Source: Alphaproteobacteria bacterium (GTDB taxonomy: Bacteria; Pseudomonadota; Alphaproteobacteria; Sphingomonadales; Emcibacteraceae). From it: DNA of 64,000 nt. Under the pieces are notes generated by a model. It did not search any database, was not told the origin of the DNA, and worked only from the letters and a program-made list of their open reading frames with translations. The DNA is taken from NCBI GenBank assembly GCA_002401455.1, contig NVTE01000003.1, positions 69,187 to 133,186 on the forward strand, in the 5' to 3' direction. The translations under genes were made by a program, and so were the position numbers. Shown here one piece after another: positions 1 through 64,000 of the stretch (its first letter is position 1; each line of letters begins with the position of its first letter).

Positions 1-1317
1 TTCTCAGACCAGGCTTTTGCCGCCGCGACCGCTAAGGACAAGCGGAAATTTGAAGATCGCAAAACCCGCAGGACTCCGGCTCTGAAGGAAAAGGTATATA
101 AAGTTCTTGGCAAGGCCCAGGAATGTGCTGACCTCAATGACTATGTCTGCGCATTTCAGGTCCTGGAAGATGGCCTTGGGAGAAAACTTGAAAAGCTTAA
201 CAGCTATGAAAGAGCCCAATATTTCAACTTCCGGGGTTTCCTGTTCTATAGCCAAGAAAACTATACCGATTCTTTAAGAGCCTATGAAAATGTGCTGCGG
301 CAGGAAAACCTTCCTGCTGCCATGGAAGACACGACGGTTTATACCATGGCTCAGCTTTACTTCATTAAGGAGGATTATAAGAATTCTATCCGGATGATGA
401 TACGCTGGCTTGAGTATCAACCCTCACCAACGGCTCAGCCTTTGGTGCTTCTGGGACAAGCTTATTACTCCCTGGGTTCTGTGGACGGTATTTCTGAAGC
501 GAAGGCGGCAGTTGAGTTCAACAAGGCTATTCCTTATATTCGGCAAGCCATTGATCTGTACAAAGCTGCCGATAAGCAGCCTAAGGAGAACTGGTATCTT
601 CTGCTTCGGGTTATGCATTTTGAGATGAAGGAAAACCAGAAAGTCATTGATATTCTGGAACTTCTGGTCAAAAAATGGCCTAAAAAGGAATATTGGTTAC
701 AGCTTGCTGGTATGTATGGCGAAATGGCTTCTGATGCTAAATCAGAAAAATCCAGGGTTTTTCTTGAGAAAAAACAACTGGCTACATACGAAACTTCCTA
801 CCGTCAGGGTTTCCTGGCAAAAGGCAGTGAACTTGTCAATATGTCACAGCTTTATATGTATCATGAAGCCCCTTACTGGGCCTCTGTTGTCCTGGATAAG
901 GGCATAAAATCCGGCCTCATTGAAAAGAACAAGAAAAACTATGAACATCTTGCTCAGGCCCGGATTAATGCTCAGGATATGAGGCAGTCTCTTGAGCCGC
1001 TTCGGACGGCTGCGGAACTGGCTGAAGATGGTGAGGCCTATAAAAAGCTTGGTCAGGTATATATGCAGCTTGATGATTATAAGAATGCGGCAAAATATCT
1101 GGGTCTGGCTCTGAAAAAAGGCGGTTTGAAGCGTAAAGATTCTGTCGCTGTATATCAGGGTATGTGCTACTTCAATATGGGGCAGCTTGATAAAGCCCGG
1201 AAGTCATTTGAACTGGCCACTAAAGACAAGCGAAGCCGTAAACAGGCTCGTAAGTGGATATCCTATCTGTCTAGGGAACAGAAACGCCTTAAGCAGATTA
1301 AGGAATTTCTTGGATAA
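1..1317 (+). CDS. TPR-repeat protein, 5' end cut by the window
   Basis: The reading frame is open from base 1 to a TAA at 1315-1317, so the N-terminus lies outside the window; the first internal ATG (292) is not the real start. At least 438 residues are visible. They are helical and show tetratricopeptide-like units, for example 'YTMAQLYFIKEDYKNSIRMM' and 'YKKLGQVYMQLDDYKNAAKY', and a very basic C-terminus. TPR proteins are binding scaffolds. A TPR protein of this general look often follows the exbB-exbD-tonB genes, and that could be its role, but those genes would be outside the window, so this is inference. A strong terminator follows 40 bases downstream, so this gene ends its operon. Confidence 0.8.
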   Translation, partial: FSDQAFAAATAKDKRKFEDRKTRRTPALKEKVYKVLGKAQECADLNDYVCAFQVLEDGLGRKLEKLNSYERAQYFNFRGFLFYSQENYTDSLRAYENVLRQENLPAAMEDTTVYTMAQLYFIKEDYKNSIRMMIRWLEYQPSPTAQPLVLLGQAYYSLGSVDGISEAKAAVEFNKAIPYIRQAIDLYKAADKQPKENWYLLLRVMHFEMKENQKVIDILELLVKKWPKKEYWLQLAGMYGEMASDAKSEKSRVFLEKKQLATYETSYRQGFLAKGSELVNMSQLYMYHEAPYWASVVLDKGIKSGLIEKNKKNYEHLAQARINAQDMRQSLEPLRTAAELAEDGEAYKKLGQVYMQLDDYKNAAKYLGLALKKGGLKRKDSVAVYQGMCYFNMGQLDKARKSFELATKDKRSRKQARKWISYLSREQKRLKQIKEFLG

Positions 1318-1355
1318 GGCTTCACGGTACTAGATATCTGAAATATTATAATTAA

Positions 1356-1390
1356 AGCAGGTCGATGACTTTTCGGCCTGCTTTTTTTTA
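1356..1390 (+). terminator. Rho-independent terminator after the TPR gene
   Basis: A 10-pair stem (AGCAGGTCGA with TCGGCCTGCT, one G-T pair) closes a 7-base loop and runs into a tract of eight or nine T. It sits about 40 bases after the TPR stop codon and upstream of the tipF-like gene, separating the two units. Confidence 0.85.
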
Positions 1391-1517
1391 TGGCATATTT
1401 ATCTAGAGGACTTGTGTGTTTTTTTATACTATTCTATCGTAGCTCATTCTGTGAGAGGGTGGGAATATTCTGGAAGGTCATTCTGGAAATTTCGTATTGA
1501 GAAAATCGGGACAGGTT

Positions 1518-2738
1518 ATGACATTACTTGCACATATATTGATTACGGCGACCTATGCCCTGATAGCGGCGTTGGCCGCGTTTGTCCTTCTTCCCAGTAT
1601 ATTTGAGGGGTTTAATGATACCATGGCCCTTGTTTCCAGTGGGGCTATCTTCCTGATAGGGCTGCAAATTCATACTATGTATATCTGGAAATTTGGCAAG
1701 GAGGATACCGTCAATCGCCTGTTGTCCCTGCATCAGGATTATCAGGTCAGTATGAACAAGCTGGAAGAAAGCAAGGCAGAATTAGAGGAACTTCGGGAAA
1801 AAATATACACGGATGATAATCGGAAGAATGCAGAAATTATCTCGGAGATGCATGTTTTGCAAACCCTGCTTGGACAGGTGATTGATAAGTCCGGCAAGTC
1901 GTTGGAACAACGGATGAGTTTAGCGGGGGCTATCGGGGTGGACGATATATCTGAAAGCGAGAGACGCGAACAAAACCTCAAACAGAAAGACCGCAGTGAT
2001 GGCGAGGTGCTGAATATCATGCATCACGCACTGGAAGGGAACAGGGTTGACCTGTACCTCCAGCCTATTGTAGCTTTGCCCTCGCGGCGTATTATTCATT
2101 ATGAATGCTATAGCCGCGTCCGGGACGAAGAAGACCATGTGATTTTCCCGTCACAATATTTGAAATTGGCGGAGGATAGCGGCTTGGTAGGTACGTTGGA
2201 TAACCTGCTGCTGTTTCGCTGTATTCAGGTTATTCGCCGATTGGGTCCCCGGCGCCCGGACTTGAGGTTCTTCTGTAATATTTCATCAGTTTCTATGAAT
2301 GATAAAGAATTCTTTCCCCAGTTTATTGACTTTATGATGGAAAATCAGGAGTTGTCGGACAGGTTGGTTTTTGAGTTCTCACAGAAAGACGTCATGCGTC
2401 AGTCACCAATGGTTGGGCGGAGCCTGGCCACGCTGGGGCGGCGGGGTTTTCGTTTTTCCATGGATCATATCATTGATCTCAATATGGACCTTGCTGACCT
2501 TTCCTCGCGTTATTTCAGATATGCCAAGGTAGGGTCAAAATTTATTCTTGATCAGGAATCAGATATCCACCCAGATGATTTGAAAGAAGCTTTCAGCCGC
2601 TATGATCTTGACCTGATTGTTGAAAAAATTGAGAGCGACGAAACCATCGTGGAAATACTTGATTTTGGGATGGATTACGGTCAGGGGTATTTGTTTGGCG
2701 AGCCCCGGTTGAGCAGTGATACCAGATTGGACCTCTGA
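1518..2738 (+). CDS. tipF: TipF-like degenerate EAL-domain protein
   Basis: This 406-residue protein has two hydrophobic helices in the first 60 residues, a coiled coil around residues 80-125, and a C-terminal EAL-type domain. The EAL signature is degraded: 'ECYSR' stands where active enzymes have E-A-L/V-x-R, the metal-binding 'DDFG' is replaced by 'MDHI', and 'AEGVE' by 'VEKIES'. The terminal 'GQGYLFGEP' is kept. This architecture and loss of catalysis match Caulobacter TipF, a c-di-GMP receptor that places the flagellum. Hydrolysis of c-di-GMP is therefore unlikely; binding is likely. The neighbouring cheY-cheZ genes fit motility. An in-frame TTG lies at 1497, but ATG 1518 preceded by GGGACAGG looks better. 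Confidence 0.72.
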   Translation: MTLLAHILITATYALIAALAAFVLLPSIFEGFNDTMALVSSGAIFLIGLQIHTMYIWKFGKEDTVNRLLSLHQDYQVSMNKLEESKAELEELREKIYTDDNRKNAEIISEMHVLQTLLGQVIDKSGKSLEQRMSLAGAIGVDDISESERREQNLKQKDRSDGEVLNIMHHALEGNRVDLYLQPIVALPSRRIIHYECYSRVRDEEDHVIFPSQYLKLAEDSGLVGTLDNLLLFRCIQVIRRLGPRRPDLRFFCNISSVSMNDKEFFPQFIDFMMENQELSDRLVFEFSQKDVMRQSPMVGRSLATLGRRGFRFSMDHIIDLNMDLADLSSRYFRYAKVGSKFILDQESDIHPDDLKEAFSRYDLDLIVEKIESDETIVEILDFGMDYGQGYLFGEPRLSSDTRLDL

Positions 2739-2764
2739 TTTGGCCCGGCGTTTGAAGAATTATT

Positions 2765-2825
2765 AAAGCCGCCTGGAGCCCTTGGTTTTGATAAATTAAA
2801 GGCTGAAATAAACGCAGGCGGCTTT
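2765..2825. terminator. Probable two-way terminator between tipF and cheZ
   Basis: An 11-base perfect inverted repeat (AAAGCCGCCTG / CAGGCGGCTTT) encloses 39 bases, which hold a second short pairing (AGCC/GGCT). It lies between two convergent genes. A-rich and T-rich flanks are short, so efficiency is uncertain. Confidence 0.5.
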
Positions 2826-2880
2826 ATATGGTTTGAATATGATGGGGCGGGGTTTCAAGGAACCCACCCCGGTCAGGATT

Positions 2881-4011
2881 CTAGGAGAATAAGGCATCAA
2901 TGTCTGACTGTGTTGTATTTTCAGAGACTTTGGGCTCCAGTCCGGCTTTTGCGTCCTGCTCATACTCCACAGGTTTAGGGGGTCTGGCCTGAGCTTTTTT
3001 ATCGGCCTGGGCCTGGGCTTTTCTCTGCTTTGCCTGTTCAATCAGATTTGGTTCTGGTTCAACTTCAGCTTCCGGTTCCACATCTTCTGACGCCTCTGCA
3101 ACCACCTCTGAAGTTACTTCCGTCATCTCGGGTTCCGCGATGACCTCCTCTGGAGTTTCTTGTGCTATGACTTCAGGCTCTGTCTCAGAATCGTCTGAAG
3201 AGCTGGCGAACATAAAGTCAATGTCATCAGGACTGGCATCCGTTGATTTTTTCGCAGCAGGTTCCGCCACATCTTCAGTTATAGAGGGTGTTGGGGCAAC
3301 TGGTTCATCATTAACCTGATCAAATTGGATATTAGCCAGGCTATCACTATCCATATTGTCGTTAGTGTCAAATTCTCCATTAAGAAGCTTATCAATTTCT
3401 GCCTGATCAATGCCCTCGCCTTCCAAAGCAGGCCCATTAAGAAGTGCTTTGTCTTCGTCCACTTCTTCTTCTGGTTTTGCCTCGGTTTGATCGCCATCCA
3501 TAACACCAAGAATATTAACCAGTTTGGCGACACGTTCTTCAACATGTTGCAGAGTGCTGACCACCTTGCTGATTCGTTGACCGGTTATGTCCTGAAAGGA
3601 ACAGGCCTCAAATATTTGCATGACCGCGTCATTGACGGTGGTGGTATAGGCTTCGGCGTCGCTTGGGTCGGCATCCATAATCTGCTCGGCAGATTCCATA
3701 ATGGTATTAGTGGCGCTTTCCGTTTGTTGAACGATGGCTTCCAGTTCCAAACCCGCACGGGGGATACCTGAAGAATCAGTTTTTTCCGGTGACAGGGATG
3801 ATATTTCAACGCGGGCATCATCAATGTAATCCGCCAAGGACTGACATTCCTGATAAATGGTCAGATCAATGGACTTGAAGTAGCTTTCAAGCGACCGCAT
3901 CAATACTTCGGTCAGGGCCGCTACATCGGGCAGGGATACGGCCTGATGGTCACCGGCACGAAGCCTGTCAACCAAAGGGCCGATATGTTCTGGTAAAAGA
4001 CCCCCCGCCAT
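2881..4011 (-). CDS. cheZ: CheZ-family CheY-P phosphatase with a long acidic tail
   Basis: Residues 1-170 form the helical CheZ core; the active segment is 'SFQDITGQRISKVV', where D141 and Q145 correspond to the catalytic D143/Q147 of E. coli CheZ (known for the family). It removes phosphate from CheY-P in chemotaxis. The remaining about 200 residues are acidic, proline-rich and probably disordered, ending in a basic patch (328-347) and 'TQSDIDALFS'. That end resembles the CheY-binding tail of CheZ and the N-terminus of FliM; two further look-alikes occur in the linker (residues 201-214 and 260-270). The start overlaps the cheY stop by one base (TAATG), so the pair is translationally coupled. 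Length is well above the usual 210-250 residues. Confidence 0.85.
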   Translation of the reverse strand: MAGGLLPEHIGPLVDRLRAGDHQAVSLPDVAALTEVLMRSLESYFKSIDLTIYQECQSLADYIDDARVEISSLSPEKTDSSGIPRAGLELEAIVQQTESATNTIMESAEQIMDADPSDAEAYTTTVNDAVMQIFEACSFQDITGQRISKVVSTLQHVEERVAKLVNILGVMDGDQTEAKPEEEVDEDKALLNGPALEGEGIDQAEIDKLLNGEFDTNDNMDSDSLANIQFDQVNDEPVAPTPSITEDVAEPAAKKSTDASPDDIDFMFASSSDDSETEPEVIAQETPEEVIAEPEMTEVTSEVVAEASEDVEPEAEVEPEPNLIEQAKQRKAQAQADKKAQARPPKPVEYEQDAKAGLEPKVSENTTQSDIDALFS

Positions 4012-4397
4012 TAGAATTCACCAAGAACGCTGGACAGTTTTTGTTTTAGCGTTGCGGCATTGAAGGGTTTTACAATATAGTTGTTCACACCAGCTTTTTT
4101 GGCGGCGATCACGTTGTCCGTTTTTGATTCTGCGGTAACCATAATGAAAGGTGTTTTCTTGAGAATATCATCAGCACGGACTTCTTTAAGCAATTCGTAA
4201 CCGGTCATGGGCTCCATGTTCCAGTCTGAAATGATCAAGTTATAGCTTTTGGATCGTAGCTTGTTCAGGGCTTCTGCCCCATCGCTGGCTTCGTCAACAT
4301 TGTTGAACCCCAATTGCTTTAAAAGATTGCGAATAATCCTTAACATCGTTTTGTAATCGTCTACGATAAGGATGGACATTGCTTTATCTACGGCCAT
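4011..4397 (-). CDS. cheY: Chemotaxis response regulator CheY
   Basis: A single receiver domain of 128 residues. All key positions are visible: acidic pair D13-D14, phosphoacceptor D58 in 'ISDWNM', T88 in 'MVTAES', Y107 and K110 in 'YIVKPF'. There is no output domain. It is the first gene of a cheY-cheZ pair, with GCAGGAAA as ribosome binding site. The single-domain form, strong resemblance to enterobacterial CheY and linkage to CheZ make a flagellar-switch role likely. The kinase CheA is not in the window. Confidence 0.93.
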   Translation of the reverse strand: MAVDKAMSILIVDDYKTMLRIIRNLLKQLGFNNVDEASDGAEALNKLRSKSYNLIISDWNMEPMTGYELLKEVRADDILKKTPFIMVTAESKTDNVIAAKKAGVNNYIVKPFNAATLKQKLSSVLGEF

Positions 4398-4602
4398 AAT
4401 TTTCCTGCTTACTTAAATTAATAACATTGGTCTGGACAAAGTGATTTTTTCACTCTGTACCTGTGATAAATACAAATTAACGTAATCCTTTAAAAAAAAG
4501 GTTAATACGAAAGTAACTATACATTTTTTTTATTTGCTTTATTTTCTCAAGAGTATTAGGCAAATAATATACAGCTCCTAAAATAAGTATGAAGGGTACT
4601 AT

Positions 4603-5034
4603 ATGTCGGATGTTAAAGAAGCCTGCTTGGAGGACCTCAAGGTAGGACAATCCTTTACCACGATCAATGTGGTCAGTGACGCGGATATTGTAAAATTTTC
4701 CGAAGTGACGGGGGATGTCAATCCTATACATTTGGATGAGGCTTATGCCAAAGACTCTATTTTTGGCGAACGGATTGCCCATGGCATGATATCAGCGGGG
4801 TATATCTCAGCAATATTTGGCACAAATTTTCCCGGACCTGGCAGCATCTATCTGTCCCAAAGCCTGAAATTCAAGGCGCCGGTAAAGATTGAGGATACTG
4901 TTGAAACAACAGTAATCATCACAGAACTGAATGAAAGAAGAAAGCGTGTTACGCTTTCATGTGAATGCAAGGTTGGGGATACAGTTGTCCTGACTGGGGA
5001 AGCTCAGTTGATGGTTCCCAGGGGCCAGAATTAA
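4603..5034 (+). CDS. MaoC/PhaJ-type (R)-enoyl-CoA hydratase
   Basis: A 143-residue single hotdog domain. The hydratase signature is present: 'FSEVTGDVNPIHLDEAYA' followed by 'FGERIAHGMISAGYISA', giving the catalytic Asp and His of (R)-specific enoyl-CoA hydratases. Such enzymes hydrate trans-2-enoyl-CoA to (R)-3-hydroxyacyl-CoA, supplying polyhydroxyalkanoate synthesis or fatty acid turnover; the exact substrate cannot be read here. GAAGGG precedes the ATG by about seven bases. It reads towards ribF with a 57-base gap and may be co-transcribed. No PHA synthase gene is in the window. Confidence 0.85.
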   Translation: MSDVKEACLEDLKVGQSFTTINVVSDADIVKFSEVTGDVNPIHLDEAYAKDSIFGERIAHGMISAGYISAIFGTNFPGPGSIYLSQSLKFKAPVKIEDTVETTVIITELNERRKRVTLSCECKVGDTVVLTGEAQLMVPRGQN

Positions 5035-5091
5035 TTTTGAGATTGATTTCAAAGGTTGCTCTCAGGGCTCCCTTAAGAGTGAAAAGATAAG

Positions 5092-6078
5092 ATGAAAATA
5101 TACAGGCATTATGAAGATCTTCCCGATGACGTTAAAGGGAGTGTCATTGTGCTGGGGAATTTTGACGGTTTTCATAAAGGCCATCAGACGGTGATCGGGC
5201 GGGCCGGTAAACTGGCTCGTGACATGAAGGTCAGTCTGTCCGTTATGGTTCTGGAACCTCACCCGCGGAGTTATTTTAACCCGGGCCAGGATGACTTCCG
5301 GCTGACTTCATTTCGGACTAAGACTCATTTGCTGGAAAATTTCGGGGTGGATACCCTGTTTGTCCTGCCTTTTGATAAAAAACTGTCGCACCGGACTGCC
5401 CAGGATTTTGTGGCGGGTATTTTGCTGGAGAACCTTGGAGTTCTGCATGTGTTTGCCGGCTATGACTATCGTTTCGGGGCCGGGCGCGGCGGCAGTGCCC
5501 AGGTTTTGCAGCAGATGGGGCATATGGAACAGTTCGGGGTCACCATTGTGGAAAAGATCATGGAGGGCGATCATATCTATTCCTCGACCAATATACGAGA
5601 TACCCTGCGGACCGGCGATGTCCGGCGCTGTGCGGAGCGGCTTGGCCATTGGTGGCATGTGGAAGGTCATGTGCTGCACGGAGACAAGCGGGGCAGAACC
5701 ATAAATTTCCCGACCGCCAATCTGTCAATGGAGGGATATATCAAACCACGTACCGGTGTTTATGCTGTGCGGGTGATGATCGCATCAGGGCCTGCAAAGG
5801 GTACGTGGGACGGGGTGGCCAATGTGGGGAAGAGGCCAACCTTTAACAAAAATGATCTGGTTCTGGAGGCGCATATTTTTGATTTTGATCATGATATATA
5901 TGAGCTGCCGATAAAGGTGGAATTTGTTGACTATATCCGCGAAGAACAGAAGTTCGATGGACTGGATGCCCTGAAGCAACAGATAGAGAAAGACTGCCTG
6001 ACCGCTAAGAAAATTCTGGCCGATCCGGTTAATCAACAGACCTATATCCCGGCTCCTACCCTGGAAGACCATCTTTAG
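5092..6078 (+). CDS. ribF: Bifunctional riboflavin kinase / FAD synthetase
   Basis: 328 residues, normal length. The N-terminal FAD synthetase part has the nucleotidyltransferase loop 'LGNFDGFHKGHQTVI' and 'SSTNIRDTLRTGDV'; the C-terminal flavokinase part has 'RGRTINFPTANLS' and 'RTGVYAVRV'. It converts riboflavin to FMN and then FAD in the cytoplasm. The order ribF-ileS-lspA is a very common bacterial arrangement and supports the call. The ribosome binding site is poor (AAAAGATAAG). No terminator separates it from ileS, 78 bases on. Confidence 0.96.
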   Translation: MKIYRHYEDLPDDVKGSVIVLGNFDGFHKGHQTVIGRAGKLARDMKVSLSVMVLEPHPRSYFNPGQDDFRLTSFRTKTHLLENFGVDTLFVLPFDKKLSHRTAQDFVAGILLENLGVLHVFAGYDYRFGAGRGGSAQVLQQMGHMEQFGVTIVEKIMEGDHIYSSTNIRDTLRTGDVRRCAERLGHWWHVEGHVLHGDKRGRTINFPTANLSMEGYIKPRTGVYAVRVMIASGPAKGTWDGVANVGKRPTFNKNDLVLEAHIFDFDHDIYELPIKVEFVDYIREEQKFDGLDALKQQIEKDCLTAKKILADPVNQQTYIPAPTLEDHL

Positions 6079-6156
6079 GCATAAAACACTCGACAATATA
6101 GGCCTGTAGTTGCTACAAAGTATCATTTTTCTGTGAGCTTTAGAAACTGAGTTGCC

Positions 6157-8970
6157 ATGACCCAAGATTATAGATCAACAATATTTCTGCCCAAGACTGA
6201 TTTTCCCATGAAAGGCAGCCTCCCCAAGCGGGAGCCGGAATGGCTCGCGAAATGGGAAAAAATGGATATTTACGGGACGCTCCGTGAAAAAGGGCGCGAT
6301 AACCCGGATAAATTTATCCTCCATGATGGTCCGCCCTATGCCAACGGCAATATTCATATCGGTCATGCCATGAATAAAACCCTGAAGGATATCATTGTGC
6401 GCGCGCAACAGATGTCTGGCAAGGATGCGCCCTATGTGCCGGGCTGGGATTGCCATGGTCTGCCCATTGAATGGATGATCGAAAAACAATATCAGAAGAA
6501 AAAGATCAAAAAAGACGATGTGGACCCCATTGAGTTCCGCACCCAATGTCGCGAATTTGCCGCCAAATGGGTGGGTATCCAGAAGGAAGAATTCAAACGC
6601 CTGGGGATTTTTGGCGATTGGGACAAACCCTACCTGACCATGAATTTTGACAGTGAAGCCCAGATTGTCCGGGAACTGCAGAAGTTCCTGATGAATGGCA
6701 GCCTGTACCGCGGGTCAAAACCGATCATGTGGTCGGTGATTGAGAAAACCGCCCTGGCCGAGGCCGAGATCGAATATCAGGACCACACCTCGCATATGAT
6801 CGATGTGGGTTTCACGGTTGTCTCGTCGCCGGTGGCTGAGCTGGTTGATGCCAAAATTGTTATCTGGACAACAACCCCCTGGACAATACCGGGCAACCGG
6901 GCCATCGCCTTTGGCAAGGATATGGATTATCTGGTGTTTGAAGTAACCGCGGTTGCTGAGGGCAGCCGGGTGGCTGTAGGCAGTAAGATTTCGACCTGTG
7001 AAGTCTTGAAGACCGCCTTCATGGAACGGGCTGGCATTACGGAAGTTAACGAGCTTGCCCGGTTCAAGGGTGCCGACATCGCCGGGACCATCTGTCACCA
7101 TCCGTGGCATGATACCGGCTATGAATTTGATATTCCAGTGATCGAAGGTTTTCATGTGACCACGGAAGCGGGTACGGGCTATGTCCATATCGCGCCCAGC
7201 CACGGTCAGGAAGACTTTGAAGTGGGCAAGGCTATCGGGTTGCCGGTTCCCTTCACCGTCGATGACGGGGGCCTCTATTATGACACTGTGCCCATGTTTG
7301 CCGGCGAGCATGTCTATAAAGTTCACGATCATGTCTGTGAGGAACTGGAAAAGGTCGGGGCGTTGTTTGCCCGCGATACCATTGTTCACAGCTACCCCCA
7401 TAGCTGGCGGTCAAAAGCGCCGTTGATTTATCGCAATACCCCCCAGTGGTTTATTTCCATGGACAAAAACGGCCTGCGGGAAAAAGCAGTTGCCGAGATC
7501 GATGCCGTGCGCTGGGTACCGGAAAATGCCAAGAATCGCATGATGGCCATGGTCTCTGACCGTCCAGACTGGCTGCTGTCCCGTCAACGGGCCTGGGGCG
7601 TGCCGATTACAGTATTTGTCCATAAGGAAACCGGCGACCTGCTGCGGGATGATGCGGTCAATGACCGAATCGCCACAGCGGTAGAAGCCCATGGGGCCGA
7701 TGCCTGGTACAGCACTGAGGCCGCGACGTTCCTCGGACCGGATTATCAGGCCGACGACTATGAGAAGATTAGCGATATTCTGGATGTCTGGTTCGACAGT
7801 GGATCGACCCATGCCTTTGTCCTGGAGGCCCGTGACGAGCTTCACGCCCCGGCGGATTTGTATCTGGAAGGCACCGATCAGCATCGGGGCTGGTTCCAGT
7901 CATCGCTGCTGGAATCCTGCGGCACCCGGGGCCATGCACCCTATAAGAATGTGCTGACTCATGGTTTTACCCTGGATGACAAGGGCAAAAAAATGTCCAA
8001 GTCCCTGGGCAACACCATTGCGCCCCAGAAAATTGTTGACCAGTTTGGTGCCGATATTCTGCGTCTGTGGGTGACCTCGACTGATTATATGAATGATCAC
8101 CGAATCGGAAATAATATCATTCAGGGTCAGGTGGAAGCCTACCGGAAAATCCGTAACACCATGCGCTTTCTTCTGGGTAACCTGAATGATTTCAGCGAGG
8201 AAGAAAAACTGCCTCTGGCGGAGATGCCTGAGCTGGATCGGTTGATCCTGCACCGGCTGTCTGAGCTGGATGAGCTGAACCGGCAGGGTATTGCGGACTA
8301 TAACTTTAACCGGATTTATACCGCCCTGTATAATTTTGTCACCGTGGACCTGAGCGCCTTCTATTTCGATATTCGCAAAGACTGTCTCTATTGTGATGGT
8401 GTCTCCAGCATCCGGCGGCGAGCAACCCGTACCGTTCTGGATCAGATCTTCTATGTGCTGACTAAAATGATGGCTCCGATCCTGGTGTTCACCTCCGAGG
8501 AAATCTGGCAGTCCCGCTTCCCTGATGAGGCCGACAGCATTCATCTGCAGACCTTCCACCCGATCCCGGCAGAATGGCGCGACGAGGTGCTGGCAGCTAA
8601 ATGGGAAAAGGTCCGGAACCTGCGTAAGGTGGTCACAGGAGCTCTGGAAGTTGAACGGCGTGAGAAACGCATTGGCTCCTCCCTGCAGGGAGAGGTCAAA
8701 GTCTATGTGGCGGACCAGTCCTTTAGCGATGCGTTGGCGGGTATTGATCTAGCCGAACTCTCGATCACCTCTGGTGCAGAGCTTGTGGTGGCAGAGGCCC
8801 CGGAAGACGCTTTCCGGCACGAAGATGTGGACGGTGTTGCGGTGGTCAGCAGTCTGGCCAGCGGTGAGAAATGTCAACGCTGCTGGCAGGTGTTGGAGAC
8901 TGTAGGCAGTGTTCCAGAGCATGAAGATATCTGCCCGCGCTGTGTGGATGCGGTCCAGGAAGCAGGCTAG
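6157..8970 (+). CDS. ileS: Isoleucyl-tRNA synthetase
   Basis: 937 residues, a full-length class I aminoacyl-tRNA synthetase. HIGH is at residues 67-70 and KMSKS at 612-616. The editing (CP1) domain lies between them, with 'TTTPWTIPGNRAIAF' and 'GTGYVHIAPSHGQEDF'. The C-terminal zinc knuckle is intact, with cysteines at 906, 909, 926 and 929, marking the bacterial type that is usually mupirocin-sensitive. It charges tRNA-Ile and clears misactivated valine. lspA starts three bases after the stop. Confidence 0.98.
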   Translation: MTQDYRSTIFLPKTDFPMKGSLPKREPEWLAKWEKMDIYGTLREKGRDNPDKFILHDGPPYANGNIHIGHAMNKTLKDIIVRAQQMSGKDAPYVPGWDCHGLPIEWMIEKQYQKKKIKKDDVDPIEFRTQCREFAAKWVGIQKEEFKRLGIFGDWDKPYLTMNFDSEAQIVRELQKFLMNGSLYRGSKPIMWSVIEKTALAEAEIEYQDHTSHMIDVGFTVVSSPVAELVDAKIVIWTTTPWTIPGNRAIAFGKDMDYLVFEVTAVAEGSRVAVGSKISTCEVLKTAFMERAGITEVNELARFKGADIAGTICHHPWHDTGYEFDIPVIEGFHVTTEAGTGYVHIAPSHGQEDFEVGKAIGLPVPFTVDDGGLYYDTVPMFAGEHVYKVHDHVCEELEKVGALFARDTIVHSYPHSWRSKAPLIYRNTPQWFISMDKNGLREKAVAEIDAVRWVPENAKNRMMAMVSDRPDWLLSRQRAWGVPITVFVHKETGDLLRDDAVNDRIATAVEAHGADAWYSTEAATFLGPDYQADDYEKISDILDVWFDSGSTHAFVLEARDELHAPADLYLEGTDQHRGWFQSSLLESCGTRGHAPYKNVLTHGFTLDDKGKKMSKSLGNTIAPQKIVDQFGADILRLWVTSTDYMNDHRIGNNIIQGQVEAYRKIRNTMRFLLGNLNDFSEEEKLPLAEMPELDRLILHRLSELDELNRQGIADYNFNRIYTALYNFVTVDLSAFYFDIRKDCLYCDGVSSIRRRATRTVLDQIFYVLTKMMAPILVFTSEEIWQSRFPDEADSIHLQTFHPIPAEWRDEVLAAKWEKVRNLRKVVTGALEVERREKRIGSSLQGEVKVYVADQSFSDALAGIDLAELSITSGAELVVAEAPEDAFRHEDVDGVAVVSSLASGEKCQRCWQVLETVGSVPEHEDICPRCVDAVQEAG

Positions 8971-8973
8971 GGG

Positions 8974-9474
8974 ATGGTGAGGCAGTTTTACCATCTGGGA
9001 TTCGGGATTGCTTTGGTTGCTCTGGTGGCCGACCGGATCAGCAAATGGTGGATCATGGATGTTCTTGAACTGCCAAAAATACAGATGGTCAAAGTTTTGC
9101 CGCTTTTTAATCTACAATGGGTTGAAAATCGGGGCGTCAGCTTTGGCATGTTAAGTGCGGATGGTGACCTTGGCCGCTGGGCTCTGGTCGGCCTGACCAC
9201 GCTGATTGTAATAGGGCTTGGCATATGGCTTAGAACTGTGCAGACTAAACTTCTGGCCATTGCCATTGGTTTGGTGATTGGCGGGGCACTGGGTAATATT
9301 TATGACCGGGTTGTTTTCGGTTATGTTGCTGACTTCCTGCAATTTTATGTGGGCAACTGGTCATTTGCAGTTTTTAATGTGGCAGATAGTTGTATAACGG
9401 TTGGTGCGGTCTTGTTGGTATGGGATAGTTTCTTTGGGCCAAAGTCAAAAGAAGAGTCATCTGAACAGATGTGA
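8974..9474 (+). CDS. lspA: Prolipoprotein signal peptidase (signal peptidase II)
   Basis: 166 residues with four predicted membrane helices. The two catalytic aspartates of this aspartyl protease family are D120 in 'GYVADFLQF' and D138 in 'FNVADSCI'; the 'ENRGVSFG' motif at 51-58 is also present. It cleaves lipoprotein signal peptides before the lipidated cysteine. It follows ileS after three bases and precedes a gene that itself encodes a lipoprotein, a likely client. Confidence 0.96.
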   Translation: MVRQFYHLGFGIALVALVADRISKWWIMDVLELPKIQMVKVLPLFNLQWVENRGVSFGMLSADGDLGRWALVGLTTLIVIGLGIWLRTVQTKLLAIAIGLVIGGALGNIYDRVVFGYVADFLQFYVGNWSFAVFNVADSCITVGAVLLVWDSFFGPKSKEESSEQM

Positions 9475-9507
9475 TTTTGTTTGAATGTCAAAATAAAGGA
9501 AAAATGA

Positions 9508-9735
9508 GTGCAAAATAAACTGGTATTAACAGGCATGGTTCTGGCGATTGTCGCCGTGCTTCCAGCATGTTCAAAATTGGGTGGGCCGGATGAGTTCAGC
9601 GTTTTGAAAAATCCCCCTCTCGTTGTGCCGCCAGATTATCATTTGCGTCCGCCAGGGGAAGACAGTGATGTGAAGGGAGCTTACACGCCCCAAGAGATCG
9701 CGAAAAAAGCCCTGTTTGGCGAGAGCGCCCGCTAA
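9508..9735 (+). CDS. Small DUF3035-type lipoprotein
   Basis: 75 residues starting at GTG after AAAGGA; the nearby ATG at 9504 hits a stop after four codons, which fixes the start. The signal peptide ends in a lipobox 'VLPAC', so the mature protein begins at Cys21 and is tethered to a membrane. The rest is proline-rich ('KNPPLVVPPDYHLRPPG') and ends in 'AKKALFGE'. This is the look of the DUF3035 family, common in Alphaproteobacteria directly after lspA; no function is known. Confidence 0.8.
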   Translation: MQNKLVLTGMVLAIVAVLPACSKLGGPDEFSVLKNPPLVVPPDYHLRPPGEDSDVKGAYTPQEIAKKALFGESAR

Positions 9736-9754
9736 CCTTCTTTATCTTTCTTTG

Positions 9755-9804
9755 CGGGATCACGCGGGGGCGGGGTAAGTCCGCCTGATGTTTGATCCCG
9801 TTTA
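9755..9804 (+). terminator. Probable terminator of the ribF-ileS-lspA-lipoprotein unit
   Basis: An 8-base stem CGGGATCA / TGATCCCG encloses an inner GGCGG/CCGCC hairpin and is followed by TTTATCTT. It lies 20 bases after the lipoprotein stop. The T tract is short, so the call is moderate. Confidence 0.5.
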
Positions 9805-9815
9805 TCTTAAGTCTG

Positions 9816-9980
9816 TTATGACTTCCGGCAGGCACGGGCTAAAAGTCGTGCCGCTTCTGTCAGGATCAAAAGGGTGCCAATCGAAATGATGGTTGTTGTA
9901 TGGTCATTTCCCAGTTCCAGAGCCCCTATGGTGAGCAATCCCATGCCGCTGCCAAAAATTATTCCGTTAACAAGTCTCAT
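9816..9980 (-). CDS. Hypothetical 54-residue membrane protein
   Basis: A short reading frame beginning 'MRLVNGIIFGSGMGLLTIGA' with one or two hydrophobic segments (about residues 5-20 and 31-45) separated by 'LELGNDHTTTI', and a basic end 'RLLARACRKS'. The ATG is preceded by GAGAAGAGGG at good spacing, the main reason to accept it over the longer frame that runs into mutL. It diverges from mutL. I recognise no family; the membrane-hairpin look is inference from hydrophobicity. Confidence 0.45.
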   Translation of the reverse strand: MRLVNGIIFGSGMGLLTIGALELGNDHTTTIISIGTLLILTEAARLLARACRKS

Positions 9981-10100
9981 ACCTAACCCTCTTCTCTGAT
10001 AGTATCTCCCATTCCCTGATATTAACCGTGGTAATATGTTCACAGTGTGAAGGAAATAAGGTAATCTTGTGGCATAATTTATGTCACTCAGGAGCCCGCC

Positions 10101-11957
10101 GTGAAAATCCGCCTTCTTTCGGAAAATACCATCAACCAGATAGCCGCAGGCGAGGTGATTGAGCGTCCGGCAAGTGCGGTCAAGGAGTTGGTGGAAAATG
10201 CCATTGATGCCGGCGCCCATACCATTCAGGTGGTAATGATTGCCGGTGGACGGGAATTGATCTCAGTCCGGGATGATGGCTATGGCATGAGCGGGGCTGA
10301 GCTTGAGCTGGCCGTGGAGCGCCATGCCACTTCCAAGCTGCGGGAAGATGATCTGACCGACATTAAAACCCTGGGCTTTCGTGGCGAGGCCCTGCCGTCG
10401 ATTGCGTCGGTCAGTCGGTTTTCTATGACCAGCCATGCTGAAGGCAGCAATGAGGCCTGGAAGGTTGAGATCAATGGTGGCCAGAAGAGTGCCCTGCAAC
10501 CGGCCGCCCTCAGTCAGGGGACATTGGTCGAGGTTCGGGACCTATTTTATGCCACGCCCGCCCGTTTGAAGTTTCTGAAGGCCGAACGGACCGAATTCAA
10601 TGCCGCCCTGGATGTGATAAAGAGGTTGGCCATGGCTAATCCTGAAGTCGGTTTTTCTCTGCTGGACGGGGAGCGGCGGGCCTTTCGGGTCTCTGCCGTG
10701 CAGGGCGAGTTGCTTGATGTCCGGCTGCGGCGGCTGACGGCTATTCTGGGTAGCGATTTCGGCGATAATGTCCTGGTGATTAACGAGGAACGAGACACGA
10801 TAAAGCTGAGCGGCTATGCCGGGCTGCCGACTTATAACCGAGGCAATGCCCAGCATCAATTCCTGTTTGTCAATGGTCGTCCGGTCAAGGACAAGCTGCT
10901 TAATGGGGCCGTGCGTGGGGCCTATATGGATTTTCTGGCCCGTAACCGCCATCCGGTTCTGGCGTTGTTCCTGGAGGTGCCGACCCATCTGGTCGACGTC
11001 AATGTGCATCCGGCCAAGGCTGAGGTGCGTTTTCAAGACAGTGGCCATGTCAGGGGTCTGATTGTCGGTTCTCTAAAACGGGCCCTGACAGCGGCCGGTC
11101 ACCGGGCCGCGACCACCGTCGCCGGTTCGGCCCTGGGGGCGTTTCAGCCGGAAGCCTCTTCGTCCTCTGCGTCACAATTTTCGCTTCCTCAATATTCTGG
11201 CCCCCAATATTCAGGTCAGAACTCGGGCCGGAAAACCAGCTTCCCGACACCGCCGACGGCCTATAATGGCGGCCTTCGGGACCGTGTGGAGGGGCTTCTG
11301 AGCCCGCTCGCCGATGGTTTTGCACCGCCGGTGGGGCGGGTGGATGAGGAGGCTGAGATTGCGGGCAACACGATTGATTATCCGCTGGGGGCGGCCCGGG
11401 GACAGCTTCATGAAACCTACATTGTTTCCCAGACCAAGGACGGCATGATCATCGTCGATCAGCATGCGGCTCATGAGCGGTTGGTCTATGAACGGATGAA
11501 AGGTCAGTTGCTTGCTGATGATGTGCCGCGCCAGGTGTTGCTGATCCCCGAAGTGGTCGAATTGGAACAGGATGCGGTGGATCGCCTGGTCGAGCGGGCC
11601 GAAGACCTGAGGGATATGGGGCTGTATCTGGAAGGGTTTGGCGATGGGGCGGTCGTAGTGCGTGAGGTGCCGGCTCTTCTCGGCGATACAGACATCAAGG
11701 GTCTGGTCCGGGATCTGGCCGATGAACTGATGGAACTCGACCAGACCCTTTCCCTGAAAGAGCGACTGGAAGATGTCTGTTCGACTATGGCTTGCCATGG
11801 CAGCGTGCGGGCCGGTCGGCGGCTTAATGTGACGGAAATGAATGCCCTGCTCCGGGAAATGGAACAGACCCCCCATTCCGGCCAGTGCAATCATGGTCGT
11901 CCCACTTATGTGGAGCTAAAATTATCCGACATTGAAAAATTATTTGGCCGCCGTTAA
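10101..11957 (+). CDS. mutL: DNA mismatch repair protein MutL (endonuclease type)
   Basis: 618 residues from a GTG with an AGGAG site. The N-terminal GHKL ATPase motifs are clear: '[11 protein letters not shown]', 'DDGYGMS' and '[10 protein letters not shown]'. A low-complexity Ser/Gln/Gly linker (about residues 340-380, with '[13 protein letters not shown]') joins the C-terminal dimerisation domain. That domain carries DQHA(X2)E(X4)E at 453-464, plus 'ACHGSVRAG', 'CNHGRP' and terminal 'FGRR', the marks of MutL proteins that nick DNA themselves in bacteria lacking MutH. mutS is not in the window. Confidence 0.97.
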
Positions 11958-12166
11958 GGGGACGGCAAGTGATATTCTTTGAGTTCCTCAATAGCAATAT
12001 TCAAATGTAGCGAGACATATTCCAGCGTCGCCGCATCGGCTTCCTGACATAGATAGTTCAGGGCATTAATCATGCCCGCATATTCATATTCAATGGCTGA
12101 AACATATTGTTCTGTGGTTAAAAATGGTTCTGTATCTGCCATTGGGAGTGGTTTTTTTAAATTCAT
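11954..12166 (-). CDS. Hypothetical 70-residue protein
   Basis: A small acidic, probably helical protein ('[20 protein letters not shown]', '[20 protein letters not shown]'). The ATG at 12166 has GGAAAGGG six bases upstream, and a near-consensus promoter lies 40 bases further up, so this is a well-supported gene although unrecognised. An extension to 12259 exists but has no binding site and looks non-coding. Its end overlaps the mutL stop by four bases on the opposite strand. No signal peptide or membrane helix. No function can be assigned. Confidence 0.65.
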
Positions 12167-12206
12167 TTTGCGCCCTTTCCCTTTATTACAACTATAAAGA
12201 GTGTTA

Positions 12207-12235
12207 ATCATATAAGGGACCTTGCTATCAATCAA
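12207..12235 (-). promoter_or_regulatory. Sigma-70-type promoter of the 70-residue gene
   Basis: On the minus strand TTGATT and TATGAT are separated by exactly 17 bases; the -10 element ends about 40 bases before the start codon at 12166. The match is close to the housekeeping consensus. Confidence 0.55.
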
Positions 12236-12529
12236 GAAGTAACAAATATATTTTTTCATCTTATAGGTGTGTTTGAAGAGGGCTTTCAGAAAGTTGTATT
12301 GTATTCATGAATTAAATTGTTATAATTTATCAATTTAAAACATGTCTTTATATTGTAATGTTGTCTCATTTAAGAGTTGGTCCTAGACCAGGATGATGGT
12401 TTTTCTGGTTAGGTTATATAATTTTAACCCTTATAGATTGCTATATTAATGGAGTTTTACTTAATGTTAGACAATCTTAAATCAACTAACAAATTAATTT
12501 TTTCTATTATAGGTAGAAAATTTAATGTG
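12236..12529. other. AT-rich spacer between the 70-residue gene and rsmD
   Basis: No convincing gene. It contains a plus-strand promoter-like pair (12299-12326) with no gene in front of it, and a short hairpin TGGTC-CTA-GACCA near 12380. A frame starting at ATG 12464 exists but continues antisense through the end of rsmD. The region could hold a small RNA; nothing proves it. Confidence 0.4.
12299..12326 (+). promoter_or_regulatory. Orphan promoter-like sequence
   Basis: TTGTAT, 16 bases, then a perfect TATAAT on the plus strand. Nothing obvious is transcribed from it: the next plus-strand annotated gene is tadA at 14156. In AT-rich DNA such matches also occur by chance. Confidence 0.3.
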
Positions 12530-13078
12530 TCAGGATATTCTCTTCAGGAAAGAGAAGCGGGCGTCGCCGTAGGTTTTTTCTTTAATAACCTCAACATAAT
12601 CCGGAAAGGTGACAAGGGTGGCCGGGGCATATTCGGCAACGATCATACAGTCGTCAGCGAGATAGCCATTGTCGTATAATCTGTCCAGACAGTCCCCGAT
12701 GATGTTCAGGTCGAAGGGCGGGTCGAGAAAGATAAAATCATAGGGCGCTTGGGCCCGGGGAAAGGTCGGGGCCGTGACCGGCTTGACTTTCGATTTGTCG
12801 CCGGCGCCGATCAGGGCGATATTCTTTTTCACCAGTTGCAGGGAGCTGCGGTCCTTGTCAAAAAAGGTCACGTGGGCAGCCCCGCGTGACAGGGCCTCAA
12901 GCCCCATGGCTCCGCTGCCGGCAAAAACATCCAGGACCCGTGCGCCCTCAAGACCGGTGCCGGAATGGCTGAGGATATTGAAGATGGTTTCCCGCATGCG
13001 GTCGCTGGTCGGCCGGATGCCTTTATTAGCCGGGGAGATTAATTTGCGTCCCCGGTAGGCACCGCCGATGATTCTCAT
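12530..13078 (-). CDS. rsmD: 16S rRNA (guanine966-N2)-methyltransferase
   Basis: 182 residues. The SAM-binding loop is 'VLDVFAGSGAMGLEALSRGA' and the N2-guanine methyltransferase catalytic motif is 'FLDPPFD'. The N-terminal 'MRIIGGAYRGRKL' is typical of RsmD. It methylates G966 of 16S rRNA during 30S assembly. Its ATG overlaps the rluB stop (ATGA), so the two rRNA-modification genes are translationally coupled. Confidence 0.95.
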   Translation of the reverse strand: MRIIGGAYRGRKLISPANKGIRPTSDRMRETIFNILSHSGTGLEGARVLDVFAGSGAMGLEALSRGAAHVTFFDKDRSSLQLVKKNIALIGAGDKSKVKPVTAPTFPRAQAPYDFIFLDPPFDLNIIGDCLDRLYDNGYLADDCMIVAEYAPATLVTFPDYVEVIKEKTYGDARFSFLKRIS

Positions 13079-14106
13079 TTTTTACCCGTTGGGGTGCGGG
13101 GGGTGCGCGGGCGACCAGTGCGACTGTCATTACCCGTGCGCTTGTCATTACCAAAGCGTTTGTCGGTCTTATTCTTAACGTCTTCCTGGCGATTGGGATC
13201 GCGTTTTTTCTTGTTAATCCGGCGCTGGTTGGCTTTGGGTTTGGCTTTGGCCCAACCGGTGCGGGATTGGTTGGCCGGGGATTTTTTTGCGTCCGGGTCG
13301 AGGTCTGTTGCGGTGATGCCCTTGTCCTTGAAGAATTCAGCACAATGCTCCATCATTTCCTTGACCGGGATTTCCACAATGTCGCCGCGCATCATCTGGT
13401 CGACTTCAAAGGGACCGTAGGACAGGCGAATCAGTCGGGTCACCTGCAGACCGATATACTCGAGCAATTTCCGGACTTCGCGGTTCTTGCCTTCGGTGAT
13501 GCTGATGGTCAGCCAGATGTTGGATTTTTCCCGGCTTTCATTGATGTTAATCCGGACGCCGCGGTATTTGACATCCTCGATGGTGATGCCGCGACGGATT
13601 TCCGCAACCTTTTCCCGGTCAAAATAGCCATGACAGCGCACCTTATAGGTCCGAACCCAGCCGGTGGATGGCAGCTCTAGCCAGCGGGCCAGTTCGCCAT
13701 CATTGGTCAGCAGCAGCAGGCCTTCGGTATTCAGATCGAGGCGACCGACCGACAGCACTCGCGGCATATTGGACGGCAGGGCCTGAAAGACCGTGGGCCG
13801 GTCTTCGGGATCATAATAGGAGGTTATGCGCCCGGCGGGTTTATGATATTTCCAGATTTTGGTCGGCTCTGGCGGTTGAACCACCATGCCATCGACCGTG
13901 ATGCCCTTGACCGTGGTGATCAGGGTCGCCGGGGTGGTGATCGGCTCACCGTCCAGCTTGACCATGCCGGCCGAAATCATCCGCTCCACAGCGCGGCGTG
14001 AGCCGACACCGGCCCGGGCCAGCATCTTGGCTATACGTTCGCCCTTGGGGGCATTTTCTGGTTCTGTCATACCCTGGTCAGCAGGGATTTTGGGATCATC
14101 GGTCAT
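13075..14106 (-). CDS. rluB: rRNA pseudouridine synthase of the RluB/RsuA family
   Basis: 343 residues from ATG 14106; the frame is open further upstream but would run into the divergent tadA. An S4 RNA-binding domain (residues 23-70) precedes the synthase domain with catalytic D124 in 'VGRLDLNTEGLLLLTNDG'. Family members make pseudouridine in 23S or 16S rRNA; RluB (U2605) is the likely assignment. The last about 70 residues form a very basic, low-complexity tail rich in Lys, Arg, Asn and Thr ('KKKRDPNRQEDVKNKTDKR'), common in alphaproteobacterial homologues and probably RNA-binding. Confidence 0.9.
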   Translation of the reverse strand: MTDDPKIPADQGMTEPENAPKGERIAKMLARAGVGSRRAVERMISAGMVKLDGEPITTPATLITTVKGITVDGMVVQPPEPTKIWKYHKPAGRITSYYDPEDRPTVFQALPSNMPRVLSVGRLDLNTEGLLLLTNDGELARWLELPSTGWVRTYKVRCHGYFDREKVAEIRRGITIEDVKYRGVRININESREKSNIWLTISITEGKNREVRKLLEYIGLQVTRLIRLSYGPFEVDQMMRGDIVEIPVKEMMEHCAEFFKDKGITATDLDPDAKKSPANQSRTGWAKAKPKANQRRINKKKRDPNRQEDVKNKTDKRFGNDKRTGNDSRTGRPRTPRTPTGKK

Positions 14107-14155
14107 CTGTTCAATTCTATTGTAAACTGTTTCATATGATGCAATACCTGAAAAT

Positions 14156-14611
14156 ATGACCTTTTCCAACGAATATATGGATATGGCGCTCGAAGAAGCC
14201 ATAAAAGCGGCCAAACGGGGCGAAGTGCCCGTCGGCGCGGTGATCGTTCATGGTCCCTCGGGCCGGATCATCGCCCAGGCCTCCAACCAGGTGAAAGAAG
14301 ACCATGATCCCTCGGCCCATGCGGAGCTTTTAGCGATTCGGGCAGCCTGCCGGGCGCTGGAGAATGAGCGGCTGAACGATTGTGACCTTTATGTGACGCT
14401 GGAACCTTGTCCCATGTGCGCTCAGGTGATCTCCTTCGCCCGCATCCGGCGGCTGTATTTCGCTGCCGATGATGAGAAGGGCGGCGGGGTGGAAAACGGC
14501 CCACGGATATTCCACAGTACAAGCTGTCACCACAAGCCGGAAGTCTACGGCGGTATCGGCGCGAGTAAGGCCTCAAAAATGCTGAAAGATTTTTTCAAGT
14601 CGCGGCGCTGA
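14156..14611 (+). CDS. tadA: tRNA-specific adenosine deaminase
   Basis: 151 residues of the cytidine deaminase-like fold. The zinc site is visible: H55-A-E57 and the PCPMC motif with C85 and C88; E57 is the proton shuttle. It converts the wobble adenosine of tRNA-Arg(ACG) to inosine. It is divergent from rluB with a 49-base gap that must hold both promoters. A guanine-deaminase-like role is possible within the family, but length and motif fit TadA. Confidence 0.92.
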   Translation: MTFSNEYMDMALEEAIKAAKRGEVPVGAVIVHGPSGRIIAQASNQVKEDHDPSAHAELLAIRAACRALENERLNDCDLYVTLEPCPMCAQVISFARIRRLYFAADDEKGGGVENGPRIFHSTSCHHKPEVYGGIGASKASKMLKDFFKSRR

Positions 14612-14682
14612 GGGAGAGTTTCTTATATCCCAGCCAATATTTGCCTGTTGGCTAACCCGGCGTTTTTCGTTAAGCTACATCC

Positions 14683-15975
14683 ATGAATGATATCATCTTA
14701 AAAGGGCAGGACGCGATGGCCTCGGTTATCGCCTGGTTCGGGGAGACCCTGCTGTCCTATCAGACCCTGGCGCAGCTCGGGATTATCCTGTCGTTGTGGC
14801 TGGTCAGTCTGGGCCTCAGTCGCCTGATCGGCTTTGTTTTTCCCCATGGCCTTGACCGGGTTGATTTTTATCAGCGGCTAAAACCGCAACTCACCCCCCT
14901 CTATGACCTGGTTATCTGGCTGAGCCTGATCCTGACGGTGAAGGCGGTGGCCGATCAGCAGCAGATGGACAGCACGGCGCTGAATATAGCCGCCAACCTG
15001 ATTGTCGCCTGGATTGTCATCCGCCTAGTCACCAACCTGATCAAGAGCCGGGAGATCGCCCGCCTGATCCGGTCCTTTGCCTGGGGCCTGGCAGCTTTGA
15101 ATATCGTCGGCTGGCTGTCGCCGCTGATTGATTTCCTGGAGGGGATTACCTTTTCTCTGGGCCAGGGGCAGGTCAGCATCTTCGGGGTGATCACTGGCTT
15201 GCTGACCCTATTGATTTTGGTGTGGCTTTCGCTGGTGGTGACCGGCTTTCTGGAGAATTGGCTGCGCAAGGTGCCGGCGGTCAATCCTTCCGCCCGGGTG
15301 TTGCTGTCGAAAGTGGCGCGGATTTTGCTGATCGCCTTTGCGTTTTTGTTTGCCGTGTCCAGCGTTGGTATTGACCTGACGGTGTTTGCGGTCTTTGGTG
15401 GCGCGATCGGGGTTGGCCTGGGTTTCGGCCTGCAGAAGGTGGTGTCCAATTTTGTCAGCGGGGTGATCCTGCTCATGGACCGCTCGATCAAGCCCGGTGA
15501 TGTGGTGGAAATATCCGGCACTTATGGCCGGATCAATAAGCTGGCCGGGCGCTATACCTCGGTCATTTCCCGGGATGGCCGCGAGCATCTGATTCCCAAT
15601 GAGGATATGGTGACCCAGACCGTGATCAACTGGACCTTTTCCCACCGCATGGTCCGCCGACATATTCCGGTGGGTATTTCCTATAAAAGCGATCTGGACC
15701 TGGCCATGAAGCTGATGATTGAGGCTGCCGATGAAATCCCGCGGATTCTGCAGGACCCGGCACCAAGGGTTCTGATCAAGGGCTTTGGCGACAGTGCCAT
15801 TGATTTGGAACTGCGCATGTGGATCAGGGATGCCAAGAACGGGGTGTCAAATGTCGCCAGCGAGGTTTATTACAAGATCTGGCACAAGTTCAACGACCAG
15901 GGCGTCGAGTTCCCCTATCCCCAGCGTGACATTCATATCGTCACCGGCCAGAAATCAGATATCATCCCTGACTGA
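14683..15975 (+). CDS. MscS-family mechanosensitive ion channel
   Basis: 430 residues with about five hydrophobic helices in the first 260 residues, more than the three of E. coli MscS. The pore helix and hinge are recognisable around 'FGGAIGVGLGFGLQKVVSNFVSGVILLMDRSI' (read in two parts), followed by the beta domain 'IKPGDVVEISGTYGRINKLAG' and the conserved 'HLIPNEDMVTQTVINW'. It should open under membrane tension to release solutes on osmotic downshock. It stands alone, converging on the small coiled-coil gene at 16061. Confidence 0.9.
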   Translation: MNDIILKGQDAMASVIAWFGETLLSYQTLAQLGIILSLWLVSLGLSRLIGFVFPHGLDRVDFYQRLKPQLTPLYDLVIWLSLILTVKAVADQQQMDSTALNIAANLIVAWIVIRLVTNLIKSREIARLIRSFAWGLAALNIVGWLSPLIDFLEGITFSLGQGQVSIFGVITGLLTLLILVWLSLVVTGFLENWLRKVPAVNPSARVLLSKVARILLIAFAFLFAVSSVGIDLTVFAVFGGAIGVGLGFGLQKVVSNFVSGVILLMDRSIKPGDVVEISGTYGRINKLAGRYTSVISRDGREHLIPNEDMVTQTVINWTFSHRMVRRHIPVGISYKSDLDLAMKLMIEAADEIPRILQDPAPRVLIKGFGDSAIDLELRMWIRDAKNGVSNVASEVYYKIWHKFNDQGVEFPYPQRDIHIVTGQKSDIIPD

Positions 15976-16060
15976 GACAACTCAAAAAAAATGGAGCAGC
16001 CTTGAGCGCGTTTCATGGTGTTTGCAGAACACCGGAAACAAAACTAATAATACCCGAAAC

Positions 16061-16294
16061 CTATTTGTCCTTGCGCAGTTCTGAAAAGGCTTTCTGAATG
16101 AAGTTCTTCAGGTTGCTCAGGTTATGGGCCGCGTCTTCGAAATGCTCTTCCATATGGTCGATTTCATCATGTTGCTTGTCCTGCTTGCGCGTCTTCAGCT
16201 CGGCCTTGAGCTGGTCCAGGACGTCCTGAGTTTCATGGATCAGCTTCTTTAATTTCTTTTTAGGCAGGGATGCGAAATTTTCATTTTCCATCAT
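16061..16294 (-). CDS. Small charged coiled-coil protein coupled to the Na/Pi symporter
   Basis: 77 residues from ATG 16294, with GAAGGA four to five bases upstream. An in-frame GTG at 16306 overlaps the upstream stop but has no binding site. The whole protein is predicted coiled coil ('HETQDVLDQLKAELKTRKQD', 'HMEEHFEDAAHNLSNLKNFI') with no membrane segment. It lies nine bases after the symporter stop, so the two are almost certainly co-transcribed. Many bacterial Na/Pi symporters carry a helical PhoU-like tail; this one does not, so the small protein might supply an analogous helical partner. That is inference. Confidence 0.65.
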   Translation of the reverse strand: MMENENFASLPKKKLKKLIHETQDVLDQLKAELKTRKQDKQHDEIDHMEEHFEDAAHNLSNLKNFIQKAFSELRKDK

Positions 16295-16302
16295 ATCATC
16301 CT

Positions 16303-17469
16303 TCACGCAATAAGTTGGTAGATAAAGACCATCAGGCCGGGCAGGGCAAAGAACACACCCAACATATAAAGCAGAGCATAGATTTTATGATCGGCCGCGA
16401 TCCGGGCCAGCCATAGAGCCCCACGGATGGGTATCTTGCGCAGGTCCTTGATGCCGTAAATCAGGAAGACCGCCGACAGATTATAAATCAGGTGAACCAG
16501 GGCGATCTGCAGTGCCAGAATAGCATGGTCGCCGGAAATGGCGGTAGCGGCCAGCAGGGCGGTGATGGTGGTGCCGATATTCGCCCCGAGCGTGAAGGGG
16601 TAAATCTGCTTGAGCTTGAAGACCCCGGACCCGGCAAGGGGCACCATCAGGCTGGTAGTGGTCGAGGACGACTGGACCAGAACAGTGACAATGGCGCCAG
16701 AGGCGATGCCGGAAATCGGTCCCCGACCGATGGAGCCATGCATGATATCCTTGGCCCGGCCGACCATCAGTTTTTTCAATAATTTTCCGATGAATATAAT
16801 GACCATAAAGATGATGGTGATGCCAAAGACAATCAGCAGGACATTGGGCGCTGATTCTGAGATCATATGGGCCAGGCTTTTAAATTGATCAATGACCGGC
16901 TTGGTCATTGGCTTGATGAAATTCAGGCCCTTTACACTTAAATTCTCCCCGCCAACCAGACGCTCGGCCAGGTATCCAGCAGCCTTCTGCAAGGGGTGGA
17001 AGAGGATCTCAATGGGCAGGAATATCGCGACCGCCATCAGATTGAAGAAGTCATGAACCGTCGCTGCGGCAAAGGCCCGGCGGAATTCTTTTTTCTTGTT
17101 GATGTGGCCCAGGCTGACAATGGTATTGGTGATGGTGGTGCCGATATTAGCCCCCATGATCATGGGTACGGCCATTTCAACGGACAGGCCGCCCGCCACC
17201 AGGCCGACAATGATCGAGGTCACGGTGGAGGAGGATTGAATCATGGCGGTGGCAATCACGCCGATAATCAATCCCATGAAAGGATTGGTGGCAAAGGCAA
17301 AAAGATCAGTTGCCTGGCCTTTGGTCGCCCCCTTGAAGCCACTGCCGATCATACCTACGGCGGTAATCAGCAGGTAGATCAGAACCAGGACAAACAGCCA
17401 CTGAAAAATACGCAGGGCCAGATTGTCGTTAGAGGTTTGATTATTCCCCGAAGTCGAAATGTCGGTCAT
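16303..17469 (-). CDS. Na+/phosphate symporter family protein
   Basis: 388 residues, eight or more membrane helices, with the inverted-repeat signature of the PNaS family: 'MIQSSSTVTSIIVGLVAGG' followed by 'GANIGTTITNTIVSLGH', and again 'VLVQSSSTTTSLMVPLAGSG' followed by 'GANIGTTITALLAATA'. The QSSS pairs form the substrate site in SLC34-type carriers. It should import inorganic phosphate with sodium. It lacks the C-terminal PhoU-like domain of E. coli YjbB. The small coiled-coil gene follows directly. Confidence 0.9.
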   Translation of the reverse strand: MTDISTSGNNQTSNDNLALRIFQWLFVLVLIYLLITAVGMIGSGFKGATKGQATDLFAFATNPFMGLIIGVIATAMIQSSSTVTSIIVGLVAGGLSVEMAVPMIMGANIGTTITNTIVSLGHINKKKEFRRAFAAATVHDFFNLMAVAIFLPIEILFHPLQKAAGYLAERLVGGENLSVKGLNFIKPMTKPVIDQFKSLAHMISESAPNVLLIVFGITIIFMVIIFIGKLLKKLMVGRAKDIMHGSIGRGPISGIASGAIVTVLVQSSSTTTSLMVPLAGSGVFKLKQIYPFTLGANIGTTITALLAATAISGDHAILALQIALVHLIYNLSAVFLIYGIKDLRKIPIRGALWLARIAADHKIYALLYMLGVFFALPGLMVFIYQLIA

Positions 17470-17617
17470 TCTATTCTATCCAGAATCATTCACTAAAAGT
17501 TGTCAGCATAATTTCATCATTGATCGCTAATTGCAATGACAGTTATCGTTATATGATAGTTTTGTGAAAGTTATATGACAGCCTGTTTGGGGGTGATTTT
17601 AAGGCCCGAACAAAGCT

Positions 17618-18925
17618 CTATTCACTTTCCTGCTCACGTTCTTTTTCATTTTCCCGTTCTCTGGCAACCGCCCGCCAGCCAATATCCCGGCGACAGAATC
17701 CCTCGGGCCAGTCGATCTGGTCGAGGGCGGCATAGGCCCGGTCCTGGGCTTGGCCGACGCTGTCGCCCAGGGCGGTGATATTCAGCACCCGGCCACCGGT
17801 GGCGAGAATTTTGCCGTCCTGTTGTTTGGTGCCGGCGTGGAAGATAAGCGTGTTGTCATCCTGCCCCGCCTGATCCAGATTGCCGATTTCGGTATTCTTG
17901 TTGTAGCTTCCGGGATAGCCGTTAGCGGCCATGACCACGGAGAGGGCCGGGGTCGGATGCCAGTCCATCTCAACCTTGTCGACGCCGCCGGTGGCACAGG
18001 CCATCAGGGCCGGGACGATATCAGACTTCATGCGCATCATCAGCACCTGACACTCCGGGTCGCCAAAGCGGACATTATATTCGATCAGCTCCGGTCCCTT
18101 GGTGGTGATCATCAGGCCGGCGAAAAACACGCCTTTGAACGGGTGACCTTCTGCTTTCATGCCGCGCACGGTGGGCAGGATAATCTCTTCAATGGTCCGG
18201 CGGGTCATCTCGTCGGTCATGACGGCGGCTGGACTATAAGCGCCCATGCCACCGGTATTGGGGCCGGTGTCGCCTTCGCCTACTTGTTTATGGTCCTGGG
18301 CCGTGGCCAGGGGCAGAATAGTGTCGCCGTCACACAGGGCAAAGAAGCTGGCTTCTTCGCCGACCAGAAATTCCTCGACCACCAGTTCCGCGCCGGCCGA
18401 GCCAAACTGGCCCCCCAGAATATCATCAATGGCGGCGTGAGCCTGGTCAAGGGTCTCGGCGATGATCACGCCTTTACCGGCGGCCAGGCCATCGGCCTTG
18501 ATGACGATCGGGGCGCCCTTTTTGGTGACAAAATCTTTGGCCAGTGCCGCGTCACTGAACCGGCCATACGCGGCGGTTGGGATATTGTATTTGGCGCAGA
18601 GGTCTTTGGTGAAACCCTTGGAGCCTTCCAGTTGGGCCGCATGGGCGCTGGGACCGAAAGCGGTGATATTCTCACTGTCCAGGCGATCAACCAGGCCATC
18701 GACCAGCGGCGCTTCGGGGCCGACAACGACCAGGGCAATGTCTTTTTCCTGGCAAAAAGTCACGACCGCGTCATGGTCTGTGGCATCCAGCGACACAGAT
18801 GTCGCCAATTCGCCAACACCGCCATTGCCCGGTGCGGCATAAATAGCCGTGACCAGGGGGCTTTGTGAGATTTTCCAGATAAGTGCATGTTCCCGTCCGC
18901 CGGAGCCGATCACCAGAATATTCAT
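17618..18925 (-). CDS. purD: Phosphoribosylamine-glycine ligase (GARS)
   Basis: 435 residues of the ATP-grasp superfamily. '[19 protein letters not shown]' opens the N domain; '[18 protein letters not shown]' is the ATP-binding loop and '[16 protein letters not shown]' holds the metal and ATP-binding acidic residues. It joins glycine to phosphoribosylamine, step two of purine synthesis. ATG 18925 with AAAGGA is preferred over a TTG two codons earlier. It diverges from xseA. The gene has a long antisense open frame, a codon-bias artefact. Confidence 0.97.
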
Positions 18926-19003
18926 CGTCAATAATCCTTTAAATTTTGTTGCCTACCTTGTAGCATAGCCGGAAATTGAAACAAGGTGAAAAGCCAGCTA
19001 CTG

Positions 19004-20437
19004 ATGTCCGAATCGAATAAAAATTATACAGATAACCAGCCGGAATATAGTGTTACCGAACTGAGCATGGCCCTCAAACGCACGGTCGAGGACACGTATG
19101 GCTATGTGCGACTGCGCGGGGAGATATCCGGATTTAAGCGGGCCGCCTCAGGTCATGTCTATCTGACCCTGAAAGATGAGAAGTCGGTCCTGGACGGCAT
19201 CATGTGGAAAGGCGTCGCCGGGCGGCTGAATTTCCGGCCTGAAGATGGGCTGGAGGTTATCTGTACCGGTAAGCTGACCACCTACCCCGGCCGGTCAAAA
19301 TATCAGATTGTCATCGAACGCATGGAACCGGCGGGGGCCGGGGCGCTGATGGCGCTTCTGGAGGAACGCAAGAGAAAGCTCGCCGCTGAAGGGCTGTTTG
19401 AGCCGTCACGCAAGAAAGCCATTCCTTACCTGCCGGACGTGATCGGGGTCGTGACCTCGCCGACCGGGGCCGTGATTCGCGATATCCTGCACCGCCTGTC
19501 CGACCGTTTCCCGCGCCGGGTGATCGTCTGGCCGGTTCTGGTTCAGGGTGAGGGGGCGGCTGAGCAGATTGCCGACGCGATCCGGGGCTTTAACAAATTA
19601 GAGGTCGGTGGAGCGATCCCGCGGCCCGATGTGCTGATCGTTGCCCGCGGCGGCGGTAGCCTGGAAGACCTGTGGTCCTTTAACGAGGAAGTGGTGATCC
19701 GGGCGGTGGCCGACAGTGACATTCCGCTGATCTCTGCAGTCGGGCATGAGACTGACACTACCCTGATTGATTATGCCTCAGACCTGCGGGCACCGACCCC
19801 GACGGCGGCGGCCGAGCATGCGGTGCCGGTCCGCGCTGACCTTATTTATACGGTCCAGGATCTGGACAGTCGCTTGAACCGCTCTGTGCGCCGCATGGTG
19901 ACGGACAAGGCCCAGAAACTTTCAGGCCTCAGCCGGGGGCTACCGAAACCTGCTGAGATGCTGGCCCTCAGCCGCCAACGGTTTGATGATGTGGCCGACC
20001 GTCTGCCCCGGGCGCTGCGCCAATTGGCCGAGAGACGCCAGATGCAGCTCGACGGCGCAACGCGGATGCTGCGCCCTGACCTACTGCGCCGGGATATTGA
20101 GCGCGGCGGGGAGAGGACCCAGCAGCTGGCCGGACGCATGGGTCGGGCCGAGGCACAGAATCTATCCCGGATGCAGAACGGCTTCGAGGCCACGGGCCGC
20201 CTGTTTGACAGCCTGAATTACAAGCGGGTGCTGGACCGGGGCTTTGCCGTGATCCGCGACGCGCAGGGCCGGGCCCTGACCCAGGCGGCGGCAACGTCCG
20301 CTGGCGATGGCCTTGATATTGAATTCAGTGACGGTCATGTGGCGGCCATGGTCACCGGCGCACCGCCGAAGAAAAAACCACGGCCGAAGAAGGCTGATCC
20401 CAAGAAGGAAGACCAACGACAGGGGACCTTGATATGA
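19004..20437 (+). CDS. xseA: Exodeoxyribonuclease VII large subunit
   Basis: 477 residues from ATG 19004; a GTG at 18986 would add six residues and neither has a strong binding site. The N-terminal OB fold ('[19 protein letters not shown]') binds single-stranded DNA; the catalytic core includes '[20 protein letters not shown]', '[17 protein letters not shown]' and '[20 protein letters not shown]'. A helical region and a C-terminal Lys/Pro tail follow. With XseB (not in the window) it degrades single-stranded DNA. Its stop overlaps the next start (ATGA). Confidence 0.95.
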
Positions 20438-21237
20438 GAGTGTTTTTCAGCTGCCTGATCATGATCTGTATGGCGGCAACCGCTCAGGCCAAAAACTTAC
20501 TCGGTCTGCCCGATGAGCTGATCCAGGGCGGATTTTATGTGGGTAAGGTGGCCCCGGGAAGCGCGGTCTGGCTGGGCGAAAAAAGCCTGAAAATATCGCC
20601 GGAGGGCTATTACGCCTTTGGCCTCCACTGGCGTCAGGGCAGCATGGTCAAGATGAAACTGGCGACCCCGGACGGCAGCATTTTCCCCCAACGGCTGATG
20701 GTTAAAAAACAAAAATATGATGTTCAGCATATTGATGGCCTGCCGCCGAAAATGGTCACGCCGCCAAAAGAAGTGCTGGCGCAAATTTCTCAGGATTCGG
20801 CGCGGGTGAAAAAAGCCCGGACCGCTGACAGTGATCGGCAGAATTTCCGTGGTACCTTTATCTGGCCGGTGCGTGGTCGGATCAGCGGTAATTTCGGCAA
20901 CCACCGGATTCTTAACGGCACCCCGAAAAGCCCTCATATGGGCATGGATATCGCTGTCCCGCAAGGCACCAAAATTGTCGCGCCGTTGGGCGGTGTGGTG
21001 ACTATGGTCTCCGACCTTTATTATACCGGCAATACCCTGCTGATTGATCATGGCTACGGGGTCAATACGGTTTTCGCTCATATGAGCACGGTGACGGTAA
21101 AGCCGGGGCAGGTAGTTCGGCAGGGCGACCTGATCGGCACCGTCGGTGCCACGGGACGTGCCACCGGCCCCCATCTGCACTGGGGCCTGAACTGGTACAA
21201 ACAACGCCTGAACCCGGCTTTGGTTCTCGGGGATTAG
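20434..21237 (+). CDS. Periplasmic M23-family peptidase (LytM-type)
   Basis: 267 residues with a cleavable signal peptide ending 'ATAQA' near residue 19. The C-terminal M23 domain has the zinc ligands in '[11 protein letters not shown]' (H and D) and '[10 protein letters not shown]' (HxH), so it looks catalytically active, unlike EnvC or NlpD. It should cleave peptidoglycan cross-bridge peptides in the periplasm. It is coupled to xseA by a four-base overlap, an arrangement seen in other Alphaproteobacteria. The KAP gene starts only 28 bases after it. Confidence 0.92.
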
Positions 21238-21265
21238 AGAAAGCAATTAAAAGGGGATAAGAATA

Positions 21266-22738
21266 ATGACAACAGAAGTATTTCCGAATGACATCCTAAA
21301 TCGTAAAAAAACAGCTGAGTTTCTTACGAATTACATTATATCAGAATGTGAAGACAAAGTTTCTCGAGAAAATCATTCCTTTGTTTTAAATCTGAATGGG
21401 GGATGGGGTGTTGGTAAATCATATTTTATCAACAACTGGGCTGAAATGTTAAAGCAAGATAATCATCCTGTCGTTTTATTTAATGCATGGAAATATGATT
21501 ATTCTGATCAACCCCTTATGTCATTTTTTGCTGAAGTTAATGAACAGCTTGAGAAAACTTTACCAAAAAGAGGCAAGGCTAAAATTAAGCTTTTGAAGTT
21601 ATTTCAAAAGGGAAAAAATATTCTGACTAAAAGTCTTCCTGCCGCTGTAAAGCATATAGCAATAAGGCAGTTGAGCGAAGAAGCGATTGATGCGATTGAT
21701 GATGATGACCCCAATCACGATAATGCATTACCAGATACAGAGAATCCCCAGCTTGCCAGTTTGTTAAATAAGGCAGTCACCGAAGCTTTGAAAAATCATA
21801 ATAAAAGCAAGCGTGCCATTGAGGATTTCAATGATAACTTTACAAAATTTACTAAATATTTGGCCACGTTAAAATCTGCGAAATTGCCAATTTTTATTTT
21901 TATTGATGAACTAGACCGTTGTCGCCCGACATTTGCAGTTGAGTTATTGGAAAACATCAAACATATATTTAACATCCCAAATGTCTGTTTTGTGGTTGCG
22001 ACACATACCCAACAATTACAGCATTCCATTAGTGCGATTTATGGCGATGGCTTTGATGCGGAAATATATTTGCATCGGTTTTTTGATAGTGAATTTGTTC
22101 TTCCGGTACCGAATAATTTTGATTTTTCCAAGTTACTTTTTGAAAGAAGTCCGTTGGAAAGGGAAGTTTTTTCACCTCTTGACTCTAGGCAATGTGTTAC
22201 AGAAAATTCCGTTATTGAGATTTTTGCCCTAGTCTCTGGCTTTTATGGGTTAAGTCTCAGAGATCAAGAGCAATGTTATAAACAAGCTCGCGCCTTAATT
22301 CTTGTCTGGCCAGAAGAAACGATACATTTTGCATTTCTGATTTTTTTAATCATGTTGAAAAAAATAGATAGAAAATTATTTAATGAGACGCGTGAATTTG
22401 GTTGGGGGACCACTAGGGTAGGTTTTTCTTCATTGGAAAATGAAGGGACGCCAATTAATTTGAATAATACATTTGAAGTTTATAATATTCGGACCAGACC
22501 TTCTCGGGGAGGAAAAATGGAAAGCAAAGTTTCAGAAATATTTCAAATATACTTAAAAAATCAATGCGTTTCTGACGAAATATTATCGAAGTTGTCCAGA
22601 AGTGACCCTTCTTGGAAAGCTCGAATAGGTTCAGAAATTTATGATGCTAAGTCTAAAGAGCGGACCCAAAATGCAGTGATAAAATCTGATTTAAGAAAAT
22701 ACTTCGATATTGTTGATCAAATGGGTTTTCTCTCTTAA
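21266..22738 (+). CDS. KAP-family P-loop NTPase
   Basis: 490 residues. Walker A is at 44-52 (NGGWGVGKS) and Walker B at 211-217 (IFIDELD) followed by 'RCRPTF', the pattern of KAP NTPases. An insertion of about 110 residues sits between them, with a mixed charged segment 'DAIDDDDPNHDN'. KAP proteins are patchily distributed, some membrane-associated; F-plasmid PifA, which blocks phage T7, belongs to this group. There is no obvious membrane helix in the usual insertion. The gene is visibly richer in A+T than every neighbour, which suggests transfer. It has its own site, AAGGGGAT, and sits alone between a peptidase and a regulator. Confidence 0.82.
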   Translation: MTTEVFPNDILNRKKTAEFLTNYIISECEDKVSRENHSFVLNLNGGWGVGKSYFINNWAEMLKQDNHPVVLFNAWKYDYSDQPLMSFFAEVNEQLEKTLPKRGKAKIKLLKLFQKGKNILTKSLPAAVKHIAIRQLSEEAIDAIDDDDPNHDNALPDTENPQLASLLNKAVTEALKNHNKSKRAIEDFNDNFTKFTKYLATLKSAKLPIFIFIDELDRCRPTFAVELLENIKHIFNIPNVCFVVATHTQQLQHSISAIYGDGFDAEIYLHRFFDSEFVLPVPNNFDFSKLLFERSPLEREVFSPLDSRQCVTENSVIEIFALVSGFYGLSLRDQEQCYKQARALILVWPEETIHFAFLIFLIMLKKIDRKLFNETREFGWGTTRVGFSSLENEGTPINLNNTFEVYNIRTRPSRGGKMESKVSEIFQIYLKNQCVSDEILSKLSRSDPSWKARIGSEIYDAKSKERTQNAVIKSDLRKYFDIVDQMGFLS

Positions 22739-22747
22739 TTTTACTCC

Positions 22748-23695
22748 CTAACCGCCAAATCTCTGGCGGTATTCTTTGGGCGAGATCGCCATGTGGCGGT
22801 GGAAGGTTCGGCGCAGGACTTCAGGGCTGTGGAAGCCGCTGTCATGGGCGATCTGGTCCAGATTGAGACTGGTTTCCTCCAACGCCCGCCGGGCGCAGTC
22901 GATGCGGGCCTTCTCAACAAATTTCCCCGGGGATAGCCCCGTGGCCCGGCTGAAACGGCGGATGAAGGTCCGTTCGGTCATGGCGACCTCTTCGGCCAGG
23001 CGGCTAATGCGGTGATCCCGGTTTGGGTGCGCGATAATTTCCCGGCACAGGTCATGGAAAGGGTCGTCCTCGGCACTTGGGGTCATCTGGAAGGCGGAAA
23101 ATTGGGACTGCCCGCCGGGCCGCCGGTAAAAGATCACCATATGACGGGCGACCTCCCGGGCGATGTCCTTGCCGACATCCTCTTCAATCAGGAACAATGC
23201 CAAATCCATGCCGGCAGTCACCCCGGCCGAGGTGGTGATATTTCCCTGGCGGATATAGAGGGCATCCGGTTCCACCAGTAGCCGGGGGTTACTATTCTGC
23301 AGGCGGTCGGCATAGGCCCAGTGGGTGGTCACCCGTTTATTGTCGAGCAGGCCGGCGGCGGACAGGATGAAGGCCCCGGTGCAGATCGATACCATGCGCC
23401 GGATGCCAGGGGCCTGGCTGGTAATCTGTTGGATCAGGTTCTGGTCTTTGGCCGCAGCTCGACTACCCTCACCGCCAGAGATAATCAGGCTGTCATAGGC
23501 GCCAAGATCGGTCAGGGGCTCTGTCTCAACGGTCAGGCCACAAGTGGCGCGGCAGGCCCCGCCTTTGGTCGATAGATAATGAATGTCATAGACCGGGGCC
23601 TCCAATAACTCATTGGCGCTGCTGAACACCTGGGCCGGGCCGGTGACATCCAGAATCTGGAAATTGTCAAACAGAATGAAGGCGATCTTTTTCAT
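22748..23695 (-). CDS. GlxA-type transcriptional regulator (DJ-1/PfpI plus AraC HTH)
   Basis: 315 residues. The N-terminal DJ-1/PfpI-like domain (1 to about 185) keeps the nucleophile-elbow cysteine C105 in 'VSICTGAFILSAAGLL'; the C-terminal AraC-type domain (about 215-312) has 'AMTERTFIRRFSRATG' and 'HDSGFHSPEVLRRTFHRH'. Such proteins sense small metabolites and activate catabolic genes; the ligand here is unknown. A likely target is the divergently arranged block containing the membrane protein and the stand-alone DJ-1 gene, but this is inference. Confidence 0.9.
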   Translation of the reverse strand: MKKIAFILFDNFQILDVTGPAQVFSSANELLEAPVYDIHYLSTKGGACRATCGLTVETEPLTDLGAYDSLIISGGEGSRAAAKDQNLIQQITSQAPGIRRMVSICTGAFILSAAGLLDNKRVTTHWAYADRLQNSNPRLLVEPDALYIRQGNITTSAGVTAGMDLALFLIEEDVGKDIAREVARHMVIFYRRPGGQSQFSAFQMTPSAEDDPFHDLCREIIAHPNRDHRISRLAEEVAMTERTFIRRFSRATGLSPGKFVEKARIDCARRALEETSLNLDQIAHDSGFHSPEVLRRTFHRHMAISPKEYRQRFGG

Positions 23696-23717
23696 GGTCT
23701 TCCTTGAATCCGGGCCT

Positions 23718-24083
23718 TTAAATCAGAAAGCGTTTAACTTCGCGTAAGCTATAATAAACGATGCCGATCACCAGAATGAATTCGAGGATCGCCCGCGGCC
23801 AATAGCCGAGCGTGCTGATGGTCAAGTAGGTCATGGCCCCGGCCAGCAGAATAATCAGGATATAAATCACCCAGCTGAACTTATTCTGGCGCTGGAAAGT
23901 CAGGAGCCATTGCCCCCGGGCCGAGGTCCGCCAGATGCGCAGGCTAATATAAAGCGCGAGGCCAAAGGTCAGAAACTGGGAGCCGACATATTTAAACTGG
24001 GCGGGCAGGGGCCAGAATATCACTGACAGGACAATAACAGCCCCCAGAATCAGGGCCGGTTTTTTTAACGACTTGGCGTTCAT
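23718..24083 (-). CDS. Hypothetical membrane protein, four helices
   Basis: 121 residues from ATG 24083; an upstream TTG would add 16 residues without support. Four hydrophobic segments are seen: 'LILGAVIVLSVIFWPL', 'FLTFGLALYISLRIW', 'WVIYILIILLAGAMTYLTI' and 'AILEFILVIGIVYY'. No family is recognised. It lies 23 bases upstream of the GlxA-type regulator on the same strand and probably shares its transcript. Confidence 0.7.
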   Translation of the reverse strand: MNAKSLKKPALILGAVIVLSVIFWPLPAQFKYVGSQFLTFGLALYISLRIWRTSARGQWLLTFQRQNKFSWVIYILIILLAGAMTYLTISTLGYWPRAILEFILVIGIVYYSLREVKRFLI

Positions 24084-24245
24084 CACAGCTATGCTTTCCT
24101 CAGTTAAGGTTTGGAGAAACGGTAGGGACAATCAAGCTGGGGGTAAAGGGAATTGCGATGAAGTGGCATAAATCGTGGGTAATATGTCATTTTCGCCATA
24201 AAATAATTGGTCATACTGGGCAAAACATGAGGAAAGGAACCAACT

Positions 24246-24836
24246 ATGTTTTCAATTGGAATATTATTATTTGATAATTTTGAAGAACTGGATGCCATTG
24301 GCCCGTGGGAAGTCTTCCGGGTGGCCGAAGAAATGTCCGGCGGCAAGATTATCTGTGAAATGGTCGCTCTTGGCGGGGAAAAGGTCACGGCGAAAAAAGG
24401 CCTGAAAATAGATGTGGGTAAGACGCTGACAAAAGACAGTCGCTATGACCTGATCCTGTTGCCGGGCGGGGAAGGCAGTCGGGCTTTAATGGCGGACGGC
24501 CACGTTCTTGACCTGCTCACTCAGGTCGCGGACAAAGCTTCATGGGTGACCAGTGTTTGTTCCGGGTCGCTGGTTTACGCTAAGGCCGGACTGCTGGCAG
24601 GTCGGAAATGCACCTCCCATCACAGCTGTCTGGATTTTCTGGCAGAACTCAGCCCGACTAGTGAAGTGGTGAAAAATCACCGCTTTGTCCAGGACGGCAA
24701 TATTGTCACTTCTGCTGGCGTGTCGGCGGGCATTGACATGGCGCTGTGGCTGGTCGGCCAGATCATGACCCCTGAATTTGCCCGCGAGGTTCAGCATTAT
24801 CTCGAATATTACCCCGATCCGCCTTACGCGCCCTGA
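24246..24836 (+). CDS. DJ-1/PfpI family protein (isonitrile-hydratase-like)
   Basis: 196 residues, one DJ-1/PfpI domain. The reactive cysteine is C105 in 'VTSVCSGSLVYAKAGLL' and the acidic partner lies in 'LLFDNFEELDAIGPWEVF'. It matches the N-terminal half of the regulator at 22748 residue for residue at key positions (both cysteines are number 105), but lacks an HTH domain. Relatives include isonitrile hydratases. AGGAAAGG lies nine to ten bases upstream of the ATG. It diverges from the regulator block, with 160 bases between. Confidence 0.85.
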   Translation: MFSIGILLFDNFEELDAIGPWEVFRVAEEMSGGKIICEMVALGGEKVTAKKGLKIDVGKTLTKDSRYDLILLPGGEGSRALMADGHVLDLLTQVADKASWVTSVCSGSLVYAKAGLLAGRKCTSHHSCLDFLAELSPTSEVVKNHRFVQDGNIVTSAGVSAGIDMALWLVGQIMTPEFAREVQHYLEYYPDPPYAP

Positions 24837-25050
24837 GCTGGATAAAAGGCGTTTCCCGGTCTTTGTGCCTGTTTTTTATGCGTTTTTGCTCAGGCCTGCC
24901 AATTAAGGTGGCATGCCCTACTCCTGCCCAATTGTTTCGCTAAATATGTCTTTCTGTTTCAAAGGGGTAGAAAATATAGGTTTTTTAGGACTATATTAGG
25001 TCAACTAAATATTAATTTTAAATTGGCATAGTTCGTGAATAGTAAGATTT

Positions 25051-25067
25051 GACAGGACCAACCTGTC
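25051..25067. other. Perfect hairpin upstream of the TorF-type porin gene
   Basis: GACAGG and CCTGTC flank five bases (ACCAA), about 25 bases before the start codon and 14 before the ribosome binding site. It could be an operator or a 5' UTR stem. Upstream, from 24837, I see no gene. Confidence 0.35.
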
Positions 25068-25092
25068 TGATGATACATAAAAGGAGAGAGAC

Positions 25093-25791
25093 GTGACCTT
25101 ACGGACAAAGGCATTTTTTACCACATTACTGATCGCAGGAACTTTGAGCGCAACACTTCCGGCTGCGGCCCAAGAAGAAAGCTTTTTGGGCGGCGAGCTC
25201 AGTGCCAATATTACCATGCTCAATGATTACCGGTTTCGCGGTGTTTCGCTCAATGACGAGGGCTTTGCCCTTCAGGGTGGCCTAGACTGGTCCCATGACA
25301 GTGGTCTTTATGTCGGCACCTGGGCATCGAATATTTCAGATTTCAATGGGTCATCTGTGGAAACCAACCTTTACGGCGGCTATGCCGGTGAAGTGAATGG
25401 TTTGAGTTTTGATGTTGGTGGGCTGCTCTATCATTATCCGGGCGGCAGCGATACGGACTATTTTGAAGTCTATGGCTCAACGGGCATTGACCTGGGATTT
25501 GTTTCCGCCTCTGTCGGGGCGAATTATGCCTTCAGCGGCGATAATCTGGGCAATGAGGATAATATCTATCTTTTTACCGATGGTTCGGTGGTTATTCCCA
25601 ACACGGCGGTGACGCTTGATCTTCACCTGGGGTATGAAGATGGGGCTTTTGCGGCCAAAAAATGGGATTGGAGTGTCGGGGCGTCATATAATTATCAGGG
25701 CCTGGACCTTGGCCTGACCTATATCGACACCAACATCGCCGGCAATATGTCCGATGCGCGACTGGTGTTCAGTGTCGGGACCAGCTTCTAG
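25093..25791 (+). CDS. TorF-family putative outer-membrane porin
   Basis: 232 residues from a GTG with AAGGAGAG. A signal peptide ends near 'TLPAAAQ'; the rest is amphipathic beta strand ('SANITMLNDYRFRGVSLND', 'GLYVGTWASNIS') ending in 'RLVFSVGTSF' with a terminal Phe, as outer-membrane beta barrels do. 'YRFRGVSLND' is characteristic of the TorF/Gcw_chp family. Substrate unknown. A strong terminator follows. Confidence 0.85.
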   Translation: MTLRTKAFFTTLLIAGTLSATLPAAAQEESFLGGELSANITMLNDYRFRGVSLNDEGFALQGGLDWSHDSGLYVGTWASNISDFNGSSVETNLYGGYAGEVNGLSFDVGGLLYHYPGGSDTDYFEVYGSTGIDLGFVSASVGANYAFSGDNLGNEDNIYLFTDGSVVIPNTAVTLDLHLGYEDGAFAAKKWDWSVGASYNYQGLDLGLTYIDTNIAGNMSDARLVFSVGTSF

Positions 25792-25815
25792 ACATATCTA
25801 TACTCCCCGCTAACG

Positions 25816-25858
25816 AAAAAGCCGCCCCTAAACCTCTCAGGTCAGGGCGGCTTTTTTT
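25816..25858. terminator. Strong two-way terminator
   Basis: GCCGCCC pairs with GGGCGGC across 17 bases, flanked by five A on the left and seven T on the right, so it can end both the porin transcript and the pmbA-ubiD transcript arriving from the other strand. Confidence 0.9.
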
Positions 25859-25893
25859 GTTTCTTTTTTAAGTCCTGTATTCAGGCGCTTTAT

Positions 25894-27258
25894 TTAAGCT
25901 CCGGCGATCATCATGCCATCAATGCGCAGGGTTGGGGCATCGGTGCCATATTTAATCACCAGATCATCGGCCGCGGTCATATTCATGAACATGGTTTTCA
26001 GGTTGCCGGCAATGGTCACTTCATTGACCGGATAAGTGATTTTCCCATCCTCAATCCAAAAGCCGCCAGCGCCGCGACTATAATCGCCGGTGATGCCATT
26101 GACGCCCATACCGATCAGGTCGGTGACATAGAAGCCGGATTTTATGTCGGCCATCAGCTCTTCCGGCGACAGACTGCCCGCAGCCATATACAGATTGGTC
26201 GAGGACGGTGACGGCGGGGATGAGGTGCCCCGGCTGGCCCGGCCATTGCTGATAAGTCCCAACTGGCGGGCGCTGGAGCTATCCAGGGTCCAGCATTGCA
26301 GGACACCGTTTTCGATGATGTTCAGCTTGTCATTGCGGCAGCCTTCGCCGTCAAAGGGTTTCGAGGATGGACCGCGCAGGATATGGGGATCATCAACTAC
26401 GGAAATGCCATCACTGAAAATCTGAGAATTCATCTTGTCCTTCAGAAAACTGGTGCCGCGGGCGATGCCATGGCCATTGATTGCCCCGGCCAGATGTCCA
26501 AGCAGCGTGCGGGACACCCGGGGGTCAAAAATGATCGGCACCTTACAGGTCTTAGCTTTCCGGGGGCCGAGACGGGCCAGGGTTTTTTCCGCCGCCTCCC
26601 GGCCAACAGCTTGCGCATCCCGCAGGTCGTCGAAATAGCGTTTGGAGGAATAGGCATAATCCCGTTCCATGGTGGTGTCGGCCCCGGCAATGACGGAAAT
26701 ACTTAAAGAAAAATTGCTGGAGCGGTAGCTCTGGGCGAAGCCGTTGGAGTTGGCGGTGGCAATCAGCCCCTTGCTGCTGCTGGCACTGGCACCTTCTGAA
26801 TTGGTGATGCCCTCGACCTCAAGGGCAATCTCTTCGGTCGCCCGGGCCAGTTCCCGCAACTCATCGGCGGATTTCTCTGTGCCATCATACAGGTCAAGCT
26901 CCGGGATGTCGGCGGCTTTCAAGGCCAGAAGGTCGGGGTCGGCCAAGCCAGCATAGGGATCTTCCGGGGCGTTTTTGGCCATATCAATGACCCGCTCTAC
27001 CAGCAGGTCAAGCACGCCGTTACTGATGTCGCTGGACGAGACAATCGCCTGCTTTTTGCCGATAAAGACCCGCAGGCCCAGGTCAGCACTTTCGGACCGC
27101 TCAACCTCTTCCAACTTGCCCAGTCGCCAGGAGACGGCTTCCGACTGACCGGAATAGATGATGGCATCGCTGGCATCGGCACCAGCTTTTTTTGCGGCGG
27201 TGATCAGATAATCGAGCTTGTCCAGATATTGCTCGCTCAGGTCTTTTTTATCAGTCAT
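25894..27258 (-). CDS. pmbA: TldE/PmbA subunit of the TldD/E protease
   Basis: 454 residues. The sequence fits the PmbA/TldE family ('[20 protein letters not shown]', '[20 protein letters not shown]', '[19 protein letters not shown]'). It lacks the HExxxH metal motif found only in the TldD partner, so this is the non-catalytic subunit. The heterodimer trims peptides such as microcin or PQQ-like precursors and antitoxins in other bacteria; the client here is unknown. Its start overlaps the ubiD stop by eight bases. Confidence 0.92.
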
Positions 27259-28789
27259 TTTTTGTCTTTTTCCATATGGGCTTGCCAGAGGTTGGCAGGT
27301 TCATTTTTTGCCATTTCTCCGATACCCGGTCGATAATATCCTGGTCCATGGCGATTTCTGTGCCCCATTCCCGGTCGCTTTCGCCGGGGAATTTATTGGT
27401 GGCATCAAGGCCGATCTTGCCGCCAAGGCCGGAAACCGGCGAGGCAAAATCCAGATAATCAATTGGCGTATTTTCGACCAGAGTCGTGTCGCGTACCGGG
27501 TCCATGCGGGTCGACATGGCCCACATCACATCTTTCCAGTCTCGGCAGTTGATGTCGTCATCGACCACAATGATGAATTTGGTATACATGAACTGCCGCA
27601 GGTACGACCAGGTGCCCATCATAATCCGCTTGGCGTGGCCAGCGTAGCCTTTTTTGATGGAGATCACGGCGATGCGGTAGGAGCAGCCCTCCGGCGGTAA
27701 CCAGAAATCAACAATTTCCGGGAATTGCTGTTGCAGCAGCGGGATGAAGACTTCATTGAGGGCTTCGCCGAGCACGGAAGGCTCATCCGGTGGCCGTCCG
27801 GTATAGGTCGACAGATAGATCGGGTCTTTGCGCATGGTGATGGCAGAGATGGTAAAGATCGGGAATTTCTCGACGCTGTTATAATAACCGGTGTGGTCGC
27901 CGTAAGGTCCTTCATCATGGTAATCATCCAGTGATATATGGCCTTCAAGGACGATTTCCGCCGTTGCCGGTACCTTAAGCGGGATGGTTTTGCAGGCCAC
28001 CAGTTCAGTTTTACGGCCCCGCATCAATCCGGCAAACTGATATTCTGACAGGGTGTCGGGCACCGGTGTCACGGCGGCCAGGATGGTGGCAGGATCCGCG
28101 CCGAGGACAACGGCCACCGGTAGCGGCTCTGATTTTTTCTGTTTCCAGCGGTGGAAATGCTGGGCCCCGCCCCGGTGTTTCAGCCAGCGCATGATGGTCT
28201 GGTTTTTGTTCAGTACCTGCATCCGGTAGATACCCAGATTAAAATCATCCTCCCGGGAGGTGCTCGGTCCTTTGGTGACCACCAGCGGCCAGGTGATCAG
28301 CGGTGCCGGTTCGCCGGGCCAACAGCCCTGAACCGGCAGCAGGTTGAGGTCAATATCATCCCCGGTGAGAACAATTTCCTGGACCGGGGCTTTTTTGACG
28401 GTCTTGGGCCGGGCATTCATCGCCTGCTTCAGGATCGGCAGCATCTTAATGGCGTCCTTGAAGCCGGACGGTGGTTCGGGCTGACGCAGAAAAGCCATGG
28501 TCTCGCCCAGTTCCCGCAGCTGTGATGGCTCTCGGTTCATGCCCCAGGCCACCCGCTCAACCGTGCCGAACAGATTGACCAGCACCGGCATATCGCTTTT
28601 GCTGCCATCGGCCTTCACGACATTTTCAAACAGGATCGCTGGTCCGCCTTCGGCCAGAACCCGAGTTTGAATTTCGGTCATTTCCAGATGGGTAGAGACC
28701 GGTTCCGTAATCCGGACCAGCCGCCCTTTGTCCTCGAGGTGGGCGATGAAGTCCCGCAGGGAGGTGTATTTTTTTGATTTATCAGCCAT
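27251..28789 (-). CDS. ubiD: 4-hydroxy-3-polyprenylbenzoate decarboxylase
   Basis: 512 residues from ATG 28789, the usual UbiD beginning '[20 protein letters not shown]'; the frame is open 37 codons further but that part reads as non-coding. Conserved segments include '[20 protein letters not shown]', '[11 protein letters not shown]' and '[19 protein letters not shown]'. It decarboxylates the ubiquinone precursor using prenylated FMN made by UbiX (not in the window). With ubiA at 36917 it places ubiquinone synthesis in this organism. Confidence 0.95.
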
Positions 28790-29112
28790 GTAATTCTTAT
28801 AAGTTATTGTGGGGGAGAGAAAAAGATATTTTCTTGCCTTGGAGCATATAACAGCTTTTGGAGTAGCTTTGCCATTTTCCCGGGGGGGTATTTTTTCCAA
28901 TTCACCTCCTCAAGGACTACACTTAATCCGGCAATAGCCATAAGGCTTAGGCCATCTGGAGTGGGCGTTGGTAACCCAATATTAATAATTCTTATCATAT
29001 AAGTATTTCACGACTTTAATAATCAAATAGCGTCTTAACATGCTGCACGGGGAGAGACTGTAGCCATGTTGGGAAAAAGCAAAGTTAAACTTTAACAAAT
29101 TAGGTGGGTTTT
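28790..29112. other. Intergenic region between ubiD and the first chemoreceptor
   Basis: This 323-base gap separates divergent genes. A 64-codon minus-strand frame (28804-28998) has no ribosome binding site and is not accepted. I see no clear sigma-54 or flagellar sigma-28 element by eye. Confidence 0.4.
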
Positions 29113-31311
29113 ATGAGTATGAGTTTGAACATATTGAAAACAGTGAGTGATATGAATATCAGGAACCGTTTGTTTATGGGCTTCGGGGCCATGTTTGCCA
29201 TATTAGGCATCGTTATCGCCATAACAATTTTTCAATTAAAATTTATTGATGGCCAAATCGCCCGGATTGATAATTTGCGGGTGCCAACATCTGCTTCAAG
29301 CTCTTCACTGGTTAAGGATATCTATGCTTCCCTCGCCAGCCTGCGGGGATATATGCTCACCGGAAATGACAAGTTTAAAAGTCAGCGTGCTGATGTTTGG
29401 GCAGAGATTGACCGGGTGAAATCCAATATGGATGGTCTGTCAAGAAACTGGACCAACGCCAATAACGTACAAAAATGGACCGACTTTAAATCCACGCTGG
29501 AAGAGTTCCGTGTGGCCCAGGCCACGGTTGAAAGAATGGCCAACAGCCCGGAACAATATCCGGCTAATATCATTTTGGTCAATGAAGCCATGCCCCGTGC
29601 TGCTATTATGTTTAAAAATATTACCGCCTTGATTGATATGGAAGCCCAGATGCCGGCAACTACTGAGCGGAAAAGGCTGCTGGGTATCATGGCTGATGTA
29701 CGCGGTACCCTGGGTCTGGGTCTTGCCAACATTCGGGCCTTTCTGTTGACCGGTGACATGGCGTTTAAAAACAAATTTGAGGAATTATGGGCGAAGAATG
29801 AGCGTCGTTTCAAGGATTTGGAAAAGGCCTCTGGTATTCTGGGGCCGAAACAAACCGTCGCGTTTGATATTTTCTCCACACAGCGGGCGGAATTCAACTC
29901 TATTCCTGCCAGAATGTTTGATGTTCGGGGATCTGAAAAATGGAATATGGCCAATTATCTTCTGGTTAAGGAAGCGGCGCCTCGTGCCGGGTCTCTTCTG
30001 AATACTTTGGTCGGTGCCGATGGCAAAGGCGGCATGGTCGCCAACCAGCGTAACCTTCTTTCCAGCGATGTGGCAGATTCCCTGTCCCGCTCAGAAGGTC
30101 TGATGACTTTGCTTTGGGTACTCCTGGGCGTTGGTCTGGCCATGTCAATTGGGATTGTCCTGCTGGTTGCAGGGTCCATCACTAAACCAGTTGCGGCGAT
30201 GACTGGGGCCATGGCGACATTGGCAGAGGGCGATACCTCTATAGATGTGCCGGGTCTGGACCGTAAGGATGAAATTGGCGAGATGGCGACTTCGGTCAAT
30301 GTCTTCAAACTTAATGCCATCGAACGGGTTCGTCTTGAACAGGAAACCAAAGAAGCTGAGAAGGCTCAGTTGATACGGGAGGAAGAGGAAAAAGAAGCGT
30401 CAGAAGCCCGTGAGCGTGCTGAAGTTGAGCGGGAACGTGCCGAAGAGGCCAAACGTCAAGCCCGTGCCGACCGGATCAATGACCTTATTTCAGTATTTGA
30501 TAATAAAGTAACTGAAATGATGGAAGTCATGGCTGCCTCGTCAACGGAAATGAGTGCCACTGCCAAGCAATTGGTGGCCACCTCATCTGATACCAAGGAT
30601 CGCTCCTCTATTGTTGCCACAGCCTCTGACGAAACGGCCAATAATGTGAACATGGTGGCTTCTGCGGCGGAGGAACTGAGCAGTTCTGTTCAGGAAATCG
30701 GCCGGCAGGTAACCAGAGCCAGTGATATTTCCCAAGAGGCGGTTGAGGAAGCCAAGCAGAGCGAAACTGCAATAACTGCGCTGGCCGATGCAGCTGAAAA
30801 GATTAATGATGTCATTGGGATCATCAGCGATATTGCCGAGCAGACCAACCTTCTGGCGCTCAATGCCACCATCGAATCTGCCCGCGCCGGGGAAGCCGGT
30901 AAAGGTTTTGCGGTTGTCGCCAGTGAGGTCAAGGCTCTTGCCGGTCAAACCAGTTCAGCCACGGATGAAATTGCCAGCCAGATCCGGGAAATGCAAACTC
31001 TGACGCAACGGGCGGTACACAGCATTCAGACCATCGTTGAGGTCAACAACAAGTCCAATGAGGTCACGGTCAGTATTCAGGCCGCCGTTGAAGAGCAGAG
31101 TGCGGCGACCAATGAGATTTCTCAGAACATCCAACAGGTTGCAGCGGGAACCAGTGAAGTTTCCAGCAATATCAGCCGTGTGGCTGCCGGGGCCGATGAG
31201 ACAGGTTCTGCAGGCGATCAGGTGCTTACCGTTGCCGATGAACTTGGCCAGATTTCCGAAAATCTGAAAAAGGATATTGAACAATTCCTGTCAGATGTCC
31301 GGGCGGCTTAA
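29113..31311 (+). CDS. Methyl-accepting chemotaxis protein with helical periplasmic sensor
   Basis: 732 residues from ATG 29113 (AGGTGGG upstream). TM1 is near residues 17-40, TM2 near 330-355. The periplasmic part is all helical and contains two similar units, each with the motif '[10 protein letters not shown]'/'[10 protein letters not shown]', as in bimodular (HBM-type) sensors. A HAMP domain, a charged coiled coil ('[20 protein letters not shown]') and the signalling hairpin '[20 protein letters not shown]' follow. The C-terminus 'FLSDVRAA' has no NWETF-like tether. The last 279 residues nearly equal those of the next gene. Ligand unknown. Confidence 0.93.
30472..31311 (+). repeat. Duplicated chemoreceptor signalling half, copy 1
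   Basis: This 840-base segment aligns without gaps to 32934-33773. By hand I count 27 substitutions among the 279 encoded residues. The terminators behind both copies are also alike. Confidence 0.9.
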
Positions 31312-31350
31312 GGGCAGATATCACTTAAAAAAGATTATGACTTAAATTTT

Positions 31351-31391
31351 AGGGGAGCCTCCAATCTGGTGGGCTCCCCTAAAGTGTTTTT
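31351..31391 (+). terminator. Terminator after the first chemoreceptor gene
   Basis: AGGGGAGCC pairs perfectly with GGCTCCCCT across 12 bases, followed by AAAGTGTTTTT. Almost the same hairpin follows the second receptor gene. Confidence 0.75.
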
Positions 31392-31535
31392 GCCCCTTTC
31401 TAAAGGTGAGAAACCTGTCGGGGTGGAGCAATAGTTTATTCGTAACATATTATTAAGACTCCTTATTATATAACGACCTTCTAAATGTAAATAATATGTC
31501 AGCAACGTTTTCAGTTGTTTAATAAGGTCATGAGT

Positions 31536-33773
31536 ATGAAATCCCTTAATAATATAAAAATTTCCGTTAAATTACCTGCTTTTATCGTGTCGTTTCTCAT
31601 AATTGCTTGTTGTGCAGTCGGTGTATCGGCTTATCTGGATGCCAGGAGTACTGTTTTCACAGAGGTTGAAAGCAAACTCACGGCGATCCTTGCGGGAAGA
31701 AAGTCTGAGCTTAGGGGGTATGTGGGGGCCATCGAGGAGGACTTGTTGATCACGGCGGACAGCACCGCAACGCTGGCGGCGTTAAAAGCTTTTGAAAATG
31801 GTTGGAAAACCATTGGCGATAATCCGACACGCCTCCTTCAAGGTTTGTATATTTTAAATAATCCTCAAGCCTTAGGTCAGAAGGATAAATTTTATGATGC
31901 GGCTGATGGGTCCATCTATTCTACAGCTCATGCCAGATTTCACCCCTGGTTTCATACGTTGCAACAGAAACGCGGTTATTATGATGTGTTCCTTTTTGAT
32001 GTTGCAGGTAATCTGGTCTATTCGGTTTTTAAGGAAAATGACTTTGCTACCAATATGAGCGGCGGCGAATGGCGCGATACGGATTTGGCCCGTGTTTTCA
32101 AGGATGCGGTAAATTCGCCCGCTAAGGGGGCTGTGTCTTTTTATGATTTTAAACCCTATGCCCCAAGTGCGAATGCACCAGCCAGCTTTATGGCGACGGC
32201 CATCAGGGATGAGCAGGGACGGGTCGCAGGGGTTCTGGCCTTTCAGATGCCGATCGGCAGAATCAATGCCATCATGCAGAAACATGACGGCATGGGCGAC
32301 AGTGGTGAAACCTATCTTGTGGGCCAGGACCAATTGATGCGTTCTGATTCGCGGTTCTCCAAGGACCCCACCATTCTGAAAACAAAAATAACCGGGGCAA
32401 CCACAACTGCCGCCCTAAACGGGAAGAGCGGTATTGAGACCATTGAGGATTATCGGGGTATTTCCGTGGTGTCTGCCTATACGGCTTTTAATATTCATGG
32501 CAGTAACTGGGCGATAATAGCGGAGATTGATACTGATGAGGTTAATCAACCCATTGACGGCATGCGCAATGACATGGTTTTGGTGGGGTTATTTATTATG
32601 GTTGTTTTGTCGGCGATTGCCTTGGTCTTCACCAAAACTCTGGTACAGCCCATCAGCGATATGGTGGCAAGCATGAACCAGCTGGCTTCGGGCAATAATG
32701 ACATTGATATTCCCCATGCGGACCGGGGTGATGAGATTGGTGTCATAGCGCAGGCTGTGGAAGGGTTTAAGCGAGGGGCCCTTGAACGGATACGCCTTCG
32801 GCAGGAAACCAAAGACGCTGAGCAGGCTCAATTAAGGCGAGAGAAAGAGGACAGAGATGCGGCTGTCACCCGGGACAGTGCTGAAGCAGAGCGGAAAAAC
32901 GCTGAGGAGGCCAAGAGGGCATCCCGGTCCAACCGGATTAACGATCTGATTTCTGTCTTCGATCAGCAGGTCACAGAAGTGATGGGCGTCATGACTGCCT
33001 CGTCAACGGAAATGAGTGCTACGGCTAAACAACTAGTGGCAACATCATCCGATACCAAAGATCGGTCCTCCGTGGTTGCCTCGGCTTCGGACGAAACGGC
33101 CAATAATGTTAATATGGTGGCCTCTGCGGCGGAGGAGCTGAGCAGTTCTGTTCAGGAAATTGGCCGTCAGGTGACCCGGGCCAGTGATATCTCGCAAGAG
33201 GCGGTAAAGGAAGCCAAAGAGAGCGAGATTGCAATTTCGGCATTGGCTGACGCGGCAGAGAAGATCAATGATGTCATAGGGATCATCAGCGATATTGCCG
33301 AGCAAACCAATCTCCTGGCGCTTAATGCGACCATCGAATCTGCCCGCGCCGGGGAAGCCGGTAAAGGATTCGCGGTTGTCGCCAATGAGGTAAAGGCTCT
33401 TGCCGGTCAAACCAGTTCAGCCACGGAAGAAATTTCCAACCAGATCAGGGAAATGCAAGCCCTGACCAACCAGGCTGTCAGCAGCATTCAGACCATTGTT
33501 GATGTTAATAATAAGTCAAATGAGGTTACGGTCAGTATTCAGGCCGCTGTAGAGGAGCAGAGCATGGCAACCAATGAGATTTCCCAGAATATCCTGCAGG
33601 TTGCGGCGGGAACCAGTGAGGTCTCGAGTAATATCACCCGTGTGGCTGCCGGGGCTGATGAGACAGGGGCCGCCGGGGATCAGGTGCTTGCCGTGGCCGA
33701 TGAGCTTGGCAGGATTTCCGATAATCTGAAGAAGGATATTGAACAATTTCTGTCAGATGTCCGGGCGGCTTAA
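31536..33773 (+). CDS. Methyl-accepting chemotaxis protein with double-Cache sensor
   Basis: 745 residues from ATG 31536 (AAGG at suitable spacing; TTG 31515 and ATG 31530 are in frame). TM1 near residues 10-32; a large periplasmic domain of about 300 residues with '[20 protein letters not shown]' and '[18 protein letters not shown]' typical of dCache; TM2 around '[19 protein letters not shown]'. HAMP and the cytoplasmic signalling domain follow, nearly identical to the previous gene. dCache receptors often bind amino acids or other small metabolites; the ligand here is unknown. Confidence 0.93.
32934..33773 (+). repeat. Duplicated chemoreceptor signalling half, copy 2
   Basis: Gap-free partner of 30472-31311. 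The similarity stops at the charged linker after HAMP; the sensor halves are of different families, so the copies share only the signalling module and the downstream terminator. Confidence 0.9.
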
Positions 33774-33810
33774 AGATAAATATCCCTTTAAGAGTTATAA
33801 TGCAAAGATT

Positions 33811-33849
33811 AGGGGAGCCTCCAACCTGGAAGGCTCCCCTAAAATGTTT
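33811..33849. terminator. Terminator after the second chemoreceptor gene
   Basis: AGGGGAGCC / GGCTCCCCT with a 12-base loop, then AAAATGTTT. Nearly a copy of the hairpin at 31351. It lies between convergent genes and may also stop ppa transcription. Confidence 0.7.
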
Positions 33850-33876
33850 CGACCTAAAAGTTTGTTAGGTTAAAGA

Positions 33877-34425
33877 CTATTCGTCATCGTCGGGGTTGTT
33901 TTTTGCCCGCTCAATGCCCTCGAGGATTTTCTGTTTTGCCACTTCGGGACCTTCCCAGCCAGTGATCTTGACCCATTTGCCTTCTTCAAGATCTTTGTAA
34001 TGTTGAAAGAAATGTTCAATCTGCAGCAGAAGCAGTTCCGGCAGATCGGTGTAGGTGTGAATGTCTTTGTAGGTTGGGTCGGTTTTCAAGTCCGGAACGG
34101 CGAGAATTTTTTCATCCATGCCGGCTTCATCTTCCATGAGCAGAACACCGATGGGCCGGGCGCGGATCACGCAGCCGGGAATCAGAGGCTCGCCAACAAC
34201 AACCATCACATCACAGGGATCGCCATCGTCAGACAGGGTCTGAGGCATATAACCATAGTTGGTGGGATACCGCATAGGTGTGTGCAAAATCCGGTCTACC
34301 AGAAGAGCGCCACTGCGTTTATGCATTTCATATTTGACGGCGGCACCGCCGGCAGGAACTTCGATGATGACGTTGATTTCTTCCGGCGGATTGAGACCGG
34401 CATGAATTTTGTTGACTTGGGGCAT
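33877..34425 (-). CDS. ppa: Soluble inorganic pyrophosphatase, family I
   Basis: 182 residues. The family I metal-binding signature '[11 protein letters not shown]' is present along with '[15 protein letters not shown]' and '[11 protein letters not shown]'. It hydrolyses pyrophosphate to phosphate in the cytoplasm, pulling biosynthetic reactions forward. It lies next to the membrane pyrophosphatase gene on the same strand, but a terminator hairpin stands between them. Confidence 0.96.
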
Positions 34426-34490
34426 AAGGCTTTACCTGTTAAATGTGTGTTTCTATTGCGGCGCAATATAACGGATAGTATGCTTTTGTC

Positions 34491-34520
34491 AAAAAAAAAG
34501 CCCCGCAAATTGCAGAGCTT
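34491..34520 (-). terminator. Terminator after hppA
   Basis: Read on the minus strand, AGCTCTGC-AATTT-GCGGGGCT (two or three G-T pairs) runs into nine T. It separates hppA from ppa. Confidence 0.7.
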
Positions 34521-34564
34521 TTCTATAATTTCTAATATAAAGTTTAAGGAGGTGCTTCCCGGGG

Positions 34565-36649
34565 TTATGCCACAACGGCCACCAGCAAAATTGCCACGAT
34601 ATTGACAATTTTAATCAGCGGGTTAATCGCCGGGCCAGCAGTGTCTTTATAGGGGTCGCCAACCGTATCTCCGGTCACGGCCGCTTTGTGGGCATCGGAG
34701 CCTTTGCCACCATGATTGCCATCTTCGATATATTTCTTGGCATTATCCCAGGCCCCGCCACCGGAGGTCATGGAAATGGCAAGGAACAGACCGGTTATGA
34801 TGGTTCCCATGAGCATGGCGCCCAGGGTCTGGAAGGCTGAAACATAACTGCCGGTCACCAGATAGGCCACCCCGAACAAGAGGACCGGAGCCAGGATGGG
34901 TAGCAGGGAGGGAAGAATCATTTCCTTGATCGCCGCCTTGGTCAGCAGGTCAACTGCTTTGCCATATTCTGGTTTCGCAGTTCCTTCCATGATGCCGGGG
35001 ATTTCCCTGAACTGGCGGCGCACTTCGATCACCACACTGGCGGCGGCCCGGCCCACAGCCATCATGGACATGGAGGCGAACAAGTAAGGCAGCATACCGC
35101 CCATAAACAGGCCAATCACGACAAAGGGATTCTGTAATGAAAAGGTGATGTCGCTATACTGGGGCATATAATGGGCAATCTCCTGGGTAAAGGCCGCGAA
35201 GAGCACCAGGGCTGCCAGACCGGCTGAGCCAATGGCATAGCCTTTGGTCACCGCTTTGGTGGTATTGCCCACCGCGTCCAGCTTGTCGGTTGTTTTGCGC
35301 ACATTTTCCGGCAGTTTGGCCATTTCGGCGATGCCTCCTGCATTGTCGGTTACCGGACCATAGGCGTCGAGGGCGACAACCATACCGGCCAGGGACAGCA
35401 TGGCGGTTGCGGCAATGGCCAGGCCAAACAGGCCGGCCTGACTGAAGGCAATAAAGATACCGGCACAAATCACGATCACCGGCAAAGCGGCCGATTCCAT
35501 GGAGATGGCCAGTCCCTGGATCACATTGGTGCCATGACCCGTTGTCGATGCTTCGGCGATCACCCGCACCGGACGGTATTCTGTGCTGGTGTAATATTCC
35601 GTAATCCAGACCACAAGAGCGGTGACCCCAAGACCGGTCAGGACACACCAGAATATGGTGGTTGTGGTCAGGGCCGTGCCATCGGCAAATTGGATATCAC
35701 TGAAAAAATCATACTGGGTCAGCATGCCGTAAATCAGGGCTCCGGAAATCACGGCACTCCAGATTAGACCCTTATACAAAGCACCCATAATATTTTCTGA
35801 GTCTTTTTTCATGCGGACAAAAAAGGTGCCGCCAATGGAGCCTAAAATACTTAAGGCCCCGATCATCAGCGGTAACAGCATCATTTTTTCCATGGAGGCC
35901 CCGGCAAAGGCACTGGAGGCAATCAGCATTGTCGCGACAATGGTCACCGCATAGGTTTCAAACAGGTCAGCGGCCATGCCGGCACAATCACCTACATTGT
36001 CGCCCACATTATCGGCAATGGTGGCCGGATTGCGGGGATCATCTTCGGGGATGCCGGCTTCGACCTTACCGACCATATCACCGCCCACATCAGCACCTTT
36101 GGTAAAGATACCGCCGCCCAGACGGGCAAAGATTGAAATCAAGGACGCGCCGAACCCAAGACCAATAAGGCCTTCCAGGGTGGTACGGACATCTATGCCG
36201 GTAGTGATCATATAAATATAATAGAGGGCGACACCGAGAAGGCCAAGGCCAACCACCAGCATGCCGGTGACGGCACCGGAGGTAAAGGCGACATCAAGCG
36301 CTTTGTTAATGTTTTCGGAAGCGGCCTGTGTGGTTCTGACATTTGCCCGAACCGAGACATTCATACCGATAAAACCGGTCAGACCTGACAGGACAGCTCC
36401 AACGACAAATCCCAGGGCCACATGAGCACCAAGGAGGAAGTATAACGCGATGGCGACGACGATGCCGACCATGCCAATGGCTTTATATTGTCGATTTAAA
36501 TAAGCGGCAGCGCCTTCCCGAATGGCAGCGGAAATTTCCTGCATTCGTTCATTACCCGTATCAAACGCCATAACTTTACGCGTGGCATATATGCCATAAA
36601 TGAGTGCGACAACACCACACCCTACTATCATTAAATATATGTTGGTCAT
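34565..36649 (-). CDS. hppA: Membrane-bound proton-pumping pyrophosphatase
   Basis: 694 residues with about 16 membrane helices. The pyrophosphate-binding loop '[20 protein letters not shown]' starts at residue 187 and '[19 protein letters not shown]' follows. Lysine at 465 in '[10 protein letters not shown]' marks the K+-independent, proton-pumping class; K+-dependent forms have Ala there. It couples pyrophosphate hydrolysis to proton export. AGAGGGAAGT precedes the ATG. Together with ppa it gives two competing fates for pyrophosphate. Confidence 0.96.
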
Positions 36650-36916
36650 ACTTCCCTCTATTTTTTTGCTACTGTACTTATTCGATAATTTTTCCTTGGA
36701 TACTTTTGATTGGAGTGTTGACCCTGCACAATAATGATGGTGATTGCAAGGGCAGATTGTGCTTTTCCCATATCGGTGAAGAATACGGTAAAGTCATTAT
36801 TCGCTAGAACACAACAGCAAGAGAGTACTGGAGGTCGGATATAAGTTTTGCCACCATGCCGCCTTCACGACCATGCTGGTGGCTTTCATGGAGCAACTGA
36901 TTAATAGGTCCGGGCC
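36650..36916. other. Spacer between ubiA and hppA
   Basis: No accepted gene. It holds an inverted repeat GCCACCA/TGGTGGC (36850-36883, 20-base loop) without a T tract, and a GCACAAT...ATTGTGC pair near 36735-36770 upstream of hppA. Either could be regulatory; there is no further support. Confidence 0.35.
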
Positions 36917-37876
36917 CTAGAAATAATGTCCGGCGATGATGCTGAGAAACAGGATCAGGCCCAGGCGGTGATTGGATTTAAACAGCCGCAGGCAGTTTTC
37001 GCTGTCATCCATCTTCAGGGACCGGATTTGCCAGGCGCAGTGGCCGCTAATGCCCACTAGTCCGATATAATAGAGCGGCCCAATGCCGGCCAGATAACCG
37101 GCACCGGAAAAAAGCAGCACCATCATGCCATAAAAGAATACTAGCCAGCGCGGGGTGTTGTCCATTAATTTCAAAGCAGTCGACTTGACTCCGATCAGGG
37201 CGTCATCTTCCTTGTCCTGATGGGCATAGATAGTATCATAACCCAGCGTCCAGAACAGGCCACCAGCATAGATCAGCAGGGCGGGGGTTTCCAGGCCGCC
37301 AGTGATTGCCGCCCAGCCCATGAGTGCGCCCCAGTTAAAAGTCAGGCCGAGCACGATCTGAGGCCAATAGGTGAAGCGCTTCATGAAGGGATAGAGCACC
37401 ACCAGGCCGAGCGATGCCACCCCAAGCCAGATGGTGAACTCATTAAGCTGCAGAAGAACGCCAAAGCCGATCAGGCACAGGCAGCCGAGGAAGACAAAGG
37501 CCTGAGCCACACTGACCCGGCCACTGGGCAGCGGGCGGCCCCGGGTACGCTCGACCAGGGCATCATATTTCCGGTCGGCAATATCATTGACCACACAACC
37601 GGCCCCACGCATGACAAAGGCCCCGACGGCAAACAGGGCCAGCAGCATAATATTGGGCAGATAAGTGCTCCAGTTCCCGGGCTCCCAATATTGCCAGTGA
37701 CTGGCCAGCGCGATCGACCACAGGCACGGCCACAACAACAGCCAGGTGCCGATCGGCCGGTCCGCCCGCATCAATTGCAGGTAGGGCCAGGCAAAATCCG
37801 GCGACAGGCGGTTGACCCATCCCTGTTGCACGGTATCCTTGGGCGCGTTTTTTAGTCGGTTGTCAGTTTTTGTCAT
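36917..37876 (-). CDS. ubiA: 4-hydroxybenzoate polyprenyltransferase
   Basis: 319 residues with about eight membrane helices. Both aspartate-rich prenyl-diphosphate motifs are visible: 'NDIADRKYD' and 'DTIYAHQDKEDD'. 'RADRPIGTWLLLWPCLWSI' is the usual N-terminal substrate region. It attaches the polyprenyl tail to 4-hydroxybenzoate in ubiquinone synthesis. It diverges from rsmE with a short gap. Confidence 0.95.
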   Translation of the reverse strand: MTKTDNRLKNAPKDTVQQGWVNRLSPDFAWPYLQLMRADRPIGTWLLLWPCLWSIALASHWQYWEPGNWSTYLPNIMLLALFAVGAFVMRGAGCVVNDIADRKYDALVERTRGRPLPSGRVSVAQAFVFLGCLCLIGFGVLLQLNEFTIWLGVASLGLVVLYPFMKRFTYWPQIVLGLTFNWGALMGWAAITGGLETPALLIYAGGLFWTLGYDTIYAHQDKEDDALIGVKSTALKLMDNTPRWLVFFYGMMVLLFSGAGYLAGIGPLYYIGLVGISGHCAWQIRSLKMDDSENCLRLFKSNHRLGLILFLSIIAGHYF

Positions 37877-37933
37877 TTGTCATATCTAAGATAAAAATCT
37901 ATCATTGGCAAAAATATAATGCAGAAGGATGTC

Positions 37934-38698
37934 ATGTCTAATCATATCAAAGCCCGACTCTATGTGGAAAGCGACCTGATCGCGGACCAGGAAATTGTCC
38001 TGGACGGCAACCCTGGCCATTATCTGGTCAATGTGATGCGGCTTAAGGCCGGGGCGTTGATCTTACTGTTCAATGGCCGGGATGGGGAATGGCTGGCGGA
38101 GATTGTGAAGACCGGCAAGGGCCGGGCGTTGGCTCATGTCCAGGATCTTGTCGCGCCCCAGCGTACAGAGCCCGACCTGTGGTATCTGTTTGCCCCGATC
38201 AAGAAGGCCCGGCTCGAATATATGGTCCAGAAGGCCACGGAGCTGGGGGTGTCATTGCTGCGGCCCGTCCTGACCGCGCGCACCAATCTTGACCGGCTGA
38301 AAGAAGATAAAATCCGCCGGCATGCCATCGAGGCCGCCGAGCAATGTGAACGCTTCTCCGTGCCGGTGGTCGAACCGCTGATCAAGCTGGAGCAGCTGCT
38401 GGCCGATTGGCCTGGGGACCGGTTGCTGATGTTCTGTGATGAGGAAGGCGAGGGCGACCAGACGACCTTTCCCATTGGCAAAGCCATTGATGAGGTGGGT
38501 GCCTGGCAGGACGGACCCAAGAAATGGGCTATCCTGATTGGCCCGGAAGGCGGTTTCACCCCGGAGGAACGCAGCCTGATTCGGAGTAAACCCTATGTAG
38601 TGCCGGTGACCCTGGGGCCGCGAATTTTGCGCGCCGACACCGCCGCCGTCGCCGCCATTGCCCTCTGGCAGTCCTTTGCCGGAGACTGGGGCCGGTGA
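37934..38698 (+). CDS. rsmE: 16S rRNA (uracil1498-N3)-methyltransferase
   Basis: 254 residues from ATG 37934, preceded by AGAAGGA; an ATG 15 bases earlier lacks a good site. The knotted SPOUT domain shows 'ILIGPEGGFTPEER' and 'LGPRILRADTAAVAAIALWQ', which are diagnostic. The N-terminal PUA-like domain has 'HYLVNVMRLKAG'. It methylates U1498 of 16S rRNA in the assembled small subunit. Confidence 0.95.
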   Translation: MSNHIKARLYVESDLIADQEIVLDGNPGHYLVNVMRLKAGALILLFNGRDGEWLAEIVKTGKGRALAHVQDLVAPQRTEPDLWYLFAPIKKARLEYMVQKATELGVSLLRPVLTARTNLDRLKEDKIRRHAIEAAEQCERFSVPVVEPLIKLEQLLADWPGDRLLMFCDEEGEGDQTTFPIGKAIDEVGAWQDGPKKWAILIGPEGGFTPEERSLIRSKPYVVPVTLGPRILRADTAAVAAIALWQSFAGDWGR

Positions 38699-38730
38699 CT
38701 GTCAGTAGGGGGGTAAGAATGAAGGTGAAA

Positions 38731-39615
38731 TTATTTTAACGTGTGTTTTCCGGGCAGGCTTTTGGAGCCGCAGAGGAATTTTTTCTTGCGGTAGCTGAAT
38801 TGCCAGTCGCGGGCTGTGGTCAGATTGTCGCAAAATAGGGTGATATGATCGCGCTCTTCCGGACCGATATTGATCGCGCGCAGATTACTCAGATAGAGCA
38901 AGGCATCCCAGAAGATTACATCCTGTACGTTAGCCCGTCCCAAATCTGCCCGGGATAGGTCGGCGAAGGTGAAATTTACCCCGGTCAGGTCTGTGCGGAA
39001 AAAGACTGTCTGGCTTAGGTCAGCACCGGTGAAGTCAATATTTTCCAGGCTGCTGCCGCCAAAGACCGCGTGGCTGAGGGCGGCATTCTGCATGTTGAGG
39101 TCGTGAAGCTCTGCGCGGCGGAAGTGTGATTTTTCCAGGCGGGTACCCGTGAAATCGCTGGCGGTGATCAGGCTGTCCTGAAACAGGCCATGGTCACTGA
39201 CCGCATAGGAAAAGCGGCTGGCGGTGATTTCTGTTTTGCGGAAGCTGGCGCGGCTGAGTCTAGTCCCCTCAAAATTGCTGTTTTTGATATAGGCCCCATC
39301 CAGGCTGGCCCCGTCGAGGTTGGCGTTCCTGAAATTTGTGCCGACCAGGCGGCTGAGGTTGAGGTTGGCGTGGGACAGGTTGACACCCGACAAGTCCAGA
39401 CCCGACAGGTCCGCATGGCACAGATTGAGCCTGCGGCTGTCATGAAGGTCAGGTGGTAGGTTTTCCGTCGCCCATGTCTGATGCTCAAACAGAAGTTCGG
39501 GAAGATTTTCAGGGAGCCAGCCGGGCGGGTTACCACAGTCTTCGGCCCGCACCCCCGCAGCGGTGATGTGAAGGGCGGCCCATAATATGATGAGAAACTG
39601 GCCTGTTTGCCTCAT
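38731..39615 (-). CDS. Secreted pentapeptide-repeat protein
   Basis: 294 residues from ATG 39615 (AGGAAG upstream). A signal peptide 'FLIILWAALHITAAGVRA' is followed by about 30 pentapeptide units of the A(D/N)LxX type ('NLCHADLSGLDLSGVNLSHA'), giving a right-handed beta helix, then a C-terminal region 'REWQF'-like segment ('ARDWQFSYRKKKFLCGS'). Such helices usually mediate protein contacts; export to the periplasm argues against the gyrase-protection role of cytoplasmic members. Function unknown. Confidence 0.85.
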   Translation of the reverse strand: MRQTGQFLIILWAALHITAAGVRAEDCGNPPGWLPENLPELLFEHQTWATENLPPDLHDSRRLNLCHADLSGLDLSGVNLSHANLNLSRLVGTNFRNANLDGASLDGAYIKNSNFEGTRLSRASFRKTEITASRFSYAVSDHGLFQDSLITASDFTGTRLEKSHFRRAELHDLNMQNAALSHAVFGGSSLENIDFTGADLSQTVFFRTDLTGVNFTFADLSRADLGRANVQDVIFWDALLYLSNLRAINIGPEERDHITLFCDNLTTARDWQFSYRKKKFLCGSKSLPGKHTLK

Positions 39616-39740
39616 GGTGTCTTCCTGTTTTGTATTTTTCTTATAAGAAACGGACATATATCACCATATTTAGCCTGTGTTGCCAATAAAAAGATAACAG
39701 GGGACTTTTCTCGGCCAGTTTTGGCCCTATACTATAGAAT

Positions 39741-40568
39741 ATGAATGATCCAGATCCACCATCCCCCTGGGGCCCCAGACCTGAAAAAAGACCGGGTCAA
39801 CATCAGGATGACAGGCAACAGCCAAAATGGGCTGCCCGTCACCCCAATGATGGGCCGAAAAAAAATGATAAGCCGAGAAAACCTCACAGGCGACAATCTC
39901 GACTTCCTGTCTTCCTGGTTGGGGTGATTGGCTTTCTGTTTATTCTGCTGATTGCAGCCTGGCTGATGCCTCCGGCTGAGGTCGGGGGAATTGCCATGGG
40001 CGGGTTAGTCTATGATGGCCTGTTGCTGGCCTTTGTCGGGGCGGGCCTGTGGGCCCATGTGCGCAGCTCGCCTGGTGTCGCCTTACGCCACCTGGCCAGT
40101 TGGGTGATTATATTCGGGGTTTTGGCGCTGGGCTATAGCCTGTGGACCGGGGGGGGGCGTCTGGGCGGCGAACTGGATACGGCCGCCGGGGTCAATGAGG
40201 GCGACAGCATTAGTTTCCGGGCGGATATCAGTGGACATTATTTTGTCCGGGCCGAAGTCAATGGTGTTGATATTATTTTTATGGTTGATACCGGGGCTAC
40301 GGATGTGGCTTTGACCCGGGAGGATGCCCGGGAAATCGGTTTTCACGTTGACCGGTTAAGCTATACCATGCCTTATAAAACCGCCAATGGGGTGGCGTAT
40401 GGTGCCCAGGTGCGGCTGTCTTCCATTGCGCTTGGGCCGATCTCGCAAAGAAATATAGCCGGGTCGGTGCTGCCGGAAGGATTGGAGTACTCCTTGCTTG
40501 GAATGAGTTTTCTGAATAAGCTTAGTGGATATAAAGTGGCCGGTGGTGTATTGACATTATATCCTTGA
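39741..40568 (+). CDS. Membrane-anchored retropepsin-like aspartic protease
   Basis: 275 residues. A basic, proline-rich N-terminus is followed by three hydrophobic helices (about 56-75, 88-106 and 119-136) and a C-terminal retropepsin-like domain with catalytic 'MVDTGATDVALT' (D183) and 'LLGMSFLNKLSGYKVAGGVL'. This is the TIGR02281-type clan AA family, common in Alphaproteobacteria; it should act as a homodimer outside the membrane. There is no ribosome binding site, and TATACT ends only seven bases before the ATG, so the message may be leaderless. Confidence 0.85.
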   Translation: MNDPDPPSPWGPRPEKRPGQHQDDRQQPKWAARHPNDGPKKNDKPRKPHRRQSRLPVFLVGVIGFLFILLIAAWLMPPAEVGGIAMGGLVYDGLLLAFVGAGLWAHVRSSPGVALRHLASWVIIFGVLALGYSLWTGGGRLGGELDTAAGVNEGDSISFRADISGHYFVRAEVNGVDIIFMVDTGATDVALTREDAREIGFHVDRLSYTMPYKTANGVAYGAQVRLSSIALGPISQRNIAGSVLPEGLEYSLLGMSFLNKLSGYKVAGGVLTLYP

Positions 40569-40618
40569 CCCCCCACATGATTTTATTGCAGTAAAAAAAT
40601 AAATAGCGAAAATACAAT

Positions 40619-41989
40619 ATGCCAAAAAATAACTTATGCCCCATTGAAAACAAACAGCAGCTGATTGACTATATCGCGTCAGGGTCCAAGCCGGAAAGCG
40701 CTTGGTCCATCGGCACGGAACATGAAAAATTCGGTTTTTGTGTCGAAAGCCTGCGTCCGGTCCCCTATGAGGGCGAGCGTAGCATCCATGCCATCCTCAT
40801 CGCCATGCAGGAATTTGGCTGGTCACCGATGATGGAAGGCGACACGATCATTGGCCTGCTCAAGGATGGCCAGTCGGTAACCCTTGAGCCCGGCGGGCAG
40901 CTGGAGCTTTCCGGTGCCATGCGCAAGACGCTGCATGAAACCTGTGGTGAAGTGGCTGATCATTTGAAACTGGCTAAGGCAGTCAGTGAGAAGCTCGGTA
41001 TTGGGTTTCTGGGCACGGGTTTTAATCCTAATACGGCGCGGGAAGATGTACCGATCATGCCCAAGGGCCGTTACGGCATTATGCTCAACTATATGCCCAA
41101 GAAGGGTAATCTTGGGCTGGATATGATGCTGCGCACGTCGACCATTCAGGTGAATCTGGATTATTCAAGTGAAGCGGATATGGTCAAAAAATTTCGGGTA
41201 TCTCTGGCCCTGCAACCTATTGCTACGGCGCTTTTCGCCGCCTCGCCCTTTACCGAAGGTAAGCCCAACGGTTATCTGAGCTATCGCAGCCACATCTGGA
41301 CCGATACCGATCCGGACCGTTGCGGCATTCTGCCCTTTGTCTTTGAAGAGGGCATGGGCTTTGAGGCCTATGTGGACCATGTGCTTGATGTGCCCATGTA
41401 TTTTGTTTACCGGGACGGAAAATATATTGATGTGGCCGGGCAATCCTTCCGGGATTTCCTGCGCGGTGAATTGCCGGGTTTGCCGGGTCAGAAGCCGATC
41501 ATGCAGGATTGGGAAGACCATATGAGCACCCTGTTCCCCGAAGTGCGTCTGAAAAAATTCCTTGAGGTGCGCGGCGCGGATGGTGGCACCGGCGGACGGA
41601 TCTGTGCCTTGCCCGCCCTGTGGACCGGCCTGTTCTATGACCAGACCAGCCTGGACGCGGCCTGGGACCTGGTCAAGGACTGGACGGCTGAAGATCATGA
41701 ATATCTGCGGGCCAATGTGCCAACCAAAGCGCTGGCGACAGAGTTCCGTCAGGGAACGGTCCTAGATGTGGCTAATCAGATGGTCGCCTTGTCATCAGAC
41801 GGCCTGAAACGCCGGGCGCGCCTGAATAGCACTGGCGAGGATGAACGGATATTCCTGAGCCCTCTGAAGGCCATTCTAACCAGTGGCCAAACGGTGGCAG
41901 AAGATATGCTGGCGCAATATTACAAACCGGTCAGTGAAGGCGGGTGGGGCGAAAAAATTGCCCCTATTTTTAAGGATTATGCCTTTTAG
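40619..41989 (+). CDS. gshA: Glutamate-cysteine ligase, plant/alphaproteobacterial type
   Basis: 456 residues. The family signature is clear: 'WSIGTEHEKFGF' near the start, 'LEPGGQLELSGA', 'GFNPNTAREDVPIMPKGRYG' and 'MLRTSTIQVNLDYSSEADMV'. It makes gamma-glutamylcysteine, the first step of glutathione synthesis. This type contains a redox-regulated disulfide in plants; conservation of those cysteines was not assessed. gshB is not in the window. Confidence 0.93.
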   Translation: MPKNNLCPIENKQQLIDYIASGSKPESAWSIGTEHEKFGFCVESLRPVPYEGERSIHAILIAMQEFGWSPMMEGDTIIGLLKDGQSVTLEPGGQLELSGAMRKTLHETCGEVADHLKLAKAVSEKLGIGFLGTGFNPNTAREDVPIMPKGRYGIMLNYMPKKGNLGLDMMLRTSTIQVNLDYSSEADMVKKFRVSLALQPIATALFAASPFTEGKPNGYLSYRSHIWTDTDPDRCGILPFVFEEGMGFEAYVDHVLDVPMYFVYRDGKYIDVAGQSFRDFLRGELPGLPGQKPIMQDWEDHMSTLFPEVRLKKFLEVRGADGGTGGRICALPALWTGLFYDQTSLDAAWDLVKDWTAEDHEYLRANVPTKALATEFRQGTVLDVANQMVALSSDGLKRRARLNSTGEDERIFLSPLKAILTSGQTVAEDMLAQYYKPVSEGGWGEKIAPIFKDYAF

Positions 41990-42025
41990 GGATAACAGCC
42001 TTTAAGACCTGATCTTGACCAGGGC

Positions 42026-42988
42026 CTAATCCAGCTTGTTGAGATCATCCAGCATGTCAAATTTATCCTGACAATTAATGATGCTCTGGGCCATTTCTTC
42101 CATCATGGTGAAATAAAGGTCAGGTCCTTTGTCCAGATACAATCCCAGGGGATCAACAATGTCAAAGCCGGCATTGGTCCCACTCATGACCACGGTCGCG
42201 ATGCGGGGGTGAGCGCCAGGGGTGCCTAAAACGCAGGTGACTTTCTTTTCTTTGGCCAGTTTTTTCAGGGCCTTGAGATGTTTGGCACTGGGGGACTGGT
42301 CAGATTTGAGCGTAATGGCCCCGATGCTTTTCAGGGCAAAGGATTTCTCAAAATACTGAAAGGCGTCATGATAGATGATCATGGGCTTCTGGCGTAGCGG
42401 GCGTAATTTCTCGCGGATATCTTCTTCCATCCGGTACAGTCGGGCAATGGTTTTCTGGGCATTCTGGACATAGGTCAGGCTGTTGTCCGGGTCCAGGTCG
42501 GACAGGGTTATTTCAATGACCTGAACCATGCGCCGGGCGTTGGCGGGGTCAAGCCAGATATGCAGGTCCTTTGCCCCTTTATCCTGCGCCTCCTCTTGGT
42601 CCACATTGTCGTCCTGGTACCAGATTTTTCTGGTCCGGTAGGGAATCAGGTTGATGCCTTTTTGGCGGGCCATGGGGACTGCCCTGAAATTTTTGTAGGT
42701 GCGCTTAAAAATTCTTTTCAGGAAAACTTCCATATCCGGATCGATATAGAAAATAACATCTGAGTCATGAATTCGCCTGATATTTGACGGTTTTAGTCGG
42801 TAAATATGGGGGTCCAGGCCACTATTGACCATGAGCTCCGGCGTGCCCCGATCACCCATTACACTGGCTACCAGGGAATAGAGTGGTTTAATGGTGGCAA
42901 TAACTTTTAAATTTTTCGCCTGGGTTTGCAGGCTGGTTGCGAGCAAAAAACAGAACGCAAAAATAAAGATAAAAGCTTTTTGAAACAT
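42026..42988 (-). CDS. ZnuA-like metal-binding periplasmic protein, orphan
   Basis: 320 residues with signal peptide 'FCFLLATSLQTQA'. It is a cluster A-I (TroA/ZnuA) binding protein; metal ligands H61, H143 and H207 are visible in 'LDPHIYRLKPS', 'DLHIWLDPAN' and 'IIYHDAFQYFE'. The His-rich loop of classical ZnuA is replaced by an acidic stretch (126-141). No permease or ATPase gene is adjacent, so it either serves a transporter elsewhere or has another periplasmic role. Zinc is the likely metal. Confidence 0.85.
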   Translation of the reverse strand: MFQKAFIFIFAFCFLLATSLQTQAKNLKVIATIKPLYSLVASVMGDRGTPELMVNSGLDPHIYRLKPSNIRRIHDSDVIFYIDPDMEVFLKRIFKRTYKNFRAVPMARQKGINLIPYRTRKIWYQDDNVDQEEAQDKGAKDLHIWLDPANARRMVQVIEITLSDLDPDNSLTYVQNAQKTIARLYRMEEDIREKLRPLRQKPMIIYHDAFQYFEKSFALKSIGAITLKSDQSPSAKHLKALKKLAKEKKVTCVLGTPGAHPRIATVVMSGTNAGFDIVDPLGLYLDKGPDLYFTMMEEMAQSIINCQDKFDMLDDLNKLD

Positions 42989-43166
42989 TTCAGGACTTCA
43001 TCACCAGGGGTTATCGTAATAATATAACATATGTGGTGAATGTGTGCTTCAAGTCAAGAAAATTTGTCTGGTTGATTTTTCGCCTTATTAATTCCCTATT
43101 TGTTTCGTATCTGATAAAGAGGTAGTTTAAAGTGAATAAATGGGTTGGCTCTTTGTCGGTTTGGCG

Positions 43167-43175
43167 TGCTATAGT
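43167..43175 (+). promoter_or_regulatory. Extended -10 element for bamD
   Basis: TGC followed by TATAGT, about 50 bases before the bamD start. A TTGGCT lies 19 bases upstream as a weak -35. The extended -10 makes it plausible. Confidence 0.4.
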
Positions 43176-43225
43176 TCGCCAGATTCGGGTTGAGACCCCT
43201 AAAAATAAGGTTACATGGGACAGGT

Positions 43226-44020
43226 ATGGTTTTGAGACATCGTTTATTAAAGGGTACATATAGCGTTAAGTCGTTGCTGCTTTCTTTTCTTGTTGTCGGG
43301 CTTCTGGGGGCATGCTCTGGTACGGACCGGCTTAAATATCAGGAACGCGATGTTACGGAACTGTATGAGAATGCCCTGGGGTATCTCAACAAGGGACAGT
43401 TCAAATATTCCGCCGTTGCTTTTGATGAGGTGGAACGCCAGCATCCCTATTCCTCCTGGGCCAGACGGTCCCAGCTGATGTCGGCCTATTCCTATTTTAA
43501 AGCCAATAAGCTGGATGAAGCTATTCTGTCAGCTGAGCGTTTTGTCTCGCTGCATCCGGGGAATAAAGACGCCGCTTATGCCTATTACCTGATCGGGATT
43601 TGTCATTATATGCAGATCGCCGACGTGCGCCGTGATCAGAAGGAAACCGAATTGGCGATGAGAGCCCTCAGCGAAGTGGTCCGCCGTTATCCTTTCTCAA
43701 AATATGCTACCGACGCCAAGATGAAGATTGATCTGACCCGGGACCACCTGGCGGGTAAGGAAATGAAAATTGGTCGTTTTTACCAGAAGAGGGATGAATA
43801 TTTTGCCGCCATTGGCCGGTTCAAGAATGTCATCACCAAATACCAGACCACAAGTCATGTGCCAGAAGCCCTGCACCGGTTGACGGAAGTCTATCTGGAA
43901 CTTGGTATTCTGCCTGAGGCCTATAAGGCGGCGGCAGTGCTCGGGGCGAACTATCCGAAAACGGAATGGTATCAATTTAGCTACGACCTGATGCAGAAAT
44001 ATAACGTACAAAAACCTTAA
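43226..44020 (+). CDS. bamD: Outer-membrane assembly lipoprotein BamD
   Basis: 264 residues from ATG 43226 (GGGACAGG upstream). The lipobox 'LLGAC' gives a lipidated mature N-terminus. TPR-type helices follow, with the hallmark 'YENALGYLNKGQFKYSAVAF' and 'VERQHPYSSWARRSQLMSAY' of BamD. It is an essential part of the BAM complex that inserts beta barrels into the outer membrane. Order bamD-recN-ligA is common in Alphaproteobacteria. Confidence 0.95.
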   Translation: MVLRHRLLKGTYSVKSLLLSFLVVGLLGACSGTDRLKYQERDVTELYENALGYLNKGQFKYSAVAFDEVERQHPYSSWARRSQLMSAYSYFKANKLDEAILSAERFVSLHPGNKDAAYAYYLIGICHYMQIADVRRDQKETELAMRALSEVVRRYPFSKYATDAKMKIDLTRDHLAGKEMKIGRFYQKRDEYFAAIGRFKNVITKYQTTSHVPEALHRLTEVYLELGILPEAYKAAAVLGANYPKTEWYQFSYDLMQKYNVQKP

Positions 44021-44044
44021 CAACCGGGGATTCATCGGTCCCAG

Positions 44045-45715
44045 ATGCTCAATAGTCTGACAATAAACAATATTGTTCTTATCGACCGTCTTCATATTGA
44101 ATTTGAGGACGGCCTTTGCGTGTTGAGTGGCGAGACCGGAGCCGGTAAATCCATATTGATGGATAGCCTGGGCTTGGCCATGGGCGGGCGCAGTGGCCGC
44201 GAACTTGTCCGTCACGGCACCGAACAGGCCAGCGTGATTGCTGATTTTCATATGCCGTCCCCCCATAATATATGGCCTTTCCTTGAAGATCAGGGCATCG
44301 CTTCCGAAGAAGATCAGATCATCCTGCGCCGGACCCTGACCCGGGATGGTCGCAGCCGCGCCTATATCAATGATCAGCCGGTCAGCATCGGCCTTTTGCG
44401 ATCTGTTGGGGATATGCTGGTCGAAATCCACGGCCAGCATGATGAGCGGGGCCTGCTCAATTCAGGCGGTCACCGTAAGGTACTTGATGACTATGGCCAG
44501 TATGCTGGCTTGACCGAAAAAGTCCGCAAATCTCATAAGAAACTGGCCCGCCTGGAGGACGACCTGAAGGCGGAACAGGATAAACTGTCCCAGGCCCAGC
44601 TGGATGAAGACTATATCCGCCATAATCTGGAGGAGCTGGGGGCACTGGCCCCGAAAGTTGGTGAGGAAAACCTGCTCGCCGATGAACGCAGCCAGATGAT
44701 GCAGGGCGAACAGATGTCGGAAGGTCTGAATGACATCCTGTCCAGCCTGCTCAGCAAAAATGGCGTTGAGGCGGCGCTGCGCTCGGTTACCCGGCGGGTC
44801 AGCCGCATGGCCGGTCAGGACGGCGGCGTGCTTGACCCTGTGGTTGGTTGTCTGGACCGGGCCGCCGATGAAACTTCGACCGCGATTATTTCTCTGGAAG
44901 AGACCCTGCGCAATATGGAATTTGACCCCCATGTGCTGGAAAATACTGAAGAACGACTTTTCGCCCTGCGGGCGGCGGCGCGCAAACATAAATGCATGGC
45001 CGACGACTTGCCGAACATCATTGCAGATTTCGAAGAGAAATTGCGCGCACTGGAATTCAGTGATGAGGAAGTTCATCGGCTGAAACAGGAAGTGGACGCG
45101 GCGCGGGAGGCCTTCCATAAGGCCATTGCCAAATTAACCGCTGCCCGTCTGAAAGCAGTGCGGGAACTGGACAAGCTGGTCAATAGCGAACTGCCGCCAT
45201 TGAAGATGGAAAAGGCCCGTTTCAAGACCGACGTGAGGCCGCTGGAGTCCGCAGACTGGGGCGCGGACGGTGGCGAGAGGGTAGAATTCCTGATTTCCAC
45301 CAATCCGGGAGCCCCATTCGGTGACTTGATCCGGGTGGCGTCCGGCGGCGAGTTGTCCCGGTTTATTCTGGCGCTGAAAGTTGTACTGGCCCGCAAAACC
45401 ACCGTACCGACCTTGGTCTTTGATGAGATTGACCGGGGGGTCGGCGGGGCGGTGGCCGATGCGGTCGGCGAGCGGCTGAAGCGGCTGGCGACTGAGGCCC
45501 AAATTCTGGTGATCACTCATTCGCCGCAAGTGGCGGCGCGGGGTGCCAGTCACTGGCTGATTGAAAAATCTGAAAAAGTGCCGGGCGGTGATGTCTTTAC
45601 CAATATTATTTCCCTGGATGATGCAGACCGGCAGGAAGAAATTGCCCGGATGCTGGCCGGGGCGCAAATTACAGATGAAGCCAGGGCCGCTGCGGCGAGC
45701 CTGATGCGGAACTAA
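44045..45715 (+). CDS. recN: DNA repair protein RecN
   Basis: 556 residues. An SMC-like ATPase: Walker A 'GETGAGKS' at 29-36, a central coiled coil, signature 'VASGGELSRFILALK', Walker B 'TLVFDEIDRGVGG' and 'VITHSPQVAARG'. It acts in double-strand break repair. It starts 24 bases after bamD and is probably co-transcribed. I did not find an SOS box, which in Alphaproteobacteria would be a GTTC-type motif. Confidence 0.96.
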   Translation: MLNSLTINNIVLIDRLHIEFEDGLCVLSGETGAGKSILMDSLGLAMGGRSGRELVRHGTEQASVIADFHMPSPHNIWPFLEDQGIASEEDQIILRRTLTRDGRSRAYINDQPVSIGLLRSVGDMLVEIHGQHDERGLLNSGGHRKVLDDYGQYAGLTEKVRKSHKKLARLEDDLKAEQDKLSQAQLDEDYIRHNLEELGALAPKVGEENLLADERSQMMQGEQMSEGLNDILSSLLSKNGVEAALRSVTRRVSRMAGQDGGVLDPVVGCLDRAADETSTAIISLEETLRNMEFDPHVLENTEERLFALRAAARKHKCMADDLPNIIADFEEKLRALEFSDEEVHRLKQEVDAAREAFHKAIAKLTAARLKAVRELDKLVNSELPPLKMEKARFKTDVRPLESADWGADGGERVEFLISTNPGAPFGDLIRVASGGELSRFILALKVVLARKTTVPTLVFDEIDRGVGGAVADAVGERLKRLATEAQILVITHSPQVAARGASHWLIEKSEKVPGGDVFTNIISLDDADRQEEIARMLAGAQITDEARAAAASLMRN

Positions 45716-47848
<2,133 letters not shown>

Positions 47849-47862
47849 GCTGAGGCCCGTTT

Positions 47863-48966
47863 TTAGACGGGAACCCTGATGCCGGCGGCTTCCAGAAGCG
47901 GCAGCACGGTTTCGGCAAAATAAGGCAGTTCTTCCGCATAATTGACGAAGGACAGAGTGGTTCCGGCGAATCCAGCTTCATGAAGCTTGATCAGGCCCTC
48001 GGCCACGACTTCCGGGGTGCCGACCAGAGGCACGCCGCCATGGCCACCCGCGAAGCGCTCGCGCAGGCCCTGAAGCATTTCTGGCGGGAAGGACTGGGCA
48101 TGTTGGAACATCAGGTTGATGATGTTGTCAACCGCCGCCCAATCAGCATTGTCGCAGGCGTAATATTGGTGGAAATCATCAGCTTCTTTCTGGGTCGGAC
48201 GGCAGACGATATAGGAAAAGGTCAGCATCTCGATGTCGCGACCTTTTGCCTGGGCCTGGGCCTTCAGGTCAATGATTTCCTGTTTTGATGTCTCATGCTC
48301 AATCATGGAGGTGAACAGGAAGTCGGCGTTTGACGTGGCAAAGTCACGGCCTTCGGCAGAACCGGCGGCATTGAAAATTGGCACAGAAGGCCGTACGGGC
48401 CGGGGGTCGCCGTAAGTGTCTTTCAGGGTGAAATACTTGCCATCCCAATTGAAGGGTTTTTCTTCGGTCCATAATTTAGACACGATATCAAACCACTCCT
48501 GACCATAGCCGTAACGGGTTTCATGGTCATCGGGCAGGTCCAGGCCAAAGGCTTCATATTCTGGTTTGTTCCAGCCGCAAACCACATTCAGGCCAGCGCG
48601 ACCCCCTGACATCTGGTCGATGGTGGCAATCTGCTTGGCGACAACACCGGGATGATTGAAGGCGGTATGGATGGTGGCAAAAACATTGATGTTTTCAGTT
48701 TTAGCCAGCAGGCCCGTGGCCCAGGTCATGGTTTCCAGAACACTGCCATGGAAATTGGTTTCGCCGCCGTACCCCACCCAACGGGCAATGGGCAGCAGGA
48801 AGTCAATACCGACTTTGTCAGCAATCTGAGCCATCTTGATATTATTTTCCCAGCTATTGACCCAGCGTTCTTCGATCTGGGTCACGGCCATGCCGCTGGA
48901 ACAATTGGCAGAAAATAAGCCAAGACGGAATTTGTTGCGGGTGAATAAACTATTCTGATCTGACAT
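47863..48966 (-). CDS. LLM-class flavin-dependent monooxygenase (RutA/SfnG/SsuD group)
   Basis: 367 residues of the luciferase-like TIM barrel. Segments such as 'ATIDQMSGGRAGLNVVCGWN' and 'PEYEAFGLDLPDDHETRYGY' match the group of RutA (pyrimidine ring opening), SfnG and SsuD (sulfone and sulfonate cleavage). The sequence alone does not choose among them, and no rut, sfn or ssu partner is adjacent. A two-component system needs a separate FMN reductase, also absent here. AGGAAAG precedes the ATG. Confidence 0.82.
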   Translation of the reverse strand: MSDQNSLFTRNKFRLGLFSANCSSGMAVTQIEERWVNSWENNIKMAQIADKVGIDFLLPIARWVGYGGETNFHGSVLETMTWATGLLAKTENINVFATIHTAFNHPGVVAKQIATIDQMSGGRAGLNVVCGWNKPEYEAFGLDLPDDHETRYGYGQEWFDIVSKLWTEEKPFNWDGKYFTLKDTYGDPRPVRPSVPIFNAAGSAEGRDFATSNADFLFTSMIEHETSKQEIIDLKAQAQAKGRDIEMLTFSYIVCRPTQKEADDFHQYYACDNADWAAVDNIINLMFQHAQSFPPEMLQGLRERFAGGHGGVPLVGTPEVVAEGLIKLHEAGFAGTTLSFVNYAEELPYFAETVLPLLEAAGIRVPV

Positions 48967-49099
48967 AATTAACTTTCCTGATATTTTGAAAATAAAGACT
49001 ATTTTTATTATTTAATAAGTTCTTTATATATAAAGTACAGTTTAAAACAACTATTAAATTGAACATTAAAATACATATAATCACCAAAATCCAAGTTTT

Positions 49100-49118
49100 C
49101 GGGGGTAAATTACCCCCG
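49100..49118. repeat. Perfect palindrome, possible operator or stem
   Basis: CGGGGGTAA-A-TTACCCCCG, nine pairs around one base. There is no T tract, so an operator is more likely than a terminator. Confidence 0.5.
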
Positions 49119-49127
49119 ACAGGCGAA
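49117..49127 (+). repeat. 11-base direct repeat, copy 1
   Basis: CGACAGGCGAA, overlapping the small hairpin GACAG-GCGAA-CTGTC (49118-49132). The same 11 bases recur at 49340-49350. Confidence 0.4.
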
Positions 49128-49163
49128 CTGTCATAGGGCCGTTATTGTTGAAATAGGCCTTCC

Positions 49164-49173
49164 ACTCCGGAGT
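49164..49173. repeat. Perfect 10-base palindrome
   Basis: ACTCCGGAGT, symmetric without spacer, third of the palindromes in this spacer. Confidence 0.35.
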
Positions 49174-49339
49174 AGTTGTTATATTGAAATCCTTTTAATT
49201 CAAAGAGTTAAGGTGGATTTTCTTTATTTAACCATGTGAATTATTAACAGCTGTTAACATTGCCATGCGTTTGGTGCATGGCCGTACTGCAAAAACATCC
49301 CCTACTCATTGTTTGTTTTATATCTTAAATATAGCTCAT

Positions 49340-49350
49340 CGACAGGCGAA
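49340..49350 (+). repeat. 11-base direct repeat, copy 2
   Basis: CGACAGGCGAA, 70 bases before the FMDL-repeat start codon. Confidence 0.4.
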
Positions 49351-49419
49351 TGACCGTCTGGGCGAAGAAAGTTAGAATTTTAGGTTCAACAGGTTTTTTT
49401 TAAATAAAAGGTAAGATCA

Positions 49420-49800
49420 ATGACAAATTTTGTATCAGGATACAATTTCATGGATCTGTTGAAGGACAAGGGTATTGCTCCTCAGACAGATGTAATTTCA
49501 AACAATGTAGGGTCCATTTTTAATGGACTGGTTGCTAAGCTGTCTTCGAAGATTGACGCACCCTTCGCCCATTATGACTTTATGGACCTCATGCATGACA
49601 ATGGATTCGTGCCAGAGCCGAGCAATGATAATGTAAAAGTATCATTGGATGTGAGCTCTCTGTTTAACGAATTGGTTGGTAAGTTGGCGGTTAGATTTGA
49701 ACCATCTGCAGAGCATCATGACTTCATGGATCTTATGCATGATAAAGGGTTCGTTCCGGCCCACAGCAATGATAACGGCCTGAATGTTCAAGTCGCTTAA
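49420..49800 (+). CDS. Unrecognised small protein with FMDL repeats
   Basis: 126 residues after AAGG at eight bases. No signal peptide, membrane helix or known domain. It is built of repeats: 'YNFMDLLKDKGIAPQ' (8-22), 'YDFMDLMHDNGFVPE' (52-66) and 'HDFMDLMHDKGFVPA' (100-114). Between them lies a second repeated segment, 'NVGSIFNGLVAKL' (29-41) and 'DVSSLFNELVGKL' (78-90). The period is about 46-48 residues, two and a half units. The last two FMDL units are followed by 'SNDN'. The repeats are too diverged for a recent slip, so they are maintained. It is monocistronic with its own strong terminator. No function can be named. Confidence 0.75.
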   Translation: MTNFVSGYNFMDLLKDKGIAPQTDVISNNVGSIFNGLVAKLSSKIDAPFAHYDFMDLMHDNGFVPEPSNDNVKVSLDVSSLFNELVGKLAVRFEPSAEHHDFMDLMHDKGFVPAHSNDNGLNVQVA

Positions 49801-49843
49801 CGGAATTAAGTTAAGTATAGTACCGTAAGATTATTGAGTTGCC

Positions 49844-49878
49844 CGTGATACCAGAGATGGGTATCACGGTTTTTTTTT
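49844..49878 (+). terminator. Strong terminator after the FMDL-repeat gene
   Basis: CGTGATACC pairs perfectly with GGTATCACG over seven bases and runs into a tract of nine T. It also lies beyond the convergent prmA end. Confidence 0.9.
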
Positions 49879-49889
49879 GTTTGCTGTCC

Positions 49890-50816
49890 TTATGAGGATT
49901 TATGACGCAGCATCAGGCTGTGCCATTCACCGCGCACATAGCGTTTGACCAGCTTCAGGCCCTGCTTGGCGTAGGCATCGCATACCGCCGCCTCCTGAGT
50001 CCCGAGCAGACCCGATAGGACCAAAGTGCCGCCCTTAGACAGGTTTTCAACAATGTCCGGGGCCAGGTCCTGAAGGGGTTTAGCCAGAATATTGGCGACA
50101 ATCACATCATAGGGTCCGGCCTGACCGAGACCGTTATCCGCAAAACCATCACTGGTCAGTGCCGCAATCCCCGCATGTCCTGAGGCGAGCCCGACCACGG
50201 CAATATCATTGGTTCGGGCGTTGAGGATGGTGGTTTCCGTGGCGATCTCATCAATATCACTGGCGACAATGGTGATGGGCCAAACGCGGCTCATGGCCAG
50301 GGCAAGCAGGCCCGAGCCACAGCCAAGGTCAAGGGCCGTTTTTGGCGCTTTGTCATTCTTAAGTTCGGCGGATAAATCGCCAATGGCCAGCAGGCAGCCA
50401 TGGGTTGTTTCATGCTGGCCGGTGCCAAATGCCTGCCCGGCTTCGACCAACAGGCTGATTTTATCAGCGGGGATTTTATCGGCATCATGGCTGCCGTAAA
50501 CAAAAAACAGGCCGGCATCCACCGGTTGCAGCAGTTTCTGTGATTCGGACACCCAGTCTTTGTCAACGATTTCTTCCAGGGTCATTTCGCTGAGGGCCAG
50601 GTCGAAGGTCGGCAGGATGTCGGTCAGTCTTTTCTGCAGAAGCGCTAGGTCAGGTTTATGGGTGAAAAAGGCTTCGACCAGGCGGATATCGTTGCCTTCC
50701 TCAATCTCGAAATCGGACAGGGTTGGAAAGTTTTCATCGTCCAGTCCATACATAATTTCCTGCGCCAGGGGGATCATATCCAGGGTTATTTTAAGTTCAA
50801 TTTTCCAGCTGGTCAT
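49890..50816 (-). CDS. prmA: Ribosomal protein L11 methyltransferase
   Basis: 308 residues from ATG 50816; the longer open frame upstream has no support. The methyltransferase core has 'FGTGQHETTHGCL', 'ALDLGCGSGLLALAMSRV' and the catalytic-loop 'VIVANILAKPL'. It trimethylates L11. The gene is at the end of its unit, converging on the FMDL-repeat gene. Confidence 0.92.
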   Translation of the reverse strand: MTSWKIELKITLDMIPLAQEIMYGLDDENFPTLSDFEIEEGNDIRLVEAFFTHKPDLALLQKRLTDILPTFDLALSEMTLEEIVDKDWVSESQKLLQPVDAGLFFVYGSHDADKIPADKISLLVEAGQAFGTGQHETTHGCLLAIGDLSAELKNDKAPKTALDLGCGSGLLALAMSRVWPITIVASDIDEIATETTILNARTNDIAVVGLASGHAGIAALTSDGFADNGLGQAGPYDVIVANILAKPLQDLAPDIVENLSKGGTLVLSGLLGTQEAAVCDAYAKQGLKLVKRYVRGEWHSLMLRHKSS

Positions 50817-51014
50817 CGGCCGTTTTATCCTTCTGTTTCGAGTCTTGGGGCTTATAGCATTTTTTCGGGAAAAACACATAAATTGATGCGGATAGCCTGG
50901 ATAAGGCAGGGGGAATGCGACCAACCCTGGGGATTCTGAGATAAGACGCCCTCCAGGCTCTTTCGGCAGGGGCGACAATTTTGTATACTGAGGGCATTAT
51001 AATAGGAGTGGAAC

Positions 51015-51683
51015 ATGAGAAAAACAGTATCTATAGCGGCATTGGTTGCCGGCTTTAGCCTGCTGGGGATGATCGGGGCCCTGGACGTTGCCCTGGCAAA
51101 GGATATCACAGAAAGTCGTGACCTTTCCTCATTTGAAAAGATTATTATTGCGGATACCGGTGTCGGCCTGGACGTGAGGGTTGGCAAGGCGTTTTCGGTG
51201 ACCTTGAGGGGGCCTGAAAAATGGCTCAGTAAAATTACCACTAGGGTTGAAGATAACGCCCTGGTGATTGGACATCTCAAAAAGAAAAAGAAATCAGTGA
51301 ATATTGATTCTGATAACCGGGTGATTATTACCATGCCAAAATTCACGGGTCTTGAAGTGAATGGGGCGGTGGATGCGGATATCACAGGCGTCGATAGTGA
51401 AAATCTTACATTTGAAATTAATGGCGCTGGTAATATCGAAATAGATGGCACCTGTGTCACCCTCAATATTGATTTGAACGGGGCGGGTAACTTTGAAGGG
51501 GAAGACCTGAAATGTGAGGATGTCAAGGTTGAGATTAATGGGGCCGGTAATGTTGAAGTCTATGGCTCAAACTCTGCCGACCTTGAGATTAACGGCATGG
51601 GTAATATTGACCTGTATGGTGACCCAAAAGACGTCAGCAAAGAAAAAAGCTGGTTTAGTAATATTACTATTCATGACGATTAA
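51015..51683 (+). CDS. DUF2807-type exported beta-repeat protein, copy 1
   Basis: 222 residues with a signal peptide ending 'LDVALA'. After an N-terminal strand region ('FEKIIIADTGVGLDVRVGKA') the chain repeats 'EINGAGNIEI', 'DLNGAGNFEG', 'EINGAGNVEV', 'EINGMGNIDL' about every 20 residues, as in the DUF2807 (GIN-type, putative adhesin head) beta-helix family. AGGAG precedes the ATG. It is the first of three tandem relatives. Function in the family is unknown; location is probably periplasm or cell surface. Confidence 0.82.
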   Translation: MRKTVSIAALVAGFSLLGMIGALDVALAKDITESRDLSSFEKIIIADTGVGLDVRVGKAFSVTLRGPEKWLSKITTRVEDNALVIGHLKKKKKSVNIDSDNRVIITMPKFTGLEVNGAVDADITGVDSENLTFEINGAGNIEIDGTCVTLNIDLNGAGNFEGEDLKCEDVKVEINGAGNVEVYGSNSADLEINGMGNIDLYGDPKDVSKEKSWFSNITIHDD

Positions 51684-51716
51684 TAGTCTTCCGGATTTAG
51701 CACAAAGGAACAAAAA

Positions 51717-52469
51717 ATGAAAAAAATACTCATCCCCATGATGGCGGTTCTGGCCGCCTCTACATTCTCATCCCCTGTCCTAGCAGCGAGCAAGGACGTG
51801 ACGTTGGATAAATTTTCAAAAGTTAAAATATTCGCCCCCGTCGATCTTGATGTATCGGTTGGCAAAAAACAGTCCTTTTCCATGGAAGGCCGGCAGGAAG
51901 ACCTGGACAAACTGATCATTGAAGTTCGGAATGACACCCTGGTCATCAAAAAGGAAAAACGGTCTGACAGGATGAAAAAGGTCATGATCAGTATTTCTAT
52001 GAAAGAACTGACACAATTTATCATCAATGGGTCGTCGGACGCGAAAATCCGGGATGTGAATACCAAGTCTTTTGAGATTGGTATCAATGGGTCGGGTGAT
52101 GTGAACTTTGATGGCAAAAGCCATGACCTGGATGTTGAAATCAATGGCTCTGGCGATGTGTCCAGCAAAAGTTTTGACGCCAAGAGTGTTTCCGCTGAGA
52201 TTAATGGCTCCGGTGACATTGACCTGGCGGGTAAATGTGATGACCTGGAGGTTTCTATTAGTGGGTCCGGTGATTTTTCAGGCCGGGAGCTCTTGTGTTC
52301 TGCGGTGGAAACCCGGGTCAGTGGCTCTGGTGATGTGACAGTTTATGCCCGCACCTCAATCCGGGTCAGGACCAGCGGCAGCGCCGACGTGGAGGTTTAT
52401 GGTAATCCAAAGTCTATCCAAAGCCGGTCCAGCGGTAGCTCTGAACTCATCGTTCACGAGAACAAATGA
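51717..52469 (+). CDS. DUF2807-type exported beta-repeat protein, copy 2
   Basis: 250 residues with signal peptide 'VLAASTFSSPVLAA'. The repeat core is 'INGSGDVNFDG', 'INGSGDVSSKS', 'INGSGDIDLAG', 'ISGSGDFSGRE', 'VSGSGDVTVYA', one per helical turn. The C-terminus 'VYGNPKSIQSRSSGSSELI' matches the end of copy 3. It follows copy 1 by 33 bases with AAAGGAAC upstream. The shift from NGAGN in copy 1 to NGSGD here shows old divergence, not recent duplication. Confidence 0.82.
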   Translation: MKKILIPMMAVLAASTFSSPVLAASKDVTLDKFSKVKIFAPVDLDVSVGKKQSFSMEGRQEDLDKLIIEVRNDTLVIKKEKRSDRMKKVMISISMKELTQFIINGSSDAKIRDVNTKSFEIGINGSGDVNFDGKSHDLDVEINGSGDVSSKSFDAKSVSAEINGSGDIDLAGKCDDLEVSISGSGDFSGRELLCSAVETRVSGSGDVTVYARTSIRVRTSGSADVEVYGNPKSIQSRSSGSSELIVHENK

Positions 52470-52528
52470 CTTCTTGCTAACACTATGTTACGAAAGTGTT
52501 ATAAGAAGACTGCTCAGGAGTGGCCATA

Positions 52529-53302
52529 ATGAACTATTTGAAACTTTTCGGGGTAGCGGCCTTTGCTATTGGGGCAATATTGTATCTGTCCTCAGGAGAA
52601 AAACATAAGGTTGTCAGGGGGGCGCAAAGCTCTGACCTGAGTGACTATATAAAGATCAGTGTCAACGCCTCCGTGGACCTGAAAGTGCAGGTCGGTGAGG
52701 ACTATACCCTCAATGTGGAAGCAGATGAAGAGGATCTGGACCACCTCAAAATCTATGTCAAAGGGCGGACATTGGTCATTGAAAATAAAGACGATTACTT
52801 TGCTTCCTGGCGAGGCGATGATCCGGAAATAACTATTTCCCTGCCTTTATTGAAGAAATTCACCCTCAATGGCTCTGCCGATGCGGATATCCTGGGTATT
52901 CATGGCAAGTTTTTTAAGGTTGTGGTCAATGGGTCCGGCGCAGTTAATTTCGAAGGGTCCAGCGATGAACTTATGGCAAGAATCAGCGGTTCTGGCGATT
53001 TGTATAGCCGGTCATACGACTGCAGGGAAAGTGATGTCGAAATCAACGGCAGCGGATCGGTGGCCCTGACGGGAACCTGTGAAATACTTGAAATCGATAT
53101 CAACGGTTCCGGCGATTTTGCCGGCGAGGATTTTATCTGTGAAAAGGTCGAAGTGGATGTCGTGGGTTCAGGTGATCTCGAGGTCCATGCCCGTCAATCG
53201 CTTGATGTGGATGTTGAGGGATCTGGCGATGTGGTTGTTTTCGGCAACCCGAAGAAAGTCAGGGACCGATCCCGCAACAAAAAACATGTGACCATTAAGT
53301 AA
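52529..53302 (+). CDS. DUF2807-type beta-repeat protein, copy 3, membrane-anchored
   Basis: 257 residues from ATG 52529 with AGGAG at eight bases. The N-terminal helix 'LFGVAAFAIGAILYLSSGE' has no clear cleavage site, so unlike copies 1 and 2 this one is probably anchored in the inner membrane. Repeats 'VNGSGAVNFEG', 'ISGSGDLYSRS', 'INGSGSVALTG', 'INGSGDFAGED', 'VVGSGDLEVHA', 'VEGSGDVVVFG' follow. It lies 60 bases after copy 2; all three are likely co-transcribed. Confidence 0.8.
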   Translation: MNYLKLFGVAAFAIGAILYLSSGEKHKVVRGAQSSDLSDYIKISVNASVDLKVQVGEDYTLNVEADEEDLDHLKIYVKGRTLVIENKDDYFASWRGDDPEITISLPLLKKFTLNGSADADILGIHGKFFKVVVNGSGAVNFEGSSDELMARISGSGDLYSRSYDCRESDVEINGSGSVALTGTCEILEIDINGSGDFAGEDFICEKVEVDVVGSGDLEVHARQSLDVDVEGSGDVVVFGNPKKVRDRSRNKKHVTIK

Positions 53303-53332
53303 AGTTTTTCAGGCGTTGTATATGCCAGGGCC

Positions 53333-55609
53333 TCAGGCGGCGCTGACGAAACTATCCATAACTTTTTTGACGGAGCCCTGTTCAAAGTCGACCTCCAGCT
53401 TGTTACCGTCACAAGTGAGGACAGCGCCATAGCCGAATTTATCATGAAAGACCCGGTCGCCAATACTGAAAGCAGAGGCTGTTGTGCTCCGGCCCTTTGG
53501 GCGCGGGGTCTGTCTTTTGGCACGGCTGCGGTCCAGCTGGGTCGGGTTGTTATAGCCTTGGGACCATTTGGGCGGCGAATCAGAAAAACCACTGGTCGTC
53601 GCTTGGCCATACATGCCTTGGGACTGCTGGATCTCCACATGGGCGGCGGGCAGTTCATTGATAAAGCGGGACGGTATTGGGCTGGTGTATTTGCCGTATA
53701 GAAACCGTGAGGCAACATGGAAAACATGGGCTTCCTTCTTGGCCCGGGTCAGCCCGACATAGGCCAGCCGCCGTTCTTCCTCAAGGCCCTTCTCGCCATG
53801 TTCTTCCAATGATTTTTTACTGGGGAACAGGTCTTCTTCCCATCCGGGCAGGAATACTGTTTCAAATTCCAGTCCCTTAGCCCCGTGCAGGGTCATGATA
53901 CTGACCTTATCCTGAACGTCACTTTGGGAATTTTCCATCACTAACTGGATATGCTCGAGAAAATCGTCCAGCCCCTCAAAGGGCTCCATGGCCCGAACCA
54001 GTTCGCCGAGGTTTTCCAGTTTGCCTTGGGAATCCGGTGATTTATCCAGCCGCCACATTTCTGAATAGCCGCTTTCGTCCAGGATGGTTTCGGTCAGGGC
54101 GATATGGTCATTGTCCCGGGCCTGGTCCCGCCAGCGGGCGAAATCCTGAAGCAATTGGCCGAGGGTGTTTTTTGCCTTGCCGCGCAGGTCGCCCCGGTCA
54201 ATGATTCGGGCTGCGGCCTCGGCCAGGGTGCAGTTCTCCTGCCGGGATATATGGTGGAGTTTGGTGACGGTGGCGGCGCCTATGCCCCGCTTGGGCACAT
54301 TGATGATGCGCTCAAAGGCCAGGCTGTCGCCCGGGTTATTCACATGGCGCAGATAGGATGTCACATCCCGGACTTCTGCCCGCTCATAGAAACGATAGCC
54401 GCCGACAATCCGGTGGGGCACGCCCAGGGTCAGGAAACGTTCTTCAAATTCACGGGTCTGGAAACCGGCCCGAACCAGAATCGCCATTTCGCTGAGCTGT
54501 TGGCCTTTGCGCTGGCGGTCCTCGATCATTTCACCAATGACGCGGGCTTCCTCGCGGCCATCCCATACCGGATTGACCGTGACTTTCTCGCCGCCGGTGG
54601 TCTCGGTCCAGAGGGTCTTGCCCAAGCGGTTCTGGTTGGCTTCGATCAGGCCACCGGAGGCACCCAGGATATGTTTTGTCGAGCGGTAATTCTGTTCCAG
54701 GCGGATAACTTTGGCCGCGGCAAAATCCTGTTCAAAGCGCAGGATATTTCCGACTTCCGCCCCGCGCCAGCCATAGATCGATTGGTCATCGTCGCCGACA
54801 CAGCAGATATTCTGGTGGCCCTGGGCCAGCAGCCTCAGCAGCAGATACTGGGCGATATTGGTGTCTTGATACTCATCGACCAGAATATAGCGGAACCGCC
54901 GTTGATACTCGGCCAAAACCTGGGGGTTCTTCTGGAACAATACTAGGCACAGCAGGATCAGGTCGCCAAAATCGGCGGCATTGAGGCTCTTGAGCCGGGC
55001 TTGATATTCGGCATAAAAGGTAATGCCTTTACCTTCTGCATAATGTTCAGCCTCGCCGGCGGGCACCTGGTTGGGCAGCAGGCCCCGGTTTTTCCAACCG
55101 TCAATCAGTCCGGCTAGAATGCGGGGATTAAATCTTTTTTCGTCAATATCATGGGCGCGGACGATCTGTTTGACCAAGCGTAACTGGTCATCGCTGTCCA
55201 GAATAGTAAAATTGCTCGACAGGCCGACCAGGTCACAGTGATTGCGCATGATTTTCACGCCGATGGCATGAAATGTGCCCAGCCAATACATGCTTTCAAC
55301 CGCATCGCCAATGATGGCCCGGACCCGTTCTTTCATTTCCTGCGCGGCCTTGTTGGTAAAGGTCACCGCTAGAATCTGTCCGGGAAAAGCACTGCCCGTG
55401 GTCAGGATATGGGCCAGGCGGGTGATCAGGACACGGGTTTTTCCGGTCCCGGCCCCGGCCAGAATCAGCAGCGGTCCGTCAAGGGTGTTGGCGGCTTCCT
55501 CCTGAGGCGCATTCAGTCCTGCCATATAGGCGGGCGGTCCGCTCTCGGCAGGGGCTTCAAGGGGATTATCGTCAGCAGAAAAATTATCAATATCAAATGG
55601 GTCAGACAT
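53333..55609 (-). CDS. uvrD: UvrD/PcrA-type DNA helicase
   Basis: 758 residues, superfamily 1A. Walker A 'AGAGTGKT' at 51-58, 'VDEYQDTN', 'GDDDQSIYGWRGAEVGNI', 'LEQNYRST', 'VSIMTLHGAKGLEFETVFLPG' and 'RRLAYVGLTRAKKE' are all present. The C-terminal Tudor-like segment 'GDRVFHDKFGYGAVL' is that of PcrA/UvrD. It unwinds DNA in nucleotide excision and mismatch repair. Stand-alone unit. Confidence 0.95.
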   Translation of the reverse strand: MSDPFDIDNFSADDNPLEAPAESGPPAYMAGLNAPQEEAANTLDGPLLILAGAGTGKTRVLITRLAHILTTGSAFPGQILAVTFTNKAAQEMKERVRAIIGDAVESMYWLGTFHAIGVKIMRNHCDLVGLSSNFTILDSDDQLRLVKQIVRAHDIDEKRFNPRILAGLIDGWKNRGLLPNQVPAGEAEHYAEGKGITFYAEYQARLKSLNAADFGDLILLCLVLFQKNPQVLAEYQRRFRYILVDEYQDTNIAQYLLLRLLAQGHQNICCVGDDDQSIYGWRGAEVGNILRFEQDFAAAKVIRLEQNYRSTKHILGASGGLIEANQNRLGKTLWTETTGGEKVTVNPVWDGREEARVIGEMIEDRQRKGQQLSEMAILVRAGFQTREFEERFLTLGVPHRIVGGYRFYERAEVRDVTSYLRHVNNPGDSLAFERIINVPKRGIGAATVTKLHHISRQENCTLAEAAARIIDRGDLRGKAKNTLGQLLQDFARWRDQARDNDHIALTETILDESGYSEMWRLDKSPDSQGKLENLGELVRAMEPFEGLDDFLEHIQLVMENSQSDVQDKVSIMTLHGAKGLEFETVFLPGWEEDLFPSKKSLEEHGEKGLEEERRLAYVGLTRAKKEAHVFHVASRFLYGKYTSPIPSRFINELPAAHVEIQQSQGMYGQATTSGFSDSPPKWSQGYNNPTQLDRSRAKRQTPRPKGRSTTASAFSIGDRVFHDKFGYGAVLTCDGNKLEVDFEQGSVKKVMDSFVSAA

Positions 55610-55655
55610 ATCTTCTATATACTTTAAATGGGATCAAAAAACAGGTTTTTCTGGG

Positions 55656-57422
55656 TTATTCTTTTTCATCCAGCAGGGCCTTGTTATAGGCCTGAAGGAC
55701 GTATTTTTGACGCAGAATGCCGATTATTTCCGCCTGGGGGTCATCGGTGACTACGGGCAGGGTCTCGTCGCCGCTGATATCAAATTTATGGAAAGCGTCT
55801 TCCAGGCTGTCTGAGGGAGTGAGGGTAAGGGGGACGGGTCGGCAGAAATCCCCGGCAACCTCGGGCTTCTGGCCCTGGGGCTGGCTATGGGCCTTCTGCA
55901 GTTCGGCGACGGTGATCAGACCGGAGATTTGGCAGTTTTCATCCAGAATGTAGATATGATCATGGCTCTGGGTCAGCAGGGTCTGGCGGATCTGGTCCAG
56001 AGTTGCCAGGGTGCTGGCGGTGGCATATTTGTCGGTCATCAGGGACCCAACCAGGGTCGAGCGCATCACATGGCGGGCCCGGCCACCTTCCAGATCAAGG
56101 CCCCCCCGTTTCAGCTGCATATGAAAGACCGAACTGGATTTGAGGAAATGCTGGGTGATCAGGTTGGAAATCACCACCGAAATCATCAGCGCAATGGTGA
56201 TCTGATAATCGCCGGTCAGCTCAAATATAATCAGGATGGTTGAGATCGGTGCGCCGAGCACGGCCGACGCGACGGCACCCATGCCGACAATGGCATACAG
56301 GCCATAGCTGAAAGCGGTGTCCCCGGCGATGCCGGCGGCCCAGCTGGCGACAAAACCAAAAGCCCCCCCGACCATGGCCCCAAGAAACAGCGATGGGCTG
56401 AAGATACCGGTACCAAAGCGAAAGGCCAGAGCAATGGACGAGGCGGCGATTTTCAGGACAATCAGCAATAGCAGCAGCTTCAGAGAAAACAATTCCTTCA
56501 ACGCGCCGTCTGTTGTGCCGTAACCATGACCTAGAATATAAGGGCTGATCAGGGCCAGAAGTCCGATGGCCAGGCCGCCAAGGGCCGGGCGTGTCCATTC
56601 CGGCAGGGGAATTTTCTCAGCAATAGTTTCAGTGATAAACAGGCTTTTTATGAAAATAATAGCGGCGAGGGCGCTGGTCATGCCGAGCAGAATGAAGGCC
56701 GGGAATTCCCAGAAGGTGGTGATATGGTAATCCGGTATGATGAAGGCTGGAAAATCGCCAATATGAATGCGCGACACCACGGCGGCAGAGACCGAGGCGA
56801 TGACAATCGGGGCAAAGGCGCTGAGGGCATAATGGCCCAGAATGACCTCCAGAGCGAAAAACACCCCGGCGATGGGCGCATTGAACGAAGCCGACACCGC
56901 CGCCGCGACCCCGCAGCCCAGGACCGTCCGCGACATATTGGGCGACAGATGTAATTTCTGGGAAATCCATGAGGATATTGTGGCGCCAAGGTGGACGACG
57001 GGGCCTTCACGACCGGCGGCAGACCCGGCCCCCAGGGCGATGGCCGCAGAGGCCGCGCTCAAAAGCCCCCGTCTGGTGGGGATGACCGTATGGTTGATGG
57101 CATTGGCGGCCATGACTTCGGCGATGCTGTCGGCGCGGTTGCTTTTCATCAGGAACCGGTACATGAAACTGATGATCAGGCCCCCGGTTATGGTGGACAG
57201 GAGTATCCGTTCAGGGGCTAATGTGCTTACGTACTCAAGAATATTCTCGTCAGAACTGCCGAGCATCCAGCCCTGAACCAAATAAATCAGATGGCGAAAA
57301 CCGATGGCCGCATAGGCGACACCAACGCCGGCGAGCAGGGCGAGAATGCTGCTGAGAATCTTATCCCGTTGCCGCAAATCTTCCAATCGCAAGAGGTTTA
57401 AAAATTTCCCTATTGCCCCCAT
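55656..57422 (-). CDS. CLC-family chloride transport protein with CBS pair
   Basis: 588 residues: a CLC membrane core (1 to about 440) and two CBS domains. The gating glutamate is E139 in 'GSAAGREGPVVHLGA'. The position of the second, 'proton' glutamate of E. coli ClC-ec1 (E203) is V193 in 'NAPIAGVFFALEVILG', as in CLC channels. The 'GSGIP' anion motif is altered ('ADSIA', 97-101). So chloride/proton antiport may be lost. CBS domains usually sense adenine nucleotides. The gene starts two bases after the thioesterase stop. Confidence 0.9.
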   Translation of the reverse strand: MGAIGKFLNLLRLEDLRQRDKILSSILALLAGVGVAYAAIGFRHLIYLVQGWMLGSSDENILEYVSTLAPERILLSTITGGLIISFMYRFLMKSNRADSIAEVMAANAINHTVIPTRRGLLSAASAAIALGAGSAAGREGPVVHLGATISSWISQKLHLSPNMSRTVLGCGVAAAVSASFNAPIAGVFFALEVILGHYALSAFAPIVIASVSAAVVSRIHIGDFPAFIIPDYHITTFWEFPAFILLGMTSALAAIIFIKSLFITETIAEKIPLPEWTRPALGGLAIGLLALISPYILGHGYGTTDGALKELFSLKLLLLLIVLKIAASSIALAFRFGTGIFSPSLFLGAMVGGAFGFVASWAAGIAGDTAFSYGLYAIVGMGAVASAVLGAPISTILIIFELTGDYQITIALMISVVISNLITQHFLKSSSVFHMQLKRGGLDLEGGRARHVMRSTLVGSLMTDKYATASTLATLDQIRQTLLTQSHDHIYILDENCQISGLITVAELQKAHSQPQGQKPEVAGDFCRPVPLTLTPSDSLEDAFHKFDISGDETLPVVTDDPQAEIIGILRQKYVLQAYNKALLDEKE

Positions 57423-57424
57423 AT

Positions 57425-57952
57425 TTACGATTCGCTAGACTGTGGTGTAGCGGATGATTTTTTCGGGTGTCTTCTGATGGCTATGGTGCGGCCCATCTCG
57501 CGGGGTTTGTCATATTTCTCATGGTCATCCCGTATCTTCAGAAGTGCCGTCATGTTTTTTTCCAGAAAACGGGTTGGCATTCTGTTTTCCATATTCACAT
57601 GGAGGGATATCTGTTCCATGGTTGCGGCGGTTGTCGGCGCATCTTTATGGAACAGCCGCATGAAATAATGGATGAACTTGCTGTCCATATCCAGTAACTG
57701 AAAATGAACGCAGACCGGTTCGCCCTGTTTTAATTCATGCTGGTAGGTAACATGATTTTCCAGCGCAAACAGAGATTTACCGCTTGCTCGAACATAATTT
57801 CGGCCCAGACCAAGGCTGTCGAGGAAGTTGGTCAGGGCCTGATCAAAGAGGAGTACATAATAGGCCATATTCATATGGCCGTTAAAATCTATCCAGTCTT
57901 CCTTGATGGTTTCTTCAAGAAAAATGGGCCCGTATTTGAGTTCTTTAGGCAT
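57425..57952 (-). CDS. Hotdog-fold acyl-CoA thioesterase family protein
   Basis: 175 residues. 'WIDFNGHMNMAYYVLLFDQA' carries the Asp/Asn-Gly-His-x-N pattern of 4HBT-type thioesterases; 'SLFALENHVTYQHELKQGEP' continues the hotdog fold. A basic tail follows. Many relatives hydrolyse carnitine or other short acyl-CoA esters; the substrate here is unknown. It is upstream of clc with two bases between, a surprising operon partner with no obvious metabolic link. Confidence 0.85.
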   Translation of the reverse strand: MPKELKYGPIFLEETIKEDWIDFNGHMNMAYYVLLFDQALTNFLDSLGLGRNYVRASGKSLFALENHVTYQHELKQGEPVCVHFQLLDMDSKFIHYFMRLFHKDAPTTAATMEQISLHVNMENRMPTRFLEKNMTALLKIRDDHEKYDKPREMGRTIAIRRHPKKSSATPQSSES

Positions 57953-58190
57953 AGTTTATTTCCCTGATTACACGGTCACTAGAGGGAATATCCATCCACG
58001 AAAATAACTTTATCTCCCAAACGCATAATATTGTCATTAAAATATTAGAAAATTTTACCTGCATCTAAGAAAACTATTAACATTTGTCAGGGATAATCCA
58101 GAGCTTGGTGATAATTTTAATCATAAATAAGACATATTCTTGCCACGGTTTATATGTCATATATAATCCCATATTGATACAGGGGAGTAT
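57953..58190. other. Divergent intergenic region
   Basis: AT-rich, without a gene. It contains the asmA promoter described separately and must hold the promoter of the thioesterase-clc unit. Confidence 0.4.
58140..58167 (+). promoter_or_regulatory. Sigma-70-type promoter of the asmA-like gene
   Basis: TTGCCA, 16 bases, perfect TATAAT. The start codon is 23 bases after the -10 box, with AGGGGAGT between, leaving a short leader. Confidence 0.55.
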
Positions 58191-61100
58191 ATGCTTCCGT
58201 ACACCAGATTTACTGCGGGGCAGGCGGAGAAGAACTTGAAAAAACTTGGGCTAGGCCTTGGGGTTGTGATTGTAATGTTGGTTGGGGCCATTCTGGTCGT
58301 GCCAAGTTTCCTCAATTGGAATGAATACAAGGATCAGATCGAACAAACCGCATCTGACATTACCGGTCGAAAGGTGATGATCAAGGGGGATATCTCCCTG
58401 TCACTTCTTCCCACGTCAGCCTTATCGGTGAAAGATGTCTCGGTGACCAACCTGGACGAGGGCCATGCAGAATATATGCTGTCGCTCAAGTCGCTGGATA
58501 TCAAGGTGAGTTTTCCGTCGGTCATTTCATCCCTTTTCGGGGGTAAGGTAAAGGTTGAAAAATTTATTCTTGTAGATCCGGTTGTTGCCCTCGAAGTCCT
58601 GCCCGATGGACGGGTGAATTGGGACCTGGGGGGAGCGCCTTCCGAGGGGGCGGCACCGGCGTTCTCGGCTGATGTCAGCTTTGATAAGTTCCAGATCGTC
58701 AATGGTCAGATAAGTTTTGAGAATATGGCCTCCCACCAGATGGAATTGCTGCGAAAAATAAACGCAAACGTCAAGGTGAAAAGCATTAATGGCCCCTTTG
58801 AAGTGACGGGCAGTGCAAAATACAAGGGGCTGGATGCCGATCTGTCCTTCCAGCTTGGCAAGATAAGGCCTGGCAAAAAAGTGCCGGTAACTTTGGGCGT
58901 CACTCTGCTGGACGGTCGGGCCAAGGCCAATATAATCGGGGGTGTTATTTTAAGCGGCAAGGACAGTTCTTTCTCCGGCAAGCTGGACCTGACGGCCCGT
59001 GACAGCGGGGATATTTTCACTGTTATTGATCGTTTTAATGGTCAGAAATCGCCTTCTGCCATAACAGTCGGGCAGAATTTTTCTCTGGATGCCGTGGTTG
59101 TTATCGCCGCTGATAATGTTGCGGTCAAGGATTTGAATATCCGGATGGGGCAAAGTCGGGGGCAGGGGAGCGCGGAAGTCTCCTTGAACCCGGAAACGCC
59201 GGGAAAGATAAAAATTCGGGCAGATTTATCCATCAACAAACTGGATATGGACCCGTTGCTCGTTGCTTTTGCGGAGCTGAAAAAGCCCCCCCCTCAGGGA
59301 GGGGTAAATGAGGCCGGAGACGTTGCCGGTACTCCCGGGCAGGACGATTTGTTAAAACAGTTTTCCGGCAAGCTGGATATAAAACTTGGGGCCCTGAAAT
59401 ATAATGGCAAGATTGCCAGTCAGATTTCCGTCAAGCTTTTGGCCAAAGAGGGGGTTGTAGATATTTCAACACTACAGGCCCGGATGCCCGGTGGGTCCGC
59501 TCTGATGTTTAAAGGGCGGGTCGCAGAAAATCAGGAAAGCGGAACGTCTGCCCTGACCGGTGACCTGTCTCTGAATGCCAGTAACCTGCGGGGGCTGCTC
59601 AGTTGGCTTAAGGTGGATATGAGCGATATTCCTTCGGGCCAGATGGCACAGTTTTCCTATAAAAGCGGACTGAAAATCAGCCGGGATTTGCTTCAGTTCT
59701 ATGCTATAGATGGAAAGCTGGATGCCTTTAGTTTTAACGGCGGCGTGTCCTATGCTTTAACGGGGCGGCCCTCTTATGGCCTGTCCCTTGATGTGCGCAA
59801 TCTTAACCTGGATTCATATAGGGCTTCCCAGAATTCGGGCCAGAACTCGGGCCAGAAACCTGACCTGAAAAAAGCACTTTCTGTGCTGGAAGACTTTGAT
59901 GCCAATTATAAGATCTCCCTTGCCAATGTCACAGTAAGTGGCCTGAAAATTCGGGCTGGTCAGTTGGAGGGCCTGCTGCTGGGCGGAAAGCTGGAGGCGA
60001 AAGTGATTAAGCTGACGGATGTGGTGGGGATCAACCTCATGGCATCGGGACAGGGCATGAACTTTGGCTCCAAACCTGAATTCACTGTGAAATTATCCGT
60101 TCAGGCCAAATCTCTGTCCGGTCTTCAAAGGACATTGAAGCTGGAGGATGGGCTTGACCTGCGCAGGCTGGGAGCCATGAAAATAGACGGCACCATTACC
60201 TCGACTTATGAGAGAATGGATGTGGATCTTAAATCGTCGCTCGGGATCAATAAAATAGATGTGAAGGGGGTCATTCGCAGTGCGACGATGAAGCAGTTTC
60301 CGGACATTGGCAGCGCGGACTTGGCTGTAAATGGCCGGTCCACAAGTCTGGCAGCCTTGATTGACCAGCTGGACCTACCCCTGACCCGGCCCCGGGCAAA
60401 GGATGACCGGCCGGTGGCTCTGAAGGGTCGTCTCAAGGCGAGTTCGGATTTCATTGATCTGGACGGCAAGGTTAATATTGCCGCCGGTGAAATTATCGTT
60501 AAAGGCCGGCGGCGAGGCCAGGGTGCTGCGGCTTCCCTGGATGTGGCCCTGGACCTGAAGGGGGCTGAGACCCGAGAATTTATCCGCGGCCTGGGTATTG
60601 ATTTTCAACCCTCAGAGAAAAATCTTGGACCTATCGCCCTGAAGATGAAGGTGACCGGGACGGGAGACAGTTATGCATTCAGCAATATTGTTGGTGATGT
60701 GGGGCCAGTGAAACTGAGCGGGTCGGGCAAACTGAATATGGCGCTGGCTAAGCCCACGTTTGATTTTAATCTGAAGGCCGGGGATATTCCCCTCCATGAT
60801 TTCCTCATGCAGACGGCAGCCAATAAAACAGAAAATAACGCCTATGGCCAATGGACAAGGTCGGCCATGGATCTGTCCCTGTTGTCGGCTTATGACGGTC
60901 AGGCTCGGATCTCTGCGGCCAGCCTGCGCTATAATGGTTATGTGTTTGAAAACCCAACCTTTGGTATGGTCCTGAAGGATGGTGTTATAACGGTTAATGA
61001 CTTTACCGGCCGATTGTTTGGTGGCGATGTGGCGATGTCGGGGTCATTTGGCGGCGCGGCCAAACCAAAGATGGATATCACCATGAATCTGAAACGAGCC

Positions 61101-61847
61101 TCCCTTTCCCAGGCGACAAAATCCTCGGCCGGGATTGCTCCCGTCACAGGATTTTTTGACCTGTCCGGTAAGTTCTCCGGCGAAGGGGTCAGTCAGTATG
61201 ACATGGTATATTCCCTGACTGGGAACGGAAAGATCGTAGCCAGCCCCGGGCTGATCACCGGCATTGATATTCCCGCTCTCAGCAGCCAACTGTCCGATAT
61301 GAGCAGCAATGGGGCCTTTCTTAAATTACTGGGTACGACCCTGTCAGGGGGGGAGACCTCCTATAATGGTGGGAAAAGTACTCTGGTTGCTAAAGAAGGA
61401 AAATTGCAGTTCAGCCCCTTTGATGTTGATCTGGATGGGGCAAAGTCAAATGTGAAAATGGCCGTTGATCTGGTGGGCTGGAAAATCAACTCCACCGGCC
61501 GCCTGTCCCTTATTGAGCATCCCAACGCCCCGCCCATTGGTGTCAGTGTCACCGGCGATGTCAGTAATCCCCAGGTGGTGTATAAAACCGACCGCCTGAA
61601 AAAATATGTCGGGGCAAAAATCGCCTCTAATATGCTCCAGAAACTGGTGGGGGGTGAAGGGGGCCTTGAAGGAATTTTCGGTGATCCGCCGAAACCGATG
61701 GCTCCGGCGGTGGGGGATGCGGAGCCAGCGGCGGCAAAGAAAAATCCCAAACCCGTCGAAGAGTTTGGCAAGCGCCTGCTGCAGAAATTGTTTGAGAAGG
61801 AAGCCGACAAAAAAGAAGAGCCAAAGCCGGACAATTCTGATCCCTGA
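58191..61847 (+). CDS. AsmA-family protein, 1218 residues
   Basis: A single N-terminal membrane helix (about 20-39, 'LGLGVVIVMLVGAILVVPSF') is followed by 'TGRKVMIKGDISLSLLPTSA', the AsmA start of the periplasmic domain, and a very long beta-rich chain. The C-terminal 'GLITGIDIPALSS' and 'GGKSTLVAKEGKLQFSPFDV' fit the AsmA C-terminal domain. Family members form grooves that carry phospholipids between inner and outer membranes. A low-complexity 'QNSGQNSGQK' lies near residue 545, and the extreme C-terminus is Lys/Pro-rich. It is clearly longer than E. coli AsmA (617), nearer to the YhdP/TamB size class. Confidence 0.88.
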   Translation: MLPYTRFTAGQAEKNLKKLGLGLGVVIVMLVGAILVVPSFLNWNEYKDQIEQTASDITGRKVMIKGDISLSLLPTSALSVKDVSVTNLDEGHAEYMLSLKSLDIKVSFPSVISSLFGGKVKVEKFILVDPVVALEVLPDGRVNWDLGGAPSEGAAPAFSADVSFDKFQIVNGQISFENMASHQMELLRKINANVKVKSINGPFEVTGSAKYKGLDADLSFQLGKIRPGKKVPVTLGVTLLDGRAKANIIGGVILSGKDSSFSGKLDLTARDSGDIFTVIDRFNGQKSPSAITVGQNFSLDAVVVIAADNVAVKDLNIRMGQSRGQGSAEVSLNPETPGKIKIRADLSINKLDMDPLLVAFAELKKPPPQGGVNEAGDVAGTPGQDDLLKQFSGKLDIKLGALKYNGKIASQISVKLLAKEGVVDISTLQARMPGGSALMFKGRVAENQESGTSALTGDLSLNASNLRGLLSWLKVDMSDIPSGQMAQFSYKSGLKISRDLLQFYAIDGKLDAFSFNGGVSYALTGRPSYGLSLDVRNLNLDSYRASQNSGQNSGQKPDLKKALSVLEDFDANYKISLANVTVSGLKIRAGQLEGLLLGGKLEAKVIKLTDVVGINLMASGQGMNFGSKPEFTVKLSVQAKSLSGLQRTLKLEDGLDLRRLGAMKIDGTITSTYERMDVDLKSSLGINKIDVKGVIRSATMKQFPDIGSADLAVNGRSTSLAALIDQLDLPLTRPRAKDDRPVALKGRLKASSDFIDLDGKVNIAAGEIIVKGRRRGQGAAASLDVALDLKGAETREFIRGLGIDFQPSEKNLGPIALKMKVTGTGDSYAFSNIVGDVGPVKLSGSGKLNMALAKPTFDFNLKAGDIPLHDFLMQTAANKTENNAYGQWTRSAMDLSLLSAYDGQARISAASLRYNGYVFENPTFGMVLKDGVITVNDFTGRLFGGDVAMSGSFGGAAKPKMDITMNLKRASLSQATKSSAGIAPVTGFFDLSGKFSGEGVSQYDMVYSLTGNGKIVASPGLITGIDIPALSSQLSDMSSNGAFLKLLGTTLSGGETSYNGGKSTLVAKEGKLQFSPFDVDLDGAKSNVKMAVDLVGWKINSTGRLSLIEHPNAPPIGVSVTGDVSNPQVVYKTDRLKKYVGAKIASNMLQKLVGGEGGLEGIFGDPPKPMAPAVGDAEPAAAKKNPKPVEEFGKRLLQKLFEKEADKKEEPKPDNSDP

Positions 61848-61852
61848 CTATT

Positions 61853-62074
61853 TTAATCCTTAAGGGCGTGTTTCAGGACAAAAACCCGGATTGCACTGCT
61901 GAGATTGCTTTCCCGTTGGTGATCAATGTTAGCGATCAGGCGGCTCAGGCTCAGCTCTTGAGCCTGGGCGATCTGCTTCAACTGATGCCAGAAGATATTT
62001 TCCAGGGTGATGCTGGTGTGATGCCCGGCAATGACAATCGAATGTTTTTTCAGTTCAGTTTCAGTGCCGGACAT
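61853..62074 (-). CDS. Ribbon-helix-helix domain protein
   Basis: 73 residues. 'KKHSIVIAGHHTSITLENIF' is the DNA-contacting strand and first helix; 'LKQIAQAQELSLSRLIANID' and 'NLSSAIRVFVLKHAL' complete an RHH fold of the RHH_4 type seen in Alphaproteobacteria. It probably binds DNA as a dimer. It lies 14 bases after fumarase on the same strand, so it is co-transcribed; regulation of fum is possible but unshown. Confidence 0.8.
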   Translation of the reverse strand: MSGTETELKKHSIVIAGHHTSITLENIFWHQLKQIAQAQELSLSRLIANIDHQRESNLSSAIRVFVLKHALKD

Positions 62075-62088
62075 TTGGATTTGGTTTC

Positions 62089-63699
62089 CTAAAGGTTCTG
62101 GAAGAAGTCGTTGCCTTTGTCGTCCACGACGATAAAGGCCGGGAAGTCCTTGACGTCGATCTTCCAGACGGCTTCCATGCCGAAGTCTTCAAAATCAAGC
62201 ACGTCAACCTTTGTGATGTTATTTTGGGCCAGGATCGCGGCCGGACCGCCGATAGATCCCAGATAGAAGCCGCGATGCTGATGGCAGGAGCTGGTGACCT
62301 GTTTGCTGCGGTTGCCTTTGGCCAGCATGACCATGCTGCCCCCATGGGCCTGAAATGTCTCCACATAGCTGTCCATGCGGCCGGCGGTTGTTGGGCCAAA
62401 GGAGCCGGAAGCATAGCCTTTCGGGGTCTTGGCTGGTCCGGCGTAGTAGACGATATGGTCTTTCATATAGTCAGGCATCGGTTTGCCATCTTCCAGGTTT
62501 TTCAGGATCGCGGCATGGGCCAGATCCCGGGCAACAATGATGGTCCCGGTCAGTGACAATCGGGTTTTGATCGGATATTTGCTCAGCTCGGCCAGGACCT
62601 GACCCATGGGCCGGTTCAGGTCAATCTTGACCACGGTCTGATGGAGGTTGTCTTCGGCAATTTCAGGCAGATATTGGGCCGGATTGCGTTCCAGTTGTTC
62701 AAGGAAAATGCCCTCGGCCGTTATCTTAGCCTTGGCCTGGCGGTCAGCGGAGCAGGAGACGCCGAAACCGATCGGTACAGAGGCCCCGTGGCGCGGTAGG
62801 CGGATGACCCGGACATCATGGCAGAAATATTTGCCGCCGAACTGGGCGCCGATGCCAAAATTCTGGGTCATCTTATGAATTTTTTCCTCAAGATCCGGCA
62901 CCCGGATGGCATGACCGTAGCCATTGCCTTTGGTCGGCAGACTGTCCAGATAATGGGCGCTGGCGAGCTTGACCGTTTTCAGGTTCATTTCAGCGCTCAA
63001 GCCCCCAATCACCACCGCCAGATGGTAGGGCGGGCAGGCAGAGGTGCCGAGAGTTTTTAGGGAGGTATCCAGGAATTCCAGCAGCTTGTCCTCGCGCATC
63101 ATTGCCGGGGTCTGCTGGAACAGGAAGGTCTTGTTGGCTGAGCCGCCGCCCTTGGCCATGAACAGGAAATGATATTCATTACCTTCTGTGGCGTATAATT
63201 CGATCTGGGCCGGGGCATTGTTCTTGGTATTGACCTCCTCAAACATGGTGATCGGGGCTAGTTGTGAATAACGAAGATTGGTGCCGGTATAGGTATCAAC
63301 GATTCCCTGGGACAAGGCGGCGCCATCCTCGCCCTCGGTCCAGACATATTGGCCTTTCTTGCCGACTACGATGGCGGTGCCGGTATCCTGACAGCCGGGC
63401 AGGACCATGCCGGCGGCTATATTGGCATTCTTCAGGAGTTCGGTGGCGACAAACCGGTCATTGTCCGAGGCCTCATCGTCTTTCAAAATGTTGGAGAGCT
63501 GTTGCAGGTGAGCCGGCCGTAACAGATGGGCGATGTCGCGCATGGCTTCCTTAGCCAGCAGGCGCAGGCCTTCTGGCTCCACTTTCAGGATAGTTTTACC
63601 GGCCACTGTTAGGGTGGAAACATAATCAGAGGTAATTTTCCGGTAGGGCGTTTTTTCACCCCCTAAAGGGAACATATCTGTATAATTTAAATCGGTCAT
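62089..63699 (-). CDS. fumA: Class I (iron-sulfur) fumarate hydratase
   Basis: 536 residues from ATG 63699 with AGGTGA five bases upstream (a GTG at 63708 lacks a site). Class I features: the N-terminal half with '[16 protein letters not shown]' and '[13 protein letters not shown]', the swapped C-terminal half with '[13 protein letters not shown]' and '[14 protein letters not shown]'. It interconverts fumarate and malate with an oxygen-sensitive 4Fe-4S cluster in the TCA cycle. First gene of a fum-RHH pair. Confidence 0.95.
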
Positions 63700-64000
63700 T
63701 TTCGTCACCTGGAATGGTTAAATCTGTTGATTAGTTAGTACCGCTTTTATGGGCAAAGGCCAAGGAATTTTGCGTGAGAGCCGACTTTATCAGAAGAATC
63801 TTTGGTGGTTGGAGCGGAATATTCTAGGGGTTGGGCGTGAGACGAGGTGTTTTTTTGCTGGAGCTACATGAAATGATTGCTTAAAAAGACCTTAAAATAG
63901 GGCAATGATATCAATATGATATAATTGAAATGTAAAAATGGATGGATTGTTATATCTGCTTCTGTCGGAGCAATGTAAGCCCCTGGCGAACGAGGCTATT
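63700..64000. other. Right edge: spacer and possible start of a gene
   Basis: AT-rich DNA upstream of fumA. On the plus strand TATAAT at 63920-63925 lacks a good -35. An ATG at 63938 opens a frame that is still open at the window edge (21 codons), without a ribosome binding site. Too little is visible to call a gene. Confidence 0.3.

Follow-up and report, generated by a model that had tools for sequence, protein, structure and literature searches.

FMDL-box proteins of Emcibacteraceae: an undescribed small-protein family with a putative LsrB-type promoter element and a tmRNA-tag-like tail

Main finding

The gene studied here encodes a small protein with three FMDL boxes. To judge from the sequence comparisons below, these proteins are a real family, unnamed until now and undescribed as far as the libraries searched show. 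The gene lies in the window, by which we mean the whole stretch of 64,000 nucleotides that was analysed. We see about an even chance that LsrB induces a multivalent docking protein here, that SspB/ClpXP removes it again after a short life, and that it stands in the place that DUF1127 proteins hold in the regulon; LsrB binding, degradation by ClpXP and docking to a partner are the steps that we infer.

According to this reading, the LysR-type regulator LsrB/VtlR would activate the promoter and a small, acidic, probably mostly disordered protein would be made. Each FMDLLxDxGxVP box would be a short helical motif that docks on a partner protein, more boxes giving a higher avidity, and the (S/A)NDN-x5-(V/A)A tail would mimic the ssrA tag, its NDN tethering SspB and its last residues engaging ClpX. 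Such a tail would lead to fast clearance, so that the level of the protein would track LsrB activity; the protein may be a short-lived signalling protein, and it would occupy the regulon slot of the small DUF1127 proteins of Rhizobiales. If this is right, the regulon of LsrB/VtlR, with its regulator, small RNAs of the AbcR type and small proteins, extends past Rhizobiales, and an unrelated family has taken over the part of its small-protein member. There would also be a native protein family with a tail like the tmRNA tag, seemingly rare in the genomes studied, and a regulated SspB/ClpXP turnover of a small protein that is open to a simple reporter-fusion assay.

Table 1. Features of the FMDL locus, in window coordinates.
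Feature	Position	Strand	Basis
ligA, conserved upstream neighbour	45752..47848	+	synteny
LsrB/VtlR-type element (putative), ATGC-N7-GCAT-N2-CCG-N17-CTAC	49265..49305	+	11 aligned upstream regions
Element core, GCATGGCCGTACT	49276-49288	+	fit to LsrB consensus, 6/7 fixed positions
Conserved -10-like part, CTACTCAT	49302-49309	+	upstream alignment
Leader with conserved TTCAACAGRTTTTTT	49310..49419	+	upstream alignment, sequence
SD-like AAAAGG	49406-49411	+	sequence
Small-protein ORF, three FMDL boxes	49420..49800	+	ATG...TAA, 126 aa; orthologues, pN/pS
Box 1, residues 8-21, YNFMDLLKDKGIAP	49441..49482	+	FMDLLK invariant in family alignment
Linker helix 1, residues 30-44 (VxSxFNxLVxKL box of the earlier note)	49507..49551	+	low-confidence AlphaFold helix; weakly conserved
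Box 2, residues 52-65, YDFMDLMHDNGFVP	49573..49614	+	alignment
Internal NDN after box 2, residues 69-71	49624..49632	+	retained in 3-box orthologues
Linker helix 2, residues 78-92	49651..49695	+	low-confidence AlphaFold helix
Box 3, residues 100-113, HDFMDLMHDKGFVP	49717..49758	+	box comparison
ssrA-like tail, SNDNGLNVQVA, residues 116-126	49765..49797	+	family tails; tag comparison
Intrinsic terminator, stem CCGTGATACC / GGTATCACGG + T9	49843..49878	+	sequence
prmA, conserved downstream neighbour	49890..50978	-	synteny

The FMDL gene and its product

An earlier note on this DNA, made from the letters, had described a small protein built from FMDL(M/L)xDxGxxP repeats. This description holds: the reading frame carries three copies of the box and two linkers. 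The FMDL motifs start at residues 10, 54 and 102, which gives spacings of 44 and 48 residues. Over 20 residues, which include the NDN, boxes 2 and 3 are 80% identical; for boxes 1 and 2 the identity is 57% over 14. At least two FMDL(M/L) motifs were seen in just 1 of 200,000 residue shuffles. In a codon comparison of five orthologues, pN/pS was 0.26-0.42 for the whole gene and 0.04-0.18 for the boxes, meaning that the gene encodes a protein under purifying selection.

The VxSxFNxLVxKL segments, taken by the note as a second box of each unit, correspond to the linkers between the FMDL boxes (VGSIFNGLVAKL and VSSLFNELVGKL). They are plain in the window protein and poorly conserved across the family; judging from the family alignment, the FMDL box and the NDN-x5-VA tail at the C-terminus, rather than the linker box, are what the family conserves throughout. 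The window protein has a pI of 4.8. AlphaFold models of the 126-aa and 78-aa forms were of low confidence (mean pLDDT 51 and 56), in which box 1 and the linkers form short helices within an otherwise mostly disordered chain. These predicted helices fit the helical docking segments suggested before, to which they add compatibility and no proof.

As had been proposed, the gene appears monocistronic: it is solitary, the flanking genes lie on the opposite strand, and a hairpin followed by T9 closes it. The two conserved neighbours are reading frames that we take, from their sequences, to be ligA (NAD-dependent DNA ligase) and prmA (ribosomal protein L11 methyltransferase); the real start of prmA is probably internal to its ORF.

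Distribution of the family

With the single sequence as query, the gene was recovered from 30 of 60 related genomes, all of one family; a profile recovered it from 30 of the 32 Emcibacteraceae genomes. Emcibacteraceae members fall into two-box forms of 78-97 aa and three-box forms of 122-131 aa, and some genomes carry several paralogues. Almost all members are acidic (pI 4.1-5.4), with a single exception at 9.2, and the order ligA-FMDL gene-prmA is kept in most of the loci examined.

Distant relatives with one or two boxes, adjoining ligA and/or prmA, were found in other families of the order. These are short reading frames (about 60-109 aa) that have FxDL-type boxes, AA ends and the promoter element upstream. 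A profile built from them retrieved further members adjoining ligA, three with a good element and one, from another family, with the palindrome only; this last one combines two boxes with an AANDN...AA tail. When the profile of the Emcibacteraceae members was compared with that of the one-box relatives, the two aligned at the box (E 2e-5, 20 columns). The class sample (385 genomes, drawn from a larger group) yielded one marginal match outside, at E 0.006, and no relative was found in the plasmid and viral contig collections. The variable unit number in Alphaproteobacteria that had been predicted is thus observed, as one, two or three boxes. The claim that the family is undescribed also stands: searches of Pfam, NCBIfam and PDB gave only sub-threshold noise (for example PPR, E 0.024), and no description of the box motif or of Emcibacter small proteins was found in the open-licence literature.

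A promoter element of the LsrB/VtlR type

LsrB is a known stress and nutrient regulator, and in Rhizobiales LsrB/VtlR drives DUF1127 small proteins and AbcR RNAs. The promoter element, the LsrB/AbcR regulon and the ssrA-like tail described further below were all absent from the earlier note. Aligned upstream regions gave the family form of the element as ATGC-N7-GCAT-N2-C(T/C)G-N17-CTAC; since this form was derived from the alignment, its presence in the aligned sequences is expected and the independent evidence lies elsewhere. The window element matches all 15 fixed positions (0 of 200 shuffles). In the set of 38 family promoters, where the window and L001 are the same sequence, 30 match at 13-15 of the 15 positions, a level reached in 0 of 200 shuffles for each promoter; eight more, all of them paralogues, match at only 9. 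To judge from their promoters, these eight must be under other regulation. The upstream sequences of the element-free paralogues (L015, L016, L032 and L033, and second copies in L020, L056 and L113) are quite different; their regulation has probably diverged.

A search with the element pattern hit 24 of 198 genomes of the order compared with 1 of 385 genomes of the class, and the reversed pattern hit none. The ATGC-N7-GCAT palindrome is present in four of six loci of rhizobial DUF1127 genes, and the window core deviates at one of seven fixed positions from the published LsrB consensus, GCAT-N3-TG-N3-T (PMC8844928).

In Emcibacteraceae the element is also found upstream of a region that seems to be non-coding, contains a CCTCCC motif and ends in what resembles a terminator. 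This small-RNA-like region was detected in 28 of 32 genomes, some of which have it as tandem copies. Nearly all of the 30 loci examined have the palindrome roughly 180 nt before the CCTCCC anchor, often without the CTAC part. At the source-genome locus, TGCATGGCTGCATTG reads, when reverse-complemented, exactly as the Brucella VtlR box CAATGCAGCCATGCA (PMC12595884). A search of the region against Rfam gave sub-threshold matches only; by position, promoter and CCTCCC motif we regard these loci as AbcR-like.

Several CCTCCC loci adjoin a gene for a LysR-type regulator, whose best PDB match, at E 1.2e-79 (the next being 1.5e-31), is 9HH1, the LsrB of Agrobacterium (PMC11975290). In four Emcibacteraceae loci (L185, L173, L198 and L200) this LsrB/VtlR-like gene stands beside one or two AbcR-like loci with the promoter palindrome, and in Agrobacterium vtlR/lsrB adjoins AbcR small RNAs in tandem and is an activator of abcR1 and of a gene for a small protein (PMC7486931). 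LsrB has been stated to be unique to Rhizobiales (PMC11975290); given the LsrB-like gene, the AbcR-like loci and the shared elements, that statement looks too narrow. At the level of sequence, the FMDL gene has a promoter element of the LsrB/VtlR regulon type, and an LsrB orthologue and AbcR-like small RNAs are encoded in these genomes.

A C-terminal tail resembling the ssrA tag

The window protein ends in PAHSNDNGLNVQVA, and the tmRNA tag in Emcibacteraceae is (A)ANDN(N)EAFAVAA. Aligned to the tag of its own genome, the NDN-x5-VA of the protein stands against NDN-NEAFA-VA(A). A tail NDN is present in 28 of 32 non-redundant members and absent from the C-terminus in four; the spacing NDN-x5-(V/I/L/A)A is found in 25 of the 32 and NDN-x6-pair in three, with variable spacer residues. 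The terminal residues (VA, AA, VAS, IAS and similar) are near VAA without being identical to it. NDN also occurs internally, several times per chain in many members, and the one-box relatives lack NDN and retain only the final AA.

In the E. coli ssrA tag, which is modular, the AANDENY part binds SspB and ALAA binds ClpX (PMC8512704). The FMDL tail resembles a tmRNA tag in its NDN and in the same spacing to a terminal pair of small residues. It differs in being encoded by the protein gene itself, in its unconserved spacer and in ending with VA (the window copy) or VAS (many relatives), not VAA; we regard it as a putative degron. These ends, the internal NDN copies, the four members without a C-terminal NDN and the one-box relatives weigh against the main reading, as do the single deviation of the window core from the LsrB consensus, the eight element-free paralogues and the low confidence of the AlphaFold models. 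A partial parallel is LarA (PMC10665427), a stress-related Alphaproteobacteria protein linked to an AAA+ protease; LarA is described as a heat-shock regulator of Lon, not of ClpXP.

A pattern of NDN, 15-21 nt, (V/A)A and a stop has two matches in the source genome (69% complete), the tmRNA and the FMDL gene. Across 32 genomes, tmRNA or FMDL family genes account for 52 of 94 matches; the remaining 42 are of the same order as the reversed-pattern control (28). Two other recurring matches, in a 23-residue frame and in an 82-residue stop-to-stop frame, were not accepted as genes, the exclusion of the latter being incomplete.

SspB is present in 31 of 32 Emcibacteraceae genomes, the source genome included. 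There, sspB lies about 14.5 kb downstream of the FMDL gene (contig 133507-133905), just past the end of the window, and the tmRNA gene is on a different contig. In many relatives ssrA and sspB both lie 10-30 kb from the FMDL gene on a single contig; this conserved closeness, weighed as a possible functional link, may be plain gene order.

Comparison with DUF1127 and alternative readings

DUF1127 proteins are arginine-rich. Those regulated by VtlR/LsrB (BAB1_0914, Atu1667 and relatives) resemble the FMDL protein in being small monocistronic Alphaproteobacteria proteins with the ATGC-N7-GCAT palindrome, in the same type of regulon as AbcR-type small RNAs; the FMDL protein differs in being acidic rather than arginine-rich, and in its repeated boxes and ssrA-like tail. 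That it is a diverged DUF1127 protein is highly improbable. The common type of promoter element and a weak LxDxG likeness, seen by eye, would favour such an origin, but the FMDL protein has no Pfam match, hhalign gave a probability of 0.4-0.5% and left the LxDxG region unaligned, and the pI of 4.1-5.4 in nearly all members contrasts with an arginine-rich composition. DUF1127 homology was rejected on profile comparison and composition. Since the small DUF1127 proteins of Agrobacterium work through binding to a sensor kinase, PhoR (PMC12501420), docking on a protein would be a reasonable way for an FMDL counterpart to act.

The view of the earlier note, a stable multivalent scaffold, would have NDN cap the box module structurally, with an incidental likeness to ssrA. 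In the three-box forms an NDN stands behind both box 2 and box 3, and the internal copy is retained; this agrees with such a view, as do the VAS ends of many members and the one-box relatives without NDN. We nevertheless consider it unlikely, because five residues separate the final NDN from the (V/I/L/A)A end in 25 of 28 members while the spacer residues vary, because the tail pattern in the source genome is limited to the tmRNA and the FMDL gene, and because AA ends are found in the distant relatives examined as well.

A rather improbable reading gives the protein a role at SspB/ClpXP, as an adaptor whose boxes bind a client that the tail delivers to ClpXP, or as a competitor whose NDN motifs titrate SspB. 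No such action is known for the small-protein members of the Rhizobiales regulon, which tells against it even though SspB is present, many members have several NDN motifs per chain and repeated boxes precede the tail. Moreover, a short E. coli peptide with two SspB motifs has been suggested to bind at most one SspB (PMC8512704). There is a slim chance of a natural degrader, in which the FMDL boxes would capture a specific partner and the ssrA-like tail would hand the complex to SspB/ClpXP, LsrB activity triggering the removal; if true, ClpXP would have an adaptor of a new kind, a regulated one based on a genome-encoded mimic of the tmRNA tag.

Other observations at the locus

Two near-identical FMDL genes (L026, L027) occupy the ligA-prmA interval of NVVM01000002.1 with about 14 kb between them, an arrangement that looks like the insertion or duplication of a segment. 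Beyond prmA, the window carries on the + strand (51015-53302) tandem secreted-looking proteins with INGSGDV/INGAGN-type repeats, which are apparent paralogues (51015-51683 and 51717-52469), followed by a further ORF at 52520-53302.
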